This document shows, piece after piece, positions 1 through 64,000 of a stretch of 64,000 nt of DNA. How positions within the stretch are numbered: the stretch's first letter is position 1; every line of letters starts with the position of its first letter. The DNA is taken from assembly GCF_000565215.1 (NCBI RefSeq), contig NZ_CP006934.1:558001-622000 (forward strand), in the 5' to 3' direction. The stretch comes from Spiroplasma sabaudiense Ar-1343 (lineage in GTDB: Bacteria; Bacillota_I; Bacilli_A; Mycoplasmatales; Mycoplasmataceae). The notes under the pieces are model-generated. The model had not been told where the DNA came from. It worked only from the letters and a program-made list of their open reading frames with translations, and searched no databases. The position numbers and the translations under genes were made by a program.

Positions 1-1004
1 AAGTTTAATCCCGGATTTGCTTTTGGCATTTTAGAATCATCTAATATAAAAACCTTTTTAAATGTTTCCATTGCTCTTAAATTATCTCAACTTTTGACCG
101 CTTGACCAATTCCGGCCCCAACTGAAGAAAAAGTATTTCTTTGTTGTCAAAAATTATGAGAATCATAAAAGTGAACATCACTTATGGATCACGAATTTAT
201 ATATCTAACATTATAAGAGTTTTTAGCTGTCATTAACGGGAAAAATTTATTAATAAACTTTTGATTTTTTGATTTTGGATCATATTCTCCTTGAAACATT
301 TTTAGAATTTCTTCATCGATTTCAGCTTTTTTTTCATTTGATAAATAAATCAAATCATTGAAGATTGATTCTGAAATAGTATTATGATAGGTTCCATCAG
401 TCATTAAAGTCATAATTTCAACGTTTTCTAATGATTCACTCAAATTAGTAAAATTACTTCCTCTAACGTTTCCGCACATGGCATAATCATCTGTAAATAA
501 ATTAAGCTTTGTAATATTAGAATCCTTAGTCTTCATTGTATTCAAAGCCTCTTGAATTATTCATGACTCCATTTTTTCGGTTGAATTTTCTAAATACTCA
601 ATGTGAATATTGCTGTATTCATTTTTCAATTCTTCAATATCTAATTGATTTCTTCCTAAAGTATTATTGTCATCAATTTGATCACTTATGTATATAACAA
701 TTTGGCGGTCTTTGAATTTTTCAGCTTCAGTTATAGCGCTTGTAAAGGCTTGAACACCTAAAGCAGCTCCAGCTCTTGAAATATAATAAAAGGTTCCGGT
801 ATTAATCTGAGCCTCTTCTTGCAATTTTATAGTTTTTAAATAATTATTGATTCCATCATGATCATCTAGCATAACTTTCTCAGCTTCAAATTTATAACGG
901 TCATTTTCATTAATTATTTTGAACCGATCTTGACAGGCAACAACCGACAAGGTTGAACTAGTACTTAGACTAAATGCTGCTAGCATTATTAATAATTTTT
1001 TCAT
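1..1004 (-). CDS. Prolipoprotein, function unknown (3' end outside window)
   Basis: The start at 1004 encodes MKKLLIMLAAFSLSTSSTL followed by SVVAC, a signal peptide with a lipobox whose Cys would be lipidated, so the protein should sit on the outer face of the membrane. An upstream in-frame Met at 1028 would add eight charged residues before the signal and is unlikely. The frame is open through UGA tryptophans at 561 and 189 and runs off the window, giving at least 334 residues. A hydrophobic beta-type stretch (RQIVIYISDQIDDNN) lies near residue 95, followed by a mixed alpha/beta region. I recognise no family. It begins 11 bases after the dinB stop, so its ribosome site lies inside the dinB 3' end and the two are probably co-transcribed. 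Confidence 0.8.
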
Positions 1005-1015
1005 ATCTAATCTCT

Positions 1016-2323
1016 CTATTCTTTTCATTCTTTTTTAACATTGGTATTTGATAAATGAACTGAATCATCTTTTATAAATTTTGACTGGGAAATATTTTTT
1101 TGTTGTTTTTTAGCCAGTTTACTTCCGGTTATTATTATTTCAGAATTAAGTGAAAAGTTTATATCAGAAATTAATTGTTCAACTTTGCTAGTTTTTTTAT
1201 TATTTAAAACATCTTCAAAACTAATTTGTTTATGACCTTTTACCTGTGAAATAAAATTCGAAACTCTTACACCAATTAAAACAACTGGCTGGCCCTGTCA
1301 AAGATAATCAAAACAACTTCTTGCTGTTGCTAAAATATCTTCTAAATTATTACTACTTACACTCAATGTTTCTTGTCTGGTAACGGTTTTTTTGTGCAAC
1401 CTTTTATCAAACTTTTCTTGATTTTCTCTTTCAAAGCGTAAAACAACAGCAACAGTTCGAGCCTCTAAAAATCTTTTTTTCATTCTTTCGCTTATGTGTT
1501 GACTAATTGAGTAAATGATTTCTTGCAACTCAAATTCATCAGAACTTTTAAATTCTAAAGTCATCTCATTACCAATACTTTTATAATCGTTTGAGCTGAC
1601 AACAATGTCGTCATCCCCAATTCCTAGTGCTCTTAGTTTAAGATTATAACCATTTTTACCCAAAAGCTTCTCTAAAAATTCTACTTCAGTATTTGCCAAT
1701 TCACCTATCGTTAAAATATTATTACTCTTTAAAAGTTCTGCTGTTGCAATTCCAACACCATACATTTTTTCAATCTTCATCGGTCATAAAATTGAAGGAA
1801 CATTTTCTCGAAGCAAAACCATTGTACCATATGGTTTTTTAAAATCAACCGCCGTTTTTGCTAAAAATTTATTACTACTGATTCCAATTGAGCAACTAAC
1901 ATTTAAATCCTTTAATATTTTTGCTTTTATTGCCTCTGCCATTTTAGTTGCAGTTTGAAATTTTTTGTATTCGTTTGTGACATCTATATAACATTCATCG
2001 ATTGAGGCAATTTCCATTTTTTTTGAAAAATTATTATATATTATGTCAAAAACCTTAGTTGAAAAATCTATATAAGTTTTAAAATCACTTGGTAAAATAA
2101 TTAAATCTTTTGAAATTTTTTTGGCCTGAAATACAGGCATTCCTGCTTTTATTCCTAATTCCCTTGCTTTATAACTGGATGATGTAATAATTGCTCTGGT
2201 GTTTGGAGAAGCAACCCCAACAATCGAATCCATTGGCAAATTATTTTTTGCAATAGAACAAGAAGCAAAGAATGCGTCCATATCTAATAAAAAGATTACT
2301 TTTTTATTAGACATTGACATCAT
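1016..2323 (-). CDS. dinB: DNA polymerase IV (Y-family, translesion)
   Basis: This 435-residue protein is a Y-family DNA polymerase that copies past damaged bases. The N-terminus has the catalytic Asp motif FLLDMDAFFAS, then TSSSYKARELGIKAGMP, and SIDECYIDVT carries the second acidic pair near residue 105; SIGISSNKFLAKTAVDFKKP follows. The C-terminal half (MKIEKMYGVGIATAELL) is the helix-hairpin-helix and little-finger part. UGA is read as Trp at 1784, 1298 and 1025, and the real stop is UAG at 1016-1018. Three Met codons are clustered at the start; I took the first. The start overlaps the 3' end of tlyA by 17 bases, which suggests translational coupling. The length fits the family. Confidence 0.93.
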
Positions 2324-3140
2324 CTTTCTTTTTTAATAAAAGTTCATGAGCATTTTTAACAACATTGAAAATTTGATTCTCTGTAATCTTTATTTCCGGG
2401 CTTAAAGAAAATTCCAATTTTGTTATATATTCAATGTTACTTTTTTTATTTCCTAAAATGGGTGAAAAATCAATTTCTAAAATTGAAAAGCTATTTTCTA
2501 AAGCTGAGGAGAAGACTTTTTTGATGGAATTAATATGATTTTCAACTCCAACTACCCTTCCGTTATTCACAACCCCCCTATCGGATTCAAATTGCGGCTT
2601 TATCAATATTACTCCGATAGCTTGTTTTTTTAAAATTGTTTTTAATGCTGGTAGAATTTTGCTAACGGAAATGAAACTGACATCGCAACAAAAAAAATCT
2701 ATTTCCCCTTTATCAAAAATATCAATAGTAACATTTCTAAAGTTCGTTTTTTCCAATACAATAACTCTAGGATCTTGTCTTAATTTTCAGTCTAACTGAT
2801 TAGTGCCAACATCAACAGCATAAACTAAGCTAGCTTTATTTTGCAAGCAGCAGTCAGTAAAACCACCAGTTGAAGATCCAATATCCAAACAAATTTTATT
2901 ATCTAAATTTATATTTCAAATTTTAACTGCTTTATCTAATTTTTTGCCAGCTCTAGAAACAAATTCATTATCAACGCCAATAATATTAATAATTATTTTT
3001 TCTGAATCAAATAGTGTTCCTGGTTTGGTTTCTTTATCATTATTTACAATAACTCTTCCATCAATTATTAAGCTGCGAGCCTTACTTCTATTTTCAACTA
3101 GTGATTCGTCTAAAAGAATTTGATCTAAGCGTTTCTTCAT
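2307..3140 (-). CDS. tlyA: TlyA family rRNA 2'-O-methyltransferase (hemolysin A-like)
   Basis: The 277-residue protein has an N-terminal S4 RNA-binding domain ([20 protein letters not shown], then [14 protein letters not shown]), the linker [14 protein letters not shown], and a FtsJ-like SAM-dependent methyltransferase domain that includes [20 protein letters not shown]. Family members methylate ribose in 16S and 23S rRNA. The stop is UAA at 2307. The start has a good ribosome site (AAGAGG, about 5 bases upstream). It lies nine bases after the unknown gene ending at 3150, in the same minus-strand run as dxs and xseAB. In many bacteria tlyA also sits beside dxs and xseAB, so the context supports the call. 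Confidence 0.93.
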
Positions 3141-3149
3141 AATAACCTC

Positions 3150-3638
3150 TTAACTATTTTCGTAAAGTTTTTCTTCTTCATCAATTCATTCTGCAACTCG
3201 TTTCAAAAACTGAGCTCCATAATTATTTTCAAACTCTTGAGTAAAATCTTCTATTTTTTTGATTATATTTCTTGTTTTGCCTGCTAATTTTCTATTTAAT
3301 TTTAATCGAATAATTCCTAATTCTTGAAACTCATATTCTTCTTGTTCTTCTTTGGAACTAAATTCTAATTCTTTTTTCTCAGATTGCCAATTTTCGACCC
3401 CTTTTGGGTTTTTATATTTGTTACCGTATTTATTTAAATTAAAGTTCTCTAATTCTGAAACCAAATCATTTTCACTATTTGAAATGGGAATGCTTTTTTT
3501 ATTTCGGGTTTTATTTTTGATATGTAGTAATCTTTTTAACTCGTTGACATCATTTACAATATTTTCTATTAGAAAATTTTTACTATCTAGTAAAGGATCT
3601 TTCAATATTTTATTTTTAAAAAAATCTTTTTCGTTCAC
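3150..3638 (-). CDS. Conserved-context hypothetical protein, 162 residues
   Basis: I do not recognise this protein. It starts at GTG 3638 with a good ribosome site (GCGAGGTAACTAACT); there is no better ATG. The sequence is strongly charged: an N-terminal helical part (MNEKDFFKNKILKDPLLD), a basic patch around KNKTRNKKS, then an acidic and basic helix ending EFENNYGAQFLKRVAE before a UGA-Trp and a tail rich in Glu. There is no membrane segment, Cys cluster or known motif. It lies between dxs and tlyA with short gaps (14 and 9 bases), so it is in the same transcription unit. A soluble helical protein is the most I can say. Confidence 0.75.
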
Positions 3639-3652
3639 AGTTAGTTACCTCG

Positions 3653-5296
3653 CTATTTTTTATTTAAAATCTTCTTAACAACTGAGTCGTAGTCTAATTT
3701 CAAATCCTTTAGTCAGCTAGTTTCATCTCCGCTTCCAACATTATGGGTTTCCACTGAATAACTAACGATTTCTATTTGTTTTTCTCTAAATAAAGTTGCT
3801 AAATTACTTTTAGAAATAACGTGTTCGTAAACAAAGATTTCGGTTTTCATAACTTTTGCTAAAACTTTCTCATCTAATTTATTTAAGAATCTTGCATTAA
3901 CTAAATTAATTGGTAATTTTTGAGAAAATATTTTTTCTTCAAAAATATTTAAATTTTCTCCGTAAGTAAACAAAGTGGCTTTGTTTTTTTCATTAAAATT
4001 AATTAATTCATATTCATTGATTTCAAATTTTTTTTGAAAATTTTTATTTTCTCTCACATTATTTTCTAATCTAATAAAAAAGGGAGCTTTCAAATTATTA
4101 AAACTTTGTTCTAACATAATGTTTAATTCAAATTCGCTTCTTGGATGTCCTATAATTGCATTATTAAAAGTTTGACAAATTGCTAAATCATAAATTCCGT
4201 GGTGAGAAATTCCATTGTTCCAGCTAAATCCAACTTTTTCAATTAAAAATGTTATGGGTAAATTATTTCTAAATACATCATGAACTAATTGGTCATAAGC
4301 TCTTTGAAGAAAGGTTGAATAAATTGAAATAATTACTCGCTGATTATTTAATGCTAAACCCACTCCCAATAGCAAAGCATGTTCTTCGTTTATCCCTACG
4401 TCAAAAACATTTTTTGGATACATTTTTTTTAATTCTAAAAGCTTATTTGAAATCAACATACCCGGAGAAATTATACTCAAGGATTTTCCATTTTGCAATT
4501 TTTTTAGATAAAAATTTTTAACGACTTGATCTAAATTAGTTACATTCAAATTAGGCTTTTTGTTAATACTGTGATTTAAAGATTCCCTATCACTTCCAAG
4601 AAATCCATTACTTTTTAAAGTTTTAAGATGCAAAACCGTACTCTTCAAACTACTCTTAGCAATTTTTAAGTTATCAATAACTTTTTCGATATCATTTCCG
4701 CTTTTTTCAAAATGATATTCGAAACCCAAACTTTCAAAAAATTTTTTTGGATTATTTATTTTTAAAAAATTTTCACCAATTCCATGGTCATTATCATTGT
4801 AAACTATTATTATTTTTTTATCTTGGTTTGCAATTGCCACTAGCCCTTCCAAAGCTACTCCATTTAATAAAGCTGCATCACCAATAATAACGATGATTTC
4901 ATCTTCTGGATTGGAAATTTTATGACCAAGTGCAATTGATAGTGCAGTTGAAGAATGACCATTTGAAATGTGATCAAATTCACTTTCAAGATGCTCTTGA
5001 AAATTACTTACTTTATTGTTTGATTTTATTTTTTCAAAAGCAAACTTTCTATTGGTCAAAATTTTGTAAAAGTGTGACTGATGTCCTGTATCAAATAGTA
5101 TTTTTGAATTTTTTAGACCAAAAACATTTATAATTCCAACTGTAATCTCAAGCACTCCTAAATTACTTCCTAAATGGCCGCCATTTTCTTGAACATAATC
5201 AATTAAAAAAAATCTTAAATCAGTAATCAAATCATTAAGACATTCTATATTTACATCAAAAATATCATTTCAATCTTTATAGTCAACCAATTTCAA
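3653..5296 (-). CDS. dxs: 1-deoxy-D-xylulose-5-phosphate synthase
   Basis: DXS condenses pyruvate with glyceraldehyde 3-phosphate using thiamine diphosphate, the first step of the MEP isoprenoid pathway. The N-terminal thiamine domain has ENGGHLGSNLGVLEITVG, the HGHQ-like FDTGHQSHFYKILTNRK and IGDAALLNGVALEGL. The usual GDG metal motif here reads GDA, while the downstream NDND is kept. The pyrimidine-domain Glu lies in DVGINEEHALLLGVGLALNN. I set the start at TTG 5296 because AGAGAGGA lies 9 bases before it and no ATG is available; another TTG at 5290 and at 5230 are weaker. The stop is UAG at 3653 after a UGA-Trp at 3713. At about 547 residues it is shorter than the usual 620. Confidence 0.9.
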
Positions 5297-5314
5297 GATA
5301 TAGAATCCTCTCTT

Positions 5315-5530
5315 TTAATTTTCAAAATCAATAATTTTGTTATCAGCAATTACTTTTTTAACTTCACCTTTAATTACATCAAGTTTACTTTTTGCTGCAG
5401 TAATTGACTCTAAACTTTTTTTAAAAATTTCAACAGCTTCATCCATAGCGATTTGGGGAGAATCTAGTTTATCAATATTTTCTTTTATTTCTTTTAAAAG
5501 TTCGTCAAAATTTTTGTCATTACTTGCCAT
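5315..5530 (-). CDS. xseB: Exodeoxyribonuclease VII small subunit
   Basis: This 71-residue helical protein matches the small subunit of exonuclease VII: FDELLKEIKENIDKLDSPQ followed by a second helix with the family pattern LDEAVEIFKKSLESI (here MDEAVEIFKKSLESI) and a C-terminal coil (AAKSKLDVIKGEVKKV). Several copies bind one XseA and allow degradation of single-stranded DNA. The start overlaps the end of xseA by 11 bases, as expected for stoichiometric subunits. dxs follows after an 18-base gap. Confidence 0.93.
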   Translation of the reverse strand: MASNDKNFDELLKEIKENIDKLDSPQIAMDEAVEIFKKSLESITAAKSKLDVIKGEVKKVIADNKIIDFEN

Positions 5531-6809
5531 TTAAATTCTCCTCTATATTATTTTTAGTTTTGATAGTAACTCGACCATCAATCATTTCTACATTTATTTT
5601 TTCTTGATTTTTCATATTTTTAATATTTTTAATAATCTTGTTATCTTGATCCCTAATTAATGCAAAGCCATTTTCTAGCGGTTTTAGAGGACTTAACAAA
5701 TTTATTTTTTCTGAAAAATGTTTTAAATTAAAATTTCTCATTTCAACTATACTATTTATTTTTTGAATTTGTTTTTCTTCAACATTTTCTAAATAGTTTT
5801 GAATTCCAAAAATTTTTGCATTTATAATTTGTCTTAAATTATTAACCAAATTTTGATAATCACTTTCAGATTTTTGCACTAATTTTTTTGAATTTTTAAA
5901 AAAGAATAAATATAAATCTCTTAGTTCTTTTTTGAAGTCATTATGAACTTTAATAACACTTTTTGTTAAATCATTTTTTAGCATTTCAAGATGTCTTCTT
6001 AATTCTTCAATGCTCGGGGTTGCAATTTCTCCAGCAGCTGTTGGTGTTGCCGCTCTTAAATCTGATACGTAGTCAGCTAATGTGATATCTGGTTCATGTC
6101 CAATTGCAGAAATTATTGGGATATCAGACTTTCTTATTGCTTCCAAAACCACCATTTCATTAAAAGATCACAAATCCTCATAACTACCTCCACCTCTACC
6201 AACAATTAGAGTATCAATGGGAGTTTTAAAGTTATTTGCCTGATTAATTTTATCTGCGATATCAAATTGAGCTTGCTCGCCTTGAACTAGGGTCGGAAAT
6301 ATAAAAATATTGACTTGCGGAAAGCGGCGCGTGATTGTCTTAATCAAATCTTGAACGGCCGCTCCAGTACTAGCTGTTACAATCCCAATATTTTTTGGAA
6401 ATCTTGGGATTGTTTTTTTGATTGATTCATCAAATCAACCACTCTTTTCTAATTCATTTTTTCTTTCATTATATAAAATGTGTAAGTAACCTAGGCCATC
6501 AAGTTTAACATCAACAACTTCAAAATTTGTTTTTCCAGAAGGAACATAGTATGTCAGCCTACCTGAAACCGTTAGTTTCATCCCTTCTTTGGGATTAACT
6601 GCTTTTAGAATATGGGCCTTATCTTTTCAAATCATACACGAAATTGAAGCACCCTGATCTTTTATTGAAAAATAAATATGACCTGTTTTATTAAAAGTTA
6701 GATTACTTAATTCTCCCGTTACATTAATGCTTTTAAAATAATCAATTGATTCTAAATTTTTTTTGATTAAGTTATTAAATTCACTTACCGTTAAAACTTT
6801 TGAATCCAT
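5520..6809 (-). CDS. xseA: Exodeoxyribonuclease VII large subunit
   Basis: The 429-residue protein starts with an OB-fold nucleic-acid-binding domain (LTVSEFNNLIKKNLES, then INVTGELSNLTFNKTGHIYFSIKD). The nuclease part has IGIVTASTGAAVQDLIKTI, the family motif LIVGRGGGSYEDLWSFN, ISAIGHEPDITLADYVSDLR and AATPTAAGE. The C-terminal half is a long coiled coil that carries XseB. The frame is open through UGA-Trp codons near 6627 and 6156. I chose ATG 6809; GAGG lies about a dozen bases upstream, and the only earlier in-frame start is a TTG that would overlap the preceding gene. Confidence 0.94.
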
Positions 6810-6817
6810 AAAATTTC

Positions 6818-9202
6818 TTAACCTCGTTTTCAATTTGTAATGAGAGTTTGTGCCTCTTCAAATTTGTTTTGAACATGTAAAAATAAAGTATAAATTCTAA
6901 GTACAAAGAGACTGTCGACTTGTTTATTATATATTTTATCGAAAACCATCGAACTATTTTCTTTTAGAAAATCATATGTTTCTTCAATATTCATATAACG
7001 CAAGTTCTCTTCAAATTTTTTAAACTTATTTTTATCGTATTTTTTTGTTTTTACTTCCAAATTTTCTTTTTGTTTTTGAAATTGATCCATAAAATACTCA
7101 AAGTAGACAGCTCAGCGAATTACTTCAGGCAATGTTTTGTTATTTTTTAGATAAACGAAATCTTCTGTAATATCTGTACTTATAGTGCTATCAAAAGTCA
7201 TTTCAAAAGTTTGATCTATGAAAGTATCATTGATTTGAGAAAAGTCTTCATTTTGAACTTCTAAATTTCTCTCATAAATTCTAGCATTGTTTTGATTTTT
7301 TTTATGGCGATTCTGTGATTTCTTCAATTTGCTACTTTTTTGTTTTTTGGAATCTTCTTTATTTTTTTCAAATTCCACTTCAGTAATTTGTTCAGTTATA
7401 AATTTTTCAATTGTTTCTTCTTCAACAAGATTATCTACCAAATTAGTGTTTTCTTCCAAATTATTTTTTTCAACTTCAATAATTTCTGTCTTAAAATCAC
7501 TAAAATTATTTTCTAAGTTTTCTTCTACTGGTTGTTCAAATTCTAAATCGCTTATAAATGTTTCTACAAAATCAAAATCTTCTAAATCTGTTGTTAAACT
7601 TTCTTTTGTTTCCTCGTTTGCATCTGAATCAATTTCTTCATCACTTACTGATTCTTTTCCATCTAGAGCGCCGTTCTCTTCAGCCAAAATGATTGCTTCA
7701 TCGGGAATAACTTCTTTTCAAATTTCTAAAATGTTTTCCCCTGTAAGCTCAAAAGTTTCACTACTTAGTTTATTTTTTATTTCAGTATTTTTTTCCGGTT
7801 TGTATTTTATTGAATCTAACTTTTCAATTTCATTAAACTCATTTATAAACTCAACAGTTGGGTCAAAAACTTCAAATTCATCAATGACAATTGGAGCTTG
7901 TTGAAAAGCAAACTCTTCTTCAACTCTCTTATCAAAGATTTCTTCGTTAATATTTTTTTCAATTTCAATTTTTTCTTCAATAACATTTTTGATTTCAGGT
8001 TTGATTTCAATTTTTTCTTCAATAACTTTTTTGATTTCAGGTTTGATTTCAATTTCTTCTTCAATTTCAGGAAACAATATTTCTTCATCCAAGTTTTTAT
8101 TTACTAAAGGTATAGTCGAATCCAAAATAGAAGTTTGGTCAAAAGTGATTTTTTCTTCAAAATCTGGGTGTTCATGAAAGTTTTCGATGCTGGTTACTTT
8201 TTCTTCAACAACTGCACTTTCAAAAAGTTTTTCTTTCTCCCTGGGTTTTTCATCTTCTTTAATTTTATCTTCAAAAACAACAGTAGAATCTGATAAAGAT
8301 TCTTGCTTAAGCTCGGGTTTTTTATCAAATAAATCCTGCACTCTTGCAACTTTTTTTATAAAAAAGCAGCTAGTTAGAGAGTGAAAAAAGTTATTTGATG
8401 GATTAATTTGAACGATTGGTAGGCAATTTTCAATTAAATTATGATTTATAAAATCATAATTATTTTCCAATAAATCATCGCTCAAATCCAAATTAGTATT
8501 ATTTTCATTATAAATTATGATTAGTGAATTTTTACTCAGTAAATCTTTCATGTTTGTAATTTTAATTTCATCAAAATTTCAAGTCTTAACAAAATTTCTC
8601 ATCATCGGCATTACAGCTTCTCTTATAAATTGATCGTATAATTTTTTATAATTGAGACTGTCTTTTATTTTTATTAAGTTTTCATTAACTTTTTTAAATT
8701 GGTCAAAATCAAAAACTTTAAATTCTTGTAATTGTTCTTCTAAGTCAAAATTAGCATTATCATTGATTTTTTTATTTTTATTTTTTCTGAATTCAAATTC
8801 AACTTTTTTAAATTTTGTTTTCCGATTTCATTCTTTTTTTATTAAATTAAAAATTTCTTTACGCTGTGAATCATTTAATTGACCATTATTTTCGATAAAG
8901 CAAACATCTTTGAACTCGTGATTTTTAAAAGCCGGCTTTGCTTCTTTAAGATAATCACTTAAAAAATTATCTTTATTTTTTAGTAAAATTTTAAAATCAT
9001 TTTCAATTTCTTTTAAAATAAATTTGTTTTTAAAGATTTCATTTAATAAATCTCTTTTAGAATTTATGGCATCATCATTATGTAGTTTTTGTTCGTAATT
9101 AAAAATTGCATTAACAAAGGTTCTTAGTAATGTATTATTATCTAAGCTGTTTTTAATCACTTTTAAATTATGAAATTCATCTGCAAATGTCGTTATGTTC
9201 AT
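6818..9202 (-). CDS. Large Glu-rich protein of unknown function, 794 residues
   Basis: Five open stretches lie in one frame and are joined by UGA-Trp at 8828, 7718, 7112 and 6830, ending at UAA 6818; no stop interrupts them. The N-terminal 125 residues look folded and helical (NLKVIKNSLDNNTLLRTFVN), followed by a basic stretch (KKVEFEFRKNKNKK) and a region with FDEIKITNMKDLLSKNSL. From about residue 340 to 640 it is acidic and repetitive, with a 14-residue tandem repeat. The last 100 residues form a second helical region ending TLITNWKRG. There is no signal peptide or membrane span. It lies between nusB (11-base gap) and xseA (8-base gap), so it is part of that operon. I know no family; a scaffold or a partner of RNA or DNA enzymes is only a guess. 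Confidence 0.85.
7962..8070. repeat. 42-bp tandem repeat inside the Glu-rich gene
   Basis: Two full 42-bp units begin at 7962 and 8004 and a partial third begins at 8046. They differ by one or two bases and encode the 14-residue unit around KPEIKKVIEEKIEI. The unit length keeps the frame, so copy number could change without breaking the gene. Confidence 0.85.
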
Positions 9203-9215
9203 GTGGCGCTCTTTT

Positions 9216-9614
9216 CTAATCTATTTTATCCAAAATTGCATTTATAAATTTTGAATCTAAATTTGGTTGATAACTTCTTGATAAGTTAACCATTTCATTA
9301 ATTACTACGGTCTTTGGAACTTCTAAATCCTTAATTTCAAAAATTCCGGTAATTATTATAGCTTTAAAAATATTTGGTATTCGATTTCAGGTTCAATTAT
9401 CTGAGAGAAGCTGACTTGCTAAATCTTCATATTCTAAACGTTTATTAAATAATTCAAGTGAGACTTTAATTGATTCTTCATCAAATTCTAATTGAAAATT
9501 ATCCAAAAGCTCTTGTTTAATTCGTTGATCTTCGCAATTTAAAATATAAAAGCGATATAAAATTTTAATTAAACCTTTACGTCTAGCTATATTACTCGTA
9601 GTTTTAATTTCCAT
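9216..9614 (-). CDS. nusB: NusB-type transcription antitermination factor
   Basis: The 132-residue, mostly helical protein begins RKGLIKILYRFYILNCEDQ, the arrangement of helix 1 in NusB, and its C-terminal half (KAIIITGIFEIKDLEVPKTV, VINEMVNLSRSY) matches the NusB pattern in which a gap precedes the conserved IINEAVELAK-like helix. NusB binds boxA RNA with S10 and aids rRNA transcription. UGA-Trp lies near 9393 and the stop is UAG at 9216. The start has a strong ribosome site (AATAGGAGAATAGCTA). It is followed by the Glu-rich gene and xseAB, the same neighbourhood (nusB, xseA, xseB, isoprenoid genes, tlyA) seen in Firmicutes. The sequence is divergent, so context carries part of the call. Confidence 0.82.
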
Positions 9615-9642
9615 TAGCTATTCTCCTATTTTGTTTTATAAT

Positions 9643-10554
9643 TTATGCAACAAAAAATCTTACTTGTGTTCCAAGAATAGTTATTGGTGCTATTTCTTCT
9701 TTGGTTTGAATCTGAATTAATAAATTTTGTAAATCTTTGTTTAATTGATCGGTTTCATCATTTGTTGGCGAATATTTCAATCTCAAAAGTTCATTAAAAT
9801 CAGGATAATACGAAATCCCTTGATATTCAAACCCTTTGATATAATTTTTTGGACTGAGTTCGTTATTAATTCCATTAAAAATTTGTCTTTTTCATCTTGT
9901 TAATTGAGTGCTTTCATTACCCTTATCTGTGATTCAATTTTTTGGGTCAGAAGTAGAAAAAGTATCAACAACAATACTTGTAATAGGAACTTGTATCACT
10001 GCTTCAAGACCTTGATTTGGCTCAAGACTCAAATCATCTGCATTAACAACCACGGGGTTTTTGTCAATCATTGTAAACTTTAAAAAATTTGTAGATTTTT
10101 GCTCTTCTTCATTAAAGAATCGAACAAAATAATTACCTATATTTGGACGATATTCGTTACTTTGATTTTTAGAAAATAGCCCCGAAGAAGAAACAATATC
10201 ACTATCGCTTATTAATGTATCAGCACGATTTAAACGATACATTTTAATTTCAAGTTTATTTATTTTTTCAAATAAATTGGCTTCAGCGGTATTATTTGAA
10301 AATTTTATTGCGGTTTGATAAACAATCTGTTCTTCAACAAATTTTCTAATTTCACTACTTTGCACATCACCATCACTCTTCAATGATTCTGGGATGTTTC
10401 CAACCGAAACTAACTTAGCGTCGTTTCAAGCCTCATTAATTGAATCAATATTTTGAAATGTAAACTTTTCCAATTTCGTAACACAAGCTACCACTGTTGT
10501 TGCAACAACCGATGATAGAGAAATTGTTCCTAAAATACTTAGTAATTTTTTCAT
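9643..10554 (-). CDS. Prolipoprotein, function unknown, 303 residues
   Basis: ATG 10554 follows AAGGGGGAAAT and encodes a signal peptide MKKLLSILGTISLSSVVATT with the lipobox VVAC, so the product should be a membrane-anchored surface lipoprotein. The mature part is hydrophilic, with a segment of beta-type repeats (GLEAVIQVPITSIVVDTFST) near residue 200. UGA-Trp codons occur, including at 9934. The stop is UAA 9643. A stretch without other features (10555-10615) separates it from nfo, so it may start its own transcript. I recognise no family. Confidence 0.82.
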
Positions 10555-10615
10555 ATTTCCCCCTTATTTTAAATCTTCTCTTTAAATATACACTATTTTT
10601 TAGTATTTTTATAGT

Positions 10616-10644
10616 TAAAAGCGGAGTAATTTACCCCGCTTTTA
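10616..10644 (-). terminator. Hairpin overlapping the nfo stop codon
   Basis: TAAAAGCGG at 10616-10624 pairs with CCGCTTTTA at 10636-10644, and the nfo stop codon lies in the arm. On the minus strand the stem is followed by TTAACTATAAAAA, a weak U tract, so termination may be incomplete. Confidence 0.6.
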
Positions 10645-11532
10645 GCCATTTAACTCTGGAAAATTATCAATAAAAACACCATTTTTTAGCATTTCTATTT
10701 CTGGTCCGTAGGGACTAACATCATTTACTCATGGAGTTTCCAAAACAACTGGAACTTTTCTAATTAAAGGGTGCTGCAAAACCTTTAAGAGTGATTCAAA
10801 ACCAATTTTACCATAACCAATATTGGCATGACGGTCTTTTCGAGCCCCCTCTTCATTTAAGGAGTCATTTAAATGAACAGCGAAAAGCTTATTAATTCCA
10901 ACTATAGCATCAAATTCTTGAATTACTTGGTCAAAATTATTTTTTATTGAATATCCAGCATCATTTAAATGACATGTGTCAAAGCAAACCCCAACATATT
11001 CTGGATGATCAAGTCGTTCAATAATGTATTTAAAATCTTCGAATTTAGTACAAATTTCGTTTCCTTTTCCAGCCATTGTTTCAAGGGCGATTTTGACTTT
11101 TTGCCCAGGAACAATAACTTTATTTAACCCCAAGATTAGTTGGTCTAAAGCTTGATTTAATGGAACTCCCAGTGAGCTACCTGGATGCAAAACAAGGGTT
11201 GGAATACCAATTGCACTAACTCTTTGAATTTCTTCGGTTAACATTTTTACACCAAACTCAAAGGTTTCAGGCTTTAAAGAATTTGCTAAATTTATTGTAT
11301 ATGGTCCATGAACAATTAAATTATTAATATCAATTTTATTTTCTAAAAGTAGCTGCTGAAACTCATTTATGAAAAGTTGTTCGACTGGTGTTCGACGGTT
11401 ATTTTGAGGTGCTCCTGTAAAAATCATAAATGTGTTTGCCTTTACTTTGAGCGCTTCTTTAACCGAGCCTACAAGATAATTTCCTGGTTTATTCATGCTT
11501 ACATGACAACCTAAAAGATATTTTGATTCCAT
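10642..11532 (-). CDS. nfo: Endonuclease IV (AP endonuclease)
   Basis: This 296-residue protein is the zinc-dependent AP endonuclease of base excision repair. The family pattern is clear: LLGCHVSMNKPGN, MIFTGAPQNNRR, LIVHGPYTINLAN, LVLHPGSSLG, IALETMAGKGNEICTKFED, VCFDTCHLNDAGY and VHLNDSLNEEGARKDRHANI, which give the His, Asp and Glu ligands of the three-metal site. A UGA-Trp at 10729 leads to the final PYGPEIEMLKN. ATG 11532 is 26 bases after the ribF stop. The stop at 10642 lies inside a hairpin. Confidence 0.96.
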
Positions 11533-11558
11533 ATAATTTTCTTTCTATTGAACTATGG

Positions 11559-12479
11559 TTATAATTCACTATTTTTTTTCTGATCTATAGTTGCAATAAT
11601 TTTATTGGCATTTTTTAAATCTTTTTCTAATAAAATTTTTAATTCTTCTAGACTACTGATTTTTTGATTTGCTCGAAGGTATTTAATCGGCTTTACCCTA
11701 ACTAGCCAGCCATAAATTTCTAAATCAAAATCAAGAATAAAAGTTTCGAAAAGACTTTCACCTTCATTGTTAGTTCAATAGTCACTTAAGCCATAAAATT
11801 TTTTAGGTTCTAAAGTTCTAACTTCGATTTCTGTTAAATAAACCCCCTCAATCAATGGGAGTTTCTTATCAATTTTTTGATTAGCAGTTGGAAAGCCAAT
11901 TTTTCTTCCCAGTTGCTTTCCTGTTAAAATAAATTCCTCAAAAGTATAGTTAACTCCAGTTTTTTCAAAAAATTTATCGAACTGATTAGTTTTTAAAAGT
12001 TTTAATAAATCATTTTTTTCTTCATTAATAACTTTTGGTAGAATTAAACTCTCTTGTTCAAAACAAGACACTCAATGAGGTTTAATTAAACCTTTATCAA
12101 ATAAAGTAAAACTCTCATCATATAAACAGCCTTTTGTATTTAAGTTTATTTTCATTAAATTAAATTCATCAAGTCATTGCTGCGCCTCAGAATTGAAAAA
12201 TAATTTGTTGTAGTAGTAAATTATTAAATAATCCACTTTGCTTTGATGAAATTTTTCTACCAAATTTTTTTCGTTTCATAAGCGATTTGATTCTATATAG
12301 TCTTTTTTGAAAATAACAACGGCTGTTTTTAAATTTCTTTTTTTACCCTCTTCGTATAACTTATCAATTTGTTGATTATGATTATTTGTTCAATTTCCCA
12401 AATCAGAAATCAAGACTAAATTTGGTTCCAAATTATATAACATTCTCGCTAAAGGATTATAATAAATAACTGTTTGCAT
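11559..12479 (-). CDS. ribF: Bifunctional riboflavin kinase / FAD synthetase
   Basis: RibF makes FMN and FAD from riboflavin. The C-terminal flavokinase domain is clear: FILTGKQLGRKIGFPTANQ carries the GFPTAN nucleotide motif, and EGVYLTEI and a UGA-Trp before TNNEGESLFETFILDF follow, with the catalytic Glu region. The N-terminal nucleotidyltransferase domain is degenerate: the usual GxFDGxHxGH signature appears as LGNWTNNHNQQIDKL. ATG 12479 has GCATAGGAGATT upstream. The stop is UAA 11559. At 306 residues the length is normal. Mycoplasmal RibF proteins are often divergent, so both activities are possible, but the FAD synthetase half is less certain. Confidence 0.86.
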
Positions 12480-12496
12480 AATAATCTCCTATGCTA

Positions 12497-12736
12497 CTAT
12501 CTTGACCCAAAGACTATACGATTTTTTCAAGCATTAAATCTCTTTTTATCATTTAAATCAAATAATAAATCACAAACCACGCAACTATAAGTTGCTGGGG
12601 GGTTATTTAATTTTAGTTCAAAATGTTGACAAGAATTTAGTTGTTTATTTACAGTATATGGGGTTGAAAAATTAGGTATCTCTACTTCTCTTTTGGTTGG
12701 TAAATTGCAGATATAGTTTATATTTTTTTTCTTCAT
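12497..12736 (-). CDS. Small Cys-rich protein, possible zinc ribbon
   Basis: I take ATG 12736 (MKKKNINYICNLPTK) as start; an in-frame ATG at 12772 would add 12 basic residues and overlap the preceding SDR gene by 20 bases. The 79-residue protein has Cys and His spaced as C-N-L-P, then SCQHFELKLNN, then YSCVVCDLLFD, which could bind zinc. A UGA-Trp lies at 12527 and the stop is UAG 12497. I do not recognise the family. It sits 17 bases upstream of ribF in the same operon. Confidence 0.65.
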
Positions 12737-12752
12737 ATTATTAAGCACTCTC

Positions 12753-13481
12753 TTATATTTTCTGATTGACATGAGAAATCACCAACTCTTTAATGCAGAC
12801 ATGTTGTGGTAATTGATACATGTAATAAATTTGATCGGCAATTTCAGCACTAGTCAAACCATTATTTATTTCTTTTTTGATATTTTTATATTGCAAAACT
12901 AATTCAGGGTTTTTGCTAGTATCTAGTAAATTAGAATCAACAATTGCTGGGGCAATAATTGAAATTCTAACTCCACTTCCAGAAACTTCTCTTCTAACAG
13001 CCTCGCTAACAGCGTGCACCCCAAATTTTGAAGCATTATACACCGCTCGTCAATCACTAGTTCAACGCCCAGCTACCGAGCCAACGTTTATTATTGTTCC
13101 TAAATGATTTTCTACCATTTTTGGCAAGACAGCGTCCATTCCGTTTATAATACCCTTTAAATTAATATCGATCATATCCATTTTTTCTTGTCGATCTTGT
13201 TTCAAGTATCAATCGATTGGCATTATTCCTGCATTGTTAATTAAAAGTTCCACTGGCCCAAAATCAATTTCCGCATCTTTTATCGCCTTGCTAAGTTCAT
13301 CAAAATTTCTAACATCAACTTTTGAGCAAATAGAATTTGGTAAATTCAAACTTTGCAATATTTCCAATCGCCTTGCCATTAAAAGAACAGGGAAACCTTT
13401 TTGCGAAAAAAGTTTAGCACATTCTAATCCAATACCACTACTAGCCCCAGTAATGGCAATTAAAGGTTTATTGTTTTTCAT
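12753..13481 (-). CDS. Short-chain dehydrogenase/reductase (SDR family)
   Basis: This 242-residue protein is a classical SDR: the Rossmann motif ITGASSGIGLECAK, the adenine-ring motif LLINNAGIMPID, catalytic Ser in INVGSVAGR, and the YxxxK pair in YNASKFGVHAVSEAVRREV. It should reduce a carbonyl or oxidise an alcohol with NAD(P). The substrate cannot be read from the sequence; the nearest familiar type is the YdfG/YoxD-like group of dehydrogenases acting on small hydroxy acids. Its ribosome site (GGAGGAG) overlaps the stop of the upstream small gene, and the gap is two bases, so translation is coupled. Confidence 0.9.
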
Positions 13482-13483
13482 AT

Positions 13484-13765
13484 TTACTCCTCCATTTTTT
13501 CTTGGTTAGATTTGTAAAATAACAATTGTAATTCTAGAGTTGCAATTTCCTCTTTTGCTTTTCGCAAAGGAATTTGAAAAACAGGGTCAGAATTGCGCTT
13601 TTGTATCATAAAGTAATAAATTAATAAACCTATGAATGGAAGCAAAAATCAAAGTCATAATTTTCCGCGCTTCAGTTTTTCTAATTTTTTTTCTTGGTCA
13701 TATAATTCTGCTAAACGATTCTTGATTTGAGCCAATTCTTCTTGCGATAAATTTTTCTTAATCAT
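13484..13765 (-). CDS. Small single-span membrane protein, 93 residues
   Basis: The sequence, read with UGA as Trp, is a charged N-terminal helix (MIKKNLSQEELAQIKNRLAE, then LYDQEKKLEKLKRGK), one transmembrane segment (LWLWFLLPFIGLLIYYFMI) and a C-terminal helix rich in Glu and Leu. Both Trp codons in the span are UGA, so the gene looks broken under the standard code. The start overlaps the end of the preceding gene by 8 bases and the stop is two bases before the SDR start. I know no family; a membrane anchor or adaptor is plausible. Confidence 0.75.
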
Positions 13766-14462
13766 TGGCAACTTCGACTACTTTTTTCAAAACTCGCTCA
13801 ACTAAAATATCAAGAGATTGTAAAACAATTTTAAGTTCATTAATTTGAGTTAAAAAAATCTGTTGTTCAGAACTCATTTCTAAATCCTTTGTGATTTGAT
13901 TTGTAAAGCTATTTGTTTGCATTCAAACTACCATTTCTTCAACTAAAGCAATTTTTTTAATAAAATCACTTTCTGTGATTATTGAATTAATTTTTTGATG
14001 CAATTCTTTTGAAAAATCATCACTTCATTTCTGAATTTCGCTTTCCTTAATTATTTCCAAAAAATTTTCAAAATAAAAATCTATTTGCTTACTAAAAAAT
14101 GGAATAAAAATTGTTTCAAATGTTGTTGCCGGTGCTGATATTTCATCTGCTGAAATTGGATCTGTGAAATTATTATAATTTACATAGGTTTGATAAAAAT
14201 AGTGGTATCTTTGAATAAATTGTGAAATAACCATTGCCTCATTGAAATTTTCTTCTTTTGCCATTTTCTCAAACAACATTTCCAACTGATTTAAATATTC
14301 CTTGGGTTCTTTACCAGTTGAAATTTTTTGAAATTCCTTAATTACATTTTTATTTATTGCAAAATCTTTGTTATCATTATTTTTTAAAGATTTATAGTCA
14401 TCACTGATAATTTCTCCTATGATAACTTTCATATCGATTACCTCATTAAACTTTTGACTCAT
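13758..14462 (-). CDS. Helical protein of unknown function, 234 residues
   Basis: ATG 14462 follows GGGAGAATTATCAA, a good ribosome site. The protein is hydrophilic and mostly helical: MKVIIGEIISDDYKSLKN, a middle part EAMVISQFIQRYHYFYQTYV, then FETIFIPFFSKQIDFYFENF and, after UGA-Trp 14025, two long helices with heptad character ending VLKKVVEVAND. There is no signal peptide or membrane span. It heads the run of small gene, SDR, Cys-rich protein and ribF, with overlaps or short gaps. I do not recognise it. Confidence 0.75.
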
Positions 14463-14564
14463 TTGATAATTCTCCCTTTTTTCATTACTTTATTATTTTA
14501 ACTCATTTATTTAAATAACTTCATTTTTTATTGTAAAATAATCTTATTATAAAAGGAGAAAAAT

Positions 14565-15350
14565 ATGATTTGAGGAACAATTTTGGCAAGCATTATCGCT
14601 TACTTGCTTGGGAGTATTAGTTTTTCAATAGTTTTTGTAAAATTTAAAACAGGCGGCGATGTCAGAAAAAGCGGAAGCAATAATGCTGGAGCAACAAATG
14701 CGAGTAGAATTTTAGGGAAAAAATGGGGACTTGTAATCGTCTTTCTAGATTTAATGAAAGTTGTTGTAGCATCTTTTATTGCTCTAGCGATTAGTGCAAT
14801 CCCGATTTTTGAGAAAACGTCATTATTTATTCCAGCATTATTTGCCCTAATTGGGCACTGTTATCCAGTCTATTATAAATTCAAAGGCGGGAAGGCAGTT
14901 AGTTGTTTTATCGGATTAATTTTGGTAGCTAATGGTTTTTACGCAGTAATTTTCACAATAGTGTGATGAACAACAATTTTCATTTTTCGTAAAATTAGTG
15001 TTTCATCACTTCTAGCAACAGTTTTAGTTTTAGCTCTTGCTTGAGTTCCTCAAATTTCTAGTTTGACGTTCCCAAGTATTAATGGACATGATTTTCAAGA
15101 AATTTACTTCCAAAATGATTTTGTTAGTCGTCAGACATGAATGAATTATTTGCATAGTTTAACAAGCACCGATTTTTTTGAAAGTTGATTAATTATTAAT
15201 ATTGTTGTAACACTTGGAGGAATTATCTTAATTATTAAGCACCACCAAAATATTGCAAGATTAATAAAAGGCACAGAACCATATTACTTCACTTACAGTA
15301 AAAAAGTAAAACAATCAGAAACAAAAAATAAACAAGAAGAAACAAAATAA
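14565..15350 (+). CDS. plsY: Acyl-phosphate:glycerol-3-phosphate acyltransferase
   Basis: PlsY adds the first acyl chain to glycerol 3-phosphate in phospholipid synthesis and is an integral membrane enzyme. The signature is present: IIAYLLGSISFSIVFVKFK, then DVRKSGSNNAGATNASRILG (the GSxNxGATN loop), HCYPVYYKFKGGKAVSC (the second motif with the phosphate-binding GGK) and several further spans. UGA is Trp at residue 3 and at several later sites. The 261-residue length includes a longer, Lys-rich C-terminal tail (KKVKQSETKNKQEETK) than usual. ATG 14565 has AAAAGGAG nearby. It is the only plus-strand gene in the first 21 kb. Confidence 0.94.
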
Positions 15351-15404
15351 AAACTCAAACTTATTTGTAATAGCATTGCTTTCACAATAGTTCGAGTTTT
15401 TTTA
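15349..15404 (+). terminator. Hairpin terminator after plsY
   Basis: AAAACTC after the stop pairs with GAGTTTT at 15394-15400, with further pairing in the long loop, and is followed by a run of T. It directly follows the plsY stop codon. Confidence 0.7.
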
Positions 15405-15427
15405 ATCTTAAAAAAATTTTATAAATG

Positions 15428-15646
15428 CTAGGCTCCTTTTTTAACCGCATTCATTGTACGTTTAATATCCGCTTCGCTTGGTTTACGCCCCATGCTCATG
15501 TACATTGCTCGTATTTGAGCTTCATTAATTGGAGGGTTGTCTCTCAATTGTTTTTTTACTATTTTTTTTGTAATAAAAAATCCAGAAAAACCACCAACAA
15601 CCAAAGCTAAAATTACTATTATTAAAACTCAATATCATTCTAACAT
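15428..15646 (-). CDS. UPF0154 (YneF-like) small membrane protein
   Basis: The 72-residue product, read with two UGA-Trp at residues 4 and 6, has an N-terminal membrane helix (WVLIIVILALVVGGFSGFFI) and the typical UPF0154 tail TKKIVKKQLRDNPPINEAQI then RAMYMSMGRKPSEADI. This family occurs throughout Firmicutes and Mollicutes, near the transketolase gene in many; its function is unknown. The gene ends 24 bases from the plsY terminator and starts 63 bases downstream of the tkt stop. Confidence 0.9.
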
Positions 15647-15709
15647 TTTTTGTGTTCCCCCTTCTCTATGATTGCTATTTTTAAGAATAACATATCTTTA
15701 AAGAAAATA

Positions 15710-17683
15710 TTATTTTAATTTATCAATTATTTTTTTGGTTAAATTTTCAACAGTGAAACCAAATTCTTTTATTACTTGATCACCTGGTGCTGAATGACCA
15801 AATCTATCTATTCCAAATGCAAAACCATCATCTCCAAGATATTTTCCTCAACCAAAAGTTGTTCCCATTTCAATTGAAAATCTTTGGGTATTTCTTTGAA
15901 TTATTGTGTCTTGGTATTTTTTTTCTTGACGATCAAAAATATTCATTGAAACCATTGAAACCACATTGACGGCTAACTTCTGGTTTTTTTCAAGTTCATC
16001 TTTAATTTTTAAAGCCAGACTAACTTCGCTTCCTGTTGCAATTAATGTTACCTGAGCATTTTTTGATTCTGAAATTAGATAAGCACCTTTACCAACATTT
16101 TTGACAACATCTTTGTGAGCTAATTCAGGCAAATCTTGACGAGTCAAGATAAAAGCACTCGGTTTATTTTTATCATTTAATGCAGTCAAATACGAAGCAT
16201 AAGTCTCTTGGAAATCTGCAGGTCTAAAGACGTTTAGTCCTGGAATACTTCTAAGCATTGCCAATTGTTCTACTGGTTCATGTGTTGGACCGTCTTCACC
16301 AACAGCCACAGAATCATGAGTAAATACATAAAAACTTTGCAATTCCATTAAGGCTGCTAGACGAATTGCTGGTTTCATATAATCTGAAAAGACAAAGAAT
16401 CCCCCCGCAAATGGTAACAGACCAGAGTGGGCAGCAATTCCGTTATTAATAGCAGTCATTCCAAATTCACGCACACCATACATAATGTTACGACCTTGCA
16501 AATTATCTTGATAAAAGTTCCCATCAGCCCCTTTGGCTTTAGTGGACGCTGTTAGGTCAGCACTTCCTCCAATAAACGATGGTACTAGACTGCTAATTTT
16601 ATCCAAAACCTGTCCTGAAGAAACTCGTGTTGCTTGAGGTTTTGAAGGAATCATTGCTTGAAAGTCAGCTTCTGTTACTTGGTATTGTTTTAAAATCCCC
16701 GCTTCGAGTTGAGAAAATTCTTGTGGATAATTTTGCTTGTATTTATTAAAAATTTTATTTCATTGATCATATGCTTCGTGACCACGGTCACCAACAGTTG
16801 CTTTATAATGAGCATAAACTTCCTCATCGATTGTAAATTCTGGATTTGTTCAATTGTAATATTTTTTGACATTGATCAAATCATCTTTTACTGGTTCTCC
16901 ATGAACAGCACTTGTTCCTTGCTTTGTGGCTCCAAGACCAATAATTGTCTTTACTTCAATATAAGTTGGCTTAGTAGATTTTTTAGCACTTTCAAAAGCT
17001 TTTGAAATCTGCGCTAAATCTTCGCCGTCTTTTACTAAAATGGTATTTCAATTTGCTGCTAAAAAACGTTCTTGCATTTTTTCAGATTGCGCAATTTTAA
17101 CTGGTCCATCTAGTTGGATATCATTTGAGTCGTGTAGCACGATTAATTTATTTAAACCATAATTACCCGCAAAAGAGATTGCCTCCTGGGCAATTCCTTC
17201 TTGTAAATCTCCATCTCCAACTAAAACGTATGTAAAATGATTAACAACTTCTAGTTCAGGTTTATTAAATTTACCAGCTAAGTGTTTTTCTGCAACAGCC
17301 ATTCCAACAGCAGCCGCTAAACCTTGACCCAAAGGACCTGTTGTAACTTCAACTCCATCTGTCATCCCAAATTCTGGATGTCCTGGTGTTTTTGAATTTA
17401 GTTGACGAAATTTCTTTAAATCATCAATTTCAACACCAAAACCACTCAAGTGTAAAATTGAATATAGCAAGCCACTCCCGTGACCAGCTGATAGAACAAA
17501 TCGATCGCGGTTAAACCACTTCGGATTGCTTGGGTCAATATTTATATGTTTTGTATAAAGTTCATAAACCATTGGGGCTGCACCCAAAATGATTCCGGGG
17601 TGACCAGAATTAGCTTTGTTAACAGCTTCAACTCCTAAAATTCTTAAACTATTTAGAAATTTGTTTTTTTTATTATCTACCAT
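15710..17683 (-). CDS. tkt: Transketolase
   Basis: Transketolase moves two-carbon units between sugar phosphates with thiamine diphosphate and links glycolysis with pentose phosphate production. The 657 residues show [60 protein letters not shown], the GDG motif [20 protein letters not shown] and NDIQLDG. Further on are [37 protein letters not shown] and LFRPAD-like [15 protein letters not shown]-Trp codons interrupt the frame, including at 17048 and 15848, and the stop is UAA 15710. A 184-base gap with a terminator lies before it, so it starts its own transcript. Confidence 0.97.
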
Positions 17684-17811
17684 TTCATAAATCTCCTTAT
17701 CACTTATTATTATATATCTATTTTAACTAATTTCTAAAATTTCCAAATTTTAATTATTTTTATTTTTATTTTCCAAAATAAAAATTAAATCTAAAAACCT
17801 GTTTCTCAAAT

Positions 17812-17845
17812 AAAAAAACCATTATTTTATTGTAATGGTTTTTTT
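17812..17845 (-). terminator. Hairpin terminator after the UPF0291 gene
   Basis: AAAAAAACCATTA (17812-17824) pairs with TAATGGTTTTTTT (17833-17845) around an 8-base loop. The A and T flanks make it usable on both strands. It ends the yqeG-yqeH-glucokinase-UPF0291 unit before tkt. Confidence 0.85.
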
Positions 17846-17867
17846 AATATTGAAATTTTAAATAAAA

Positions 17868-18071
17868 TTACTTATTGATTTTTTTAGGAGTAATATCTTC
17901 GCCTTTTTCATTGACAACTTTTAAATTATCCAATTGATTTTTAAAACCTTCACGAAAGTTTTTTAAATACTCTTGGCGAAGATTGTCTCGCTCAATTTTT
18001 TCGTCGGGGGTTAAATCACGAGTTTTGGCAATTTTACTTAATTCATTTATTCTAGCAATCAAATTTTGCAT
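17868..18071 (-). CDS. UPF0291 / DUF896 (YnzC-like) protein
   Basis: The 67-residue protein matches the DUF896 family along its length: LIARINELSKIAKTRDLTPD, then EKIERDNLRQEYLKNFREGF, then KNQLDNLKVVNEKGEDITP. It is a two-helix soluble protein of unknown function that is common in Firmicutes. Its ATG shares one base with the stop of the glucokinase gene (TAATG), so translation is coupled. Confidence 0.92.
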   Translation of the reverse strand: MQNLIARINELSKIAKTRDLTPDEKIERDNLRQEYLKNFREGFKNQLDNLKVVNEKGEDITPKKINK

Positions 18072-19033
18072 TATTCACCTTCAATTATTTTTTTGGCAAA
18101 ATAGGCGGCCCCAATAATTCCTGCATCATTTCCCAACTGCGCTGTTTCTAATTTTAAGTCCTTGAAGTAAATTGGCAAAATTAAAGGTTTCAATCCGCAA
18201 CTAATAATGTCTAAAAGTGCCCTACCCATTTTGCTACCTCCCCCACCAATTAAAATAGCCTCAGGATCTAAAGCCTTAATCATTAAAGCCATATGATTTA
18301 ATAACGGCTTATAAATTTTAATTATTAATTCTTTTAAATCTTGGGGGTTATTATTTTCAAAATAAACTCTTGCAATATCAACCATTTCAACATTCTGCGG
18401 GTTTTTAAAATATTTTATTGTCGAATCTTGGGGATGTTTTTTTCAATATAACTTTATCGCTTTACTCAATCCAACAGCACTTGTGGTTGGCTCAATACAA
18501 TGTTTTAAACCACAGTTGCAATCAATATCATGTTGCATATCACCACCATGACCAAATTCACCAGCATAACCATGTTGACCCTCAACAAGATTACCATTTA
18601 TAATGATAGCCCCACCAATACCTGTTCCTAAAGTATAAAATAATACTGATTTATATTTTTTTCCAGAACCAATTCAGAACTCTCCTAAAGCGGCAGCATT
18701 TGCATCATTTAAAACGATAACTTTTTTTTGAAAAATCTTTTCTGCTTCCTCTTTTAAATTGAAGTCAAATCAATTTAAGTTACCAGCTATTTTAACAATT
18801 CCCTCTTGGTGATCAACAAAGCCAGCTGTTGAAAAACCGACGCATTCCAATTCTTGGTAAGAAATTTTTTGTTCTTTTAACTTTTCCATGATTTTTTGAA
18901 AAAGATTTTGCAAAATATTATCAATTTGATTATCTACGATAAAATTAAAAAGCACTTTTCCTTGAAAGTCTATTATTCCAACTTTGGCACTAGTTCCTCC
19001 TAGATCAATGGCTAAAATATTATTTTTATTCAT
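18071..19033 (-). CDS. glcK: ROK family sugar kinase (probable glucokinase)
   Basis: The 320-residue protein is a ROK kinase. It has the phosphate motif AIDLGGTSAKVGIID, the catalytic segment VLNDANAAALGEFW and the LGTGIGGAIIINGQLVEG motif. The zinc site is in the ROK-typical region (GEFGHGGDMQHD, then CNCGLKHCIE), and the C-terminal IGGGGSKMG follows. Its likely role is phosphorylation of glucose that enters without PTS. UGA-Trp codons appear at 18770 and nearby. The ribosome site (TTAAGGAGAACTTT) lies across the yqeH stop. It is co-transcribed with yqeG and yqeH. ROK specificity is inferred, not shown. Confidence 0.88.
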
Positions 19034-19043
19034 AAAGTTCTCC

Positions 19044-20300
19044 TTAAATAATTGCTGGTAGCAACGTTACTTTTATTCCCTGTTCTGTTTTGGGGAAATA
19101 AACAACAATTTTTAAACCAGGATAGGTGTTGAAATTAATTCATCCTAAACCTGAAATGTGCAAATCAATATTTTCACTATTTTTAAAAGTGAATTCCTTT
19201 GATTCAAATACCATATCATTATCTGTTAAACGTGGTGCTAAGATATGACGATTTTTTTTAAAGTATTGTTCAGAATTAACAGCCTTAGTTCTATGAAGTG
19301 GTAAATTTCGATTTACATAGAAATGAAAATTTGTTGCATTTCTTGAGCGATTTTTACTTTGTGGATTCATTCCTTCTTTAAATGTTACTCAGGCAATTCC
19401 ACCATAAAAAATTGTTTGACCAGCCTCTAACTGATAAGTTTTTTGATGAATTTCTTTTGCAAAAAAGAAGAAATCTCAATAAGATGGTGCTGTTGCTGTT
19501 GCAATATGATTGTGTTTTACCAATCCTGGTGTGTCATAAATCGAACTTGATTCTGTAAAGTTAATTTTAATACGGTCAAGAGTAGTATTAACATATTTAG
19601 AAGCAACAATTGATGAAATTTGATTATTAGCTTTTAGTAGCGCATTTATTAAACTAGATTTCCCTGCATTTGATATTCCTACAACATATTGGTCATATTT
19701 AACAGTTAGAATTTCTTGTAGCAGGTTATTAACGTTTGCGCTTTTAAAAGAACTCATTAAAAAAATTGGAGCCCCTTTTAATTTTGTGGATTCAAATAGT
19801 TGTTTAACATAGTTAATAATTTTTTCAGATTTAACTGATTTTGGAAGCAAGTCAATTTTATTAACTACAATGACAACTTCTTTTGTCGCAATTAAAGCCT
19901 CTAATCAAGAGATTCGACTCCCTGGTAAATCGTAAATATCAATTACATAATAGTAACGAATCTTGGCATTATTTTTATTAATGTTATCCAAAATATCAAT
20001 AAAGTCCTTGTCATTGATTTCTTGCTCTACTAAACTATTGTAATATTTTATTTTAAAACATCTCAAACAATAGTCTTGAACCTCAATGTCTTTGACAAAA
20101 CCAGGCTTTCTAGAATCATTTACATGTAAAACATGGCCACAACCAACACATTTTTTTTGCTGTGATTTATTTTGATTTGTAGTGTTTCCTAAGTTGGCAT
20201 CAGTTTCTTTTAAAGCAACTTTTGAGCGACCTTTTTTTGCAAAATTATTTTTACCCGATTCGCTTGCACTCTTAGCTTTATCTTTTTTAAAGAATGTCAT
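19044..20300 (-). CDS. yqeH: Ribosome biogenesis GTPase YqeH
   Basis: YqeH is a circularly permuted GTPase needed for small-subunit assembly. A zinc ribbon comes first (CVGCGHVLHVND, then YCLRCFKIKYYN). The G motifs follow in permuted order: VVNKIDLLPK (G4), then MSSFKSANV (G5-like), VVGISNAGKSSLINALL (G1) and YDTPGLVKHN (G3). The C-terminal part carries FYGGIAWVTFKEG and HLRISGLGW-like DLHISGLGW. It has about 50 extra N-terminal residues, Lys- and Ser-rich, before the zinc ribbon, so it is 418 residues long. UGA-Trp codons join three open stretches. Its start overlaps the end of yqeG by 14 bases, as in Bacillus. Confidence 0.95.
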
Positions 20301-20883
20301 AGTTTCCTCCTAATTCTCCTTCGGTATAAAAACCCTCTTGAAGAATGTTTTTTTGCGATAGTCTTTTATATAAAAATTTTTCAAAAAATCTAACTAATTT
20401 ACTATCATCATTGATTTTACTAATTGGTGAAACCAAGATACTTTTAATATGGGCTCGATTTGCAACCAAAATATCTGTTACAAGTTGATCCCCTATTAAA
20501 ATCATTTCATTGTTCTCAAATGGCAAAATCTTTTTCAAGACTTTCATTTTACCCAAAAGCGGCTTCTTGCAATCTCAAAAATAATTTTCAATTCCGGCCT
20601 TTTTAGCAAAATTTTGAACTCGGCTGCGGACATTATTTGAAAACAATACAAATTCAAATCCGTTATCTTTGACAGATTTGATAAAATTCATTATGTCTGC
20701 GTTGGGTACGCGTTGATTTCAACCAATTAATGTGTTATCTAAATCACATAATATTACTTTAATTCCACTATTTTTTAAACTCGCTAAATTAACTTTTTTA
20801 AAGCTACGTAAATAGATTGAAGGCTTGAAATAGTTTAATAACAAGAAGTTTTTTTGTTGAGTATTACTTTTTCGAGATTTCAC
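20287..20883 (-). CDS. yqeG: YqeG family HAD phosphatase
   Basis: The 198-residue protein has HAD motif I in IKVILCDLDNTLIGWNQ (Trp from UGA), motif II in FEFVLFSNNVRSRV, a Lys in CKKPLLGKM, and motif III/IV in MILIGDQLVTDILVANRAHI. This is the class IIIA phosphatase family that lies beside yqeH in Firmicutes. The start is GTG 20883; there is no in-frame ATG upstream, and AGGACTGGG lies before it. Its substrate is not known for most members; phosphatidylglycerophosphate-type phosphatase activity has been reported for some relatives. Confidence 0.9.
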
Positions 20884-20933
20884 TTTAATTACCCAGTCCT
20901 AACTATTATTTAATTATAATCTATTGGCCGCAA

Positions 20934-21875
20934 TTATAAAATACTTTTGCTTGAATTAGTATTTACATATTTATTATCTTTATATGGCAAAAAACTAAAC
21001 GAATACAAGAAATCAATTAAAAGCAAAATCTTTAAAACATCATTATAGCAATGTTGACGAATTAGTTTTATATCCTTATTTAGTTCTTTATATTCGTTCA
21101 AACTGCATGTTTTATAACTGTAAAATTTTAAAGCACTACAAGAAAGTTCATAAACGTCTTTTTCTTCGTCAAAATTATATTCATTAATTTCCTTCATATA
21201 ATCAAAGAATTTTTTCAATCCTGGAAGCGCAATTGTATCTTCCCCAAATTGCCCTGGTTTTAAATAGTTTTTAACATAAAATTCCCTACCATCTTTATCA
21301 TAATTTGAAAAAGAAATTGATTGTTCTAAGGGGGGGTATATATCAAAAGAATTTAACTCTGGTAGTTGGTTTTTACTATTAAATTTAAATAAATCAATTT
21401 TTTTATTTTTAAATAACGTGTGGTACTTTGCTGCTCAATCACGAATAATTTTGTTATCATTGGTTCCCCCAGCAACAATCATCGTGCGAATTCTCTTTTT
21501 TATACAATTTGATAAAAAGCTTTTTACCATTTTTTCATACTGCAACTCAAAATCATATTTACTGTCATTATAGCCACGCTTTAAAGAGACAGATTTAATT
21601 GATTTTGTATTATCCCTTGTTGTAATTTCCTTTAGGTTACTAATAAACGAATACTGAAAAACGGTGACTACGTCCTTTCTTTCATCGTTATACAACTGAT
21701 TAAAATCATTATTACTGCGATCGTGAGAATGATTAAAAAACTCTGTATCGATTACAATTGCTGGAAATTTAATTTGAGATAAATACCCTTTTAACTTACT
21801 TTTATCAACATTAAAGAATTGATGCTCATTTAAGTAGAATTTACCATCAATTTGTGAAATTGAATGTTTTTTCAT
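20934..21875 (-). CDS. Exonuclease-like (DEDD/DUF2779-type) protein
   Basis: The 313-residue product is not one I can name. Its pattern resembles RNase-H-fold exonucleases: a beta strand with an acidic pair (PAIVIDTEFFNHSHD), a core strand (VVTVFQYSFISNLKEI), a central loop (RTMIVAGGTNDNKIIRDW) that could supply another acid, and a C-terminal HCYNDVLKILLLIDFLY. That last motif resembles the closing Cys/His-x2-3-D helix of DUF2779-type domains. There is no signal or membrane segment. ATG 21875 has AGAGAG upstream. It lies upstream of yqeG and divergent from the coiled-coil gene at 21969. The nuclease idea is inference from motif spacing only. Confidence 0.55.
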
Positions 21876-21968
21876 AATACCACACTCTCTAAATAAATAA
21901 TAACAAAAAATTTTAACTTTTTTAAAGTAATATGTTATAACATTTAAGTAAGAATATGAGGAATAAGC

Positions 21969-22838
21969 GTGGGAAATGAAGAAAAACAAATTAATTTAAA
22001 AACTTTTTTAGATAAAGTCGGTTTAGTTTGATTTAGAAAAAATTTGGCAAGAAAAATTGAAGTTTTTAGACTTGATTTTTTAGAAGCATCAAATGAAAAA
22101 AGTGATAATCCATTTACCCCTCCAACAGTACTACCAATTACAACGCAATCAATTGATAATGTTACTGGTGAGTTCAAGGACTTGTTGGCTGAAATGGATT
22201 CAATTGATGAAGTCCAAGATTTTGCAAATAAGAGTAATAATATTTTTGAGTTAACTAATATGTTTGCAAATCAGGGATCAAATAAATATGCGGAAAACCT
22301 GATGCAAGAATTGATGGATAATCAAATTGAAATTGAATCGCTGGTTGTAAAAGTTCAGATTGAAACAATTTTTAAAATACTTTTAAAAAGCTTAGAAATG
22401 ACTAATGAAATAGCTAAAAAAATTGGTGAAGAAACTTCAATTAGATTAGTGGATATTGATGATTTAAAATACTTAATTAATTTGAGCATCAAGAAATCAC
22501 TAGATAGTTTTGATGTTTGAATAAGTAAGAATTATCAAGAATTAGAGCACTTTAAAGAAGAGCTAAAATCATTAAAAGAAAATGAATTTGATTATGAAAA
22601 AAATCTTCAAAATGCCGAGATTATCGTGCTTTACTTTAAACAATTTAAAATTAAAGAAGTAACTCAAGATTTTGAAAAAAGCGCTTCAGAAAATGAGCTA
22701 AAAATTAACCAAAGCTCTGCTGACAAATTTATTAACTTTACTGAAGGAGCTCAACTTGCAAGCGATATAAAAAATAAATTGGATTTAGCTATTGAAATTC
22801 TTAAAGAATATAATAAATTAAAAAACATAAAAAAATAA
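21969..22838 (+). CDS. Coiled-coil protein of unknown function, 289 residues
   Basis: GTG 21969 follows GAGGAATAAGC and opens the longest frame; no ATG fits. The protein is hydrophilic and helical, with long Glu- and Lys-rich coils from about residue 170 (YQELEHFKEELKSLKENEFD). A Pro-rich linker (NPFTPPTVLPITTQS) lies near residue 43. No membrane span or signal is present. UGA-Trp occurs at codon 21 and near 22518. It is alone on the plus strand and ends in a hairpin at 22837. It starts divergently from the exonuclease-like gene, 93 bases away. I do not recognise it. Confidence 0.75.
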
Positions 22839-22868
22839 CTAGTTCTCTTGTCAGGTACTAGTTTTTTT
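22837..22868 (+). terminator. Short hairpin with T run after the coiled-coil gene
   Basis: AACTAG (22837-22842) pairs with CTAGTT (22858-22863) and is followed by TTTTT. It begins at the stop codon. Confidence 0.6.
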
Positions 22869-22880
22869 ATATTTAAATTA

Positions 22881-23738
22881 CTAAACGCTGGTTATTGAAT
22901 AATTGGCTTTGATGTTATTGGCTTTTGTAATTAACTTTACGGTAAAGCCCTTTTCGTTTTCTAAATTCTCATCATCCTTGAAAACAAATTTTTCAATTTC
23001 TATCGAATTGTCAATCCCTAATTTTTCAGCAGCCAACTCATAATTTTTTATAATTTCTTCAATATCTGATTTGCTTGTTATAATTTCAAACTCGTTAATT
23101 TTTTCTTTATTTTTTATTTTTAAAGAATTGTCAATTGAGTTAACCAAAATAGAATTTATAAAATCAAAAACTTTTCCAGAACTAGCCAAATAGTAATTAT
23201 CAGTTGTCATGAAATCCAATAAAATTTTACCGGTTTTTTTTCAGCCATTTGAAATAGTTAAGGCCATAACAGTTTTTACTTGAACTTGAGGCTCTAATTT
23301 CTCATCTTCAAAATTAAAAAATAAATCTTCTACAAAACTATTTTCTAATGTTAAAGTTATTCCAGTAAAGTCATAGATATAAGCGGCTTCATTGACTGGT
23401 TTTACATTGCTTGCTTTTGCCAAATCTGAAATAAATTGTTGATTTTTATTATTTAGAGCCTTAAAATCTGATTCGCTAATTCGCCCATCTTGAATTAAAA
23501 AAACCCCAATGTTTGTTTCAAAATTTGAGTGATAAAAATATTTATTCTTAATGGTTAAATATTCAAAAATAATTGGCTCTAATTTTTCAGAAGACCTTTT
23601 GTACAATAAATCGATTACATCTGAATCAGCCTCAGATGAGACAGAAACCAATTCATCAACGGCTTCGCAAGAAACACTTAAAGCAGAACTTGTTAATAAA
23701 GTCACCGAAAACCAAATACTATATAACATCTTTTTCAT
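22881..23738 (-). CDS. Prolipoprotein, function unknown, 285 residues
   Basis: ATG 23738 follows GAGGTTTAAA, a good ribosome site. The leader MKKMLYSIWFSVTLLTSSA ends in LSVSC, a usable lipobox, so the product is probably an outer-surface lipoprotein. The mature protein has mixed alpha/beta character (YIYDFTGITLTLENSFVEDL, then DNYYLASSGKVFDFINSILV). A UGA-Trp lies at 23241 and the stop is UAG 22881. Its start overlaps the end region of the upstream lipoprotein gene, whose stop is at 23740, so the two are coupled. I recognise no family. Confidence 0.8.
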
Positions 23739-23739
23739 T

Positions 23740-24720
23740 TTAAACCTCGTTTTCAATAATCATGTTTTCAAAATAAATTTTATCGATTAAGCTTTCTTCA
23801 ACTTGAATCATTGAATTTATTTCTATAACATTTTCTTCGCTTAAAGAATAAACTATTTCATTTTTATAATTAAAAAACATTGTCAAAAAATCGTTTATGT
23901 CTTTACATAATTTATTAAAGTTTTCTTCAACATTACTTGTATTACCATTAACAATTATTTTTAGCGAGTTTGAAACATCGTCAAATTCAAAAACTGAATT
24001 AAAATTTTCCAATTCAATTTGTTTATCATTAACTTGCTGATTGATTAGAAAATCTATGGCTCTTTTAAAAAACTTTTTATCTATTGGTTCATTTTCAATA
24101 ATTTCAAATCAATAGTTATCAAAATGATTTTGATCTTTTTTTAATTCCAAGTAGTTATGCGATGTCAAAAAAAAGCTTTTGTTTTCTTGATCTTTCAATG
24201 AAATCGAAAAATTTTGCACGTTTGTTTGGTTTAAGATTTCAGAATTTGAAAAATCATACCTAACAAGAAAATCGCTATTTCCCAAATAATCTTGATTTGG
24301 AATAACTTGAAATTGTTTGGCAATTTCATCAATTGCATTTTGAACCATTTTTTTTAGTGCAGGTGAATTTTCTCCACCAGCTTCACGATAAATTTCATTA
24401 GTTACCTTAATTCCTAAATATTTTGAATCATCAAAAATTAATGCTTCGTTATTATATGAAAAACTTTTTCAATCACGACTAAGACTTACTTGATCAAATA
24501 ATTCTGTAGCTTCAAAATTTCTTGAATTTGAAAAATTATCTAATTTTTTTTCATAAATTTTTCATGACTGAAAACCAGGAAATATTAAACTAAATGCATT
24601 TTTAAAATTTTTTATATTGTCTTGATTTTCTTCAACCGGATCAAAACTACAAGCAACAGCTTGTAATGAGAGACCAACTATCAAATTTGTTGCTAAAAAT
24701 AAACTAAGTATTTTTTTCAT
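23740..24720 (-). CDS. Prolipoprotein, function unknown, 326 residues
   Basis: ATG 24720 follows TTAGGAGTCAAGAA. The leader MKKILSLFLATNLIVGLSLQ ends in AVACSF, a typical Mollicutes lipobox. The mature part is rich in Asn, Phe and Glu, with IYEKKLDNFSNSRNFEATEL near residue 55. UGA-Trp codons include that at 24109. Its 3' end abuts the next lipoprotein gene, and its start lies 16 bases from the end of the tail frame described at 24737-24903. The pair looks like a surface-protein operon. No family recognised. Confidence 0.8.
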
Positions 24721-24736
24721 TTCTTGACTCCTAATA

Positions 24737-24903
24737 TTAAAAAAATCGATTCACTGATATGGAACTTGATATATAACTTGCATAAAGCTCAAAATTACTT
24801 CTCGGAAAGTTTATGTAACCATCATTAAAATTTATTGTTATAAATAACAAGCTCATTAGTAAAAAATTAGATTGAGGATTCAATCATTCTTCAAAATTTT
24901 TTT
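24737..24903 (-). other. Protein-like tail in the +1 frame after an A8 run
   Basis: In the frame reached by one added A, this stretch reads ILEKNFEEWLNPQSNFLL, then FITINFNDGYINFPRSNFEL, with one UGA-Trp, to a UAA at 24737. That stop is 16 bases before the next ATG and one base before the TTAGGAG ribosome site, the spacing of a real operon junction. It is either the lost 3' end of the gene above or an expressed tail reached by slippage. Confidence 0.5.
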
Positions 24904-25209
24904 CTAAAATTTTTTTTCATTTAAAGTACTTGCAATAAAATCGCGAAACAACAAAATCCCCTTTTTTAAATGATTTTCCTTTATCCAAATGTAAATATCT
25001 TCTTTTAAAAATTCATTAATATTTTGGTCGATTATAGTCGAATCAAATACTTTTGAAATATTTGACAACGCTTCATAGTAGCTTCGAAAAATAATTTTCT
25101 CTTCAATTATTGAATCATTTGAGTTTTTATGTTTAATTAAAACAAAAAAAGAATTTTCAGGAAAGTTAATTTTAGATAAATTCTTTGACACTAAATTAAT
25201 TTTATCCAT
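24904..25209 (-). CDS. Hypothetical protein, 101 residues, probably cut short by a frameshift
   Basis: ATG 25209 has the strong ribosome site GAGGTAAAT; the earlier in-frame GTG at 25236 is less likely. The protein reads MDKINLVSKNLSKINFPENS, then FFVLIKHKNS, IIFRSYYEALSNISKVFD and IWIKENHLKKGILLFRDFIA, ending TLNEKKF at a UAG. The stop comes right after a run of eight A. Adding one A would carry the frame on into a further 55 or so codons ending at 24737. The first gene of the lipoprotein cluster; no signal peptide and no family recognised. Confidence 0.6.
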   Translation of the reverse strand: MDKINLVSKNLSKINFPENSFFVLIKHKNSNDSIIEEKIIFRSYYEALSNISKVFDSTIIDQNINEFLKEDIYIWIKENHLKKGILLFRDFIASTLNEKKF

Positions 25210-25310
25210 ATTTACCTCAACATTATTATTATACACAATTAATTTGATAATGAAATTTACAAAATTAATTTTAATTGAGTTAAAATAAATAGAAGAAAGA
25301 AGGTATCAAA

Positions 25311-25808
25311 ATGAAGAAAGCTCTTCTAATAGTTGATTTTCAATATGATTTTGTAAATCCAAACGGTAGTTTGTTCGTTCCTGGAGCTGATAAGATTGGG
25401 CCCTATATCGAATCATTAATGGATGAATTCAAGGGCAACGATAATATAATAATTGCTTCAAAAGACTGACACCCAAGTAACCACTACTCTTTTAAACAAT
25501 GAGGAAATCATTGTGAACAAGGTAAAATTGGATCAGAATTAGTTTTGAACTTAGAAAAAATTGATTATACGATTTTAAAGGGTCAAGATGAAAATATTGA
25601 AAGTTATAGCGCTTTTTTTGATGAAAAAGGCAACTCAAACGGTTTAAATGAACTACTTCAAAAACTAAAAATTATTGAAATTACAATAGTTGGAGTTGCA
25701 ACCGACATTTGTGTTGCAAATACAGTTTCAAGTGCTGTGAAGTTGGGTTATAAAACGAATTTAGACTTAAACGGCTGTGCAGGGTTTAATAATATCTTAA
25801 CTTTATAA
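25311..25808 (+). CDS. pncA: Nicotinamidase / pyrazinamidase-like isochorismatase
   Basis: Nicotinamidase hydrolyses nicotinamide to nicotinate for NAD salvage. The 165-residue protein has the catalytic Asp in ALLIVDFQYDFVNPNG, the metal ligands in SKDWHPSNHYSF (Trp from UGA), a Lys in TILKGQDEN, and the catalytic Cys in VGVATDICVANTVSSAVKLG. The order and spacing fit the PncA type. ATG 25311 follows AGAAGG. The gene ends in a long perfect palindrome and then a shared terminator. Confidence 0.9.
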
Positions 25809-25833
25809 AATATTTAAATATTTTATAAAGTTA
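25798..25833. repeat. 36-bp perfect palindrome over the pncA stop codon
   Basis: Positions 25798-25815 (starting TAACTTTATA) are the exact reverse complement of 25816-25833, with no central spacer. The pncA TAA at 25806 lies in the left arm. It could form a cruciform or a stem in the mRNA, or be a dyad binding site. Confidence 0.85.
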
Positions 25834-25845
25834 TAATGAACTAAT

Positions 25846-25878
25846 AAAAATCCCATTCAAAAGATGAATGGGATTTTT
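25846..25878. terminator. Bidirectional terminator between pncA and arcC
   Basis: AAAAATCCCATTCA (25846-25859) pairs perfectly with TGAATGGGATTTTT (25865-25878) around a five-base loop. A and T flanks make it work for both pncA and the convergent arginine deiminase operon. Confidence 0.92.
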
Positions 25879-25897
25879 ATTTTATAATATAGTAAAT

Positions 25898-26830
25898 TTA
25901 GTTATTTATTTTAGTTCCGCTAATTCCTTTAATAACATCGGCAACTTTTTCTAGATTTCCAATTACTGCAACATTTTTTGAGCTTTGTTTTACAAAACTT
26001 ATGGCAGCTTCTACTTTTGGCAACATACTTCCCGAAGCAAACTGATTATCCAAAATATATTTTTCCAATTCTGCAACTTTAATATTGGTTAATTTCTCTT
26101 GGTTTGGTTGGTTGAAATTAATCATAATATTATCAACAGCAGTTAAAATTATTAGTTGGTCAGCGCCAATTAACTCCGCCACTTTTGCCGCAGCAAAGTC
26201 TTTATCAATCACAGCGGCAATTCCAGTTAGACTTTCATTTTCTTTGAAAACCGGAATTCCACCCCCACCAGCTGCAATAGGGATAAATCCACTATCAACA
26301 AGACTAATTAAAATATCCTTTTCAACAATATCGATTGGTTTTGGAGAAGCAATTACCCTTCTTCACCCTCTTCCTGAATCCTCTTTCATATTTCAATTAT
26401 TTTCCTTTGAAAGTTTGTCAGCCATTTCTTGATCATAAAATGATCCTATTGGTTTTGATGGATTTTTAAAAGCTAAATCATTTTTATCAACTAAAGTTTG
26501 GGTAATGATACTTACAACACTCTTTTTAATTTTTCTATGATTTAACTCATTTTTTAAAGCTTGCTGCAAGTGATACCCAATATATCCTTCGCTCATACTT
26601 CCACATTCAGGAAAATCCACAACAGGAGATTTAGAATCGGTTTTATGTGCAATATCAAACCCCAAATTAATCATTCCAACTTGTGGACCATTTCCGTGAA
26701 CAATTACTAATTGATTGCCAGAGGCTATAATGTTTGCTAAATGCTTAGCGGTATTTTTAACAATTTGTTTTTGTTCTTCAGGACTATCACCAAGTGCATT
26801 TCCCCCAATTGCTACAACAATTTTGCTCAT
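25898..26830 (-). CDS. arcC: Carbamate kinase
   Basis: Carbamate kinase makes ATP from carbamoyl phosphate, the energy-yielding last step of arginine deiminase metabolism. The 310 residues show VVAIGGNALGDSPEEQ, VIVHGNGPQVGMINLGFDIA, DFPECGSMSEGYIGYHLQQA, SGFIPIAAGGGGIPVF, AVIDKDFAAAKVAELIGADQ and LTAVDNIMINFN, then FASGSMLPKVEAAISFV, all typical for ArcC. UGA-Trp lies at 26393. It is the last gene of the operon, preceded by a strong hairpin, and it starts with AAGGAGACATTTAAA upstream. Confidence 0.96.
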
Positions 26831-26854
26831 TTTTAAATGTCTCCTTTATTAAAA

Positions 26855-26884
26855 AAATATCACACACAATAGTGTGTGATATTT
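26855..26884 (-). terminator. Terminator-like hairpin between the antiporter and arcC
   Basis: A 13-bp perfect stem (26855-26867 with 26872-26884) encloses a four-base loop and is followed on the minus strand by seven U. Only about 20 bases lie between the U run and the arcC ATG, so there is little room for a separate promoter. It may set a lower arcC level by partial termination. Confidence 0.8.
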
Positions 26885-26892
26885 AATTTATT

Positions 26893-28479
26893 CTAAAATA
26901 TCGGTGATGGTAGTAATGAACCAACACTTAATAATACAATTGAAATTAATACAGTTCCTAGTATATAAATTCAAGCACCTTTAAATAGTTTTGAATATTC
27001 AATTTTGGCAATTCCCAATGCGCCCATAACTACTCCAGAAGTTGGAGTAAATAAATTTAAAGTTCCTGAGGCAAATGAAAATGCAGTAATTGAACCACTA
27101 GCAGCTCCTAAACCAATCCCTCCAGCTACTGGTCCTCACAATGGGAAAATTGCTGTTGCAAATCCAGAAGTTGACGGTATTAAGAATGATAATGGCAAGA
27201 ATATTAAGAACGAAATTAAAACAAAACTAATTTGGTTTAATCCACCCAGTCCACTTGAAATACCTGAAATTATTAGAGTTTGTAGGCCGCTTGTGCTCAT
27301 AATGAAACTAAGTCCAGCTGCTACTGCAATTACCAAACAAACTCCCAACATATCTTTGCTTCCTACAATGAATCCATCAACATAATCCTCTTCACCTTTT
27401 CAGTCTATTAAAGCAATAATTAACGAACTTATGATGAAGAAACAAGCTACTTCAGCAAGACCACCTTCACCAAATCCAGGAATTAAACCCGATAGGAAGA
27501 AAACATTTTTGTTGAATCATTCTCCAGCATCAGCGGCACCTGTGCCCCCGATAATGCTATCTCATCCCACTAAATATAAAATCATAATTAAAAATGTAAT
27601 TAAAAAGACTACAAGTGATCCGATTCTTTTTTTGGTAAATTTAACTTGCTCAACAGATTCGCCAAGGAAGAAAATTTTGTCTTTTTCAGCTGTCTCAAAA
27701 ACTACTGATTTTTGAGGATTTTTTTTAACACGATTTGCGTATCACATAATAAATCCTATTGTAAATAATGTAAATATAATTCAACTTATTCAACGGAAAG
27801 CCATCCCTGTACTTGTTGTTAATTGATCCACACCCGATGTGTCAACAGCCAAGCCAATTAAGAATGGATTGACTGTGGATGCAACAACTCCGGTTCCTGC
27901 ACCAAACAAAACTATCATTAAAGCTGTAAAGCTATCAAATCCAGCTGCTATCATTAGCGGAATAACAATCATATAAAATCCTAAAGTCTCTTCTGCCATA
28001 CCATAAGTAGATCCACAAAAACTAAAGAAAGTAACTAGAACGGGAATTACTCAAATTGCATTTTTACCTAATTTTCTAGTAATTGATTGAGTAAAAGCTT
28101 CCAAAGCTTTAGTTCTCATTACAATGTTTAAGAATCCTCCTAAACATATAATAAAAATAATAATTTCAGCTTTATCAACAAATCCTTTTGTCATTGCTAG
28201 GAAAATATCAAATAAACCTGTTCCTTTTACATTTTGAGTTATAGTTTCTCATTCATTTGGAATTGGATTACCAGATCCATCTGACTCCCAAGCTATTGGA
28301 CGTCTTAAATCGTAAGTTCACCCCGAGAGACTCCCGATTCATGTGAATATAACAACAACCAATAAAATGAAAAATAATATCGTAAATGAAGTTGGCATTT
28401 TAAATTTAAATTTTTTGCCAGGCTTCGAATTTTTATTTGCTTCAAATTCCGCAGATACCTTTTTTTCTTTACTTGTCAT
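26893..28479 (-). CDS. YfcC-family antiporter, probable arginine/ornithine exchanger
   Basis: The 528-residue protein is polytopic, with about 12 membrane segments such as TSFTILFFILLVVVIFTWIG, IIIFIICLGGFLNIVM and FYMIVIPLMIAAGFDSFTAL. It matches the YfcC/C4-dicarboxylate-carrier-like family: FFSFCGSTYGMAEE and VVASTVNPFLIGLAVDTSGV, a conserved helix-break region, and PSTSGFATAIFPLWGPVAG near the end. UGA supplies several Trp. It lies between argF and arcC, so exchange of arginine for ornithine is likely, as in other Mollicutes; it is not of the APC-type ArcD family. The start has AGAAAGG upstream; the stop is UAG 26893. Confidence 0.86.
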
Positions 28480-28563
28480 AAAAAACCTTTCTATCTTAAA
28501 CGGATATAGTGCTTATTTTAAACAATAATCGCTTAAATTAATAGTTTTTTACTAAATTTTTTA

Positions 28564-29559
28564 TTAATTTCCAATCATTGCTACCATTACGGCTTTAATC
28601 GAATGAACACGATTTTCAGCTTCTTCAAATACTACTGAATTTTTAGATCTGAATACTTCATCTGTAACTTCCATTTCTTTCAAGCCAAATTTATCAAAAA
28701 TATCTTTTCCAACTTCTGTATTTAAATCATGGAAAGCTGGTAAACAGTGCATAAACAAAGCATTGCTTTTAGCTAGTTTCAATAATTCACTATTAATTTG
28801 ATATGGTTTTAGTTCTTTAACACGGCTTTCTCAAACCTCTGCGGGTTCTCCCATTGAAACTCAAACATCAGTATATAAAACGTCAGCATCCTTAGCTGCC
28901 AATTTAGCATCCTCTGTAAACTCAATTTTTGCACCAGTTTCTTTTGCGATTGCTTGACATTCTTTCACCAATGCATCTTCTGGTCAATATTTTTTTGGAG
29001 CAGCTGCCACAAAATGCATTCCCATTTTAGCGGCACCAATCATTAGTGAATTACCCATGTTATTTTTAGCATCTCCAAAAAATACTAATTTCTTACCTTT
29101 AAGTTCTCCACGCTCTTCAATAATTGTCATAAAGTCGGCTAAAATTTGGGTTGGGTGGTATTTATCAGTTAGTCCGTTAAATACTGGAACCCCTGCATGC
29201 TCAATTAAAATTTCTACATCTTCTTGTTTATAACCGCGGAATTCAATTCCATCATACATTCTTCCTAAAACTTTAGCAGTATCCTCAACTGATTCTTTTT
29301 TACCCATTTGCGATCCGCTTGGACCTAAATAAGTAACTCTTGCCCCTTGGTCTAAAGCGGCAACTTCAAAGGCACAGCGAGTTCTAGTTGAATCTTTTTG
29401 AAATAGTAGACAAATGTTTTTTCCAGTTAATTTAGGAATTTCGTTGCCTGCATATTTAGCACGTTTTAGATCTCTTGCTAAATCTAATAAATATCTAATT
29501 TCTCTTGGTGAGAAATCAAGTAAAGTTCTTAGACTTCTTCCTCTTAAATTTAATGCCAT
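28564..29559 (-). CDS. argF: Ornithine carbamoyltransferase, catabolic
   Basis: In this pathway the enzyme converts citrulline and phosphate to ornithine and carbamoyl phosphate. Motifs are complete: [20 protein letters not shown] (the carbamoyl-phosphate loop), [45 protein letters not shown] and [20 protein letters not shown]. The 331-residue length is normal. UGA-Trp occurs at 28984 and later. It lies 28 bases downstream of arcA and 84 bases upstream of the antiporter gene. Catabolic arcB-type function is inferred from the operon. Confidence 0.96.
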
Positions 29560-29587
29560 ATTTTTTCTCCTTGCTTTTGATTGTTTG

Positions 29588-30772
29588 TTAAATATCTTCT
29601 CTAATTAATGGCATTGTCATACATCTTGGACCACCACGTCCACGAGATAATTCACTACTTGGTGTTGTAATTACTTCGACTCCAGCTTTTCTTAATAAAT
29701 CAATGGTTACTCAATTTCTCTCGTAAGCAATAACTTTCCCTGGAGCAATTGTAATTACATTGGTTCCATCATTTCACTGTTCTCGTCCAGCAGCGATTTC
29801 ATCTTCTCCACCACACTTAATCAGTTTAACCTCATGACCAATAGTTTTGCTTAAAAAACTAACCAAAGAATCTTTAATTTCTTTTTTACCTTCTTTGGTT
29901 ACTTCAAAAATTTTAAATTCACTAATTGCGTCAAAAATTAGTGGGTGCACAATAAATTTATCAAAATCAATATTTGTAAATACTGTATCTAAATGCATAT
30001 AACTTCTTGTTTTTGGTAAATCTAATACAATAATTTTTTTAAATGTTTCTTCACCCTTAAATAAGTTTTTAGCCAATCTGTCAACGGCCTCATGACTTGT
30101 TCTTTGCGAAACTCCAATAATTAAAGTTTCGTGATTTAAAACTAGGATATCTCCACCTTCAATATAATCTTCATATTCTCTTTGATAAACTTTTTCTACA
30201 TTTCCTTTATAGTCTTTGTGGTTATCAAAAACAAAATCAGGGAAAATAGTTTCTCGGTTTCTAGTTTCACTTCACATTTTATGAATTGTCACCTTATTAC
30301 CAACAGAGGCAAAAGGATCACGTTGGAATAAAACGTTTGGTAGTGGATCTGCGATAAATGGATACTCTGATTTATCTTGTTGATCTAGCTCAATTTTTTT
30401 TGTTCCCCCAATCATTTGTTTAACCATTTCTAGATTATTCATTTTTGATAAAAATTGTTTAAAGTCGCTGATGTATTTTTTATCAACTTTAGCTTCACTA
30501 ATAAACTTATCAATAAAACCCTCTCTTAAACCTGGATTTTGGTCCAAGGCTTCAGCTGTCAAATTTTCTATGTATTTAACAATAATGCCATTATCCCGCA
30601 TAATTTGTGTAAATTTATCATGCTCCTCTTGGGCTACTTTTAAAAATGGAATATCATCAAATAGCAACCTATCTAATAAATTTGGTGTTAAATTTTCGAC
30701 TTCATTTCCTGGTCGATGTACTAAAACCTCTTTTAGTTTTCCTATTTCTGAAAATACGTTAATTTTACTCAT
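29588..30772 (-). CDS. arcA: Arginine deiminase
   Basis: Arginine deiminase converts arginine to citrulline and ammonia. The 394-residue protein has [56 protein letters not shown] (the FTRDPF-type motif), [33 protein letters not shown] (catalytic His) and [13 protein letters not shown] (nucleophilic Cys near the C-terminus). UGA-Trp codons occur at 30272 and 29774. The first gene of the operon, with a very strong ribosome site (TTAAGGAGGGAAATA). A promoter should lie in 30773-30894. Confidence 0.97.
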
Positions 30773-30894
30773 TTATTTCCCTCCTTAATTTTTAAAGATG
30801 TCTTCATTACTCACCCCCATTTATTCTTATTATTGCACTTTAAAATTTAAAAACAATAATTTTATGGAAATATTTCTATTTTTTTAATTATATA

Positions 30895-31839
30895 TTAATA
30901 AAAATTATTTTTTAAAATAAAAGTAATACCTTTGTCTGTTAACATTCGTCCCTTTGAGGTTCTTTTTATTAAGTTTTGAATTAAAAGCGGAGGTTCAACA
31001 ACCGATAAAATAACTGAAACCGGTGTTGAAATTATGTGGGCGATTGTTTCAACCCCAACTGGTTGATATTCTTTAACAATGCTTAAATAATTAACATCCA
31101 TTTCATTCAGACCATATTCAAAAATATTCATTTTTAATAAAATCTCTTTAATTCTGGATTCTGATAAAATTTCATTGTCTTCATAAATAATATAATCATG
31201 AATTCGTTTAAGCAAGTTAATGGCAATTCGAGGAGTTTGCTTACAATAACTTGACAAAATATCAGAAAATTCGCTTGTAAAATTTAAATGGATTTTTTTT
31301 GCAGCCGAGGAAATGATGCTACTAATTTCGCTTTTGGAATAATTTTTGAGGTGAAGATTAATTGCAAATCTATTAGTAAATGGGACGGGAAGCTTATTTA
31401 ACTCTGTTGTTGCTACAATAATTGTCACTTCTGGAATTTTTAAATTAATGATTTTAGAGTTATAATCTTTGCCAATAATAAGACTCATTTTATTTTCTTC
31501 CAAAACAGGGTACAAAATTTCTAATACCTCTTTGTTAACGGCATGAATTTCATCAATAAATAAGACCTCCTTTTCTTTAACCATAGTTAAAGTGGAGATT
31601 AAATCACTGGGTTTTTGTAAGCTTGGTCCATTTAGAATATGAATTTTTTGGTTCATGACATGAGCAATTAAATAAGCAAGCGATGTTTTTCCCATTCCAC
31701 TAGGGCCGTGAATTAAAATATTATCAAGACTTTTATTTTGAGTTTTTGCTGAACTAACATAGACTTTTAAATTATTTATAACACTTTCTTGACCGAAATA
31801 GTCCTTTCAGTTTTTTGGTCTAAATGACTGAATGCTCAT
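30895..31839 (-). CDS. ruvB: Holliday junction helicase RuvB
   Basis: RuvB drives branch migration at Holliday junctions with RuvA. The 314 residues include the entry SIQSFRPKNWKDYFGQESV (Trp from UGA), Walker A ILIHGPSGMGKTSLAYL, Walker B VLFIDEIHAVNKEVLE, sensor VTIIVATTELNKLPVPF and the winged-helix part VNYLSIVKEYQPVGVETIAH. The C-terminal domain is somewhat divergent. The start overlaps the ruvA 3' end by 20 bases. No ruvC is seen nearby. Confidence 0.95.
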
Positions 31840-32395
31840 TTTCAACCACCGTTTCTAAGACTCTTTGAAACATTTCATCTAGTTTCAAATTTTGATTAGT
31901 CTCTTTTATTGCTTGATATATAATTTGTTGATTATAACCTAGTTTTTGCAAACTCTCGATGACATTTAATTGTTTGCTATTATAAGTTACTTTAAAAAAT
32001 ACTTTTTGTAAATCTTGAATAATAATTTTTGATGTAAAAGCTCCGATGCTCTTTAATCCCTGTAATTGATCAAAGTCATTATTTTTAATTATTTCCAAAA
32101 ACTCAAAATAACTGAAATTTTTCATCAATAATTTTGCAGTTTGAATCCCCACTGTTTTTATTTTTATTAGCTCATTAAATAATTTTTGACTATCCGAATT
32201 TAAAAAACCATAGTAACTTGTTTCAAACTCAGAACTGACCTTAGAAAAAAATACCTTTGTAATACCAGTTGCAGATAACGGACTGCTTACCCCTTTTATT
32301 TGAAAATAATTTAGTTGATAACCAATCTCCATTTTACTTTCAATGATAAAAGTTTCGCCTTGAATCGAAACTATTTTTCCAATTATATAGTGCAT
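31820..32395 (-). CDS. ruvA: Holliday junction DNA-binding protein RuvA
   Basis: The 191-residue RuvA has an OB domain (MHYIIGKIVSIQGETFIIES, GYQLNYFQIKG), helix-hairpin-helix motifs (ELIKIKTVGIQTAKLLMKNF, DQLQGLKSIGAFTSKII), and a flexible C-terminal RuvB-binding domain (IESLQKLGYNQQIIYQAIK). I place the start at ATG 32395 with GGAAGGCAAGAT upstream; an earlier in-frame start would add only ten residues. It overlaps ruvB. Confidence 0.93.
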   Translation of the reverse strand: MHYIIGKIVSIQGETFIIESKMEIGYQLNYFQIKGVSSPLSATGITKVFFSKVSSEFETSYYGFLNSDSQKLFNELIKIKTVGIQTAKLLMKNFSYFEFLEIIKNNDFDQLQGLKSIGAFTSKIIIQDLQKVFFKVTYNSKQLNVIESLQKLGYNQQIIYQAIKETNQNLKLDEMFQRVLETVVENEHSVI

Positions 32396-32440
32396 ATCTT
32401 GCCTTCCACATTTAATTCGTGGCAAAGTTAAAATTCTTAC

Positions 32441-32473
32441 AAAAAAAGAAAAATTTGGGAATTACCCAAATTT
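32441..32473 (-). terminator. Hairpin terminator over the rpsU stop
   Basis: AAATTTGGG (32451-32459) pairs with CCCAAATTT (32465-32473) around the stop codon, and the minus strand then reads TTCTTTTTTT. It separates rpsU from ruvAB. Confidence 0.85.
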
Positions 32474-32626
32474 ACGATTTTGTTTTTGTTTATAAATACG
32501 TTTTTCTTTTTTACTTAAGTGATATTCACGTTTACGAGCTTCTGCTTTATTTGCTGAAGCAACTTTTTGAAAACGTTTTAATGCTTTTTCGATTGGTTCA
32601 CCTTCGTGTAAAGTAACACTAGCCAT
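32462..32626 (-). CDS. rpsU: Ribosomal protein S21
   Basis: This 54-residue protein (MASVTLHEGEPIEKALKRFQ, then KAEARKREYHLSKKEKRIYK) is S21 of the small ribosomal subunit: the acidic N-terminal loop, then a basic helix ending in a Lys- and Arg-rich tail. The gene is too small for most searches but has a ribosome site (TTGGAGTTG) and its own promoter and terminator. Confidence 0.96.
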   Translation of the reverse strand: MASVTLHEGEPIEKALKRFQKVASANKAEARKREYHLSKKEKRIYKQKQNRKFG

Positions 32627-32650
32627 CTTTTTCAACTCCAATTCAATTAA

Positions 32651-32679
32651 ATTTTATAAAATTTGTAATATTTTTTCAA
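32651..32679 (-). promoter_or_regulatory. Predicted promoter of rpsU
   Basis: On the minus strand TTGAAA (32674-32679) and TAAAAT (32651-32656) are 17 bases apart, close to the sigma-70 consensus, and lie about 25 bases before the rpsU start. Confidence 0.6.
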
Positions 32680-32776
32680 CTAAAATTGAAAAAAATTTAA
32701 AAAATTTTTTTTGCCTTTAAAGGATGCAAATTAGAGTTTTTTTAGTAAAATCATTAAAAGATTGTGAGAAAACACT

Positions 32777-33946
32777 GTGAAAAAAATTAATTTAATTGTA
32801 ACTGGTGGAATAGCTGCGAGCAAAAGTAAAGATCTATACCTTCTTCTAAAAGAAAAATACGAAGTAGCAGTTATCTTAACAAAAAATGCTAAAAAATTTG
32901 TTAATTTTGAAGGTATCCAAACCCATGAAGAAATTTTTGACTCTGAATTTTATGAACCACATTCAACAGGGCAACATATAAATAAAACTTTAGAGGCAGA
33001 CTTAAATATCGTCTATCCTGCAACGTACAATTTTATCGGTAAAATTGCAAGCGGAATCGCCGATGATTTAGCGACTTTAATTTTTGCAGCAAGTGCTCAT
33101 AAAACATGATTATTTCCAAGTATGAACGATCGAATGTATAATAATGCAGTTTTTCAAATTAACAAGCAAAAATTGAGCCAAAATCCCTTGATTAAATTTT
33201 TTGAGCCAAATTATGGGCGATTAGCTAGTGGTCATTTTGGAATCGGAAGAGCACTTGAACCAAGTGATGTTTTAAGTGCATTACAGACACCGATTTTATT
33301 TCCAAAATTAGCCAATAAAAAGGTTTTGCTTAATTTTGGTCGTACTCGCACCTACTTAGACAAAGTTCGCTATTTAACAAATGAAAGTTCAGGAAAGATG
33401 GGTTGAGAAATATTTCAGGCTTTAGAAAATAATGACTGTTGAGTTACTGCTGTTCACGGAGATTGTGATTTTTTAGTTCCTAAAGCGAATAATTTATTTT
33501 ATGCTTCAACAAACATAAAAATGCTCGAGCTTATGGAGTTGCAATTTGAGCAAGCCAATATCGTTATTTGCTTGGCTGCTTTAAATGATTTTCAAACTAC
33601 AAATCCTGTTAATGAAAAAATTGAAAAGCGTTTCTCAGGCAAAGAACTGCTTCAAGTCAATTTTGAACCTGCAATCGATGTTTTGAAAACCTTAGGAACC
33701 CATAAAACCAATCAGTTTTTAGTTGGTTTTTCACTTGCCAATTCTTTTGATTTACAAAAAGCTTGGCACAAAGTCAAAGAAAAAAACTTAGACTTATTAA
33801 TTTTGAATTTGACTAGTGCAATGAGCAGCGAAAATAATCAAATAAAAATATTGGTCGCTAAATCAGGTCAAGTCATTGAATTTGATGAAATGGCTAAAAC
33901 TAAAGTTGCTAAAATAATTTTAAAAACTATAAATGAATTAATTTAG
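32777..33946 (+). CDS. coaBC: Phosphopantothenoylcysteine synthetase/decarboxylase
   Basis: CoaBC couples 4'-phosphopantothenate with cysteine and decarboxylates the product, two steps of CoA synthesis. The N-terminal flavoprotein domain shows NLIVTGGIAASKSKDLYLLL, VILTKNAKKFVNFEG, EADLNIVYPATYNFIGKIA and SGIADDLATLIFAASA, then LFPSMNDRMYNN. The synthetase part has LLNFGRTRTYLDKVRYLTNE with SSGKMG, the nucleotide-binding signature. The start is GTG 32777 and the frame uses UGA-Trp at several sites; length is 389. The N-terminal domain lacks the usual Met-Asn-pair pattern in places, so it is divergent. Its 3' end overlaps that of the PTS gene by 9 bases. Confidence 0.88.
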
Positions 33947-35833
33947 TTTATTTTTTTGCATCATTTTCTTAAAATTTTGGTATGCTTGTTTTTCTTCTAA
34001 CTGATTTTTTAAATGATTTTTATCCTTTTCAAAGATTAAGGCGTAAATCCAAAGCTCACTTCCATAAGTTAACTGAGTTTTATCTATTTTTATAAGGAAA
34101 TAATTGTCTAGAAATTTAATACTCTCAACAAAAGGTTGGGATGTCAAAAAACCAACATCAATCTGGTTATTTACAGAAAAAAGCTTTAAAAACTCACCAT
34201 CAACAACTCCCCTATCGGAACTACCCAACTCCCCTACCGAGGTTTTAAGCCTTTGATAAAGATTTTTCTCCCTACTGTATTCATTGAAAAATTGTGGTTC
34301 TGAAAAATTAGTACCTAGACTTGCTTTAAAGCGTGGTTTTTTATACAAGAAGTAAAAACTAACAAAACTAATAACCCCAAAGCCAATACCCAGGATTGGA
34401 ATTAAATATATTCTTGTATTTTGACCTTGATTAACAACTGTTGGGAGAATTCCATTAATAATATAATCCATTAAACCCGTGGAAAAAGTCGACCCCACTT
34501 TTATCTCAAATAAGGTTGTCAACATCGCTTGAAGGCCTGCAAATGGGGCATAAAAGCCAAAATAAAGCAAAGGGTTGGCATATAAGAACAAGAACTCAAT
34601 TGGTTCAGTAATCCCCATTAGACTTGACATTAAGATTGCTGTAAGATAATAGCCACGATTTGCTTTACGCTGTGACTTATCTAAATTTAAAAATAATGCT
34701 AGAGCAATTGCTGGTAAAACAAACATTGAGTTAGTAAAGCCCCCAGATGTAAAACGGGTAATCTTTAAACCAGCATCTCAAAAGTCATCAACATTAACCC
34801 AAGAATTATTTAAAGCAAAAACTCCTGCAATTTGATCTCCTTGCGCACTTCAAAAGTCAGTTCCTGTTCCTTGTCATCATAGATCAACTTGGGGTGAAAA
34901 ACTTTCAAAACCATGCTCAGCTAAAGAAAACTTAACTGCTGCAATTAATTGTTCATTGACTAAGTTTCTATCAATTAATCAACTCCCAAATAGCCCTTCA
35001 GGGTTTTCACCAATTCCATTTCCAACAAATTTTTCTAAAATTTGGTACTGATAGTCAATCAAACTACCCCCAACACTTGTTCACCAAAATGGACCGTGTC
35101 AAATTACTTGACCTTGAATAATTACTAAAAACCTTTGAATTGTTTTAAAAATTAGTGAGTCAATTCCAAACGGTAATTTTGTTGTTCACTGACCAAATAA
35201 ATTCAGTCCTAAAACAACTCCAGGTCATATTAAAATAAATAGCACTGCTAAAAAAATGGTCACCAAAGGCATTATCAAAAGTACGAATCGCTCCTTGGCA
35301 AACAAGTTTAAGCCTTGGGGTAATGTAATATTTTTAAACTTGTTATAAACAACAATAACAATAACACCAACCGCCAAACCACCAAAAACACCAGTTTGCA
35401 TTGTTGGTATTGCAAAAAAATAATCCAGCAAAACTTTAGCACTCTGATTTTTATAAAATCAAAGATTAACAGTTCCATCCCCATTATTTTTAATAAAAGC
35501 ACCAATAAAGCTGATGAAAATTAAATAGCTTAATACCGCAGCCATGACTGCAAAGCCCTTATTCTTAGTGAAACCAATAACAATGGCAATACAAAAAAAT
35601 AATCCTAAATTTTTGAACAAGACATTTCCAAGAAAATTGAATACTTTCACAAGTTGGTCTTGGTTATCAGAAACATTTGTAATAATATTGGCGATTGATA
35701 AGAAGAGTCCAAAAATTGGCATTAAAATAATTATCGGAAATAAACTAGATCCAATCTTTTTAAAAAATGATGTCGGACTAATTTTATTAAAATCTTTAAT
35801 TGCAAATTGAGATAAATTTTTTTCATTTTCCAT
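33938..35833 (-). CDS. PTS sugar transporter EIIC, glucose/GlcNAc type, with non-standard tail
   Basis: The 631-residue protein is an EIIC permease of the glucose superfamily. About 10 spans are seen, such as PIIILMPIFGLFLSIANIIT and GVIVIVVYNKFKN. EIIC signature regions are TRFTSGGFTNSMFVLPAIAL and GITEPIEFLFLYANPLLYFG (the GITEP substrate motif). After the membrane part come about 120 residues that should be EIIB, but the CxTRLR-type Cys motif is absent; instead there is TSQPFVESIKFLDNYFLIKI. UGA-Trp codons are frequent. It starts at ATG 35833 with a weak ribosome site. It needs a partner EIIB or EIIA elsewhere. Confidence 0.85.
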
Positions 35834-35868
35834 AATATTGTCCAACCAATTCTTGTATTATTATACAA

Positions 35869-35895
35869 AAAAAATCTCTTTCAAAGAGATTTTTT
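35869..35895 (-). terminator. Hairpin terminator after ldhA
   Basis: AAAAAATCTCTT (35869-35880) pairs with AAGAGATTTTTT (35884-35895) with a three-base loop. It lies ten bases past the ldhA stop. Confidence 0.88.
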
Positions 35896-35904
35896 GTGAT
35901 TAAC

Positions 35905-36897
35905 TTATTTAATTGGGTTTTTACAAGTTCCAGTTTCTGATAATTCTTTAATGTTTTCAAAACTTGTTTCCACCATATTTTTGATGGCTTCATCAGTAAA
36001 GTAAGCAATATGGGGGGTTACAATAACACGCGGTCCCATATTGATTAACTCTTTATGAATTGCCACTGGCATATTATTCTTTCATTTTTCAAAGAAAAGT
36101 TCATCCTCTTTTTCAATTACATCTAAAGCAACTTGTTTAATGTGATTTGATTTCAATCCAGCTACTAAATCTTCTAAATTAATTAATTCCCCTCTTGAAG
36201 TATTAACAATTATTGCTCCTTTTTTCATTTTAGCAATCGAATCTTTATTAATGAAATGTAAATTTTTTCCTGGAATATAAGGAATGTGTAGTGAAATTAC
36301 ATCACTTGTTGCAAGTAATTCATCCAACTCTTTATATTCTAAAATCCCTTTTGCATTGTCGTTTTTAAAAACGTCATAACCAATTACATTGGCTCCCATT
36401 CCTTTTCAAGCTTTGGCAGTTTCCAAACCAATTCTTCCTGTCCCAATAATTCCGATTGTTGAATTTCTAGCTTCAGTTGAAAACATGTTTGAATCAACAG
36501 TGAAATCTTGGTTCTTAAACTTTTCATAAAAGTAAAAGTTATTTCTTAACATTGACATTCCCAATGAGAATGCTAATTCACTAATTGCATTTGGTGAATA
36601 TGACGGAACATGACCCATTTTAAATCCAAGCTCTTGTGCTTTTGGAATATCGATGTGGTTAGTTCCAACTGTTCTAGTTAGTAAATACTCAATTCCAAAA
36701 CCTTTAATAATTTCCAATCTTGGAGCAGTTGCATAACAGTTAGTCATTAGCAAAACTGCATCGTGTCCTTTAGCTTTTAAGACTGTCTCATCATTTAATA
36801 GTTCTTCAACCAAAGTTAGCTGATGCTTGTATTGCTCATTTATCTTATTAAAGATCACAGCCTCAACTTCTCTAACACCATAACAAATAATTTTCAT
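35905..36897 (-). CDS. ldhA: D-lactate dehydrogenase (2-hydroxyacid dehydrogenase family)
   Basis: The enzyme reduces pyruvate to D-lactate and regenerates NAD. The 330 residues contain KAKGHDAVLLMTNCYATAP, EYLLTRTVGTNHIDIPKAQE, the Rossmann motif STIGIIGTGRIGLETAKAW, GYDVFKND, SDVISLHIPYIPGKNLHFIN, VNTSRGELINLEDL (catalytic Arg), VALDVIEKEDELFF (Glu) and RVIVTPHIAYFTDEA (His), as in LdhA-type enzymes. UGA-Trp occurs at 36406 and 36082. The start has AAGAGGAGAAAAA. A perfect dyad and a promoter lie upstream. Other D-2-hydroxyacid substrates are possible. Confidence 0.9.
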
Positions 36898-36935
36898 TTT
36901 TTTCTCCTCTTAAAACAATAAATTTAGCTATCATA

Positions 36936-36969
36936 AATTTATTTATAAGCAAAAGCTTATAAATAAATT
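36936..36969. promoter_or_regulatory. Perfect 15-bp inverted repeat at the ldhA start site
   Basis: AATTTATTTATAAGC (36936-36950) is the exact reverse complement of 36955-36969 around AAAA. The right arm overlaps the predicted -10 box (36967-36972). A repressor binding here would block transcription; the same dyad would form an RNA stem in the leader. No U tract follows it on the minus strand. Confidence 0.8.
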
Positions 36970-36996
36970 ATATGATAAATTTTATAATTAATTCAA
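36967..36996 (-). promoter_or_regulatory. Predicted promoter of ldhA
   Basis: TTGAAT (36991-36996) and TATAAT (36967-36972) on the minus strand are 18 bases apart. The position about 70 bases upstream of the ldhA ATG and downstream of deoC fits. Confidence 0.65.
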
Positions 36997-37013
36997 TATA
37001 TTTATTTTTTTTT

Positions 37014-37673
37014 TTAATAATTTTCGTTTATTTTGCCTTCAACAATCTGAACGCCACCGCTTGTTCCTAAGCGATCAGCTCCAGCTTCAATCATTTTAAT
37101 AGCATCATCTAAATTTCTTACTCCTCCGGCTGCTTTTACTTTTGCCTGATTTTTGACAGTTTGTTTCATTAGTTTAACATTTTCAAGCGTTGCCCCAGCA
37201 GTTGAGAAACCTGTTGAAGTTTTAACAAAATCCAATTTTGCTTCAAGGGCCAACTGACAGGCTTTGATTATTTCATCTTGAGTTAGTAAGCAAGTTTCTA
37301 AAATTACTTTAACAACATTATTGGGCGCTGCTGCTTTAACAGCTTTCATATCTTCTAAAACAACATCAAATTGCTGGCTTTTTAAAGCCCCAATGTTCAT
37401 TACCATATCAATTTCGGTGGCCCCCATTTTTAAAGCTTCACTTGTTTCAAAAGCTTTAACTGTTTTTGAGTTAGCCCCTAAAGGGAATCCGATGACTGTT
37501 GTTATTCCAATTTCTGTATTTTTTAATTGCTCTTGAGCTAAACTAACTCAATACGGATTAACACAAACTGTTGCAAAATTGAATTCTTTGGCCTCTTGAC
37601 ATAGTTTAATGATTTGAGCTTTTGTTGCTTCTGGTTTTAATAAAGTATGGTCGATATATTTATTTAAATTCAT
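37014..37673 (-). CDS. deoC: Deoxyribose-phosphate aldolase
   Basis: DeoC splits 2-deoxyribose 5-phosphate into glyceraldehyde 3-phosphate and acetaldehyde. The 219 residues have [34 protein letters not shown] (Trp from UGA), [64 protein letters not shown] (the Schiff-base Lys) and [20 protein letters not shown] with a proton-relay Lys. The gap from the oxidoreductase gene is one base, so they are coupled. Confidence 0.96.
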
Positions 37674-37674
37674 T

Positions 37675-38655
37675 TTAATTTTCTCCTATTTTCTCATGAT
37701 TGCTTTCAATTAGATTTAAAACTCTGATTGCTTCAATGCTAATCTCTAAAAGGTAATCTCTTAAATTATATTCTTGATTATTAATCATTTCAATGAATGT
37801 TTGAATTTCAAAATCGAAAGCATCTTGATTTAAAAAGTTTTTCATTTCGGGATTTTTCAAATCATTATGATTGGTAATGGCAATTTCTGTAAGTCGAGTC
37901 AAATTTTGAAAAACCAAGGTACTAGAATCAGATAGTAGTTCACTACCAATTTGACCATGACTTGATTTTGAATTTGTAATTGAAACTAACGTATCGTTTT
38001 CGTGCTTCAAAATAACAACATTATTTAAAGCTACTCCGTTTGGTAATAAGTGAGCCATCGCCTTTACTTCTTTAACTGGACCAAATAAACTAATCGCTAA
38101 TTCAACTGGATAAATTAGAGTATCGTAAGTGGAACCCTTTCCTAATTTAGCGTCAAATACTGATTCAAAGATTCCACCTTTAACTGAACTCATTCGACTC
38201 GAATATTGATTAAATGAAAGGTTTGCTAAAAAAGGATTATTTTCCTCAACTCAATCAACCAAATGTTTAAATTGTGGAAGGTGAATAGTTTTAAAAGCCT
38301 CCATTACAAAAACATTATTCATTGTTGCAATTTGACCCAGTTCCAAAGCTTGATGAGCATCTAAGGTTATTGGTTTTTCGATTAGCACATGTTTTTGTTG
38401 CAAAAGAAAATACTTGGCTTGCTCATAGTGCAATCCATTAGGAGAAGCGATGTAGACTGCATCAACTTCATCAACAATTGTTTCAAATTTATCAACAGCT
38501 TTAGCAGTTTTAATATCGTTATCCTTAATAAAAGTTTTGGCTTTTTCTAAAACTCGCGAATAGACACAAGTAATTTTCAAAGATATATTTTTTTTGGCAG
38601 CCCTTGCAAATTGACTGCAAATCTCACTAGTTCCTATTGTGGCAATTTTAATCAT
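37675..38655 (-). CDS. Gfo/Idh/MocA family NAD-dependent oxidoreductase
   Basis: The N-terminal Rossmann domain ([20 protein letters not shown]) and the motif [20 protein letters not shown] then [20 protein letters not shown] identify the family; the EKP Lys is present. The C-terminal alpha/beta domain carries a divergent [16 protein letters not shown] region. The 326-residue length fits. Substrates of the family are sugars or inositols; the specific one is not readable. I use ATG 38655, which has the better ribosome-site spacing (AAGGAGAAGATGTTG); ATG 38661 is the alternative. deoC follows at once. Confidence 0.9.
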
Positions 38656-39235
38656 CAACATCTTCTCCTTCTAAAAACGGATTTTTTTTATTTGTTATCT
38701 GCTTTTCGGTTAAATTGGTTGGAATAATTGGAGGTAAATTTTTTTTAACTTTTTGCGCATCCTGATTTTTTTTAATTTGATTTTGACGATTAAAAAATAT
38801 AATTTCATTGACTCGACTAAAAGTTTCTAAAATTGAAGCCCCGATACTAATAATCATTGCAGCAATTAAAAAACAAATTCCTAATGTTAAAATAATATTT
38901 TTTTCATTAATTGTCAGGGCAATACCAGCAAATATTAAACTCAGTCAATATGTTAATACCATTAACCCAAAAACTGTAATGATATAAAAGTTATCTTGTT
39001 TCTTTGGAACATACTGGGTTTTAATTTTTAAAAATAAAATTATTGCAATGTAACAACCTAAAAAAACCAAGCCTAAACTAGTTAAAACTCAAATAATCCG
39101 ATCAATGATAAGAGCAGCTGCTAAATCGTCACTGTTTTTAGTCACTTTTAAAATTCCTAAGACAAAAACCATAAAAACGGTTAAAAAATAACTTGTATAA
39201 ATAAATTTAGCGTAGACATAATTTTTGGGATTCAT
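38648..39235 (-). CDS. Four-span membrane protein, 195 residues
   Basis: The product has four hydrophobic segments: YTSYFLTVFMVFVLGILKV, IIWVLTSLGLVFLGCYIAII, ITVFGLMVLTYWLSLIFAGI and TLGICFLIAAMIISIGASIL. A basic cytoplasmic tail rich in Lys and Asn (RQNQIKKNQDAQKVKKN) and a Pro-containing end (PPIIPTNL) follow. I recognise no family. It overlaps the oxidoreductase gene by eight bases and follows nagA by three, so it belongs to a nagA-deoC unit. Confidence 0.8.
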
Positions 39236-39238
39236 TAT

Positions 39239-40384
39239 TTATTCTCCAAAGACAATTTTTCCTTCAGAAATTGTCTTCACAACTTTCAAATCTTTATCCA
39301 AAATTACTAAGTCTGCTAGTTTATTTAAAGCGATGCTCCCAGTTTGATCAAAGATTTGTAGCTGCTTTGCAGCGTTAATTGAAGTCATTTTAATTAAATC
39401 TGTCATTGAAAAACCACAAGTTTTTAAAAAGAAGCGCACATTGTAATCATAAGTTGCCCCAGCTCCAGCAAGAGTCGAAGTTCCTTTTAAAACCACTTTT
39501 ATTCCTTCTTTTTCAACCTCTAAGCCTCCGAGTTTATAATCTCCATCTGGAAGCCCTTTAGCGTTCATAGCATCAGTGATAACAATAATTCCGTTTGGAC
39601 CTTTAATTTTATAAATTAATTTTAGGGTTTCTGGTTGAATGTGAATGCCATCAGTAATAACTTCAACAACAACATCATCGTGTAATAAAGCAGCTGTTGC
39701 TAAACCTGGCTCGTGTTGGCTAACACCACTCATTCCATTAAACAAGTGGGTAATATGTCTAATTCCAATTTGATAGTCAGCTTCAAACTGACTTGCCCTC
39801 ATATTACTGTGACCTGCACTTGGAATAATATTTTGACTTAATAAAAATTTTGTAAACTCACCATCTTGTAAGTCACTTGCATAAGTCACCATACGAATTG
39901 TATTATTTGCTAACTTCACCAATTCTTCCATTATCCCAATGTTGGGTGCCATCAATAGTTTTAGCTCGTGTGCTCCTTTTCGTTCTGGGGAAATAAACGG
40001 CCCCTCTAAATGTGCTCCAAGACATCGAGATTGAGATAAACCATTTTGCTGACTCATGAAGTTGCTAAATTCTTTTAAAATTTTTTGATTATCAGCAATA
40101 CTATTGGTAACTGCCGCTTGTAAGTATTTTGTAATTCCTTCTTGGGCTACTTTTTGAGCAAAGTTATTGTAGCCAGCCACTGTTCCGGTTTCAAAATCAG
40201 TTCCATAACCTCCGTGAACATGAACATCAATAAATCCAGGCAATATTCACGAACCTTGAAGATCGATACCTGGTTCATCACATTTTCCTTCACCAATTTT
40301 TGTGATTTTTGTTCCCTCAACTTTTAAAAAACCTAATTCTATAATTTGATTTTCTAAAACAATTTTTGCATTTTTAAACAGCAT
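39239..40384 (-). CDS. nagA: N-acetylglucosamine-6-phosphate deacetylase
   Basis: NagA deacetylates GlcNAc-6-P so that amino sugars can enter glycolysis. The 381 residues include PGFIDVHVHGGYGTDFETGT (metal site), CLGAHLEGPFISPERKGAHE, PSAGHSNMRASQFE, THLFNGMSGVSQHEPGLATA, VITDGIHIQPETLKLI and ITDAMNAKGLPDGDY (catalytic Asp), then TSINAAKQLQIFDQTGSIAL near the end. Start ATG 40384 has the strong site TTCGGAGGG. nagB is not in this window. It may feed from the EIIC transporter nearby, although that is 5 kb away. Confidence 0.96.
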
Positions 40385-40466
40385 TTTTAAACCCTCCGAA
40401 TACTTATATGTTAAAGCAAATTAAAACAACTTTAAACCCCCTTCTTTGTTTTTTTAAAAAATAAAA

Positions 40467-40496
40467 AAAGCTATCTATTTAAAAATAAATAACTTT
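40467..40496 (-). terminator. Hairpin terminator with G-U pairs after the membrane protein gene
   Basis: On the minus-strand RNA a 14-base arm beginning AAAGUUAUUUAUUU pairs, with G-U wobble at two sites, with AAAUAGAUAGCUUU and is followed by U. The same DNA gives C-A mismatches on the plus strand, so it works only in the minus direction. Confidence 0.8.
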
Positions 40497-41745
40497 AAAT
40501 AATTTTTTTAATAAAGAACGTCAATGATATTAGTCCAATTGTGATTGAAGTAATTGGGATTAAAACCGCAAAAGTTTCACTGTAATTAAATAAGTCCTTA
40601 AACCCAAGTCATAAAACTAATTGCACAATTACCCCGACAATAATTAATAGCACTTGCTGAAAAAACATAATTTTGTGTTGGGCAATCTTAACAATTTTTC
40701 CAATTAAAATTCTTTGAACTATTGTTGGAATAAAAGTTAAGACGGCAATAATTAGAACCACAGTTGTAACAATGAAATGCTCTGGTTGGCTATAGTCATG
40801 AATTACTCCTGGGGCCAGAATTGAAAGTGCAAAACCTCCAACTGCAACTCAAAATCATAAATTCTTAAATAACATTTCCCTAAATTCACGTTTTGTATAA
40901 ATACCGCGATAATCAATTCAGTTATGGAAGTGTTGAATTTCATCGCGACTTTTATTTGAATACATTGCTGCAAAACGAAAGACAATTGCGTTAACAGCCA
41001 CAATTGATGCAATTGGACTTAAAATTACCAAGAATACCAATGATGTAATTACCAATCCCTCGTTAACACTTCAGTTTTGAAAACTTGGTCCAAGCGAATT
41101 TAAATGGTCATTTATTCCTGAAGTCAACAGTCCAGTTAAATGAGAACTAAATAAATATTTTAGACCAGTTATATACTCAAAAACATGAATTAATTTAATA
41201 TTAACGATTTGCTGGTTATTATGAGTTCCCCCTCAGGCACTAAGTATTCCTGAATCTTTAAGATTGGATTCCATTGATAAAAAAATAATAAATCCGATAG
41301 CCAAAAAAACAATAGCAGAAATTCCAGCCACATAAATAATTCACTGATTAATTTTTCTAATTTCATCATAGCGATATTGTTTGGTTCGATCAATAAGGAT
41401 TTTATAGCAATAAATTCCTCCAAAAAAGAAAAAGCCAATAAAACTAATTGGTAATAAAATTACCAAAAATAGGACAAAACATCCAAAAACAAAAGGAACC
41501 CCAATTTTTATCATTCCATTAAACGAAAAGAAGCCCAAGGCGAAGTATGCTAAGGAGAACGGGTTTTGAACGTTGCTTGCAACAACATCTCAATAACCTT
41601 CATTGACTTCTCCACCATTGGGGCGAAGTTGGTTAAAAATAGCGTCACTGTCAATGGCTGGGACTAAACTAAAAATCACGATTAAACACAAGATAAAAAA
41701 TGAAGTTGATGTTATTGTTGCTATTGTTAACGCTTTGTTTCTCAT
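40495..41745 (-). CDS. Multi-spanning membrane protein of unknown function, 416 residues
   Basis: About nine hydrophobic segments are visible, such as LTIATITSTSFFILCLIVIF, GVPFVFGCFVLFLVILLPIS and IYVAGISAIVFLAIGFIIFL. A loop near residue 190-235 is hydrophilic and includes SHLTGLLTSGINDHLN. No transporter family motif is clear. UGA-Trp codons lie at 41590, 41341 and later. The start ATG 41745 has TATGGAGGTATAAAT upstream. It follows recD2 closely (17 bases) and ends in a terminator. I do not recognise it. Confidence 0.75.
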
Positions 41746-41762
41746 ATTTATACCTCCATAAT

Positions 41763-43967
41763 CTAAAAATTCTTTTGGATTTTTTCTACAAGAGTTGTTT
41801 TTCTCGAAGCGGTTATTTTCTCCAAACCTTTTCAAAATGACTCTTGGCTACCTATAATGTAGAGATTCTCTTTAGCTCTTGTAATTGCTGTATAAATAAT
41901 TTTTTTTGTTAAAAAATAATTATTAGAACTAGGGTCTAAGATTAAAATCACATTGTTATATTCACTTCCCTGGCTTTTGTGAACACTAATTGCATAACTC
42001 AAAGTCAATTCTGAGAAATTGCTGTTTTTCAAGACAATATCACGATTATTAAATTCTACAAGGGCACTAGTGAATTTTTTATTTTCAAATTTTAAGAGGT
42101 TGATTATTCCCATATCACCATTTGAAAGTTCAAGAGTTGAGTCATTTTTTAAATACATCACTTTATCGTTTATTGCAAATTTCATTTCTCCCTTTTTAAA
42201 AATTTTATCACCTTTTAGTAAATTTCCATTAAATTTTTTTTGAATTATCGTGTTTAAATTATTAATCCCCAACTCCCCTTTATAATATGGACAAATCACT
42301 TGCAAGTAGTTTAAATTACCAACAGGTTGTTTTGCCACAAGAGCTTGATAAGTTTTAATTAAATTTTCTGAATTGATTTGATTATTTTCTTCAAATAAAA
42401 AATGAATGTTTTTCAAATTTTCAAATTCAAGATTTTGGGGTTGTCCTTGAGAAATGGCAGTTGCTAATTCAATAATTCCGTTGCGTTCTTTTTGACGAAA
42501 AATTTTTGTTAATTTAATTGTTGGAAATTTATTAGCAGTAATTAAATCCTCAAATAAATTCCCATAACTAACACTGGGAAGTTGTTCCACGTCACCAACT
42601 AAAACTAGTTTTTTAACAGGGCTTGTCCCTCGTAAAAAATCTGCAAATAAATGATTACTTAGCATACTGGCTTCATCTAAAATTATTAAATCTAAATCTA
42701 AAGGATTGCTGGCATTAATTTCAAAAACATCATCTCCACTAGCTTTCAATAGTTTATGAATTGTTGTTGCCTTAAAATTAGTTGTTTCTGTGATACGACT
42801 TGCTGCTCGACCCGTCGGTGCCCCAAGAGCAAAATTTTGAGATCCATAAATTTTTTGGTATAACCGCACCATCCCATTAATTACCATAGTTTTACCAGTT
42901 CCTGGTCCCCCAGTTAAAATTAAAATATTAGAACTTAAAAATGATTTCAATGCTGCTCTTTGAAAATCATCATATTGAAAATTTGGAATTTTAAAACTAG
43001 TTTCGATTTCTTGTTCGATTTCTTGTATTAAATCATCTTCACTAAAATTTTCAAGTGTTGGTTTTAAATTAGCTCGCGATGTAATTGTTTTGATTGTAGT
43101 AATAATTTCTTCCTCATCACTTCAACTTTCATCTGAGTAAATTTTGTGATTATCAAAAACTAAAGTTTTTTGATTTTTACAAAACACCAAAGCTTCAATA
43201 ACAGTCTCTCGAGAAACTTGCAAGCGCTTTCTTGTTTCAGCAATCAAAACCTCAGAAGTAGTAAAAGTATGTCCAGTTGTAAATAAAATCTCTTTAATAA
43301 TTTCATAAATTCAAGCTGAAATTCGAACGACCCCGTATTTCTCAACCCCAAAATAAAGGGAAACCCGATCAACTTCCAAAAATGGTTGAAAGCTATTTTT
43401 TCGCGAGTAACTATAAAAATCTGTTTTGAAAATTTCTAGGAGCTCATTTTTATCATCATGTCACTTTAGCATTTGATTTAAAAATGGCAGTCGCAAACCG
43501 TTCATTGTGAAAATCTCAACTAGTTCTTGCTCCTGATCCACTCGATTAACCACACTTGTAATTATTTCAATTGCACTGTGTGAAATATCTGGGACAGTTT
43601 TAATGATTTCAGGGTCTTGACGAATTTTTTTTATGGCATCAACCCCTAAAAAATCAACAATTTGCTCTGCGGTTTTTTTACCAATTGTTGGGAATAAATC
43701 AGATGACAAGAACCCAATTGCTTGTTTAATTGTTGTTGAGTCAGCGATTTTAAAAGAACTAACCTCAAGAGCTTGGCCGTATTTTGGATGGTCTTCTAAA
43801 TTTCCTTGAATTTCATAAATGATTTTTGTTTGCATTTGACCAATCGGTCCTTTAATTCGCATTTGATGATTTTTATTATCCTCATCAATGAACAGACCAA
43901 TTCCTCAGCCACTTTCATTAATAAATAAAAATTTTGATAAAAACCCGCGATATTTTTTAGTACTCAT
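41763..43967 (-). CDS. recD2: RecD2-like DNA helicase
   Basis: The 734-residue protein is a superfamily 1B helicase of the RecD2 type. The N-terminal part has a RecD2-like OB-helix domain (MRIKGPIGQMQTKIIYEIQG, FPTIGKKTAEQIVDFLG helix-hairpin-helix). The helicase core has Walker A ILTGGPGTGKTMVINGM, DLIILDEASMLSN (Walker B), VLVGDVEQLPSVSYGNLF, IFRQKERNGIIELA, YAISVHKSQGSEYNNVI (motif V) and YTAITRAKENLYIIGS (motif VI). The stop is UAG 41763 after a UGA-Trp at 41832. It acts without RecBC, which I do not see here. Confidence 0.94.
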
Positions 43968-44005
43968 TGTAACCTCTTTTCTTAATTATAGTGAAAAACA
44001 AAAAA

Positions 44006-44037
44006 AACCGCACTTAAATTTAAATTTTAAGTCGGTT
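44006..44037 (-). terminator. Hairpin terminator after the parC tail
   Basis: ACTTAAA (44012-44018) pairs with TTTAAGT (44026-44032), and AACCG (44006-44010) with CGGTT (44033-44037) across a one-base bulge; on the minus strand a run of T follows. It ends the parE-parC unit. Confidence 0.85.
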
Positions 44038-44061
44038 CTTTTAATTATATAAATTTGTGTT

Positions 44062-44280
44062 TTATTCATCATCTGATTCAACAGTTTTAATAAAGTCGTT
44101 AAGTTTTAAATTATTGAAGTCATTAATATCAATTACTAGCGTTTTAGGCTCTGTTTTAGGGCTTAAATGACTATTTTTAGCGCTCTTTGGACTCTTTACC
44201 ACCCTAGGGCTATTTTTCGCACTTAAAGGTTGTTTTTCACGATTTTTTGAACTTTGATTTAATACCAGATTGGTAGCCAC
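44062..44280 (-). CDS. Basic Ser-Pro-Lys rich ORF following parC, possible displaced parC tail
   Basis: The frame has a GTG at 44280 that overlaps the parC UAG (TAGTG) and encodes 72 residues: NLVLNQSSKNREKQPLSAKN, then SPRVVKSPKSAKNSHLSPK and ending FIKTVESDDE. It is low in complexity with repeated SPK/SPR motifs. The parC frame just upstream also contains [10 protein letters not shown]. One extra A in the A6 run at 44285-44290 would fuse the two frames. It may be a reinitiated small protein, the displaced C-terminus of ParC, or noise. No recognised domain. Confidence 0.45.
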   Translation of the reverse strand: MATNLVLNQSSKNREKQPLSAKNSPRVVKSPKSAKNSHLSPKTEPKTLVIDINDFNNLKLNDFIKTVESDDE

Positions 44281-46778
44281 TACTTTTTTAAATCGTTACC
44301 CTCTTCTTCGTTTTCGCTATCATTATCTGAGCTTCGTGGGGATTTGGGAATATCATTATTTTGAATAATGTAGTTTTTTTCAATGATTGCTGCTTCAATT
44401 TCACCCATATCTAAATCGTTGTTAATTTCTTCTAAATCAGAATATTTTAGAGTATTAACGTTTAATTGTTTTAAATTATCTTCTTCATCAAGCAAACACA
44501 AAGTTTCGTTGGCTTGTGCAGAAAATAAATCTAGCACAAATTCATCACGCTTTTTATTTCATGGATAAAGGCGAACACCTTTTTTTGGACGGTTCATTAA
44601 CGGAATCATTTCGGGTTTAATTTTTTTAATATTCCCTTTATTTGTAATAATAACAATATCTTCATTATCGAATGCTTTACCAGCAATAATTTTTTCATCT
44701 TTGGCAGAACATGATTTTACCCCTTTGGCAGTGACACTAGCTGAAGGAATTTCTTCAATATCATAGCGCACTGAAAAACCATTCTGAGTTACCATTGTTA
44801 CGAATTTGGTTTTTGAAGTTACAAGTGACGCTGAAACTAGTCGATCACCATCTGAAAGTTTCATAATTTTGAAGGCCTTAGAAAACATTTTGGTAACCAT
44901 GCTTTCAACTGGAGTTCGTTTTATCATTGCATTTTGTGAAGCAACCAAAATTTCTTGTTTTGCATTTTCAAACGAGTTAACCACAAAAGCAGCAATAATT
45001 TTTTCATTTCCGTTCATTGTTGCGATTTGGTTAATGTGCATTCCGGTTTCTTTTCACTTGCTAGAATTAATTTTGAAGACAGGAATTGAATAATATACTC
45101 CCGCTGAAGAAACTAAAATTAAATGCTGTAAGGTTGTTGCTGGTACATTTGCAATTCACAAGTCGTTTGGTCGACGTTTAAACTCTTCAAAACCAAATTT
45201 TCCAATTTGATTTGGTTCAAGGGCTTTTAAATAACCATCTCGTGAAATTCAAATGTTATATTCTTTTTCAACAAGTGTTTGTTTAATTTCAACATCCAAA
45301 CTTTCAATAGTATCAAGAATTTGTGTTCTTCGCGGTATTGCAAATTCGTTTTTAATTTCATTTAGGTTTTTAATAATTTCGTTATTCATTGCATTACTAT
45401 CATTTAAAATCAAGTTGTAATGTTTAATTTGTGCTGATAGACCCGAATGCTCTTCTTGGAGTTTGACAATATCTGTTGAAGTTAATCGGTAAAGTCGCAA
45501 GTCAACAATTGCTCCCCCTTGAACTTCACTAAATTCAAATCTTGTTACTAAATTATTAATAGCTTCACTACGATTTGCTGAGTTTCTAATTATCGCAATT
45601 ACCTCATCTAAAATTGAGATGGCTTTAATTAATCCTTCAATTATTTCTAGACGTTTTAATGCTTTTGCTAATTCAAAGTCAGTTCTCTTAGTATAAGTTT
45701 CACGATGGTGGTCTATATAAGCTTGTAAAATTTTTAAAATTCCAAGTTGCATTGGTTGTTTATTGACAATTACAACATTATTGTAATTGTAAGAAATTTG
45801 TAAAGGAGTGTTTTTAAATAAAAATTTTCTTGTTAACTCGAAATCAGTTTCAGGAGCCAGTTCAATAACAATTCTTAAACCAGTTCTGTCGGTTTCATCA
45901 CGAACCTCTCGGACACCAATTCCAGGATTGGCGTCAACTACTTCTCCGATTTTTCTAACTAAATCTTGCTTAATAACTTCGTAAGGAATTTCAGTAATAA
46001 CTAAGTGACCATTTTCTTCATGAGTTTTTGACTGAATAAAAACTCGACCTTTACCTGTATCAAAGGCACTTTCAATCCCCTCAATACCACGAGCAATTCC
46101 TCCGGTCGGAAAATCTGGACCTTTAACAATTTGAGAAATTTTTTGCAAAGTAATGCTTGGTTCATTTATCATTGCTATTGTTGCATCAATAATTTCCCCC
46201 AAGTTATGCGGTGGCATATTAGTGGCATAACCAGCCGCAATTCCACTAGCACCATTGGCTAATATATTAGGGAAGTATGCTGGTAAAACAGTTGGCTCTT
46301 TTTCAGAATCATCAAAGTTAGGAGCAAATAAAACTGTATTTTTTTCTAAATCTTTTAATAGCAGTCCTGATAGTTTAGCTAGTCGGGTTTCAGTATAACG
46401 CATGGCAGCGGCACTATCCCCATCAATTGAACCATTATTTCCTTGCATATCAATTAATGGACTTCCAAGCTTTCAACTTTGTGACATACGTACTAGAGCA
46501 TCATAAACTGAGGTGTCACCGTGAGGGTGGTACTTACCAATTACCTCACCAACAATACGTGCTGATTTTTTATGTTGCTTATCACTTGTTATTCCAAGTT
46601 CATTCATCGCATATAAAATTCGTCTTTGAACTGGTTTTAAACCATCACGAACATCAGGTAATGCACGCTCTTGAATTATATATTTTGCATAACGACCAAA
46701 TCGATCTCCCACCAGGTTTTCTAATGGGAAGTCAATTATTCCTTTTTCTTCAAGTAAATTTAGTTCATCTTTTGCCAT
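44280..46778 (-). CDS. parC: DNA topoisomerase IV subunit A
   Basis: ParC cuts and rejoins DNA to decatenate chromosomes, with ParE. The 832 residues begin with [20 protein letters not shown] in slightly varied form ([20 protein letters not shown]), then [20 protein letters not shown] (the quinolone region), [10 protein letters not shown] with the catalytic Tyr, and [21 protein letters not shown]-terminal beta-pinwheel repeats include [20 protein letters not shown] and [22 protein letters not shown]-Trp joins five open stretches, and the stop is UAG 44280. Adjacent parE supports topoisomerase IV over gyrase. Confidence 0.93.
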
Positions 46779-46792
46779 TTTTATATCTCCTT

Positions 46793-47785
46793 TTAATTAA
46801 TATCTATTGCTAATAAGTCGTTAACTTTATCAAAATTTAAAAAGTCCAGTAAGTTAAAATCATCTAATACTTTTTGACCCAATTTGGTTAATCATCATTC
46901 TTTTGTTTTATCGTTTTGGTAATAAAACGGGAATTCACTTCGAACCATCATTCTTTGAGCAAAATCTAAAATTACTAAATTACACTCTTCATGATTTCTT
47001 AAAACATTGTATAAATTAATCATTTCTTCATTATTATTTATATCTGCTGTTAGCATATTGCTAACTTGAACTTGATCACTATTGTTATCTGCTGAAATGA
47101 CTTTTTCCTTACATTCAAGTTTCACTTCTTTGTTATCTATAAGTGATACTCGAACTTCTCAACGAGGCATTCCCTCAACGCGATTTAACAATTTAAAATT
47201 CTTGTCAAATCTTTTAGTGATCTTTTGCATTTTTTTATAAATTTCTTTATTAGTTAAATTTCCAACTTCATCTAAAAATTTTTTAGAGCGGACAAAGTTT
47301 TTTAAGAAATAAATGATTGCTAAAATATCAACCTTGGTTAAATAAATTTCATTTTGTAAGTCTTTATTTAGTTGCAAAGCTGACTCCAATTTCGAATTAA
47401 CAAAGTACTTGTCGCTGCTGTCATCATAATACATTAATCCAGCGCTTGGTTTTGATAATTCCTTGGCTTTTAACAAATTATCTTGACTTCGCTTAATTAG
47501 TGACTTAACCGTGTAAATGGCTCAAATAACTTCGTCGTTTTTATTTAAATCAATAATTAGAGCATCTTCTAGATTACTATCATTTAATTCCTTTTTAGGT
47601 TTTCCAACAGCACCTTCACAAATTTCAACATAAACTAAATTATCGTCTCGAAATGAAATGTGGTAGTAGAAATTAAATATAGGGTAGCGTGAAATTTTTA
47701 AATTTATTTGATCATATTCTTCGAAACGTTTTTTTAATAAATTGTATTTTTTTTCAATGCTTTCAGCGTTTGAATTTTGATTCAT
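46793..47785 (-). CDS. Unknown protein between parE and parC, 330 residues
   Basis: ATG 47785 follows TGGGAGTGATAAATTT. The protein is soluble and mostly helical: [20 protein letters not shown], a beta part with [20 protein letters not shown], a region [20 protein letters not shown], then [20 protein letters not shown] and the end [23 protein letters not shown]-Trp codons occur at 47522, 47159 and 46895, including a double Trp near the end. I recognise no domain. Its 3' end is 14 bases from the parC start and its start is 29 bases past the parE stop, so all three are co-transcribed. Confidence 0.8.
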
Positions 47786-47814
47786 AAATTTATCACTCCC
47801 AGCCAATTATTCCT

Positions 47815-49752
47815 CTACTTTAAAAGTTCGATTTGCTCATCTTCTAAAGTAAACTTAACATTTTCTTCAATTCAATCTTTTCGTTTTTCAGCATCATCAC
47901 CCATTAAAGTTCTAAAGGCTTTCTCTGCTGCTAGTGCATCTTCAATTGTTAATAAAATTAGTTTACGTTTTTGGGGATCCATTGTTGTTTCCCATAATTG
48001 CTCAGCGTTCATTTCACCAAGACCTTTATAACGTTGAATTTCATATTTAGTTTTCGATGTTTTTAAAATTTTGGCTAACTCTTGTTCATCTCAAACATAA
48101 TAGAAGTCACTACGTTTACTTGTGGAAGTTAATTTATACAATGGTGGTAGTGCTAAATAGACTTTATGATTTTGAATTAATTCCTTCATGTATCTAAAAA
48201 AGAAAGTTAATAACAGCACTTGAATATGGGCACCATCAGTATCAGCATCCGTCATGATAACGACTTTCCCATAGTTTACATCATCGATATCAAAATCAGA
48301 ACCAATTCCAGCTCCAATTGCAGTAATGATTGTATTAATTTCCTCGTTTTTTAATAAGTCGATTAGTTTAGTTTTTTCAGCATTAATTACTTTACCTCGA
48401 AGCGGCAAAATAGCTTGGAAGGTGCGATCACGTCCTGATTTAGCACTACCTCCCGCCGAATCCCCTTCGACTAAAAATAATTCATTTCTATTTTTATCTT
48501 TTCCTTGGGCTGGGGTTAGTTTTCCTAACATTCCTCTAGTTTTTGATTTATTCTTTGAATCTCGAATTGCTTGGCGAGCTTTACGAGCTTCTTCTCTAGC
48601 TCTTCGAGCGAGTAATGCTTTTTCAATAATCATTACCGCAATAGTTTTGTTTTCTTGAAGTCAAAAACTAAAGTGTTGATTGGTTATTGATTCTGTTGCT
48701 GTTTTAGCTTCGCTTGTACCTAATTTTCCCTTAGTTTGGCCTTCGTATTGAATTAAGTTTTCAGGAATTTTAACAGTGACAATTGCACTCAAACCCTCTT
48801 TAATATCTGTTGAGTCCAGCTTGCGATCTTTTTCTTTTATTAAATTAGAAGCCCGACCATATTCGTTCAAAGCCTTAATAAGTCCCGTTCTAAATCCTGA
48901 AACGTGAGTTCCCCCATCGGTTGTTTTTACATTATTTGCAAAACCCAAAATTGTTTCATTATAGTCTTCTGTATATCTTAAACAAATTTCAATTTCAATT
49001 TCTTCAGCAGCACCACGAATTAAAATTGGATTGGTAATTGGTTTTTGACCTTCTGTTAGTTCCTTAACAAACTCTATTAAACCATCCTCAAAGAAATATT
49101 CCACTTCTTTATCGCTGCGTTCATCGCGCAACTTAATTTTTAAACCAGAATTTAAAAGTGCAGACTCTTTTAATCTTTCTGAAATTGTTGAGAAACTAAA
49201 TTTGGTTGTTGAAAAAATTTCTTCATCTGGCAAGAAGTTAACTTTAGTTCCAGTGGTTTTAGTTTGTCCTATAACCGTTAGGGGCTGAGATAACTTTCCT
49301 CCTTTTTCAAATTTAATTAAAAACACTTGATTGTCTCGATTAATTTGAACTTTAAATTTTTTACTTAAAGCATTTACAACCGATGATCCAACTCCATGAA
49401 GTCCCCCAGAAGTTTTATAACCACTACCTCCAAATTTTCCTCCTGCATGAAGAACTGAAAAAATTATTTCTGGAGTTGATTGATTTGTGTCTCGGTACTG
49501 TCCTGTTGGCACTCCACGACCATTATCTGCCACTGTAACTGAGCCATTTTTTTCTAAAACAACTTGAATTTCAGTTGCAAAACCTGCAAGCGCTTCATCA
49601 ATTGAGTTATCAACAATTTCTCAAACCAAATGGTGTAAACCACGTGAATCTGTTGAACCAATATACATTCCAGGACGTTTTCGAACCGCATCAAGGCCTT
49701 CAAGAACCTGAATACTATCTTCGTTGTAACTTAAATCTTTTTTTTCTGACAT
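47815..49752 (-). CDS. parE: DNA topoisomerase IV subunit B
   Basis: ParE is the ATPase of topoisomerase IV. The 645 residues have GHKL motifs [15 protein letters not shown] and [13 protein letters not shown] and [17 protein letters not shown], the transducer region, [16 protein letters not shown] (a ParE-type sequence), then the TOPRIM domain [20 protein letters not shown] and [17 protein letters not shown], ending [27 protein letters not shown], and not the GyrB form QTKTKLGN, argues for ParE. The start has TAAGAGGTAGATG upstream. The stop is UAG 47815. Confidence 0.93.
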
Positions 49753-49835
49753 TTTTCATCTACCTCTTAAACTTTTTTTAGTATAAAGACATTTTGCAAA
49801 AATAGCAAATTTTTTATTTTATTTTTTTGCTTTTT

Positions 49836-50285
49836 TTAATTATCTAGGATTAAATCCTTATAAACAATATTATTATCACCAATTACCGTAGCAATTTCAT
49901 GGTTTTTTGGTATTAAATTGTGAACAACTTCAAGCAAATCACTTATTTGATAATTACTTAAATATCGTGCAAACCGAAAAATTCCTGCGCTCTCACGTGA
50001 AATTTTTAATAAATCCCACTTATTGGTTAAATTTTCTAGAGAATCGATTACCTCAATTTCTTGACAACTTTGAATGATTTTAGTAATCATTTTATTTCAA
50101 TATCAATTTTGATTTTCATTGTTCAAATCAAAATTATCTTCTAAAAAATAGTTGCGAAAGTCTGGGCTATTTTTAGGAATTTTTCCCAAGTTTAAAACCC
50201 AAAAATTTTGAGAATTTGAACCCATCAAAGTTACTCCAAAAATTGCTTCCTCATTTTCCAATAAACAAAGTTCGTTTAAAAACAT
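49836..50285 (-). CDS. Hypothetical protein, 149 residues
   Basis: ATG 50285 follows AATAGGAGAAGCCAC. The protein starts LNELCLLENEEAIFGVTLMG and has NFWVLNLGKIPKNSPDFRNY, then after a UGA-Trp pair WYWNKMITKIIQSCQEIEVI, then SAGIFRFARYLSNYQISDLL. A mixed alpha/beta soluble fold is likely. I recognise no family. It overlaps no neighbour but follows udk after ten bases, so it is co-transcribed with it. Confidence 0.75.
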
Positions 50286-50295
50286 GTGGCTTCTC

Positions 50296-50925
50296 CTATT
50301 TCTTTAATAAACTGAAAATTTTAGTGGCAATCAAATCAACTGCAACTTCATTACCCTCATAATATGGGATTATGATATCTGCATATTTTATACTTGGTTC
50401 AACAAAGTATTCATGCATTGGCCTAACCGTCTCTAAGTATTTTTCAATGATATTTTCAAACTTTCGGCCATAATCTTTCATATCTCGAGTTAGTCTTCTA
50501 ATTAATCTAATATCATCATGGGTTCTTATAAAGATTTTAATATCTCCCATTTCCCTAATTTTTTCTATATGAAGTGCTAAAATTCCGTCTAAAATTATAA
50601 CATCGGCTGGTTCAATATGCTTTGTAATTTTTAGTCTTGAACTTGTTGTAAAATCATATACTGGTGCTTCAATTGCTTGACCGCTTTTCAATTTATTTAA
50701 ATCTTCAACCAATAAATTTACATCGATCGAATCTGGGTGGTCAAAGTTTATCTTGATTGCTTCTTCTTGAGAAAGATTTTTAAAGTCTTTGTAGTAACTA
50801 TCCATTGATAAATTGATGACAGATTCATCTTTTAAAATATCATTGGCAATTCTTTTAGCCACAGTTGTTTTACCACTAGCACTACCCCCAGAAATAATAA
50901 TAATATTGGTTTTTTTATTTTTCAT
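50296..50925 (-). CDS. udk: Uridine kinase
   Basis: Uridine kinase phosphorylates uridine and cytidine for salvage. The 209-residue protein has Walker A IIIISGGSASGKTTVAKRIA, LSMDSYYKDFKNLSQEEA, NFDHPDSIDVNLLVEDLNKL, IEAPVYDFTTSSRL, VIILDGILALHIEKIREMGD (Walker B) and RTHDDIRLIRRLTRDMKDYG (lid) in order. No UGA-Trp interrupts it. ATG 50925 has AAAAGGAGACCA upstream. Confidence 0.96.
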   Translation of the reverse strand: MKNKKTNIIIISGGSASGKTTVAKRIANDILKDESVINLSMDSYYKDFKNLSQEEAIKINFDHPDSIDVNLLVEDLNKLKSGQAIEAPVYDFTTSSRLKITKHIEPADVIILDGILALHIEKIREMGDIKIFIRTHDDIRLIRRLTRDMKDYGRKFENIIEKYLETVRPMHEYFVEPSIKYADIIIPYYEGNEVAVDLIATKIFSLLKK

Positions 50926-51023
50926 TGGTCTCCTTTTTTGAACTAATTATAATTTTAACATTATTTTTTTAAATTAAAAATTTATATAAAGTTTGGTAAG
51001 ATTAGTCTATAGTTGGTGATTAT

Positions 51024-52037
51024 ATGAGCGATAATGACAATGCCAAAATTTTAAAAGATTTGCGAGCTTTTTTTAAAATTAATGGGCTTTTTGCAATTGC
51101 AAGTGATGAAAATGAAGAAATAAATTTATTTGCCCCATTGGGTTTCAGTGAATTGACTGCTAGTGGGGATTTGAAACATAATTCTGACTTGCTTTCAAGT
51201 CGTGAAATTTTGGCGCTTTCTCCCAAAAAAAGAGAACAATATTTTAAAAAAATTAGAAATCAGACAATTTTAGCAGCCGTTAATGAACCAATTACTAACG
51301 AAATTAAGTGATATTTTTGAATTGACCTGAAAATGAACGCTCTTCTTCAAGAATTTTTAAGAAAAATAAATCAAGAGCAAATGAATCTCAAAAATTTATC
51401 GCAATTAAAACTTGATTTTACAGTTGTAACCAAATACAAAAAAGCTTTTGAAAAATATTTAAAGGGTTTTAAAAAGCAATTAAAAAAATATCATCAAAAA
51501 AAGGCTTTAAAAATATTGGATTCTTTTAATGTCATCTACAATGGATATAAAAATCTTTTTGTTGAACTCAAAATTTATTTTAGAAAAAACCACCTTAAAA
51601 AATTTGTTATTTACAATTCATATTCAATTTATTTACTATATCACTTTACAGCAATAAAAATTGAAGAATTTTACAAAACAAATTTTTTAGACAGTTCCTT
51701 GAAAGAAATTTTTGATAAAACTGATAAAAATTTCGCTCCGTTCTACTTGCAAATGACATTAATGAAAACTTTAAAAAGCGATAATTACGAAGCACTAAAA
51801 TATTCTTCAAAAAATTTATTAAAAACTTTGGCGTTAATAAATCAGTTTTGTGAAAGAATGGTTAATAACTTAAAACGTCTTGATTATCAAAAATTAATAA
51901 ATAACCTTAACAAATCTTTCAAAGAATTTTATTTTCTTTACCTATTGCATTTGCAGGTTTATCAAGATCGCAGAATAATTAGCGAAGAAAAAATTTATGA
52001 TTTTTTAAAAATAGATTTGTGGAACAACGGTTTATAA
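51024..52037 (+). CDS. Helical protein of unknown function, 337 residues
   Basis: The protein is soluble, Lys-rich and helical, with a short folded-looking N-terminus (LRAFFKINGLFAIASDENEE, then INLFAPLGFSELTASGD) and then long helices such as YKKAFEKYLKGFKKQLKKYH and INQFCERMVNNLKRLDYQKL. A UGA-Trp at 51309 leads to YFWIDLKMNALLQEFLRK. The start ATG 51024 has GGTGATTAT upstream. It is divergent from udk and convergent with mgtA, with a 24-base gap at the 3' end. No known domain is visible. Confidence 0.75.
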
Positions 52038-52061
52038 AATCGCTTCCAAAATTTATTTTTT

Positions 52062-54737
52062 TTATAGTCATGTTTTAAAAATCATTTGATAACTAAACTT
52101 GCTCAACTCCCCAAGCAATCAAGCAAATATTAGCAGTCCTGGAATTAGAGCTAACCACAATAATGGTGGATAAGCAAAACCAAGATAACCGTTTAAGTTA
52201 GGTAGAAAAATAATTGAAAAAGTGATGATTGTAAAAAATCCTATAATTGCCAATATTTTTCAAGGAGGATTACTTTTGAAAAAAGCTAAATGTTGAGTTC
52301 GATAAACCAATGACAATAACATATGTGTTAAAAAACTTTCCAAGAAAAATGCTGCTTGAAATTGTTTTAAAGCCAATTCACTGCCCCCATTTATTTGCGC
52401 TATTAAATTAAAGCCATATCCAATTATTGCAAAATTAATTATTGAAATTATTGTTGCCACTAAACCATTATAAAGACCAAATGGCAAAATTGACTTTGTC
52501 GACCATTTGCGCGGTTTTATTAAAACCTCAGAGTCGACTGAATCCCACACAAAAATTAAGTTTGTGAAATCGTATAATAAGTTTTGAAATAATAAATGGA
52601 TTGGGGCCATTGGTTGGAAGTCCAACCAAATTAATGCAATTATTAATGTTAACATTAATGAAAAATTATTGGCAACAGAAATCTTAATATATTTAATTGC
52701 ATTTGAAAATATATGGCGACCCTGCAATAAAGCTTTTTCCAAAACCAAAAGATCTTTTTCTAGCATTATTGCATCAGAACTTGCCTTGGCAACAGCTGCA
52801 GCATTGTTAACGCTAATTCCAACATCACTTTGTCTTAAAGCGGGAGAGTCATTGACACCATCTCCAATAAAGGCAACACAGTGACCTTGATTTTGTAGTT
52901 CTTCAACTACAGCAGCTTTTTGAAATGGTGTTAGTTTACAAAAAATGTTTTGTTCTTGAACTGCAATAGCAAAATCAGCTTTTTTCAAAGCGGCTAACTC
53001 TTCACCTTGAATTGCTTTTGGATTCAAAATCCCAACCTGGTTTGCAACCAATTGTGAGGCTGGCTGCGAATCTCCTGTTAGAATTTTTAAATCAACATTG
53101 TTTTTATATAATAATTCAATAACGCTTTTTACTTCTGGTTTAACTTCATCTTTGAAAATAATAGCTCCCATATAAACACAATCAGCTTCGTTAAAATCAT
53201 TTATATCTAAAAATTCTTTAAATGCTACCCCGATGCATCTAAAACCTTGTGCAAATATCTTTTCAAAATTTTCACTAATAGTTTGATGGTCACTTGGTGT
53301 AAGCTCTCTGATTTTATTATTTTCAAATACAAATTTACAAACTCTTAGAATTTCTTCAAAGCTACCTTTTGTTATTTGTAAAAATTTTTGATTTGTTTTT
53401 TTATTTAAGAGCACTGAAACTAAACGTCTATCGTGAGTAAATGGTTTTTCTAATAGCAAATTAAATTCATCAATTTGATTATCCTTATTGGGGTATTGAT
53501 CCAAAATCGCGATATCAATATTGTTTGCAATATTTGATTGATTATAGGCATTCAAATAGGCATATCAAAATACTTGCAAACTATTTTCTTGTTGAAAGTT
53601 TTTGTAATCTGTAATTGTGATATTTGAATTTGTTAAAGTTCCGGTCTTATCAGTGCAAAGTAAATCAACTGCCCCAAGCGATTGGGTTGTTGCGTTATTT
53701 TTTGCCACAATTTTGGCTTGCCGTAATCTTTTAGCACCTTCGTGTAAATTTAAAGTCATGATTGCTGGTAACGACTCTGGGGTGATTGAAACAACTAGAC
53801 TGATCGCAAAAATAAGTGATGAAATTAGTAAGCCGCTCTTCCAAAAGCTTAATAAAAATACTAATGGGAAAGCAAATAAAAGTGATAACAATATTATTTT
53901 GGTAACTTTTTTTAAACCAATCTCATATTCTGTTGGGCCTTCGCTATTTTCATTAAATTTTAACATTGCGTTACTATAAGTGTTTTCTCCAACATTTAAA
54001 ATTACGGCAAAACATTGGCCACTAGAAACTTTTGAATTTTGATAAATTATATTTTCTAAATTGAAAATATTTTCATTTGCAATTGTTGGTCCACATCGCT
54101 TGCTTATTAATTCCGCCTCACCTGTAAAACTTGATTGATCCACGAATAGATTTTTGTCCCAAAGGATTCTCCCATCCGCTGGAACCTGATCACCTGCAGA
54201 TAAATAGATTACATCCCCTTGAGTTAATTCGCTTTGCTTTATTAAATTTAAGCCATTAATTAATTCAGGAATTTTAACATTGTGAAAATTGCTGACTTTT
54301 TTATTTAAAATATAGACATTGTTTTCAATCATTTGGTTGAGGTCAGTATTCATTTTAAAGGCTTTGTAGTCTTGAATGTAGTCAACAATTGATGCTAAAA
54401 AAATCATAAATAAAATTATAATAACAGATACTAAATCAATTATCTCTTGCTTGTTAGTTAAATAGATAATTAATTGAATAATCGCTATTGATCATAGCAG
54501 GACATTGAAGGGACTGAACAATGTAAAAAATAATTTTTTAAAATGATTAAATTTTTTGGGGATAATTTTATTATCTCCAAATTGTTTTTTCAATTCTTCT
54601 CGATCGCCCTCATCATTACCTCATGCCTTAATTTGCAAACCATTTTGAATTTCGGTTTCATTATTAATTGCACAAAAATTAATAAATTCTTCTCGGTGAT
54701 ATTGTAATTTTTGAGAACTGTTTTTTTTACTGATCAT
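52062..54737 (-). CDS. mgtA: Magnesium-translocating P-type ATPase
   Basis: The 891-residue protein is a P3-type ATPase. Visible parts are two N-terminal membrane spans (SVIIILFMIFLASIVDYI), the actuator region LTQGDVIYLSAGDQVPADGR, VDQSSFTGEAELISKR, VVSITPESLPAIMTLNLHEG (P-loop membrane part), DLLCTDKTGTLTNSNITITD (phosphorylated Asp), LKILTGDSQPASQLVANQVG, CVAFIGDGVNDSPALRQSDV and the C-terminal PMAPIHLLFQNLLYDFTNLI, a segment diagnostic of MgtA/MgtB. UGA-Trp at 53565 and 52260 joins the pieces; the stop is UAA 52062. It should import Mg(II). Confidence 0.93.
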
Positions 54738-54762
54738 TTAATTACCCCATTGCTAAATTTAT

Positions 54763-54796
54763 TTTAACTTAAAATTTAAAAAAATTTTAAGTTAAA
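54763..54796. promoter_or_regulatory. Perfect 15-bp inverted repeat in the mgtA leader
   Basis: TTTAACTTAAAATTT (54763-54777) is the reverse complement of 54782-54796 around AAAA. It lies 26 bases upstream of the mgtA ATG. No U run follows on the minus strand, so it is not a normal terminator; an operator or leader stem is more likely. Confidence 0.75.
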
Positions 54797-54988
54797 TTTT
54801 TAAACTAAATTGCTTATTAAAAAATGTAATATAAATAAAAAAATAAACCCTTAAAATGTACCATTTGGAAGTTACCAAAAAAATACTTAAAGATTTATTA
54901 ATTATTTTAACTATTATAAATTTTTCAATAGCTAGCCTGGAGGTAGGTAAACTAAATAAAGATTTTTTATAATTATTTTAATTTGTTA
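54797..54988. other. Intergenic stretch between the repeat lipoprotein gene and mgtA
   Basis: I see no gene here. It holds the probable mgtA promoter in AT-rich DNA and a short island with GCCTGGAGGTAGG near 54938 that is richer in G and C than the surroundings. I cannot assign that island. Confidence 0.4.
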
Positions 54989-56512
54989 TTATTTACCAAT
55001 AGCTTGTGATACTTGATTTTCAGGTTTTATAACACTAGTGGTGTTAACTGGTTTTGGTTGCGATAAATCTGTTAACTCATTTTCTTCGCCTGGGACAGCT
55101 GGTTTAAAATTTGCAATTGTATAAAACTCTAAATCAATGCGATTTTCTTTTTCGTGATCAAGTTTTTTTGAATCTTTTTTAACCAAAAGCACTGCTACAT
55201 TTGAAGTGATTTTATCCTCTTGTGATATTTCAATATCATTTAGAAAGTCAATCACTTTAGGATTATTTTCTTTTAGCGCTTTAATTATTTCGTTACTTGT
55301 TGGAATTGGATTAACTGTAATAATTTCTCCAAGATCTGTTTCCTCAATTAAACTTTTTAAGGTAACTTGAGCTTTTGTGTTTTTAATTGTATAACTAATT
55401 TTTACTTGATTGTCCTTTGTTAAATCAAGAATCTTGCTATCGGGTTTAACCATTAATGTAGCTTCGGTAGTTGCGATTTCAATATTGGGGTCAATAATTA
55501 TGTCGCTAATAAAGTTAACAATTTCTGGATTAACTTCTTTAAGTTTTGATAACAATTCCTCTACTGTTGGAACCGAATTCTTGGTGAAAATTTCATCAAG
55601 ATTAGTTTTTTTAATAGTCTCTTTTAAAGTTGCAATTTTAGGTATTGCGTTGTATTTAATAGTAATTTTTGAATTTTCTTTAAAATTCTTAGAATCTTTT
55701 TTAGCGACAACTTCTGCTGATTTTAAATCTATTGAGTTTTTGTTTGTTATCTCAACTTCTGTCTTAAATTTTTGCAAGTCTGGATTTTTCAAAACTAAAG
55801 CATTAATTATTTCTGATTCGGTTGGAGAATCATTGGCAATTGAAATATCACCTAAATCAGTAACTTTAATTACTTCTGATAAATCTTTTTTAACATCAAC
55901 ATTGCCTTTCAATGAATATGTTAAATTAAGTTCTGAATTTTTTATTGCAATTTTTGAATCATTGGCAGCTTGAATTTTAGCGCTTCCTTTCTTAATATCT
56001 GAGATTTTGTATTCTTGATTGTTTTCAAAAAAAGCGTTAACCAAAGAGTGGTGATTTTGCTCTTTGATTGCGGTTATAATTTCATCATTGGTTGGCAATT
56101 CCCCTGCTATTTTTATTTCTTTTAAGTTTGTTTTAGTAATGAAAGTTTTTATGTCTCTTTGAACATAAGGTATCTCCTTTAATTTTATTTTCTTAGCCTC
56201 TCCTGAAACCGTTTTAGCACCTTTGTTGGCAACAACATCAATTATAATGATTTTGTCTTTCATATTATATTCAAAGTTTGAAACAGTGACTTCGGTTGGG
56301 TTTATGTTATTAAGGGCCGCAATTAAATTAATATTTTTTTTAATATACTCAATATCATGTGATGAATTGTTAGGTAAGAATTCAATTTTTGATTCTTTTA
56401 AATTTGATAAATTAACAATGCCATCTTTGCTAGTATCAAAGCAAGAAACTACTGGAGCTGTTGCAGATGAAGCTAAGCCTAGAGACGCTAAAATACCTAA
56501 TAGTCTTTTCAT
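54989..56512 (-). CDS. Repeat-containing surface lipoprotein, 507 residues
   Basis: ATG 56512 (GAGGTTTAAAA upstream) encodes the leader MKRLLGILASLGLASSATAP with lipobox VVSC. The mature part has four copies of an about 85-residue domain, each starting like TDLGDISIANDSPTESEII: TNLKEI (residue ~140), TDLGDI (~225), TNLDEI (~305) and TDLGEI (~390). The spacing is regular, and each is followed by NP and a beta-rich half with AxLxVKxDSK. The end is Pro- and Asn-rich (PKPVNTTSVIKPENQ). There are no Trp or UGA codons. The repeats resemble surface-exposed domains of Mollicutes adhesins or variable lipoproteins; I know no exact family. Confidence 0.85.
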   Translation of the reverse strand: MKRLLGILASLGLASSATAPVVSCFDTSKDGIVNLSNLKESKIEFLPNNSSHDIEYIKKNINLIAALNNINPTEVTVSNFEYNMKDKIIIIDVVANKGAKTVSGEAKKIKLKEIPYVQRDIKTFITKTNLKEIKIAGELPTNDEIITAIKEQNHHSLVNAFFENNQEYKISDIKKGSAKIQAANDSKIAIKNSELNLTYSLKGNVDVKKDLSEVIKVTDLGDISIANDSPTESEIINALVLKNPDLQKFKTEVEITNKNSIDLKSAEVVAKKDSKNFKENSKITIKYNAIPKIATLKETIKKTNLDEIFTKNSVPTVEELLSKLKEVNPEIVNFISDIIIDPNIEIATTEATLMVKPDSKILDLTKDNQVKISYTIKNTKAQVTLKSLIEETDLGEIITVNPIPTSNEIIKALKENNPKVIDFLNDIEISQEDKITSNVAVLLVKKDSKKLDHEKENRIDLEFYTIANFKPAVPGEENELTDLSQPKPVNTTSVIKPENQVSQAIGK

Positions 56513-56811
56513 TTTTAAACCTCTTTCTTAAGGACTAAGGGTCTAAATAATGTTAATCTACTCGTCCTTAAAGAATTATATTTCAAAAATAAAAATAATG
56601 GAGAAAAACTTTAAAAAAAATAAAAATCACAACTTTAAATTAACCAAAACGGTTATTAAAATTGCAATTTTAAAAAAATATTAAAAAAATTATTATTATT
56701 GCCAAAATTTCTCAATTTATATTTTTCTCTAATGGCAACAAAAAATAATTTTTTGGTAATCAATACCAAATAAATTATATCAAAATAAATTATAAACTTT
56801 AATTTTAAAAT
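56513..56811. other. Intergenic stretch with leader of the repeat lipoprotein gene
   Basis: No gene is visible. On the minus strand TATAAT occurs in GAAATATAATTC about 70 bases before the start, and TTAAGGAC (56528-56535) with GTCCTTAA (56564-56571) can form a leader hairpin. The rest is AT-rich and without clear structure. Confidence 0.5.
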
Positions 56812-58683
56812 TTAATGAATGACTTTTTTAACCTCATTTGGTTTTTTTGGTTGGGCTAAAATACTCAAGCAGGCCGTTAAAATAGCGAGACTGACAATTG
56901 TTGATAAAACTATTACAATCATTAGTGAAGAAATATAAACAAATGCAAAAATCATTGTAATTATAAAACCAATCACTAACGAATAAAGACCACGACCTAA
57001 GACATGATCAAAAATCATTGCTAAATTATTATGACGACCATTAATTTGGGTTAGTGTAATTTTTTTGGTTTTTGACATAATAGCTAAACTAACCCCAAGT
57101 AAAACTTCATTTAATAAAAACCCGACAATATATGCGATTCATAAATTGGAATGGTTGTTTAATAAAACTGCTCCAATTGTTAAAAATACTAGCCCAGTGA
57201 CAATTAAAACATAGGCGCAAATATTAGTTTTTAAGACATTGGTTTTCTCACTTATTTTTAAATTTAAAACTAACAATCCTGCTAATTTACGAATCATAAA
57301 ACCACCAACAAGAAGTCCAATTAAAGTGTACTCATTAATTGGTCAACCTTGATTTTTTCCAAATATATAAATAAAAGCAACAGCACAATATGTAAAGGCT
57401 TCTCCGATTGCATAAAAAAAGGAATTAGAAAAAATAAATAAGAAATATTTTTTATGAGCTTTTAAATTTTGAAAATCATCTGGCTGAGTTTTAAAAGTGA
57501 CCTCTTCGATTTGAGCCTTACGGTTAAAATTAATTAGACAAGCCAACAATAAAGTAATAGTGGAAAATAGTCCAACTAGTAGCATTAGTGATAATTTTGT
57601 ATCTTTGACAAAAACACTTATTAAAAATGGCAGCGGAATCAACATTAAACCAAAACAAATTTGAATTAATTCAAAACGATATTTCTTTTGATTTTTTAAT
57701 CCGTGGCTTCGCAATATCTCCATTGTAAATGGAACAATTCCAGCAATAAAAACTCCCATTGCAAATAAAAATAAACCTAAGACTGGGACAAAATTGCTAG
57801 CATTATGATTGCTCAAACCTCAAGCCATTGTCGCTGATGTCATACAAAATAATCCGATGCTAGTTATTTTAATGGTACTGTGATTGCCAATAATCGCTTT
57901 TAATTTTCTTCATAACGGGGTGCACAAAAACATTGCTAACGGAATTAGTAAAATTAAACTCAACCCTTTAATTCCCACTAAGTTAATAATGTGAAACGGT
58001 AGGAAACTAAAAACAACCGCGACTAAGCCAGTTTCAATTCCAAAAGCTAGCTTTCATGTGCGAATTGATGCTGGGCTAATTGAATCCATATTATTTTTAT
58101 TATAACGGTTAAAAGCAATTTTATCTTGACGGCTACTTAAAAATTGCTTATTTAACAAGAATGGCTTTGTATATTTATATTTGGCAAATAATTCTCAAAT
58201 TAGCGGGACCACTAAAACCGGCAAAATTAAATAAGCTGTAAACAAAATGTCGTTTCTCAATACTCGCGAAAGATAAAGTACTCGAGCCTTTTCTCAACTT
58301 TGAGTGATCGCTAATTCAAATAGCATATTGCTAATTTCTAAAAAACATGACAAAACTGGCACAATAATTAAAATTAGCCATCAATGTTTGACTAATGCGG
58401 GTCGAAGCGCCAAGGTGATTGCCCAAATTACTATTATTGCAATTCAATAAGCAAAGACACTAACTCCGGGAATCATTAAAATTTTTAAAAAACCAATTGC
58501 GTTAGCAAAAATAGCTGACAGAGATGTTTTAAAAAAGATTGTTACTAGTATTACCATAAAAAAAGCTACTTCAAATTCATAGAGAAAATGAAGCAAGAAG
58601 TCAATCACCAAAGTAAGTGATAACAATGTTCCAAGCATTGCGATTGCCATTGTTGTTGATAGACGTTTGCTTGGGTTATTCAT
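56812..58683 (-). CDS. Large multi-spanning membrane protein, MFS-like
   Basis: The 623-residue protein has about 14 hydrophobic segments, such as AIAMLGTLLSLTLVIDFLLH, YLILPVLVVPLIWELFAKY, LVAVVFSFLPFHIINLVGI and GLFLFAMGVFIAGIVPFTME. An MFS-like loop (GHSTIKITSIGLFCMTSATM) is only suggestive. UGA-Trp occurs at 58444, 57343 and others. The central loop (RFELIQICFGL) and long C-terminus are unusual. I would call it a transporter-like membrane protein of unknown substrate. The start ATG 58683 has GGTGACTGGAA upstream, a weak site. It lies alone between two lipoprotein loci. Confidence 0.65.
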
Positions 58684-58897
58684 TTCCAGTCACCAACTGA
58701 TTATTAAAATTTCATTGTAGTTTATTCATTATTGCATCCTTTCGTATTTTTATATTAAAAGACACCAATAAAAGTTTATTTGACTTTTAAAAAGAAATTT
58801 AATCATTGAAAAAGCCCTCCATTTTTTTATTTTAACATAATAACTATTTAAGTTGTGAAATTGTGAATATTTTTTACATAATTTCAAATTGATCATT

Positions 58898-58931
58898 AAA
58901 AAAACTCAAAACTATTAGTTTTGAGTTTTTT
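58898..58931 (-). terminator. Hairpin terminator after the first spiralin-like gene
   Basis: AAAACTCAAAAC (58901-58912) pairs with GTTTTGAGTTTT (58918-58929) around TATTA; A and T runs on each side allow bidirectional use. Confidence 0.9.
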
Positions 58932-58958
58932 ATGACGATATAATTTTTTATAATTATA

Positions 58959-59543
58959 TTATTCAGCAGCAATTACAGTAATTGTAAATTCACCTGTAAT
59001 TAATTTTGAACCTTCAGTTGCTTTAACTGTGATTACATCAGCTTCAACAGTTGTTGCGTTTAAACCAGTAATTGTGTAATCTGTTGTAATTACAGCATCA
59101 GCTGCAATTTCTTTAACTTTATCAGCAATTTTAGTAGTTACATCAGCTTGTGCTTCACCAGCTTTTACTTCAATAACAATGTCATTGATTGAAACTTTTT
59201 CAGCTTCTTTTGCTGTAAATTTAACACTTACAGTAATATCAAATGAAACTGCTTTTGTAGCTGTTTTTTCAACAACTGAAGCAACACCTTCAACTTCACC
59301 AACTTTAGCAATTGCTGCTGCAGTTGCTAAAGCTTTTTTTTCAGCTTCTAAACCAGTAGCTTCAACCACTAGTTTTTCAATTGCAGCTTTAACAGTTGCT
59401 TCAACTGCTTCATCTTCTAAAGTAACTGTTAAATCAACTTTTACTAAATTAGCGTCTTCTTTATCTGTATTACATGCAATTACAGCAGTTGATGCTGATG
59501 CAGTTAATCCAAAAGCGGCTAATAATCCTAATAATTTTTTCAT
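58959..59543 (-). CDS. Spiralin-like lipoprotein (paralog A)
   Basis: The leader MKKLLGLLAAFGLTASASTA ends in VIAC, a lipobox. The mature part is a 170-residue Ala-, Val-, Thr-, Lys- and Glu-rich beta/alpha repeat protein without Trp or other Cys: VKVDLTVTLEDEAVEATVKA, then LVVEATGLEAEKKALATAAA and SFDITVSVKFTAKEAEKVSI. This composition and the SxxDITVxVxFTAKE pattern match spiralin, the major surface lipoprotein of Spiroplasma. It is one of a tandem pair with 59738-60340. A strong promoter lies at 59579-59607 and a leader hairpin precedes the start. It is probably highly expressed. Confidence 0.88.
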   Translation of the reverse strand: MKKLLGLLAAFGLTASASTAVIACNTDKEDANLVKVDLTVTLEDEAVEATVKAAIEKLVVEATGLEAEKKALATAAAIAKVGEVEGVASVVEKTATKAVSFDITVSVKFTAKEAEKVSINDIVIEVKAGEAQADVTTKIADKVKEIAADAVITTDYTITGLNATTVEADVITVKATEGSKLITGEFTITVIAAE

Positions 59544-59553
59544 ATTGTTCTCC

Positions 59554-59576
59554 TTATAGGTATTTATATACCATAA
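59554..59576 (-). promoter_or_regulatory. Leader stem of spiralin-like gene A
   Basis: TTATGGTATATAAATACC and TATAA on the minus strand fold as TTAT and GGTAT against ATACC and ATAA with one unpaired T. It sits between the -10 box and the AAGGAGAACAAT ribosome site. The same stem occurs before paralog B with a changed bulge. Confidence 0.7.
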
Positions 59577-59578
59577 CC

Positions 59579-59607
59579 ATTATAGTATGAATTTTATATT
59601 ATTTCAA
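59579..59607 (-). promoter_or_regulatory. Promoter of spiralin-like gene A
   Basis: TTGAAA (59602-59607) and TATAAT (59579-59584) are 17 bases apart on the minus strand. Confidence 0.8.
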
Positions 59608-59643
59608 TAAATAAACCCATAATATGAAAAAAAATAGAATAAA

Positions 59644-59673
59644 AAAATCGAAACTAGCAACCGTTTCGATTTT
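59644..59673 (-). terminator. Hairpin terminator after the second spiralin-like gene
   Basis: AAAATCGAAAC (59644-59654) pairs with GTTTCGATTTT (59663-59673), with A and T flanks. It follows the stop of 59738-60340 by about 65 bases. Confidence 0.85.
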
Positions 59674-59710
59674 ATTTATTTTAATTTATAAATATTAATT
59701 TTAAATTTTA

Positions 59711-59742
59711 TAATTATTTAATTATTTAATTATTTAATTATT
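59711..59742. repeat. Four perfect 8-bp repeats (TAATTATT) across a stop codon
   Basis: TAATTATT occurs four times in tandem from 59711 to 59742. The stop codon of paralog B (59738-59740) lies in the last unit. Copy change would move the 3' UTR length but not the protein. Confidence 0.9.
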
Positions 59743-60340
59743 CTGCTGGAGCAGTAATTTCGAATGAACCTGTAATTAATGTTGATGCTTCCGCTGCTGT
59801 AACAACGATTTTTTCGCTAGCTTCAACTGCTTCACCTTTCAATGTAAATGTGAAATCAGCTTTTGTAGCTTTTTCTGCACCTTCTAATTTAATAATTTCA
59901 GCTAAAATTTTACCTTCAACTGCATCTTTGTCATCACCAATTTCAACTACAACTGTAACATCTTTGATGTCAACTAGTTTAACTTCTGGTTTTTCAACAG
60001 TAAATTCAACTTCAACTGTAATGTCAAATACAACTGCATCATCTTTTGCTGCAACTTTTTTAGTAGCTGATTTAACTTCTTCTAATCCTTCAACAGCTGC
60101 GATTGCTGCTGCTTCAGATTTAGCTTCTTTTTCAGTTTCTAGCCCTGAAGCTTTAATTGATAATGCTTCAATTTTTGTTTTAGCTTCAGCTTCTGTTTTA
60201 CCTTCTTCTAAAGTAACTGTTAAGTTAACTGAAACCTTTTTGTTTGCTTCTGGTTTATCTCCGTTATCACATGCAATTACTGCAGTTGACGCTGAAGCTG
60301 TTAGTCCGAATGCGGCTAATAGTCCTAATAATTTTTTCAT
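59738..60340 (-). CDS. Spiralin-like lipoprotein (paralog B)
   Basis: The leader MKKLLGLLAAFGLTASASTA is identical to that of paralog A and ends in VIAC. The mature part is similar in composition and architecture: VSVNLTVTLEEGKTEAEAKT, KASGLETEKEAKSEAAAIAA, VVFDITVEVEFTVEKPEVKL and an end SFEITAPAE. There is no Trp and no further Cys. The two mature proteins share repeated pattern but differ widely in residues, so the copies diverged after duplication. The ribosome site AAGGAGAACAAT is the same in both. A surface lipoprotein of the spiralin type is likely. Confidence 0.88.
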   Translation of the reverse strand: MKKLLGLLAAFGLTASASTAVIACDNGDKPEANKKVSVNLTVTLEEGKTEAEAKTKIEALSIKASGLETEKEAKSEAAAIAAVEGLEEVKSATKKVAAKDDAVVFDITVEVEFTVEKPEVKLVDIKDVTVVVEIGDDKDAVEGKILAEIIKLEGAEKATKADFTFTLKGEAVEASEKIVVTAAEASTLITGSFEITAPAE

Positions 60341-60350
60341 ATTGTTCTCC

Positions 60351-60373
60351 TTATGCGGTAATTTATACCATAA
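60351..60373 (-). promoter_or_regulatory. Leader stem of spiralin-like gene B
   Basis: TTATGGTATAAATTACC and GCATAA on the minus strand pair as TTAT and GGTA against TACC and ATAA with a GC bulge. It is placed like the stem of paralog A, between -10 and ribosome site. Confidence 0.7.
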
Positions 60374-60375
60374 TA

Positions 60376-60405
60376 ATTATAGTATAAAATACTTGATTTT
60401 GTCAA
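60376..60405 (-). promoter_or_regulatory. Promoter of spiralin-like gene B
   Basis: TTGACA (60400-60405) and TATAAT (60376-60381), both perfect consensus, are 18 bases apart on the minus strand. A very strong promoter. Confidence 0.85.
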
Positions 60406-60487
60406 TTAATTACAAAAATAATTTACACAGGAGATTTTATAGCAATTTTTTATTAAAAAACTCTTTTTAATTTCAAAATTTTTATAA

Positions 60488-62323
60488 TTATTCCATTAAA
60501 CCAGCTTCATAAAGGTTTTTAAAGTGACCTGGTTGGTTTTTTAGTTCATTAAAGGTTCCAGTTTGCACAATTCCCGCTCCATCAGGCCCTAAAACAACGA
60601 TTTGATCGGCATTTTTAATAGTACTTAGTCGATGAGCAATTGAGACGGTTGTACGGCCTTTCATTAGTGATTCTAATTTCTCTTGAATTTCTTTTTCAAC
60701 AATATTATCTAAAGCACTAGTGGCCTCATCAAGTATTAAAACCGTTGGGTCTTTTAAAAACATTCGAGCAATTACTAAACGCTGTTTTTGGCCCCCAGAT
60801 AACAAGAAACCTCGTTCTCCTAAAATTGTGTCATATCCATCTGGTCAGGTTTCAATTAAATCGTGTAATTCTGCTTTTTTGCAAGCCTCAATAACAGCTT
60901 CATTGCTAGCTCCAAACGACCCGTATTTGATATTTTCAAAAACATCACCAAATAAAATTTGGGGTTCTTGTTCGACATAACCAACGTGAGCTAAATAACT
61001 TGCTAAATTTACATCTTTTAAATTAATTCCTTCGTTGATAATAACACTACCCTCGGTTGGATCATAAAAGCGCAATAATAATCGCGAAATTGTTGATTTT
61101 CCGCTTCCTGTCGCCCCAACAAAAGCATAGCTTTTTCCCTCTTTGAAGGTAAAGCTAAATTTTGGTAAAACAGTTTTTGTTGGCTTTTCAGGATAAGCAA
61201 AGCGAATATCTTTAAACTCGATATCACCTTTTATACCATCGATTTGAACTCCATCAAAGTAGTGTGGTTCAATAATTGATTCTGATGTTAAGGTTTTTTG
61301 AATTCGTTGTGCTGCAACTGTTGCCATTGCTAGCCCAAAAGCTGCATTCATTACGTTAAACAATGGTCCGATGATCATTCCTTGAGCCAAGGCAAATGAA
61401 GCAAATGTTTGACCAAAAAACTTCTGAATTGCAACAGGATCATCTGAATTTCCAAATAAAAGCATCGCTGAAATAATTGTCGCAAATTGCAGAAGCGAAA
61501 CTCCTCCAAACAAAATTGTTAACAATGATGCTTGCATTTTTCCGACCGGACGACTGCGTTTGTAGTAGTCTTGATGAACATCTTTAAATCTTTGAGTTTC
61601 ATAATTTTCAGTTCCCGAAGATTTAATTAATCTAACAGTGACAATTCTATCAGTTACATTACCATTTATTTGCGTTAAAACTTCACGAACTTTATAGTAG
61701 CGTTTGGTGGTAATTGTAAAACATACTATCATTGAAATCAAAATTAGTAAAAATGTTGAACAAGCAACCAATGCCAATTGTCATTGGAAAATAAACATCA
61801 TTGAAAGAGCTGCAATAATTTGAAAGAATGAGATTCCCACAAGCATCGGAATATTCACAGCCCAATCTCCAAATAGTTGAGTATCTGAAACAACATTGGT
61901 TAAAATTTCCCCAATTTTTTTATCAGAATAGTAAGAAATGTCTTGACGAACTAAGCGTTCTAAACATTTATTTCTTAAGTCAATTTCAATTTTTTTACCC
62001 ATTAAATAACCAGTGTAATTAAATAAAAATGAGGAGATCGAATTAAGGAAGACAACCCCAATTCCAATATAAATTAAATCTTGTCAAGGAACACCTCAGT
62101 ACATTGGGTCCTTCTGTGTTACAACCCCTTTTTCATATAAAATCGAAATATTCATTTGGTTTGTTAAAATCGGAATCATTATTTGACAACTAACAATCAA
62201 AATCATTAAAAATACCATTTTTAAGGTGATTTTCCACTCTTTTTTGTAATAACTTGCAATCATCTTAAAAAACATGCCATTTTTTGGAGCATTTGACGTA
62301 GTGTTTGTTTTAGTTTTTTTCAC
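60488..62323 (-). CDS. ABC exporter with fused membrane and ATPase domains
   Basis: The 611-residue protein is a half-transporter of the MsbA/LmrA type. The N-terminal part has six membrane segments, such as [20 protein letters not shown] and [20 protein letters not shown]. The ATPase half has Walker [21 protein letters not shown], the Q-loop [19 protein letters not shown], signature [18 protein letters not shown], Walker [15 protein letters not shown] and the H-loop [20 protein letters not shown]. The start is GTG 62323 with AGAAGGTAGGAAATAAC upstream. UGA-Trp occurs at several sites. Likely exports lipid or drug; it acts as a homodimer or with another half-transporter. Confidence 0.92.
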
Positions 62324-62416
62324 GTTATTTCCTACCTTCTATTTTTATTATTCATTAGAATAACTATTGAACGATTACTAAACTCTTTAAAGTTTAAACT
62401 ATAATTTAAAATTTTG

Positions 62417-63010
62417 CTATCTTTTTTTACTTTTTACTGATTTATCTGATTTTTTTTGCTTTTTGATAATACTTTTTGAAGTTACTTTTTTTAATTTAAC
62501 TGGTTTTAGTTTTTTAATTTTATCGGCTTTAATTTTAGTTACAACTTCAATATTATTTTTTGCAAACTCACTTTCTCAGTCTTCAACAACTGCTCTATCA
62601 AAATCATCTAGGATAGGTGAATCCTGTGTTGTTAAATTTGAAAGTGGTTCTTCAATTTGGTTTTCTAAAATATCATCTAAAAAAAATTTTTTAGAAATTA
62701 GGGTTTCTAAAATAGTCATGTCGTCAACAACTTGAGTTTGGTCGTGAGCTTCTTGGTTATTTTTGAGTTCATTGCATTTGCAATGAATTGGTTGAAAATT
62801 AGTATAATGGAAGCGACCGCCATTTTCTGGCAAAGCAATAAAGCCAACTTGTCAACCATCGTTTTCTATTGTGGCATTAATTTGGTGATAGTCCATTAAC
62901 TGCTTACACCAAGGACACGGTAAAAATTTTTTATAAATTGGTCCGGAGATACCAATTTTAGTGGCATAATTAGTTCACAATTTTTTAATTTCTATTTTTT
63001 TGAATTCCAT
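62417..63010 (-). CDS. Zinc-ribbon-like protein with basic tail, 197 residues
   Basis: ATG 63010 opens MEFKKIEIKKLWTNYATKIG, with FLPCPWCKQLMDYHQI and then PIHCKCNEL, a CxxC and CxC pair that could hold zinc. A middle part is acidic (VVDDMTILETLI, DSPILDDFDRAVVEDW) and the C-terminus is strongly basic and Lys-rich (KLKPVKLKKVTSKSIIKKQK). UGA-Trp are at 62576 and earlier. It may be a nucleic-acid-binding protein. No family is recognised. It lies between the ABC transporter gene and the 5S rRNA terminator. Confidence 0.65.
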
Positions 63011-63061
63011 AAATTTATCACATCTGTCTAATTTTACAATAATTTTATTAGAAGTACTAAT

Positions 63062-63094
63062 AAAAAAATCTTTTACAATAAGTAAAAGATTTTT
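63062..63094 (-). terminator. Terminator of the rRNA operon
   Basis: AAAAATCTTTTAC (63064-63076) pairs with GTAAAAGATTTTT (63082-63094) around AATAA; T-rich on the minus strand after the stem. It follows the 5S gene. Confidence 0.92.
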
Positions 63095-63102
63095 GTTTTG
63101 AA

Positions 63103-63208
63103 CTGGCACTGTGCTATTTTGCACTTTCGTACTATCGTCGCCGCAGTAGAGCTTAACTTCTGTGTTCGGCATGGGAACAGGTGTGACCTCTACGCTATGA
63201 GCACCAGA
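63103..63208 (-). rRNA. rrf: 5S ribosomal RNA
   Basis: On the minus strand the sequence runs from TCTGGTGCTCATAGCGTAGA to GTGCCAG, with CACACCTGTTCCCATGCCGA and AACACAGAAGTTAAGC, the conserved loops of bacterial 5S rRNA. The ends pair to form helix I. Ends are estimated to a few bases. Confidence 0.93.
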
Positions 63209-63324
63209 TCGGTTTTTTTGAAACAATAATATCCTTTAATCGAAATTGAAGGTGATTATTCTTTCAAAACTGAACATTAGATTTAACATAAATTTGCAAC
63301 TTTTTAGATTTTTCTTGATTCTAA

Positions 63325-64000
<676 letters not shown>

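Follow-up and report, generated by a model that had tools for sequence, protein, structure and literature searches.

Gene X of Spiroplasma sabaudiense, which is followed by two lipoprotein genes (LP1 and LP2), is, judged by comparison with its relatives, one gene broken by a -1 frameshift. It is probably an inactivated gene, in a lineage that is losing the whole X-LP1-LP2 module, most likely by ordinary gene loss. The sequence examined, here called the window, is a stretch of 64,000 nucleotides, corresponding to positions 558001-622000 of a single contig of 1,075,953 bases; the species, a mosquito isolate, is represented by one genome. UGA is read as Trp throughout this genome.

Layout of the broken gene

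The features of the region are listed below, by window coordinates.

25215-25220, minus strand: TTGAGG, ribosome site of X, read directly (25220-25215 in gene direction)
24904-25209, minus strand: X head, 101 aa, from ATG (25209) to UAG (24906-24904); profile of X from other genomes, 38 bits, E 6e-11 per 1000 sequences
24910-24917, minus strand: run of eight A (A8), phase GA/A AAA AAA/TTT TAG, most likely site of the -1 frameshift by switch-point scan
24897-24903, minus strand: second A run (A7), directly after the UAG
24737-24907, minus strand: X tail, -1 frame, 56 aa, TAA at 24739-24737; profile 24.7 bits alone, codon usage
24728-24734, minus strand: TTAGGAG, ribosome site of LP1, read directly
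23740-24720, minus strand: LP1, lipoprotein gene, 326 aa, ATG at 24720, open throughout, from sequence reading
22881-23738, minus strand: LP2, lipoprotein gene, 285 aa, open throughout, similar to genes of genomes G006, G030 and G035
21969-22838, plus strand: convergent gene after LP2, used as order marker; in congeners it edges the site where X-LP1-LP2 is missing
20934-21875, minus strand: exonuclease-like gene (by eye), kept in G001, G002, G006, G008, G030, G035 and G043

A sequence-only reading had described a gene starting at 25209 with a ribosome site, a UAG after eight A and a tail with a UGA-Trp running to 24737, beside the TTAGGAG site, and all of these elements were confirmed. The frame of X runs GAA AAA AAA TTT TAG, and the run, read directly, is exactly eight A long. 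In the -1 frame, the tail reads LEKNFEEWLNPQ...SVNRFF, contains one UGA read as Trp and is the best among six frames by codon usage; its end (24737) lies 16 nt upstream of the LP1 ATG. A run of seven T (24739-24745) is found at the extreme end of the tail, adjoining its TAA, and the tail terminates at the position of an NFWE motif conserved in the relatives. Re-initiation of the tail was rejected, as its in-frame starts are without a visible ribosome site.

Homology of head and tail

Sixty genomes of the family (Spiroplasmataceae) were searched by using, as query, the head and the tail of X joined by one unknown residue. The joined query matches 22 of them, over about residues 5 to 154, UGA being the only stop codon in the frames; in all 22 relatives the homolog is a single gene of 165-192 aa, interrupted by neither TAA nor TAG. 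The genes of these 22 relatives were aligned into a profile, from which the window's own X was left out. The head scores 38.3 bits, the joined sequence 66.7 bits and the tail alone 24.7 bits (E 8.6e-7 per 1000 sequences), the last value being slightly favoured by the fact that the relatives had been gathered with the joined query. The joined sequence covers positions 7-157 of the 171 of the profile, and is aligned without gaps at the junction. Conserved gene order, described below, gives independent support to the orthology. By profile and codon usage, the tail is genuine protein sequence.

The position of the break was evaluated by scoring joined frames with different switch points: 59 bits were obtained at codons 81-84, and 64-69 bits at codons 85-100. 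Since A8 is by far the longest run within codons 85-100, the frameshift is best placed there. The view of X as one gene broken at A8, already put forward in the sequence-only reading, thus holds: head, tail and joined sequence all match the profile, both frames, searched against the relatives, are homologous to X in 22 genomes, and none of the homologs ends at the UAG. Compared with the X family, which consists of proteins of about 170 aa in Spiroplasmataceae, the window gene shows the full-length match and the gene order, and lacks the single open frame; it is disrupted relative to intact orthologs, with homology on both sides of the break, as a pseudogene by frameshift would be.

A distant X paralog (about 175 aa; L060-L064, L057) occurs at another locus in the 20 genomes of group g9, in several of them near a DJ-1-like gene, and G007 seems to carry only this paralog. 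The profile search found no second copy of X in the window genome.

X, its paralog and the lipoproteins were compared with Pfam, NCBIfam and PHROGs, and no family was assigned at the curated cut-offs. Among solved structures compared by sequence, the best match (E 0.0098) is part of a ribonucleotide reductase and was taken as chance. In the AlphaFold model of an X family protein (L022, pLDDT 82), the helical central part is flanked by two strands on each side. This model found no Foldseek match at E <= 0.001, and the best fold match, VIA (Z 4.3 over 77 residues), was too weak for use. According to this model, X would lose three helices and the last two of its four strands through the UAG. It is very improbable that the 101-residue head is a working short protein, the tail being a relic: the head is conserved like that of G006 (27% vs 25%) and the tail is not, but the missing part holds these predicted elements, and no short form is encoded in any relative.

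Gene order and loss of the block in congeners

The order X, lipoprotein, lipoprotein, convergent gene, exonuclease-like gene is the same in the window, G006, G030 and G035, and lipoprotein genes follow X in six of the seven relatives whose neighbours were read. LP1 is recognisable by sequence only in G006, where it is 27.8% identical, along 169 aa, to the gene after X (E 2.7e-6). LP2 can be recognised in all three genomes, being 31.9-36.1% identical to the second gene after X (E 1e-22 to 1e-24). As read from sequence and order, X-LP1-LP2 is a conserved gene cluster, headed by X, in Spiroplasma; the placing of X at the head of a two-lipoprotein operon, suggested earlier, was right as a gene order, and this order is conserved in the relatives.

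Both congeneric genomes, G001 and G002, which are the nearest among those searched, lack the whole X-LP1-LP2 block. The isochorismatase gene, which in the window sits upstream of X, is there separated from the convergent gene by about 70 nt in G001 (L101:4000-4160) and about 15 nt in G002 (L102:4320-4360). Neither X, by profile search, nor LP2 was found elsewhere in these two genomes. As two other species have lost the three genes together, the module appears dispensable within the genus.

Sequence constraint on head and tail

Similarity to the homologs of group g9 was calculated separately for the two parts of X, G006, a similarly distant genome, being used as the single comparator. For the head, the values are 0.267 for the window and 0.247 for G006; for the tail, 0.173 and 0.301, the difference having a 95% interval of -0.24 to -0.02. 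The exonuclease-like and convergent genes of the window genome are closer to g9 than those of G006. The tail-minus-head value of the window gene is the lowest among nine distant homologs, and the tail-versus-head contrast within X alone is -0.065 (95% interval -0.167 to 0.043), which is non-significant. In the alignment, read by eye, four of the 15 positions invariant among the relatives (Y6, G14, W83 and W159) are altered in the window.

From these comparisons the tail looks somewhat decayed, and they do not show the frameshift to be "recent", as the sequence-only reading had it. The same data lean towards a constraint relaxed after the break, rather than a full-length product maintained by slippage.

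The altered residues also bear on the possibility of an error in the deposited run length, X being in truth intact. Errors often take the form of a single base too many or too few in a homopolymer, and runs longer than eight are nearly missing from the assembly. The loss of four of 15 invariant residues is, however, unexplained by a sequence error, and the run counts reported below also make a sequencing or assembly error quite improbable.

A/T runs and mismatch repair

Runs of A or T were counted in a sample of 264 kb, made of the window and ten further stretches of the genome (L066-L075). As far as 8 nt, runs are about as frequent as expected (159 of 8 nt counted, 191 expected); only 4 runs of 9 nt occur where 85 are expected, and 2 still longer runs where the expectation is 65. 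The drop above 8 nt holds both inside and outside ORFs. It is also seen, less marked and in small samples, in six other Spiroplasmataceae genomes (L076-L085), so that the shortage of runs of at least nine is not an artefact of one assembly alone. Within ORFs of at least 90 aa, runs of eight or longer number 130 in the sample when A and T are both counted, which is a further point against a wrong run length, and 104 when only A on the sense strand is counted.

A domain search found MutL and MutS-I to be absent from the window genome, controls being detected in 11 of 14 genomes. Given the run counts and the missing domains, there is nothing unusual in an A8 run within a gene, and longer runs are expected to contract to eight; the scarcity of 9-nt runs fits such contraction. 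A scan for further genes split at A/T runs of at least 7 gave 24 candidates, many of them resembling ordinary gene overlaps, and was discarded as unspecific.

At the point aligned with A8, the longest A/T run measures 3-6 in 21 of the 22 relatives, and eight, in frame, in the remaining one (L015). Neither a repeat tract shared with the relatives, expected of a phase-variable gene, nor a slippery site conserved with the gene, expected of a programmed frameshift, was found at this point, L015 alone having such a run. In seven loci of relatives (L008, L009, L010, L013, L017, L021 and L034), the X protein opens with Met, an acidic residue and Lys-Lys, and codons 2-4, the usual position of poly-A switches, hold a run of 7-9 A; the gene is in frame in all cases.

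A phase-variable switch was among the options named in the sequence-only reading. In such a switch the length of the A run would vary by slipped-strand mispairing, cells in the on and off states would be mixed, and the sequenced clone would be off. Mycoplasma hominis offers Mollicute precedents in its vaa and vmp-2/vmp-3 genes (PMC524362), and the lack of detected MutS and MutL domains would favour run-length changes. Yet X shows no visible signal peptide on inspection by eye and is not a lipoprotein, and A8 lies at 63% of the gene, away from its 5' end. The near absence of a run of eight among the relatives, the commonness of A8 runs in this genome, the loss of the module in congeners and the signs of drift in the tail all point in the same direction, and make such a switch unlikely.

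Some full-length X might be made by slippage, either of RNA polymerase, adding an A, or of the ribosome, moving -1 on A AAA AAA. In E. coli and Buchnera, the longer an A/T run, the more insertions arise during its transcription, the increase being exponential (PMC5574713), and insertions go in the needed direction; the phase GA/A AAA AAA suits slipping of the ribosome by -1; Blochmannia and Buchnera are reported to keep frameshifted genes by means of slippage (PMC3017870); and the tail is still open. Such rescue is nevertheless improbable. The RNA fold downstream of A8 is not unusually stable (z-scores of -0.01 and 0.16, by a model without pseudoknots), the run is not conserved among the relatives and the tail seems to drift; moreover, A8 runs are common in genes, so that unaided slippage is expected to yield little.

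Discussion

The evidence is best accounted for by gene loss. A one-base contraction of the A run would have occurred at replication, in a genome where no MutS/MutL repair was found, shifting the last third of X out of frame; ribosomes would halt at the UAG past A8, leaving a 101-residue fragment without the C-terminal helices and beta strands. We infer that this contraction was the causal mutation; the fragment would be inactive and the frameshifted state presumably fixed. X would thus be on its way out, as part of a module dispensable in the genus. Counting against this explanation, the tail is free of stops and has recognisable homology, X has kept its start codon and its ribosome site, and LP1 and LP2 are still open. 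Because of the open, homologous tail and the intact start and ribosome site, the break may be of young age, or rescued in part.

Among known cases, those closest to X are the poly(A) frameshifts of insect symbionts (PMC3017870) and the vaa/vmp locus (PMC524362). The frameshifted genes of Blochmannia vafer (PMC3017870), an AT-rich insect symbiont, resemble X in having a one-base indel in an A run with the remainder open, and the host is in both cases a low-GC insect-associated bacterium. Those genes, however, are conserved and show no accelerated evolution, with possible rescue by slippage, whereas X is lineage-specific, is lost in congeners and has a tail that seems to drift.

In M. hominis, vaa is expressed when its run holds 8 A and silent when it holds 7 or 9, and it switches at 1e-3 to 1e-4; vmp-2 and vmp-3, which belong to this locus too, are told apart by a single A in a run close to the 3' end (PMC524362). 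As in X, whether a Mollicute makes the short or the long product depends on 8 or 9 A in a run, and in vmp this run is situated close to the 3' end. The vaa and vmp products are surface proteins with length variants among isolates or subclones, whereas in X no signal peptide is visible and no length variants were seen in the one genome of the species. An A8/A9 tract also sets the frame in swrA of Bacillus subtilis and in other poly(A)-tract switches (PMC2831843); these tracts are near the 5' end and their reversion has been measured, while the tract of X lies well into the gene.

It is doubtful that A8 acts as a live on/off or slippage control of X; if it did, this species would use the X-LP1-LP2 module both with and without X. 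According to the explanation preferred here, the frameshift of X would be an ordinary step of genome reduction, in genomes where A/T runs are sharply capped at 8. It also marks a conserved, unnamed module, X-LP1-LP2, which one large Spiroplasma clade has retained and the congeners have lost.
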